11,487 bases of DNA from Erythrobacter donghaensis. GTDB taxonomy: Bacteria; Pseudomonadota; Alphaproteobacteria; Sphingomonadales; Sphingomonadaceae. Of this stretch, positions 1-11,487 are shown one piece after another. Position 1 is the stretch's first letter. Every line of letters starts with the position of its first letter. Under the pieces are notes generated by a model. It saw nothing but the letters and a program-made list of their open reading frames with translations, ran no database searches and was not told where the DNA came from. Both the position numbers and the translations under genes were made by a program. The DNA lies in assembly GCF_001557325.1 (NCBI RefSeq), contig NZ_LSJS01000303.1, positions 1-11,487 of the forward strand. Reading direction: 5' to 3'.

Positions 1-9
1 ATTCCGCGA

Positions 10-2211
10 CTACGCCGCGTTCCTGCGCATTATCGCTTCCTCGCGATAAGCGATCTTATGCGCAGCTGCGCATAAGATGCCCCAGGCGTCCGCATAAGTG
101 TCGTAGACGGCGATCTGTTCGGCGGTCAGATCATGTTTCAGGATCTCGTATTCGACGCCTGCAAAGCTGAGCGCGCGCGCCTGATAGAGGCCCAGTGCCT
201 TGAGGTCCCGCGACACGAGTTCCATCGCAGCGATGCCCCCTGCCCTGATCTGGCTGATGAAATCTTCGCGGTTGGCAAACGCAGTGCTAGGTCCCCACAG
301 ACCGAGCCGCACGGCATAGGCAAGGTTGTTGACCTCCGAGGCTCCGGTCGCAGAGGCGTAGAGAACCCGGGCATCGGGCAGATTGTTTTGCAGCAGCACG
401 CCGGCGATGCCTTGCAGCGATCCGCTTTTCGTGCCGCGGGCGCCCTCGCCCCCTGCAACACCGCCCATCTCGTGGCTCTCGTCGAAGGCGATGACACCTT
501 CGAAATCCTCGCCCGCCCAATCGAGCAGCTGCTTCAGGCGGGTGGCGTCCTGACGCTGGCTGCGAAGAGTCGGGTAGGTGACGAACAGGATCCCTTCGCG
601 AAACGGAACCGCCTGGTCGATCTTCCAGTTGGAAAGCGGCTGAATGTCGGCGGCAAGGCCGCCGATTGCGCTCCAGTCGCGGCGCGCGTCTTCGAGCAGG
701 CTCTCGTTCTTCGAGATCCAGATGGCCTTGCGGCGTCCCGCAAGCCAGCCATCAAGGATGCAGGCGGCGATCTGCCTGCCCTTCCCCGCCCCCGTGCCAT
801 CGCCAAGGAAATAGCCTTTGCGGTAGGCGCGCCCATGCTCGTCCAACTGCAGGCCAACGCCCTCTTCAGCCGGGGCAAACAGGCCAGGCAGATACTGCTG
901 CCACGCGTTCCCGGCATAGATGACAGTTTCGATCTGGGCCTCGGATAGCAGGCTTTCCTGCAAGACCCGATCCTGCAGCGCCGGGACATAATCCGGGATA
1001 GGTGCCGGGATCGAACCCATGGCCACGCTCTCGACGAGCGGCGTCGGATGTTCGCGTGCGCCAACAATGTCGACCCGGCTTGGCCGGTACGGGATGTAGA
1101 CCCCGCTTTGCTCACCGAGCACGCGCGGCTTGTCCAGGGTACTGAACGCCAGTGCTTCGATCTTGGGGGCTTGGGTTGCCCTCGCTTTGACGGGTTTTGT
1201 GATCGGCGTTGCCCGCATGGCTTTGAAGAGCGCACCCGGCTTTGCTTTCGGCGGCACCGCGCGCGGTTCGCAGTCGGGCTCGGCTGTCACGCGTTTGATG
1301 ATTGGAACCGCAGACGCGACGTCTGCAACTGTCTCTCGCGCCAAAACTGCTTGCCTGATCTGCCCCGGGATCTTGTCGATCACGTACAAGCGCACGGCCA
1401 CGCTGGTGCCCTGTTTGTGATAGCATTTATCGAGCCGGATGGATGTGCGGACCGTGCAAGAGGCGAACGTGTCGTCATAGATTTTCGCAAGCTTTGCGCT
1501 CGTCGTGAACCAGTCCGGCATGATCGCGACGATCCTGCCCCCCTGCTTGAGGCGCGTTATGGCAGCGCGCAGGTGACGCACCGCTGCGAACTCGTCTGCT
1601 CCTCGCCCCATTGATCGGGAGAACGGCGGGTTCATCAGGATCAGGCTTGGCTGCACAGCCGCGTCGAGATGCGAAGCCAGCATGGCTCCATCGATCCCTG
1701 TGATGGTGGCATCGGGAAACAGCAGTGCCAGCTTTTCACGCCTGCGCGGATCGATTTCGTTGAGATGCAATGCGCTGACATCGGGCAAAGTTGCCACCAG
1801 AGCGCCATGTCCGGCGCTCGGTTCAAGAACGATATCGGTTGCGAGTGGCTGCGCCAAAATCACGGATAACGCTGCGAGGTCTGCGGGCGTCGAGAATTGC
1901 TGGTACCTGATCTGGTCTTCACTTCTGACCGTATGTGTCGGCAGTGCCTCGATAAGCGCACTGATCTCCGAAATCTGAGTCAGCATCTGAGGTTTGTTCA
2001 GCAGTCCGGCCACGTGGCGCGTCAATGCCGCCTCGAGCAGGTCAAAAGCGTCCCTCTGGCTCCAGGCGCCGTTTGCGGAGCCCTCCCCGTAGAGCTGGCG
2101 CATCGCCTCAAACAGGCGTGGCTTGTTCGCCAGTCCGGTGGCGATGGCGTGCTGGATTTCGGTGATTGCTGCGTCCAGCTTCTGGCTGGATTGTTCAAAA
2201 TGGTCGGTCAC
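10..2211 (-). CDS. Strawberry-notch-like methyltransferase/SF2 helicase fusion, truncated at C-terminus
   Basis: A 733-residue product with two recognisable parts. Residues about 100-290 form a SAM-dependent N6-adenine-methyltransferase-like fold: motif I VLEPSAGHGAL near 128-138 and the catalytic NPPF at 194-197. Residues about 365-710 are a strawberry-notch-type helicase: nucleotide loop DGTGAGKGRQ at 471-480, DESH box at 577-580 and SATGA at 620-624. The start is a GTG preceded by AGGAG at a 6-base spacing. As I recall, plasmid-borne relatives are about twice as long and carry a second helicase domain, so the protein is incomplete. Family-like sequence stops around residue 711 (after ADAWG), followed by 22 unrelated residues encoded by a palindromic stretch and then TAG at 10-12. 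Probably disrupted by an inserted element, hence likely a broken gene; the methyltransferase half is intact. Possible roles are DNA modification, anti-restriction or conjugation support, but function is not established. It diverges from parA. Confidence 0.8.
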   Translation of the reverse strand: MTDHFEQSSQKLDAAITEIQHAIATGLANKPRLFEAMRQLYGEGSANGAWSQRDAFDLLEAALTRHVAGLLNKPQMLTQISEISALIEALPTHTVRSEDQIRYQQFSTPADLAALSVILAQPLATDIVLEPSAGHGALVATLPDVSALHLNEIDPRRREKLALLFPDATITGIDGAMLASHLDAAVQPSLILMNPPFSRSMGRGADEFAAVRHLRAAITRLKQGGRIVAIMPDWFTTSAKLAKIYDDTFASCTVRTSIRLDKCYHKQGTSVAVRLYVIDKIPGQIRQAVLARETVADVASAVPIIKRVTAEPDCEPRAVPPKAKPGALFKAMRATPITKPVKARATQAPKIEALAFSTLDKPRVLGEQSGVYIPYRPSRVDIVGAREHPTPLVESVAMGSIPAPIPDYVPALQDRVLQESLLSEAQIETVIYAGNAWQQYLPGLFAPAEEGVGLQLDEHGRAYRKGYFLGDGTGAGKGRQIAACILDGWLAGRRKAIWISKNESLLEDARRDWSAIGGLAADIQPLSNWKIDQAVPFREGILFVTYPTLRSQRQDATRLKQLLDWAGEDFEGVIAFDESHEMGGVAGGEGARGTKSGSLQGIAGVLLQNNLPDARVLYASATGASEVNNLAYAVRLGLWGPSTAFANREDFISQIRAGGIAAMELVSRDLKALGLYQARALSFAGVEYEILKHDLTAEQIAVYDTYADAWGILCAAAHKIAYREEAIMRRNAA
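30..64. repeat. Nested inverted repeats resembling a tyrosine-recombinase core
   Basis: TTATCGC at 30-36 and GCGATAA at 43-49 are perfect 7-bp arms around a 6-base loop. GCGATAA at 43-49 and TTATGCGCA at 56-64 also flank a 6-base spacer (50-55), the geometry of a Xer/dif-type crossover site: ...ATAA, six bases, TTATG.... The right half TTATGCGCA is the reverse complement of TGCGCATAA, which occurs in the E. coli dif XerC half-site. The symmetry is seen directly; the recombination role is inference. Confidence 0.4.
53..78. repeat. 26-bp perfect palindrome at gene break
   Basis: Each half is ATCTTATGCGCAG or its exact reverse complement, with no spacer and no mismatch; symmetry ends at 52 and 79. 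It sits exactly where the upstream helicase reading frame loses family resemblance, so I read it as part of the end of an inserted element or a recombinase target. The element itself is not visible because the window begins 52 bases away. Confidence 0.85.
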
Positions 2212-2219
2212 GGTCTGCT

Positions 2220-2241
2220 CCTGATGCTGAACCGCATCAGG
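2220..2241 (-). promoter_or_regulatory. Hairpin overlapping the Shine-Dalgarno of the methyltransferase/helicase gene
   Basis: Perfect 8-bp arms CCTGATGC and GCATCAGG with a 6-base loop. Read on the minus strand, the 3' arm ends in AGG, which runs straight into the AGGAG ribosome-binding site of the GTG start at 2211. In the mRNA the stem would pair part of the Shine-Dalgarno and could limit translation; as DNA it could equally be an operator. Confidence 0.4.
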
Positions 2242-2309
2242 CCATCCCCCTCCCCTCTCGCCTCGGGGTTATGAGCCCGTGATCACCACAGGCTATGCGA
2301 CAAGGGGTG

Positions 2310-2324
2310 CCCGGCAGCGCCGGG
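2310..2324. repeat. Short GC-rich inverted repeat in the divergent intergenic region
   Basis: Arms CCCGGC and GCCGGG flank a 3-base loop. No T-run follows on either strand, so it is not called a terminator. It lies between the divergent starts of the helicase gene and parA, and may be structural or part of an operator. Confidence 0.35.
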
Positions 2325-2344
2325 AATTCGGGACCGGCACCATC

Positions 2345-2414
2345 CCGATGATATCGGTTTGACTTCTACCGCCAAAAATGATCATAAAACACGAACTGGG
2401 TCGCAGAACTGCGA
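2345..2414 (+). promoter_or_regulatory. parA promoter with stacked palindromes
   Basis: TTGACT at 2359-2364 is a good -35 element; CATAAA at 2383-2388, 18 bases downstream, is a plausible -10, giving a transcript start about 40 bases before the parA ATG at 2434. Three symmetric sites crowd it: CCGAT/ATCGG (2345-2357, 3-base spacer) just upstream of the -35, ATGATCAT (2378-2385) over the -10, and TCGCAG/CTGCGA (2401-2414, 2-base spacer) in the leader. ParA proteins with an N-terminal helix-turn-helix commonly repress their own operon, so these are operator candidates. Confidence 0.5.
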
Positions 2415-2433
2415 TTCATCGAAAGGCAGACGC

Positions 2434-3633
2434 ATGTCCTACACCGTGAACACACTGCGAAATATGACCAGATCCTGCGAAATGATGCGCGATCGGGTCA
2501 AAGCTGTGGTGTTCAAACCTGATGAACGCAAGGTCCTGGATATCACGTTTGGGCCTACGGCGGCAGCGGAATTGGTCGGAAGAACGCCTGAAGCGCTTGC
2601 CAAGGCAGAGAAGGAGGGACGTCTCGCGCCTCCGAAGCAGCTTAACAATGGCCGTCGCTATTACACGCTCGAAGACCTTACTCATATTCGCAGGGCGCTG
2701 AACATTCATCCGGGCAAGCTAGCCCATGAGAATGCGGTCGTAGTAGCCGTGCAGAATTTCAAGGGCGGCGTCGGCAAGAGTACGATTACCAAGCATTTCG
2801 CCGATTTTCTCGCACTGAACGGATATAGCGTTCTCGTGATCGACTGCGATCCGCAGGCGTCAACGACAACTATGTTCGACATCCAGCCCGAAGCACTTAT
2901 CGACGAAGAGGAGACTTTAGGAAACTTCCTGTCGCCTCGCAGTACATTCGATGATTTCAGGAAGGCAATCCGAGAAACCGCTTGGCCTACAATCAAAATA
3001 GTGCCGTCAAGCCTTGGCCTGCAGGATGCAGAGTGGGACCTCACGGCAACGTTGACGGAGGGCGGACAAGCAGTGCGCGAGGGACTTCAGCGTCTCCGTA
3101 TTGGCATCGACAGTATCATCAAGGACTTCGACGTCGTCTTGCTCGATCCTCCGCCGGCCATGGGGTTCCTGGGCCTCAATGTGATGGCCGCCGCAACAGG
3201 TATGCTCATCCCGGTTCCGGCAAGGCAGCTCGACTATCTTTCAACCATCCATTTCATGGACACCATCGCCGAGAATATCGAGATCCTCGAGGATCACGGA
3301 ACGCCTGTTGATTATGGGTTCATTCGCGTCGTCTGCTCGGCCTACACCCCCAGCAAGCCGGGTGAAGCCGACATGTGGAAGATGATGAAGGCCACATATG
3401 CCAATTTCCTGCTGAATCAGCCGATCCTGGCTTCTGAGGAAATCAAGAATGCTACTCAAGCATTCCGGTCGATCTATGAAAGCAAGCCTTCAGCAGCGCA
3501 CGCAACCTACCAGCGTTGCCGGGACAATCTCAACGCAGTCTTCGGAGAAGTTCTGAACGAAATACACGAGCAGTGGCCGTCGAAGAGCATTTCGAGACGG
3601 TCATCTGACACGGCAGGGAGTGTTGCAGCGTGA
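2434..3633 (+). CDS. parA: ParA-type partition ATPase with N-terminal MerR-like helix-turn-helix
   Basis: A 399-residue Walker-type partition ATPase that segregates plasmid copies over the nucleoid with ParB and probably represses its own operon. Residues about 40-90 form a MerR-like winged helix (AAELVGRTPEALAKAEKEGR, then GRRYYTLEDL). The deviant Walker A KGGVGKST lies at 110-117 with the signature lysine K110 and catalytic K115; motif A' DCDPQAS is at 137-143 and the Walker B region VVLLDPP at 234-240. The length fits the longer plasmid type (RepA of repABC cassettes, P1 ParA). I chose ATG 2434 because AAAGG precedes it at 7 bases; an in-frame TTG at 2359 lies inside the predicted promoter. 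The parB start overlaps its stop by 4 bases. Confidence 0.93.
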   Translation: MSYTVNTLRNMTRSCEMMRDRVKAVVFKPDERKVLDITFGPTAAAELVGRTPEALAKAEKEGRLAPPKQLNNGRRYYTLEDLTHIRRALNIHPGKLAHENAVVVAVQNFKGGVGKSTITKHFADFLALNGYSVLVIDCDPQASTTTMFDIQPEALIDEEETLGNFLSPRSTFDDFRKAIRETAWPTIKIVPSSLGLQDAEWDLTATLTEGGQAVREGLQRLRIGIDSIIKDFDVVLLDPPPAMGFLGLNVMAAATGMLIPVPARQLDYLSTIHFMDTIAENIEILEDHGTPVDYGFIRVVCSAYTPSKPGEADMWKMMKATYANFLLNQPILASEEIKNATQAFRSIYESKPSAAHATYQRCRDNLNAVFGEVLNEIHEQWPSKSISRRSSDTAGSVAA

Positions 3634-4646
3634 GCCGTCGTTCATTGATTGGCGAGGCCCTCGCCTCCCCTGCCCCTGACCAGCCTTCCGTCTCTGAAGC
3701 CAAGGACGCTGCAGGGGCAACTGCATCGCGCAATTTCACAACACGTCGGCTTGAAGGCTTCACGGAAGCAGCGCGGATGGTCAAGCGCCCGACCATCCGG
3801 CTTAAACCTGCAGAATGTTCGATCTGGCCGGGAAACGCCCGTGATTACGAACAGCTCACCGAACCCCGTTTGCGATCTCTGATTGAGTCGATCCAAGCAG
3901 AAAACGGGAACCGCATCCCAGTAGTCGTGCGTCGGAAACAGCAAGGTGAGCTGCAGTACGAACTGATCATTGGCACAAGGCGTCACTGGGCTGTCGCGTG
4001 GCTCAACGCCAATCACTACCCGGATATCGAGCTCGTAGCGATTATCGAAGATCTCGATGACGAAGCTGCGTTCCGCCTTGCTGATATCGAGAACCGCGAG
4101 AGGGAAGATATCTCAGACTTAGAACGCGGTTTGAACTACAAGGCAGCAGTCGACACCTATTACGATGGCCTTCAGGCACGGCTTGCTGAACGCGTGAAGA
4201 TCTCGAAATCTACGCTCGCCCGGTACATCGGCCTGACAGAGATCCCGCAAACAATCGTAAGCGCATTTGCCTCGCCAATGGAACTTCAGGTCCGGTACGG
4301 TGACAAGCTTCTTCCAGCCATACGCAACCCATCGCTGCGCCCCAGGATGGAGGAAGCAGCAAAGCAAATCGCTGCGGAACAAAGTTTCCGGCAATCCGGA
4401 GACGAAGAGCCAATTTCTGGCCCTCAGGTTGTTGTCCGTCTGCTCAAGGCAGTTTCGGGCAGGCCTGGCCGTGCCCAGAAAGCCGTAATCGAAGCCGCAG
4501 GATCGTCCATTGGTGTCATCGAAAAGGATCGTGCACGAGGGCTCACGATAACGATCAACCCCACTGATTTGAGCGCTGACGAAATCCTCGATGCATTGCG
4601 CCCTCTGATTGAGAAGGCGAAGATTCTAAAAAGGCCTGCCCCATGA
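3630..4646 (+). CDS. parB: ParB-type centromere-binding partition protein (RepB-like)
   Basis: A 338-residue ParB/Spo0J-family protein that would bind a centromere and stimulate ParA. The ParB N domain spans about 55-160, with the nucleotide-binding arginine box as GTRRHW at 115-120 (GERR in most relatives) and ENREREDISDLERG at 154-167, corresponding to the ENxQRExLxPxE motif. A helix-turn-helix follows at about 185-213 (LAERVKISKSTLARYIGL). The C-terminal third is probably for dimerisation. The GTG start shares GTGA with the parA stop and has GGGAG about 10 bases upstream, so translation is coupled to parA. I did not identify a parS site with confidence. Its stop overlaps an ATG (ATGA at 4643) that opens a short frame leading to rep. 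Confidence 0.92.
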   Translation: MSRRSLIGEALASPAPDQPSVSEAKDAAGATASRNFTTRRLEGFTEAARMVKRPTIRLKPAECSIWPGNARDYEQLTEPRLRSLIESIQAENGNRIPVVVRRKQQGELQYELIIGTRRHWAVAWLNANHYPDIELVAIIEDLDDEAAFRLADIENREREDISDLERGLNYKAAVDTYYDGLQARLAERVKISKSTLARYIGLTEIPQTIVSAFASPMELQVRYGDKLLPAIRNPSLRPRMEEAAKQIAAEQSFRQSGDEEPISGPQVVVRLLKAVSGRPGRAQKAVIEAAGSSIGVIEKDRARGLTITINPTDLSADEILDALRPLIEKAKILKRPAP

Positions 4647-4780
4647 AGGAGGGTTTCGAACCCACCTATGGCCATGCCTTCACCACTCTGAAAATGTGGC
4701 TTTTATCGTTTTATTTCATATGTTTAGCCCACTTGTCCCACATGTGGGACAGCGGCAGATTTACTAGGCGAAGAACGTGA
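4643..4780 (+). CDS. Possible 45-residue leader peptide bridging parB and rep
   Basis: This short frame starts at an ATG sharing ATGA with the parB stop and ends at a TGA sharing GTGA with the rep start, so it fills the gap with 4-base overlaps at both ends. AAAAAGG lies about 9 bases before the ATG. The product, MKEGFEPTYG... to ...RFTRRRT, has a hydrophobic stretch at residues about 19-30 (WLLSFYFICLAH) and a basic tail. It matches nothing I recognise. The arrangement suggests a translated leader coupling rep expression to parB, comparable in principle to leader-peptide control in other replicons. An open frame of this length could occur by chance, so the double overlap is the main argument. 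Confidence 0.33.
   Translation: MKEGFEPTYGHAFTTLKMWLLSFYFICLAHLSHMWDSGRFTRRRT
4734..4751. promoter_or_regulatory. 18-bp perfect palindrome upstream of rep
   Basis: TGTCCCACATGTGGGACA is its own reverse complement and lies 25 bases before the rep GTG. It could be an operator for Rep or ParB, a centromere element, or an RNA stem near the rep ribosome-binding site (AGGCGAAG, 4766-4773). No second full copy was found in the window. In repABC replicons the equivalent gap encodes an antisense RNA, but I see no convincing promoter or terminator for one here. Confidence 0.6.
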
Positions 4781-6078
4781 GCGAGAAAGATCAGTCCTCC
4801 TCCGGTCGCCGGGTGCAGTTTGAGATGTTCTTCACGCTGCCTGATTTCAGCGACATCTCGCTGCGGGACTATCAGGAGACCATGCAGCGTCCTTTCTTCA
4901 GCCTTTCGAAGAAGAAGCGCCTGAAACCCATTGAGTACCTCAGCCCGGACAAGTCGGTCACCGTCCATGTATCAGCCAACCCAGCCTATGGGATGGCGAC
5001 CATCTGGGATGCAGATATCATGATCTATCTGGCGTCTCACCTCAACGAATTGCGCGAGCGGGGTGACAACGACCTGTCGCCGACCATTCGTGTTCAACCT
5101 GGCGATCTCCTCAAGCGAATCTGCTGGGGTGTAAGCGGGCGCGCCTATGAGCGACTGATCGCAGCGCTTGATCGTCTTCAGGCCACGACGATCAAGACGA
5201 ACATCCGAGCAAACTCCAAATCCCGCGAGACCACATTTTCGTGGATCGATAGCTATACTCATCTCGTTGATGAGCGAACCCAGCGTTCGCTTGGGATGGA
5301 AATCACGCTTTCCAAGTGGTTCTTCGACGGGGTCATGGACAAGCGGAATGTCCTTGCGATTTCGCCTTTGTATTTCGAGATAACGAGCGGACTTGGGAAA
5401 TGGCTCTACCGCGCAGCTCGCAAGCACGCTGGTGGCAATGGGCCAGAAGGTTTCACGATTGGCTTCGAAACTCTTCATCAGAAAAGCGGCAGCGAAAGCT
5501 CCCTACCCTCGTTCAAGAACAAGATTCTTGAATTGGCGCGAGCTAACAACCTACCGGATATCAGTCTGGAGGTCATTGGAGCAGAGACGCCGCGCCCAAA
5601 GCTAAAGATGGTGATGCGTCGCCATCTCGAAAAACCTTCTGGAAAAACCGAGGGCAGTGGCTCTGTCACCACGGAGAGCAGAGCCCAGCGCATTCAGCGC
5701 GCAACCCCCGAAAAGGCAGCCAAGGTCAGCCCTCCGCAGGAATTCGTTGATCCTGCCCTCGTGCGCAAGCTCCTTGCAACAACGAGCGCGAGCTTGCGCC
5801 CCGAACAGCAAGCCGATGCATCAGCGGCATTGGACAGCAATGCAAGCCAATCTCAGTCACGGCGAAGGGGAGGGGGCGCGCAGGACACTCTTGACCCCGA
5901 AATCTATCAGGCCATCCGTGCTGAATGTCCTGGTTGGGATCTCGATGTGCTGATGCGGCAATTCGATTCCTTTTTGAACAGCAATCCGCATGAGTTGCCA
6001 AGGAACTACTCGAAACGGTTCTACGGCTTCATGAAGAAGCACCACGAGCGCAACAAGCATACGCTTCCGGGCTTTTGA
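4777..6078 (+). CDS. repA: Replication initiator protein A (RPA family)
   Basis: A 433-residue plasmid replication initiator of the RPA family. Family signatures: RPFFSLSKKKR at 38-48, PAYGMATIWDADIMIYLASH at 69-88, the LSKWFFDGV region at 178-186 and KWLYRAARKHAGG at 208-220. These belong to the N-terminal winged-helix initiator domain (about 15-285). A low-complexity linker rich in Ala, Ser, Gln and Arg (about 290-370) precedes a compact C-terminal domain at 373-433 (EIYQAIRAECPGW, ending KHHERNKHTLPGF). The GTG start has a modest AGGCG ribosome-binding site and shares GTGA with the stop of the short upstream frame. Order parA-parB-rep on one strand resembles repABC, but the initiator differs from RepC. 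The iteron-like repeats immediately downstream are its probable binding sites. Confidence 0.9.
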   Translation: MSEKDQSSSGRRVQFEMFFTLPDFSDISLRDYQETMQRPFFSLSKKKRLKPIEYLSPDKSVTVHVSANPAYGMATIWDADIMIYLASHLNELRERGDNDLSPTIRVQPGDLLKRICWGVSGRAYERLIAALDRLQATTIKTNIRANSKSRETTFSWIDSYTHLVDERTQRSLGMEITLSKWFFDGVMDKRNVLAISPLYFEITSGLGKWLYRAARKHAGGNGPEGFTIGFETLHQKSGSESSLPSFKNKILELARANNLPDISLEVIGAETPRPKLKMVMRRHLEKPSGKTEGSGSVTTESRAQRIQRATPEKAAKVSPPQEFVDPALVRKLLATTSASLRPEQQADASAALDSNASQSQSRRRGGGAQDTLDPEIYQAIRAECPGWDLDVLMRQFDSFLNSNPHELPRNYSKRFYGFMKKHHERNKHTLPGF

Positions 6079-6223
6079 AGATCGCGACCTTCTGCAGGAC
6101 TTGGTAGCGGCGCCCGGCGGGCTGGTAGAGCTGCCGCTCGGCTTCAGGCCTGATTACGCTCTGCCGCAGGCATAGCGATCTATCGTAACAATAAGAACAG
6201 TCTCATCATGCACGGCAGCTAGC

Positions 6224-6241
6224 GAACGTGTTTTCGGGAAT
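6224..6241 (-). repeat. Iteron-like repeat, copy 1
   Basis: On the minus strand this reads ATTCCCGAAAACACGTTC. It differs from copy 2 at one of 18 positions and is inverted relative to it. A GAATC site (6238-6242) overlaps its end. Confidence 0.6.
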
Positions 6242-6498
6242 CACTTCGCTTAGCCCGCCCGATCAGAGGATCGCGTCTACGTTCGGCGCCTGCTAAGAAA
6301 TCGCTGACTATGCCCAAGAGCACCGGCATGGACCCTACGGCCGTGCTTCTGCCGTCCATCTTTGACTGAAATCAGCGATCTACTGTGCAGCGCTCAAGCC
6401 AGCTGGCAGATCGCCTTAGGCTCCACTTCGGTCACTGCGATCCAGAAACCCGACAGGTCGGCCTTCAAGCTGGGCGATGGAAAATGCCTCCAAAAACC

Positions 6499-6516
6499 AT
6501 TCCTGAAAACACGTTC
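6499..6516 (+). repeat. Iteron-like repeat, copy 2
   Basis: ATTCCTGAAAACACGTTC. Copy 3 starts 33 bases further on, about three helical turns, so a protein would meet both on one face of the DNA. Confidence 0.6.
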
Positions 6517-6519
6517 GAC

Positions 6520-6538
6520 CGGAAATACCACATTTCCG
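6520..6538. repeat. Inverted repeat between iteron-like copies 2 and 3
   Basis: CGGAAAT and ATTTCCG form perfect 7-bp arms with a 5-base spacer. The right arm is the first part of iteron-like copy 3, so the structure combines direct and inverted symmetry as initiator-binding regions often do. Confidence 0.45.
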
Positions 6539-6549
6539 AAAACACGTTT
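6532..6549 (+). repeat. Iteron-like repeat, copy 3
   Basis: ATTTCCGAAAACACGTTT, matching copy 2 at 15 of 18 positions, with the GAAAACACGTT core intact. Confidence 0.55.
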
Positions 6550-6661
6550 GTTTCAGCATAGGGGCAAATGGGGGATCAGAAAGTTTGGGATCGGCGCATC
6601 ATATGTGAATCGGAACGCTAACTGATCCTCTGGCCTCACGTTCTCAGCCGCGCTTTCAAAG

Positions 6662-6670
6662 TTATCAACA
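6662..6670 (+). promoter_or_regulatory. DnaA-box-like site
   Basis: TTATCAACA differs from the canonical box TTATCCACA at one position and lies in the proposed origin between iteron-like copies 3 and 4. A single near-match is weak evidence alone. Confidence 0.35.
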
Positions 6671-6751
6671 GGGCGGGGAGGTGGCGAACGTATGATCAGG
6701 CATCAGATGACGTGTTATTAGAATCTGGCGGTCGTGCTATCAGAAACAGAA

Positions 6752-6769
6752 CATCGTGTTTTCAGATTC
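6752..6769 (-). repeat. Iteron-like repeat, copy 4 (diverged)
   Basis: The minus strand carries the CTGAAAACACG core shared with copy 2, preceded by GAAT and followed by ATG, so only the core is conserved. Its end coincides with a GATTC site at 6765-6769. GAATCTG at 6721 and CAGATTC at 6763 also form 7-bp inverted arms across 35 bases. Confidence 0.45.
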
Positions 6770-7017
6770 GGCATAGCCGCCCCGACTCGCGAGAAATCAG
6801 GAGTTTGCAGACTGATCGCGAGCAGGTAACCTCTTAACCTTAGAATCTAAATCCCCTAACGTTCACGCCTGCGGCGGATTTGTTATTGATTTGATTCAAG
6901 ATTAAGGAAGGTCGACATATCCCTTCGACAATGACCGCTTTGCGTGCAATGCGTACCTTCCACCGGCATGGCACCTTGGCAGATTAGCGCTGGTCACAGC
7001 CTTAAGATCGATTCCGT

Positions 7018-7042
7018 GAATCACGACAGGGACCTGTGATTC
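7018..7042. promoter_or_regulatory. Inverted repeat upstream of the WGR gene
   Basis: Perfect 7-bp arms GAATCAC and GTGATTC with an 11-base spacer, centred about 60 bases before the WGR start codon. Both arms contain GANTC. The spacing suits a dimeric repressor site, but no ligand is known. Confidence 0.4.
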
Positions 7043-7090
7043 AAACTTCCGATTGGCCTAACTTCACGTGGCTATCGCATAGTCCTCCGC

Positions 7091-7372
7091 ATGTTAGAGG
7101 ATGGACAAAGGGAATGTCAGATTTGGCTCGAAGCCAAAGATCCCGATCTCAATGTTGCAAGGCGGTACGCCATATCTCGAAGCCAGGACCTGTTCGGTGT
7201 CACGATTGTTGAATTCTCGTGGGGGCGGATTGGAACGCGTGGACAGCGACGCAAGTTATCCTTCGCCGACGCAGGCAGGGCGACAAAGTTCGTAGAACAG
7301 TTGCTGCGTCGCAGAGCGACCTCACATCAACGAATTGGCGTTTGCTACCGGGAAGTATTCCGGGGTCCATGA
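7091..7372 (+). CDS. Small WGR-domain protein
   Basis: A 93-residue protein that is almost entirely one WGR domain. The diagnostic strand FSWGRIGTRGQRR spans 42-54 (W44, G45, R46); the preceding RRYAISRSQDLFGVTIVEF and following FADAGRATKFVEQLLRRR match the rest of the fold. WGR domains contribute to nucleic-acid contact in PARP enzymes and also occur alone or with other modules in bacteria. Stand-alone copies have no defined role that I know of; nucleic-acid binding is the reasonable inference. ATG 7091 is the first start in the frame after a stop at 7037-7039; no clear Shine-Dalgarno precedes it. Its stop lies five bases from the end of the convergent gene. Confidence 0.75.
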   Translation: MLEDGQRECQIWLEAKDPDLNVARRYAISRSQDLFGVTIVEFSWGRIGTRGQRRKLSFADAGRATKFVEQLLRRRATSHQRIGVCYREVFRGP

Positions 7373-7377
7373 TACGT

Positions 7378-8304
7378 TCACGTGTCCGTTGGGACGATTG
7401 CGCCATCGGAAGTTCGAAGGCTGACCATGCTGGCAGTCACCATAGCCGCAACTGATTGTGAAGCGGTTCGCTTGGTCACCCCAAGGCCTCTGGCAAGCTC
7501 CGCACGGGTGAGAGGTCCGATGCCGGCTACCAGACGCCAAGCTAGGGGAGCCGTCGAGGAGGCGTACAGGCCTGAAAGTGCTCCCTCAGCCTGCAGGTGA
7601 GCCCTTTGCATGGCACGGAGGTCAGCGCCTGCACTCTCAGCGGTAGCCTGAAGCGCACGGCCTAATAGGACGGGCAGGGGTTCCTCGTGAAGTTCACGGA
7701 ACAGAGCCCGCGGCATGACCCCAGCAAGCGCCATTGGCGCCGAGCCCAACCCAAACAAGTGCGGCCGCATGGCAGCAGCGAGCGATGCCGCCCAGGCCGC
7801 TCCACGCGGTGCCATACGTGTTACCGCGAACCTACCGACCTGGACCATCTCACTGCCACCTTCGAGGAAATCGATTTCTTCAGTGCGCAGCTCCGCCAAC
7901 CATTCAAGGAGGGTGCCCATCGGATCGCGGCTCGGCAGCAGCGCGTCGAGCCGTTCGAGCGCGCGATCAGCAGGCCTGTATGTCTCGCTGAATCCTTCGG
8001 AGTGATTTTTCGCGGCCATAACCAGCTTGGCAGCACGGGCGAGGGGAGGGTGACCACGCCGGCTGATCCACGACAAGAACTGGCGGCGTTCTTCGGAATA
8101 CCACGAGCGCACAAGCTCGTCGGCCTCAAGCCCCGGATTGTGTTCAATTCCAAGATTATCAAACGGATAATCGCGCACATGCACGCGCCAGAGGCGACGG
8201 AGTGAGGCCAGCGCAAGGCATTCGGACAGCTCGGGCGAGATGAAGGGGAGGGCGCCTTCGATGCGGGCAAGCGTCAGTTGCCAGGGTGCTGGGGCGGATA
8301 CCAT
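7378..8304 (-). CDS. Unrecognised protein with C-terminal helix-turn-helix
   Basis: A 308-residue, mostly helical protein with no signal peptide or membrane segment. Residues about 265-294 (LTRAELARGLGVTKRTASQS... onward) form a helix-turn-helix, so DNA binding is likely. The overall plan (helical N-terminus, LPVLLGRALQATAESAGADL region, terminal HTH) recalls the plasmid-associated DUF1612/RHE_PE00001 proteins of rhizobia, but I cannot confirm homology. ATG 8304 has no strong Shine-Dalgarno; a TATACT hexamer lies on the minus strand shortly upstream. It is divergent from the recombinase gene, with 188 bases between the starts, and convergent with the WGR gene. A plus-strand frame at 7687-8205 overlaps it but lacks any recognisable domain. 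Confidence 0.6.
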   Translation of the reverse strand: MVSAPAPWQLTLARIEGALPFISPELSECLALASLRRLWRVHVRDYPFDNLGIEHNPGLEADELVRSWYSEERRQFLSWISRRGHPPLARAAKLVMAAKNHSEGFSETYRPADRALERLDALLPSRDPMGTLLEWLAELRTEEIDFLEGGSEMVQVGRFAVTRMAPRGAAWAASLAAAMRPHLFGLGSAPMALAGVMPRALFRELHEEPLPVLLGRALQATAESAGADLRAMQRAHLQAEGALSGLYASSTAPLAWRLVAGIGPLTRAELARGLGVTKRTASQSVAAMVTASMVSLRTSDGAIVPTDT

Positions 8305-8492
8305 CGGCCAGATAGTATATAAATGGCGTAAAAAGTATACCCAGCTTGTACGGTGGATTTGCTGTCCGATAAGCGCCCTTCACGGACGACATGCTAATCT
8401 ATATAAAGCAGGCGAAATGCGCTGCGATGTCGCCCCGGCCCGAAGGCAAGGGCAGGGCACAGCAGCTGCATTGAAGCTGGAGGAGTGTCGCC
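8305..8492. promoter_or_regulatory. Divergent intergenic region with repeated AT-rich elements
   Basis: TATATAAA occurs at 8316-8323 and again at 8400-8407, and AGTATA at 8314 and 8334 (20 bases apart, two helical turns). These are plausible -10 or operator elements for the two divergent genes: on the minus strand TATACT serves the HTH gene, and on the plus strand TATATA at 8400-8405 could serve the recombinase. No good -35 hexamer accompanies either, so the promoter calls are tentative. Confidence 0.35.
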
Positions 8493-9503
8493 TTGGATGA
8501 TGATAGCAGCAAGGCTTTGGGGCTCTCAGATGAGGCTGCGCTCGCGCCCTTGGGGAATGTGATCCCGCCGCAGCTCGCGGCTGAAATCGAAGTGGCCCGC
8601 TCATACCGGGCGCGCTCCAAGGCGGCCAACACTGTCCGAGCCTATGACAGCGACTGGCGGCAGTTCGAAGAATGGTGCTGGGTGCGCGATCTTGAGCCTA
8701 TGCCGGCTATGCCGGAGGCAGTTGCCACATACCTTGCCTCGCTGGCGCAGGCGGGGAGGGCGGACAGCACTATCGGGCGGCACCTTGCCGCCATCGCCTG
8801 GCACCACAGGCAGGCAGGTCAGGTAGCACCCCAGCATCGAGATCCGCGCGATGTGATTGCTGACACACTTGCTGGGATCCGCCGCGAGCAGCGTGCGCGG
8901 CCAACGCGCAAGAAGAGCGCTATTCTGGCAGCTGATCTCGCGCGGATGATTGCAGCGGCCGAAGGCCAGAGTCCGCGGGCTATCCGCGACCGGGCGGTCA
9001 TGGCACTTGGGCTGGCGGCGGCGTTGCGGCGTTCCGAACTGGTCGCGCTACAGCTGGCTGACCTCGAACTGGTGCGCGAGGGGCTCAAGCTGACGATCCG
9101 GCATTCCAAGACCGACCAGGAGGGGGCAGGGCAGGTCATCGCGGTTCCCTCGGGCAAGGTGCTCAAGCCCGGTCCCCGCCTCAACGAATGGCTCAGCGTA
9201 AGGGGAGGGGAGGCTGGTCCATTGTTCTACCGCACCGACGCACAAGGGATGATGACCAAGGAGCCCATGTCGGATCGCTCGGTTGCCCGCCTGATCCAGC
9301 GCTACGCCGAAAAGGTTGGGCTCGATCCTGCCGCAGTCGGTGCGCACTCACTGCGCTCAGGGTTTCTGACCGAGGCGGCCAAGGCCGGAGCCTCGCTGCC
9401 CAAGATGCAGGAGGTATCGCGTCAGAAGAAGGTGGAGGTGCTCCTCGGTTATGTTCGCGATGCCGCGTTGTTCGAGAACCACGCCGGTGAGGGCTTTCTA
9501 TAG
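8493..9503 (+). CDS. Tyrosine recombinase / integrase
   Basis: A 336-residue site-specific tyrosine recombinase. The N-terminal SAM-like core-binding domain spans about 35-130 (NTVRAYDSDWRQFEEWC, then DSTIGRHLAAIAWHH). The catalytic domain shows R179 in ALRRSEL, the beta-hairpin lysine K206 in HSKTDQ, H285 and R288 in HSLRSG, and nucleophile Y320 in LLGYVRDAALF. The position normally His or Trp (usually SRHKS in this group) is Q311 in SRQKK. The TTG start follows GGAGG by 9 bases; an overlapping ATG at 8497 is out of frame. Likely roles are multimer resolution of the plasmid or mobility of a cassette. No obvious att repeats flank it in this window. Confidence 0.88.
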   Translation: MDDDSSKALGLSDEAALAPLGNVIPPQLAAEIEVARSYRARSKAANTVRAYDSDWRQFEEWCWVRDLEPMPAMPEAVATYLASLAQAGRADSTIGRHLAAIAWHHRQAGQVAPQHRDPRDVIADTLAGIRREQRARPTRKKSAILAADLARMIAAAEGQSPRAIRDRAVMALGLAAALRRSELVALQLADLELVREGLKLTIRHSKTDQEGAGQVIAVPSGKVLKPGPRLNEWLSVRGGEAGPLFYRTDAQGMMTKEPMSDRSVARLIQRYAEKVGLDPAAVGAHSLRSGFLTEAAKAGASLPKMQEVSRQKKVEVLLGYVRDAALFENHAGEGFL

Positions 9504-9710
9504 AGAATCTAGGCTATGGAATGCTGGCTTGCGCCACGATGGTCCCTGGTTTCAGGTACCCTTACGGAGCGTCACATATGACAGAGGCGTTATCGTGCTA
9601 GGTCTGCTAGAGCTGGATCGCGAATAATTGATTACACCGCAGGAAAATTTCATTAGATTCCCCAGGTAGTCGATTTTGATCCTGCCGATTGAGTGACTGA
9701 AACATAGAAA
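9504..9710 (+). promoter_or_regulatory. Intergenic region before ietA with a weak candidate promoter
   Basis: TTGATT (9628-9633), a 17-base spacer and CATTAG (9651-9656) form a weak sigma70-like promoter about 55 bases before ietA. The stretch has no gene and is more AT-rich than its neighbours. CTAG repeats (9598-9610) are the only other symmetry noticed. Confidence 0.25.
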
Positions 9711-10781
9711 ATGGCCCGCGCTGATCATCTTGTCTCGCTCGTTCGCGCCAGCGTTGCTGGCGACCGTGAGACGCTGCGCGCAGCGGCCGAGGCCATTGCG
9801 GCGGACGAACGAGCCAAAAATCACCACATCGTTGCAGATCGCATCGAACGCGCACTAAGCACCGTGCCGGTAACGCCGCCGCCTCTCACGACCTCCCAGC
9901 CTCAGGTCGGGCCAGGTCGAGACACGATCATCGAAATCGAAGCGCGGGTTAGATTTGATGATCTGCTCCTTTCGTTGCCAGCGCGCGAGAATGGTCGTCA
10001 GCTGATCGAAGAGCACATGCGTGCTGATGTTTTGCGCGCACATGCCTATGAGCCACGGCATCGGATTCTGCTTTCCGGGCCTCCTGGAAACGGGAAGACG
10101 TCCTTTGCTGAGGCAATCGCGGAGGCGCTGGGCTTACCATTCTTCGTCGTGCGTTATGATGCTTTGATCGGCAGTTACCTTGGTGAGACCAACGCCCGGC
10201 TTCGCAAACTGTTCGATTATGTGCGCACACAGCCGAGCGTCCTATTTTTCGACGAGTTTGATGCTATCGGTAAAGAGCGTGGCGACACCCATGAAACCGG
10301 CGAAATCAAGCGCGTGGTCTCGTTCTTGCTCATGCAACTCGATCAATTGCCGCCGTATGTTATAGTTGTTGCGGCTACCAATCATGCAGAGTTGCTTGAT
10401 CGCGCGGTATGGCGTCGCTTTCAGATGCGGTTAGCTTTTCCACAGCCCGATCGTAAACTGCTTGAGGTGTTTTTGGACAGGGTCATCTCTGGCTGGCCTG
10501 AAACTCCGCGCATGACTGTACAGAAGCTTGCGACCCGCCTTGGCGAAGTAAGTTATGCCGAAGCGCTCGACCTGTGCCAAAATGTGAGGCGCAGGCAGAT
10601 ATTGGGTTTGGGGGAGATTGGGATCGATGATGCGCTCGAGACAGAGCTTGAACTATGGAAATCGCGCGTACGGCCCGGGAATGTAGATGGCGAGCGATCC
10701 AACCAAGCCCCTGCTGAGGCTGACGCCAGACCAATCAAGACAACGCCCCGCCGGTCAGCAAAAATTTCCCCGACCACCTGA
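9711..10781 (+). CDS. ietA: AAA ATPase, IetA-like (partner of subtilase IetS)
   Basis: A 356-residue single-domain AAA ATPase. The N-terminal helical segment (1-50, ARADHLVSLVRA... and ADERAKNHHIVADRI) is typical of ATPases paired with subtilisin-like proteases. Walker A GPPGNGKT is at 123-130, Walker B VLFFDEFDAIG at 177-187 (D181, E182), sensor-1 AATNH at 221-225 and the arginine fingers in AVWRRF at 235-236. The pair with the overlapping protease matches ietA/ietS, described from an Agrobacterium Ti plasmid as a toxin-antitoxin-like stability and incompatibility locus and later recovered as a phage-defence system; that is recollection of the literature. In that model the ATPase restrains or activates the protease. 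The ATG has only a weak Shine-Dalgarno. The C-terminal ~30 residues are low complexity and overlap ietS. Confidence 0.85.
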   Translation: MARADHLVSLVRASVAGDRETLRAAAEAIAADERAKNHHIVADRIERALSTVPVTPPPLTTSQPQVGPGRDTIIEIEARVRFDDLLLSLPARENGRQLIEEHMRADVLRAHAYEPRHRILLSGPPGNGKTSFAEAIAEALGLPFFVVRYDALIGSYLGETNARLRKLFDYVRTQPSVLFFDEFDAIGKERGDTHETGEIKRVVSFLLMQLDQLPPYVIVVAATNHAELLDRAVWRRFQMRLAFPQPDRKLLEVFLDRVISGWPETPRMTVQKLATRLGEVSYAEALDLCQNVRRRQILGLGEIGIDDALETELELWKSRVRPGNVDGERSNQAPAEADARPIKTTPRRSAKISPTT

Positions 10782-11487
10782 ATCTTTCCCTCGGGATCGC
10801 CAGCAAGCCACATTTGCCCCAAAATTCGACCGCCTGGCCCAGGCTTTGGCGCGAGATCCGGGCGGTCTCGAACTGCGTGCCGATCCGGCTGCCCTGGCAC
10901 CGGAGAGATTGCTCGTCTTCGAAGTCCGTGGCTCGGTGAACAATTTTGCCGCAGCCGTTCAGCGCGTGCCCGGCCTCGAACTGATCGACGAGGAGGAGTT
11001 AGGCAGCGACGACGACAAGGAGCCCGTTGCCTACCTCCTTGTTCCGGACGCACGCGCGCTCGCAGAACTGCTCTCTCTTTGGAGGCGCTGGAACGCCGAT
11101 CAACTGCAATTCGGGGAGACGCCGTGGCGTGGCGTGTTCGAACTGCTTCGCGATCTGCGACCATGGGGGCCTCAGGACAGGGTCCAACGAATCGACGCCA
11201 GTTTTCTCGCCGAGGAGATCGAGGAGCGCGGCGAGGACGAGCTTGTCCCGCTGGAGATCGAATTGATCTACCGAGCCTCTGAGGTTCAGGCCCAGGCACG
11301 GGAAGATGAAGTGCGCGCGGCAGTGACCGCACGCGGCGGGCAGATCATCTCGCGTGCCCGGCTGCCCGAGATCGCCTATCATGCCCTGCTCGTGGATTTG
11401 CCGGTACGCGCGATCCGGGAGATCATCGATCAGGCGGAAGGCGGCATCGCCAGCCTCGAGCCTGTCATGCACATCCGCCCGCAAAGC
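10687..11487 (+). CDS. ietS: Subtilisin-like serine protease IetS, N-terminal part (runs off window)
   Basis: An open frame of 267 codons continuing past the right edge without a stop. It starts at ATG 10687, immediately after an in-frame ATG-TAG, and overlaps the end of ietA by 95 bases in another frame. The product opens MASDPTKPLLRL, with FPRP and FAPKFDRLAQAL following, then RLLVFEVRGSVNNFAAAVQR and YLLVPDARALAELLSLWRRW. This is the characteristic N-terminal region of the S8 proteases encoded beside such AAA ATPases. The Asp-His-Ser catalytic domain would lie beyond the window, so activity cannot be judged. The family call rests on this N-terminal pattern plus the neighbour. Minus-strand frames over the same DNA (10553-11332, 10999-11484) show no domain and are taken as shadows. 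Confidence 0.8.
   Translation, partial: MASDPTKPLLRLTPDQSRQRPAGQQKFPRPPESFPRDRQQATFAPKFDRLAQALARDPGGLELRADPAALAPERLLVFEVRGSVNNFAAAVQRVPGLELIDEEELGSDDDKEPVAYLLVPDARALAELLSLWRRWNADQLQFGETPWRGVFELLRDLRPWGPQDRVQRIDASFLAEEIEERGEDELVPLEIELIYRASEVQAQAREDEVRAAVTARGGQIISRARLPEIAYHALLVDLPVRAIREIIDQAEGGIASLEPVMHIRPQS

Follow-up and report, generated by a model that had tools for sequence, protein, structure and literature searches.

Fourteen exact copies of the octamer GGGNAGGG, distributed over an 11,487-nucleotide stretch of Erythrobacter donghaensis DNA (the window), are very probably KOPS, the sites that load and orient FtsK, placed on a sphingomonad RepA/ParAB plasmid so that they diverge from its origin. 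We base this reading on the strand polarity of the octamers, their switch of strand at the rep gene, the rank of the motif among its peers, a turnover among relatives that is permissive only, and, on several relatives, convergence on dif-like sites. At the level of sequence these features stand together with the motif itself and with the recognition helix of FtsK, which is conserved in the one host genome compared. Is such polarity a privilege of large replicons? It requires neither large size nor chromid status, and on plasmids it has already been published for Rhizobium in 2006, for Enterobacteriaceae in 2025 and for large replicons in 2026.

Strand order of the octamers and the plasmid origin

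Six sites on the minus strand are followed by eight on the plus strand. The left arm consists of GGGCAGGG at 238..245 (present in 7/8 aligned sequences, the window included), GGGAAGGG at 779..786 (7/8), GGGGAGGG at 2081..2088 (7/9) and, each in 9/9 sequences, an intergenic GGGGAGGG at 2248..2255, GGGCAGGG at 3668..3675 on the template strand of parB and the final left-arm site, GGGTAGGG at 5501..5508, on the template strand of repA. The right arm starts within repA with GGGGAGGG at 5867..5874 (9/9). It continues with GGGCAGGG at 7672..7679 (7/8), GGGGAGGG at 8043..8050 (2/5) and GGGGAGGG at 8245..8252 (4/5), all three on the template strand of their genes, then with an intergenic GGGCAGGG at 8450..8457 found in the window alone (1/5), GGGGAGGG at 8753..8760 (5/5), GGGCAGGG at 9124..9131 (3/5; in a fourth sequence it is offset by one base, and 9123 and 9124 may be a single site) and GGGGAGGG at 9202..9209 (4/5). 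The strand thus changes once, between 5508 and 5867. An earlier reading of the window from its letters alone had listed the same copies, strands and switch; our recount agreed in every case and found no copy overlooked. Its estimate of roughly 0.2% for a single-switch order among 14 random strands comes to 0.16% in either direction, or 0.08% for minus-to-plus.

With its parA-parB-repA module and iteron-like repeats, the window represents the origin region of a RepA/ParAB plasmid from a sphingomonad. All three genes are on the plus strand: a parA-type partition ATPase (2434..3633; start picked to match the relatives' length of 1200 bases; PF13614 and PF01656 on the longer ORF 2359-3633), a parB-type protein with a SopB-like HTH (3630..4646; PF18090, PF02195) and the replication initiator gene repA (4777..6078; PF10134, E 8.9e-65). 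The top NCBIfam models for the parA product, partition_RepA and PRK13869, score below their cut-offs, and repA matches plasmids of B. fulva and S. macrogoltabida at 98-99%. The nearest records to the window show 92-95% identity across most of it, or 98% across part; no relatives were found in viral_contigs. The likely origin (6223..6766, no strand assigned) combines four iteron-like copies with a AAAACACG core at 6227, 6506, 6539 and 6755 (the core occurs a fifth time at 2386), the sequence TTATCAACA at 6662, which we take to be DnaA-box-like, the cumulative G-C minimum of the window at 6545, and part of a GANTC cluster holding 10 of the window's 26 copies within 6079-7090. The octamers switch strand 0.4-0.7 kb left of the four iteron-like copies, inside repA, so that the iterons lie a little to the right of the plus-strand site at 5867 and do not coincide exactly with the switch. 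The G-C minimum lies 0.7-1 kb right of the switch, and within the window the two agree to about 1 kb. At the scale of whole plasmids, GC skew is too faint for this comparison.

A tyrosine recombinase gene (8493..9503, plus strand; PF00589) is Cre-like by its nearest solved sequence (Cre E 6e-15, XerD E 1.5e-8) and scores below the XerC/XerD NCBIfam cut-offs. No lox-like palindromes adjoin it at the settings used; our guess is that it might serve dimer resolution.

Polarity and dif-like sites on related plasmids

Because the window's own replicon lies outside the data, whole-replicon tests were run on relatives, a non-random set chosen by closeness and size from the 60 RepA relatives listed. 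An origin-to-terminus pattern fits 84-97% of GGGNAGGG sites in 9/9 fully read plasmids (96-346 kb; overlapping octamers counted separately, merging within 7 bases reducing 469 sites to 427), and polarity is significant (p<0.05) in 16 of 17 complete plasmid records; the 77 kb plasmid of S. aerolata gave p 0.37. Skew outside the window and a second switch, for both of which the sequence-only reading had called as checks, were found on relatives: polarity spans whole plasmids, flipping at the rep gene and flipping back once elsewhere, away from rep (plasmid EY-1, whose rep gene lies outside the stretches read, was excluded from the comparison with rep annotation). Across 51 RepA loci (53 minus L155 and L160), one switch accounts for 723/754 sites, and a single locus, L118, shows no minus-to-plus switch; in W12 and W13 octamers were counted only, and both were left out of the analysis. 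Arm lengths can be highly unequal, 315 vs 31 kb in C. marinus. Such polarity locates the origin of these plasmids with an accuracy of about 2 kb, also when GC skew gives no signal, and could be used to reveal misassemblies and inversions.

The suggestion that the window comes from a large plasmid or chromid received no support. Its nearest complete relatives measure 146 and 151 kb, short of what a chromid or megaplasmid would have (more than about 250-350 kb), and polarity of the same pattern occurs on a plasmid as small as 52 kb. A mixed picture comes from three plasmids of 22-45 kb: left of rep or inside it they hold 5, 6 and 17 sites, to its right 4, 11 and 3 (significance not computed), and in one of them nine right-hand sites form a tandem repeat.

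Where do the arms meet? The octamers converge on dif-like sequences on a host chromosome and clearly on 7/17 plasmids, of 98-346 kb, four of the seven below 250 kb. No dif-like sites were found on the S. macrogoltabida 203, FD7, EY-1 and AntQ-1 pl4 plasmids (scanned whole) or in the scanned parts of three other plasmids; two further plasmids hold only weak sites, below the shuffle maximum, and the TomMM15b site (24 bits) lies 14 kb away from its KOPS convergence. A scan with the dif of E. coli by itself turned up three good sites; a pattern from these and then a matrix gave more. The matrix was built from 30 draft-genome sites. Of the 53 loci, the genomes of 18 entered one of these steps, and 20 of the dif-like places listed were taken further. 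The FtsK gamma domain scored above the PF09397 cut-off in 3/3 host genomes searched. In the sampled Novosphingobium chromosome the octamers follow the origin-to-dif direction, the origin position itself not being fixed there (contig end samples held 1 and 0 octamers). The proposed FtsK/Xer control of the terminus thus receives partial support: the octamers converge on dif-like sites on several relatives, but whole-length scans of those of 151, 197 and 242 kb gave no such site.

A model consistent with these sequences has KOPS diverging along both arms from an origin within repA or shortly downstream of it. Host FtsK, loading anywhere at the septum, would act on the plasmid and be sent from the origin to the opposite pole of the replicon. 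A dif-like XerCD site, presumably able to recombine, lies at this pole on several relatives, and the plasmid would be treated like a small chromosome: ParAB would separate origins, FtsK would clear and pair the terminus, and XerCD would resolve dimers.

Both the octamer and its origin-to-dif direction are the same as in the chromosomal KOPS/AIMS of E. coli, Rhizobium leguminosarum and Azorhizobium. For R. leguminosarum plasmids, PMC1557990 reports strand bias of GGGCAGGG (2006), on pRL12 without a flip near repABC; re-measuring pRL8, we found 22/23 sites fitting the polarity. PMC11724359 (2025) describes KOPS converging on the Xer site of enterobacterial plasmids, with FtsK-dependent dimer resolution, and KOPS that cluster significantly on 41% of those larger than 75 kb. 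On that account, bias on plasmids of middle size is not new. According to the same paper every replicon above 250 kb carries a Xer site under FtsK control, a line below which four of our seven dif-like cases fall; it also refers to KOPS biased from ori towards lox in P1, which encodes Cre where the window encodes a Cre-like recombinase. PMC13342612 (2026) reports polarity inverting at dif on large extrachromosomal replicons, alphaproteobacteria included; 'sphingo' is absent from the main text. FtsK guidance would accordingly extend beyond chromosomes and replicons of very large size: Sphingomonadales plasmids of 50-350 kb, ordinary replicons of middle size in bacteria of soil and water, carry its sequence marks, several of them with dif-like sites.

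Octamer density at the origin

On these plasmids GGGNAGGG density peaks at the origin, 3.5-9-fold, and is sparse at the convergence, whereas density rising towards the terminus is typical, though not defining, of chromosomes. In the R. leguminosarum chromosome, according to PMC1557990, GGGCAGGG occurs once per 7 kb close to the terminus and once per 25 kb close to the origin, a gradient opposite to that of the sphingomonad plasmids. We found no earlier description of such a peak in the KOPS literature examined, including the accessible text of PMC13342612. It is absent from P1 (a single octamer no more than 5 kb from oriR) and not clear on pRL8 (0.20 vs 0.12 per kb), a repABC plasmid unlike the RepA/PF10134 plasmids here; on AND118 (0.60 vs 0.24 per kb) and S. 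aerolata (0.40 vs 0.25) it is weak. The cluster amounts to about 1-2 sites per kb over 4-5 kb. It is more than one gene's effect, with 45 permissive sites (2.42 per kb) in the minus-strand genes beside the origin and 102 (1.06 per kb) outside them. Nor does the PF10134 family as such explain the peak: wider draws, in which 12/190 class genomes and 31/299 phylum genomes matched, gave 0.46 (21 class loci) and 0.22 (26 phylum loci) octamers per kb. These loci were not oriented by gene, so no polarity count was drawn from them.

What could the peak be for? Extra density may keep FtsK from running into the Rep/ParB-bound origin. Our tentative proposal is that the replication and partition module of sphingomonad plasmids includes a dedicated, functional cluster of divergent KOPS, an outward-pointing collar that would force FtsK off the origin and protect Rep or ParB, working down to about 50 kb. 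If so, chromosome-like handling by FtsK begins far under the Enterobacteriaceae 250 kb line. The reversed gradient offers a direct test of KOPS roles other than leading FtsK to dif.

Somewhat less likely, the peak marks the DNA that has been longest in a fixed orientation, the cargo being young. At 20-40 kb, shared DNA indeed holds 0.31 permissive sites per kb vs 0.16 for unshared DNA; shared DNA there also has fewer wrong-way sites, and at 10-20 kb a small sample of shared DNA gives 0.59-0.96 per kb. Up to 5 kb from the origin, however, unshared DNA is as dense as shared DNA (1.14 vs 1.00 per kb) and 7 times as dense as unshared DNA far away, whereas shared DNA beyond 20 kb holds only 0.1-0.4 per kb. 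The 41 samples of the Novosphingobium chromosome hold 0-0.65 per kb, each less crowded than the surroundings of the plasmid origin.

We consider it improbable that the sites close to the origin have a different role, for instance as a barrier or in replication initiation, and have no more than the consensus in common with KOPS. Among the words enriched in 29 non-redundant flanks, each at most 4 kb long (L118, L155, L160 and flanks under 3 kb left out), iteron-like pieces do come first, with GGGNAGGG fourth (147 vs 19.7 expected), and its wrong-way version is enriched as well (29 vs 3.0), although 28 of these 29 lie within the first 1.2 kb, ahead of the usual switch. Against such a function, the sites extend across several genes up to 5 kb, consensus and direction are those of chromosomal KOPS, and pRL8 and P1 replicate without a comparable peak.

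Motif specificity and turnover

Among 12,160 motifs of the same form, GGGNAGGG ranks first in polarity with switch points left free. This ranking and the 51-locus fit are free of a slight circularity that affects the density profile, the G-rich and Markov comparisons, the flank enrichment and the shared/unshared tallies, for which arms were cut at the KOPS switches. Sites turn over among relatives of 92-95% identity, and 15/15 point the permissive way; the one-mismatch pool itself leans 27:10 in that direction, so this result is worth about 0.009, not 3e-5.

It is very improbable that replication-linked mutation or strand composition, accumulating G-rich words on the leading strand with no part for FtsK, explains the polarity. 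Further G-rich words are skewed (GGGANGGG 0.749, GGANGGGG 0.711, GGGNGGGG 0.683), but GC skew is near zero over whole plasmids, Markov models of order 1-5 predict 54-67% polarity vs 90% observed, and GGGNTGGG and GGGNCGGG reach no more than 57-60%; other G-rich octamers are thus not equally skewed, a check for which the sequence-only reading had asked. GGGANGGG and GGANGGGG can overlap or share sequence with the KOPS motif.

The 14 sites exceed dinucleotide shuffles of the window (mean 1.52, maximum 5 in 200 shuffles) and a codon-preserving null in which synonymous codons were shuffled inside 8 genes and the DNA between them by dinucleotides (mean 2.88, maximum 11). Coding constraint, to which we give next to no credence as the source of the sites and which is refuted as a full explanation, yields on average 2.17 permissive among the 2.88 shuffled sites, but at least 14 in 0/2000 shuffles; and with seven sites on the coding strand, five on the template strand (3668, 5501, 7672, 8043, 8245) and two between genes, coding strand does not account for their order, as had been noted from the letters.

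Octamer polarity in the window and at related rep loci

The sequence-only reading had listed 14 copies of the KOPS-like word GGGNAGGG with a single strand change; all 14 coordinates are correct, and the window holds no further copy. Their number exceeds both null models of the kind that reading had proposed: a dinucleotide null yields 1.52 octamers (maximum 5), and a null that preserves protein and per-gene codon usage yields 2.88 (maximum 11 in 2000 shuffles). With random strands, a lone switch among 14 sites has a chance of 0.16%.

Is this polarity shared by other replicons? A search of the species genomes returned 53 loci with a relative of the window's RepA. Octamers left of the rep 3' end number 22 plus and 315 minus, those right of it 363 plus and 60 minus. 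One switch accounts for 723 of 754 sites (two loci left out), and the midpoints of all 50 switches flanked by sites on both sides lie no more than 2 kb from the rep 3' end (median +421); L118 is the one locus without such a switch. Nine more plasmids of 22–487 kb, with RepA 42–45% alike, were inspected around rep: the strand change of the larger ones lies nearer the rep start, and the three smallest are mixed. The window's clade (the window and 8 relatives 92–95% identical to it) comprises 20 distinct site positions, 15 of them variable, and none is non-permissive, that is, oriented other than away from the plasmid origin. This result is supportive, not decisive, because the pool of one-mismatch words already leans 27 to 10 towards the permissive orientation.

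The best interpretation of the octamers is that they are KOPS diverging from the plasmid origin. They would guide host FtsK from there to the far pole of the replicon, which on several plasmids bears a dif-like site. On plasmids where no such site was found, we would guess that the Cre-like recombinase of the backbone or another resolvase substitutes.

Terminus, dif-like sites and FtsK

Statements on the rest of the window's replicon rest on relatives. A scan for E. coli-type dif identified good sites within the KOPS convergence, where the octamers of both arms meet, of three plasmids. A pattern built from these three sites (at most 1 mismatch) matches in 18 of 18 draft genomes searched; read backwards as a control, it gives 2 matches in total. 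The octamers aim at the dif-like site (left 68+/7−, right 5+/60−; 20 sites, 10 kb each side). Across 40 samples of a Novosphingobium contig (2.55 Mb), the two sides of dif hold 103+/13− and 10+/80− octamers, and GC skew is uninformative there; GGGNAGGG therefore behaves like KOPS on a host chromosome. Only one chromosome sample from the right arm has its octamers flipped (2+/0−); it lies at 1538688–1542744 of contig G006:C10 in the Novosphingobium genome Chol11. A PF10134 gene is situated some 3 kb from there, perhaps belonging to an integrated plasmid that has retained its polarity; two sites do not suffice for a judgement.

The sequence-only reading had also suggested looking for a dif site opposite the origin. 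A matrix derived from 30 sites was run on 17 plasmids, with 25 bits or more counted as strong. Strong sites lie in the convergence, or at most 1 kb from it, on 7 of 17 (B. fulva, RAC04, EMRT-2, C. marinus and, scanned in part, pSHV1, pMI1 and S. sanguinis); on another 7 of 17 the matrix scan found no dif-like site, three of these being scanned in part only. TomMM15b has a 24-bit site 14 kb off the convergence, and N. humi and AND118 have weak sites at the right place, below the shuffle maximum. A 44-bit site, equal to those of much larger plasmids, is present at position 973 of a 21.7 kb plasmid (NZ_CP155761, locus L253). On contig C5 of genome G003, a pair of dif-like sequences at 50250 and 99828, separated by some 50 kb, possibly reflects a dif-integrated element.

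FtsK with a gamma domain is encoded in 3 of 3 genomes searched. The gamma domain of Chol11 retains the E. coli helix IGYNxAARxIE, whose N, R and E contact KOPS.

Density of octamers at the origin

On nine fully read plasmids, permissive sites per kb fall with distance from the switch, from 1.38 in the first 2.5 kb to 0.24 at 10–20 kb and 0.10 beyond 120 kb; they are sparse beside the convergence (0.07 per kb in 2.5 kb). All nine peak, with 0.60–1.40 per kb within 5 kb and 0.13–0.28 at distances above 10 kb, a 3.5- to 9-fold difference. Among eight further records, with both strands counted, five have a clear peak (0.90–1.50 vs 0.16–0.27); the peak is weak in AND118 (0.60 v 0.24) and S. aerolata (0.40 v 0.25), and pRL8 shows hardly any (0.20 v 0.12). 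Draft loci reach their maximum, 1.9 per kb, immediately downstream of rep. Chromosome samples, taken with the chromosomal origin not located, contain at most 0.65 octamers per kb throughout, and in phage P1 a single octamer lies less than 5 kb from oriR.

Across 29 non-redundant flanks, GGGNAGGG ranks fourth in enrichment among all such words (147 vs 19.7 expected); the others of the top twelve are apparently iteron or DnaA-box pieces, judged by eye. The wrong-way octamer is enriched too (29 vs 3.0), with 28 of 29 copies within 1.2 kb of rep, the zone of the usual switch.

The origin cluster may exclude FtsK from the Rep/ParB-bound region. Origin-proximal octamers might instead serve another function. 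Backbone age might also contribute: shared DNA at 10–20 kb is also fairly dense in octamers. Age is not simply the explanation, since unshared DNA matches shared DNA in density close to the origin and is seven times as dense there as far away. Nor is the peak due to one gene, because permissive octamers, at 2.42 per kb inside the origin-adjacent minus-strand genes, persist at 1.06 per kb outside them. Some of these genes (window 7378–8304 and the relatives' flanks) are about 28% alike, others without detectable likeness; their octamers, 2.4 permissive per kb, are on the template strand.

A KOPS bias on plasmids is already known. Earlier papers describe strand-biased GGGCAGGG on Rhizobium leguminosarum plasmids (PMC1557990, 2006), KOPS on the Azorhizobium chromosome (PMC2443382, 2008), clustered KOPS in 41% of enterobacterial plasmids >75 kb together with Xer sites on every one >250 kb (PMC11724359, 2025), and large replicons whose KOPS invert at dif (PMC13342612, 2026). 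Of the origin density peak we met no report in the available portions of literature on sphingomonad KOPS/dif, origin-proximal KOPS and skewed octamers; absence in print is not claimed.

Gene content and mosaic structure of the window

Among complete records, the window's nearest relatives are two plasmids, one from Blastomonas fulva (146 kb) and one from Sphingopyxis macrogoltabida (151 kb). A strawberry-notch-family gene (10–2211) is shortened at the left end, its B. fulva copy measuring 4.1 kb. Likeness to several relatives breaks off at 81, though the left end is common to locus L116. The window also encodes parA, parB and repA (PF10134), a WGR-domain ORF and then a gene with no assigned function. 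The likely origin is marked by iteron-like repeats and a GANTC cluster, and the cumulative G-C curve has its minimum there, at 6545. The tyrosine recombinase (8493–9503) is Cre-like, its nearest solved relative being P1 Cre (E 6e-15; XerD 1.5e-8); a search for its target site found none. A site-specific integrase occupies the same origin-adjacent place both on plasmids that have a dif-like site and on others where none was found. For the AAA ATPase (9711–10781), the top-scoring NCBIfam model is that of the anti-phage ATPase IteA, with a score well under its cut-off (212 v 510 bits).

The window is a mosaic joined at about 7984–8006: positions 1210–8006 are 98% like Sphingopyxis H053 (L113), and 7984–11487 are 98% like the EY-1 plasmid, which falls outside the relatives of the window's RepA region. 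On EY-1, an S8 peptidase gene follows the AAA ATPase gene.
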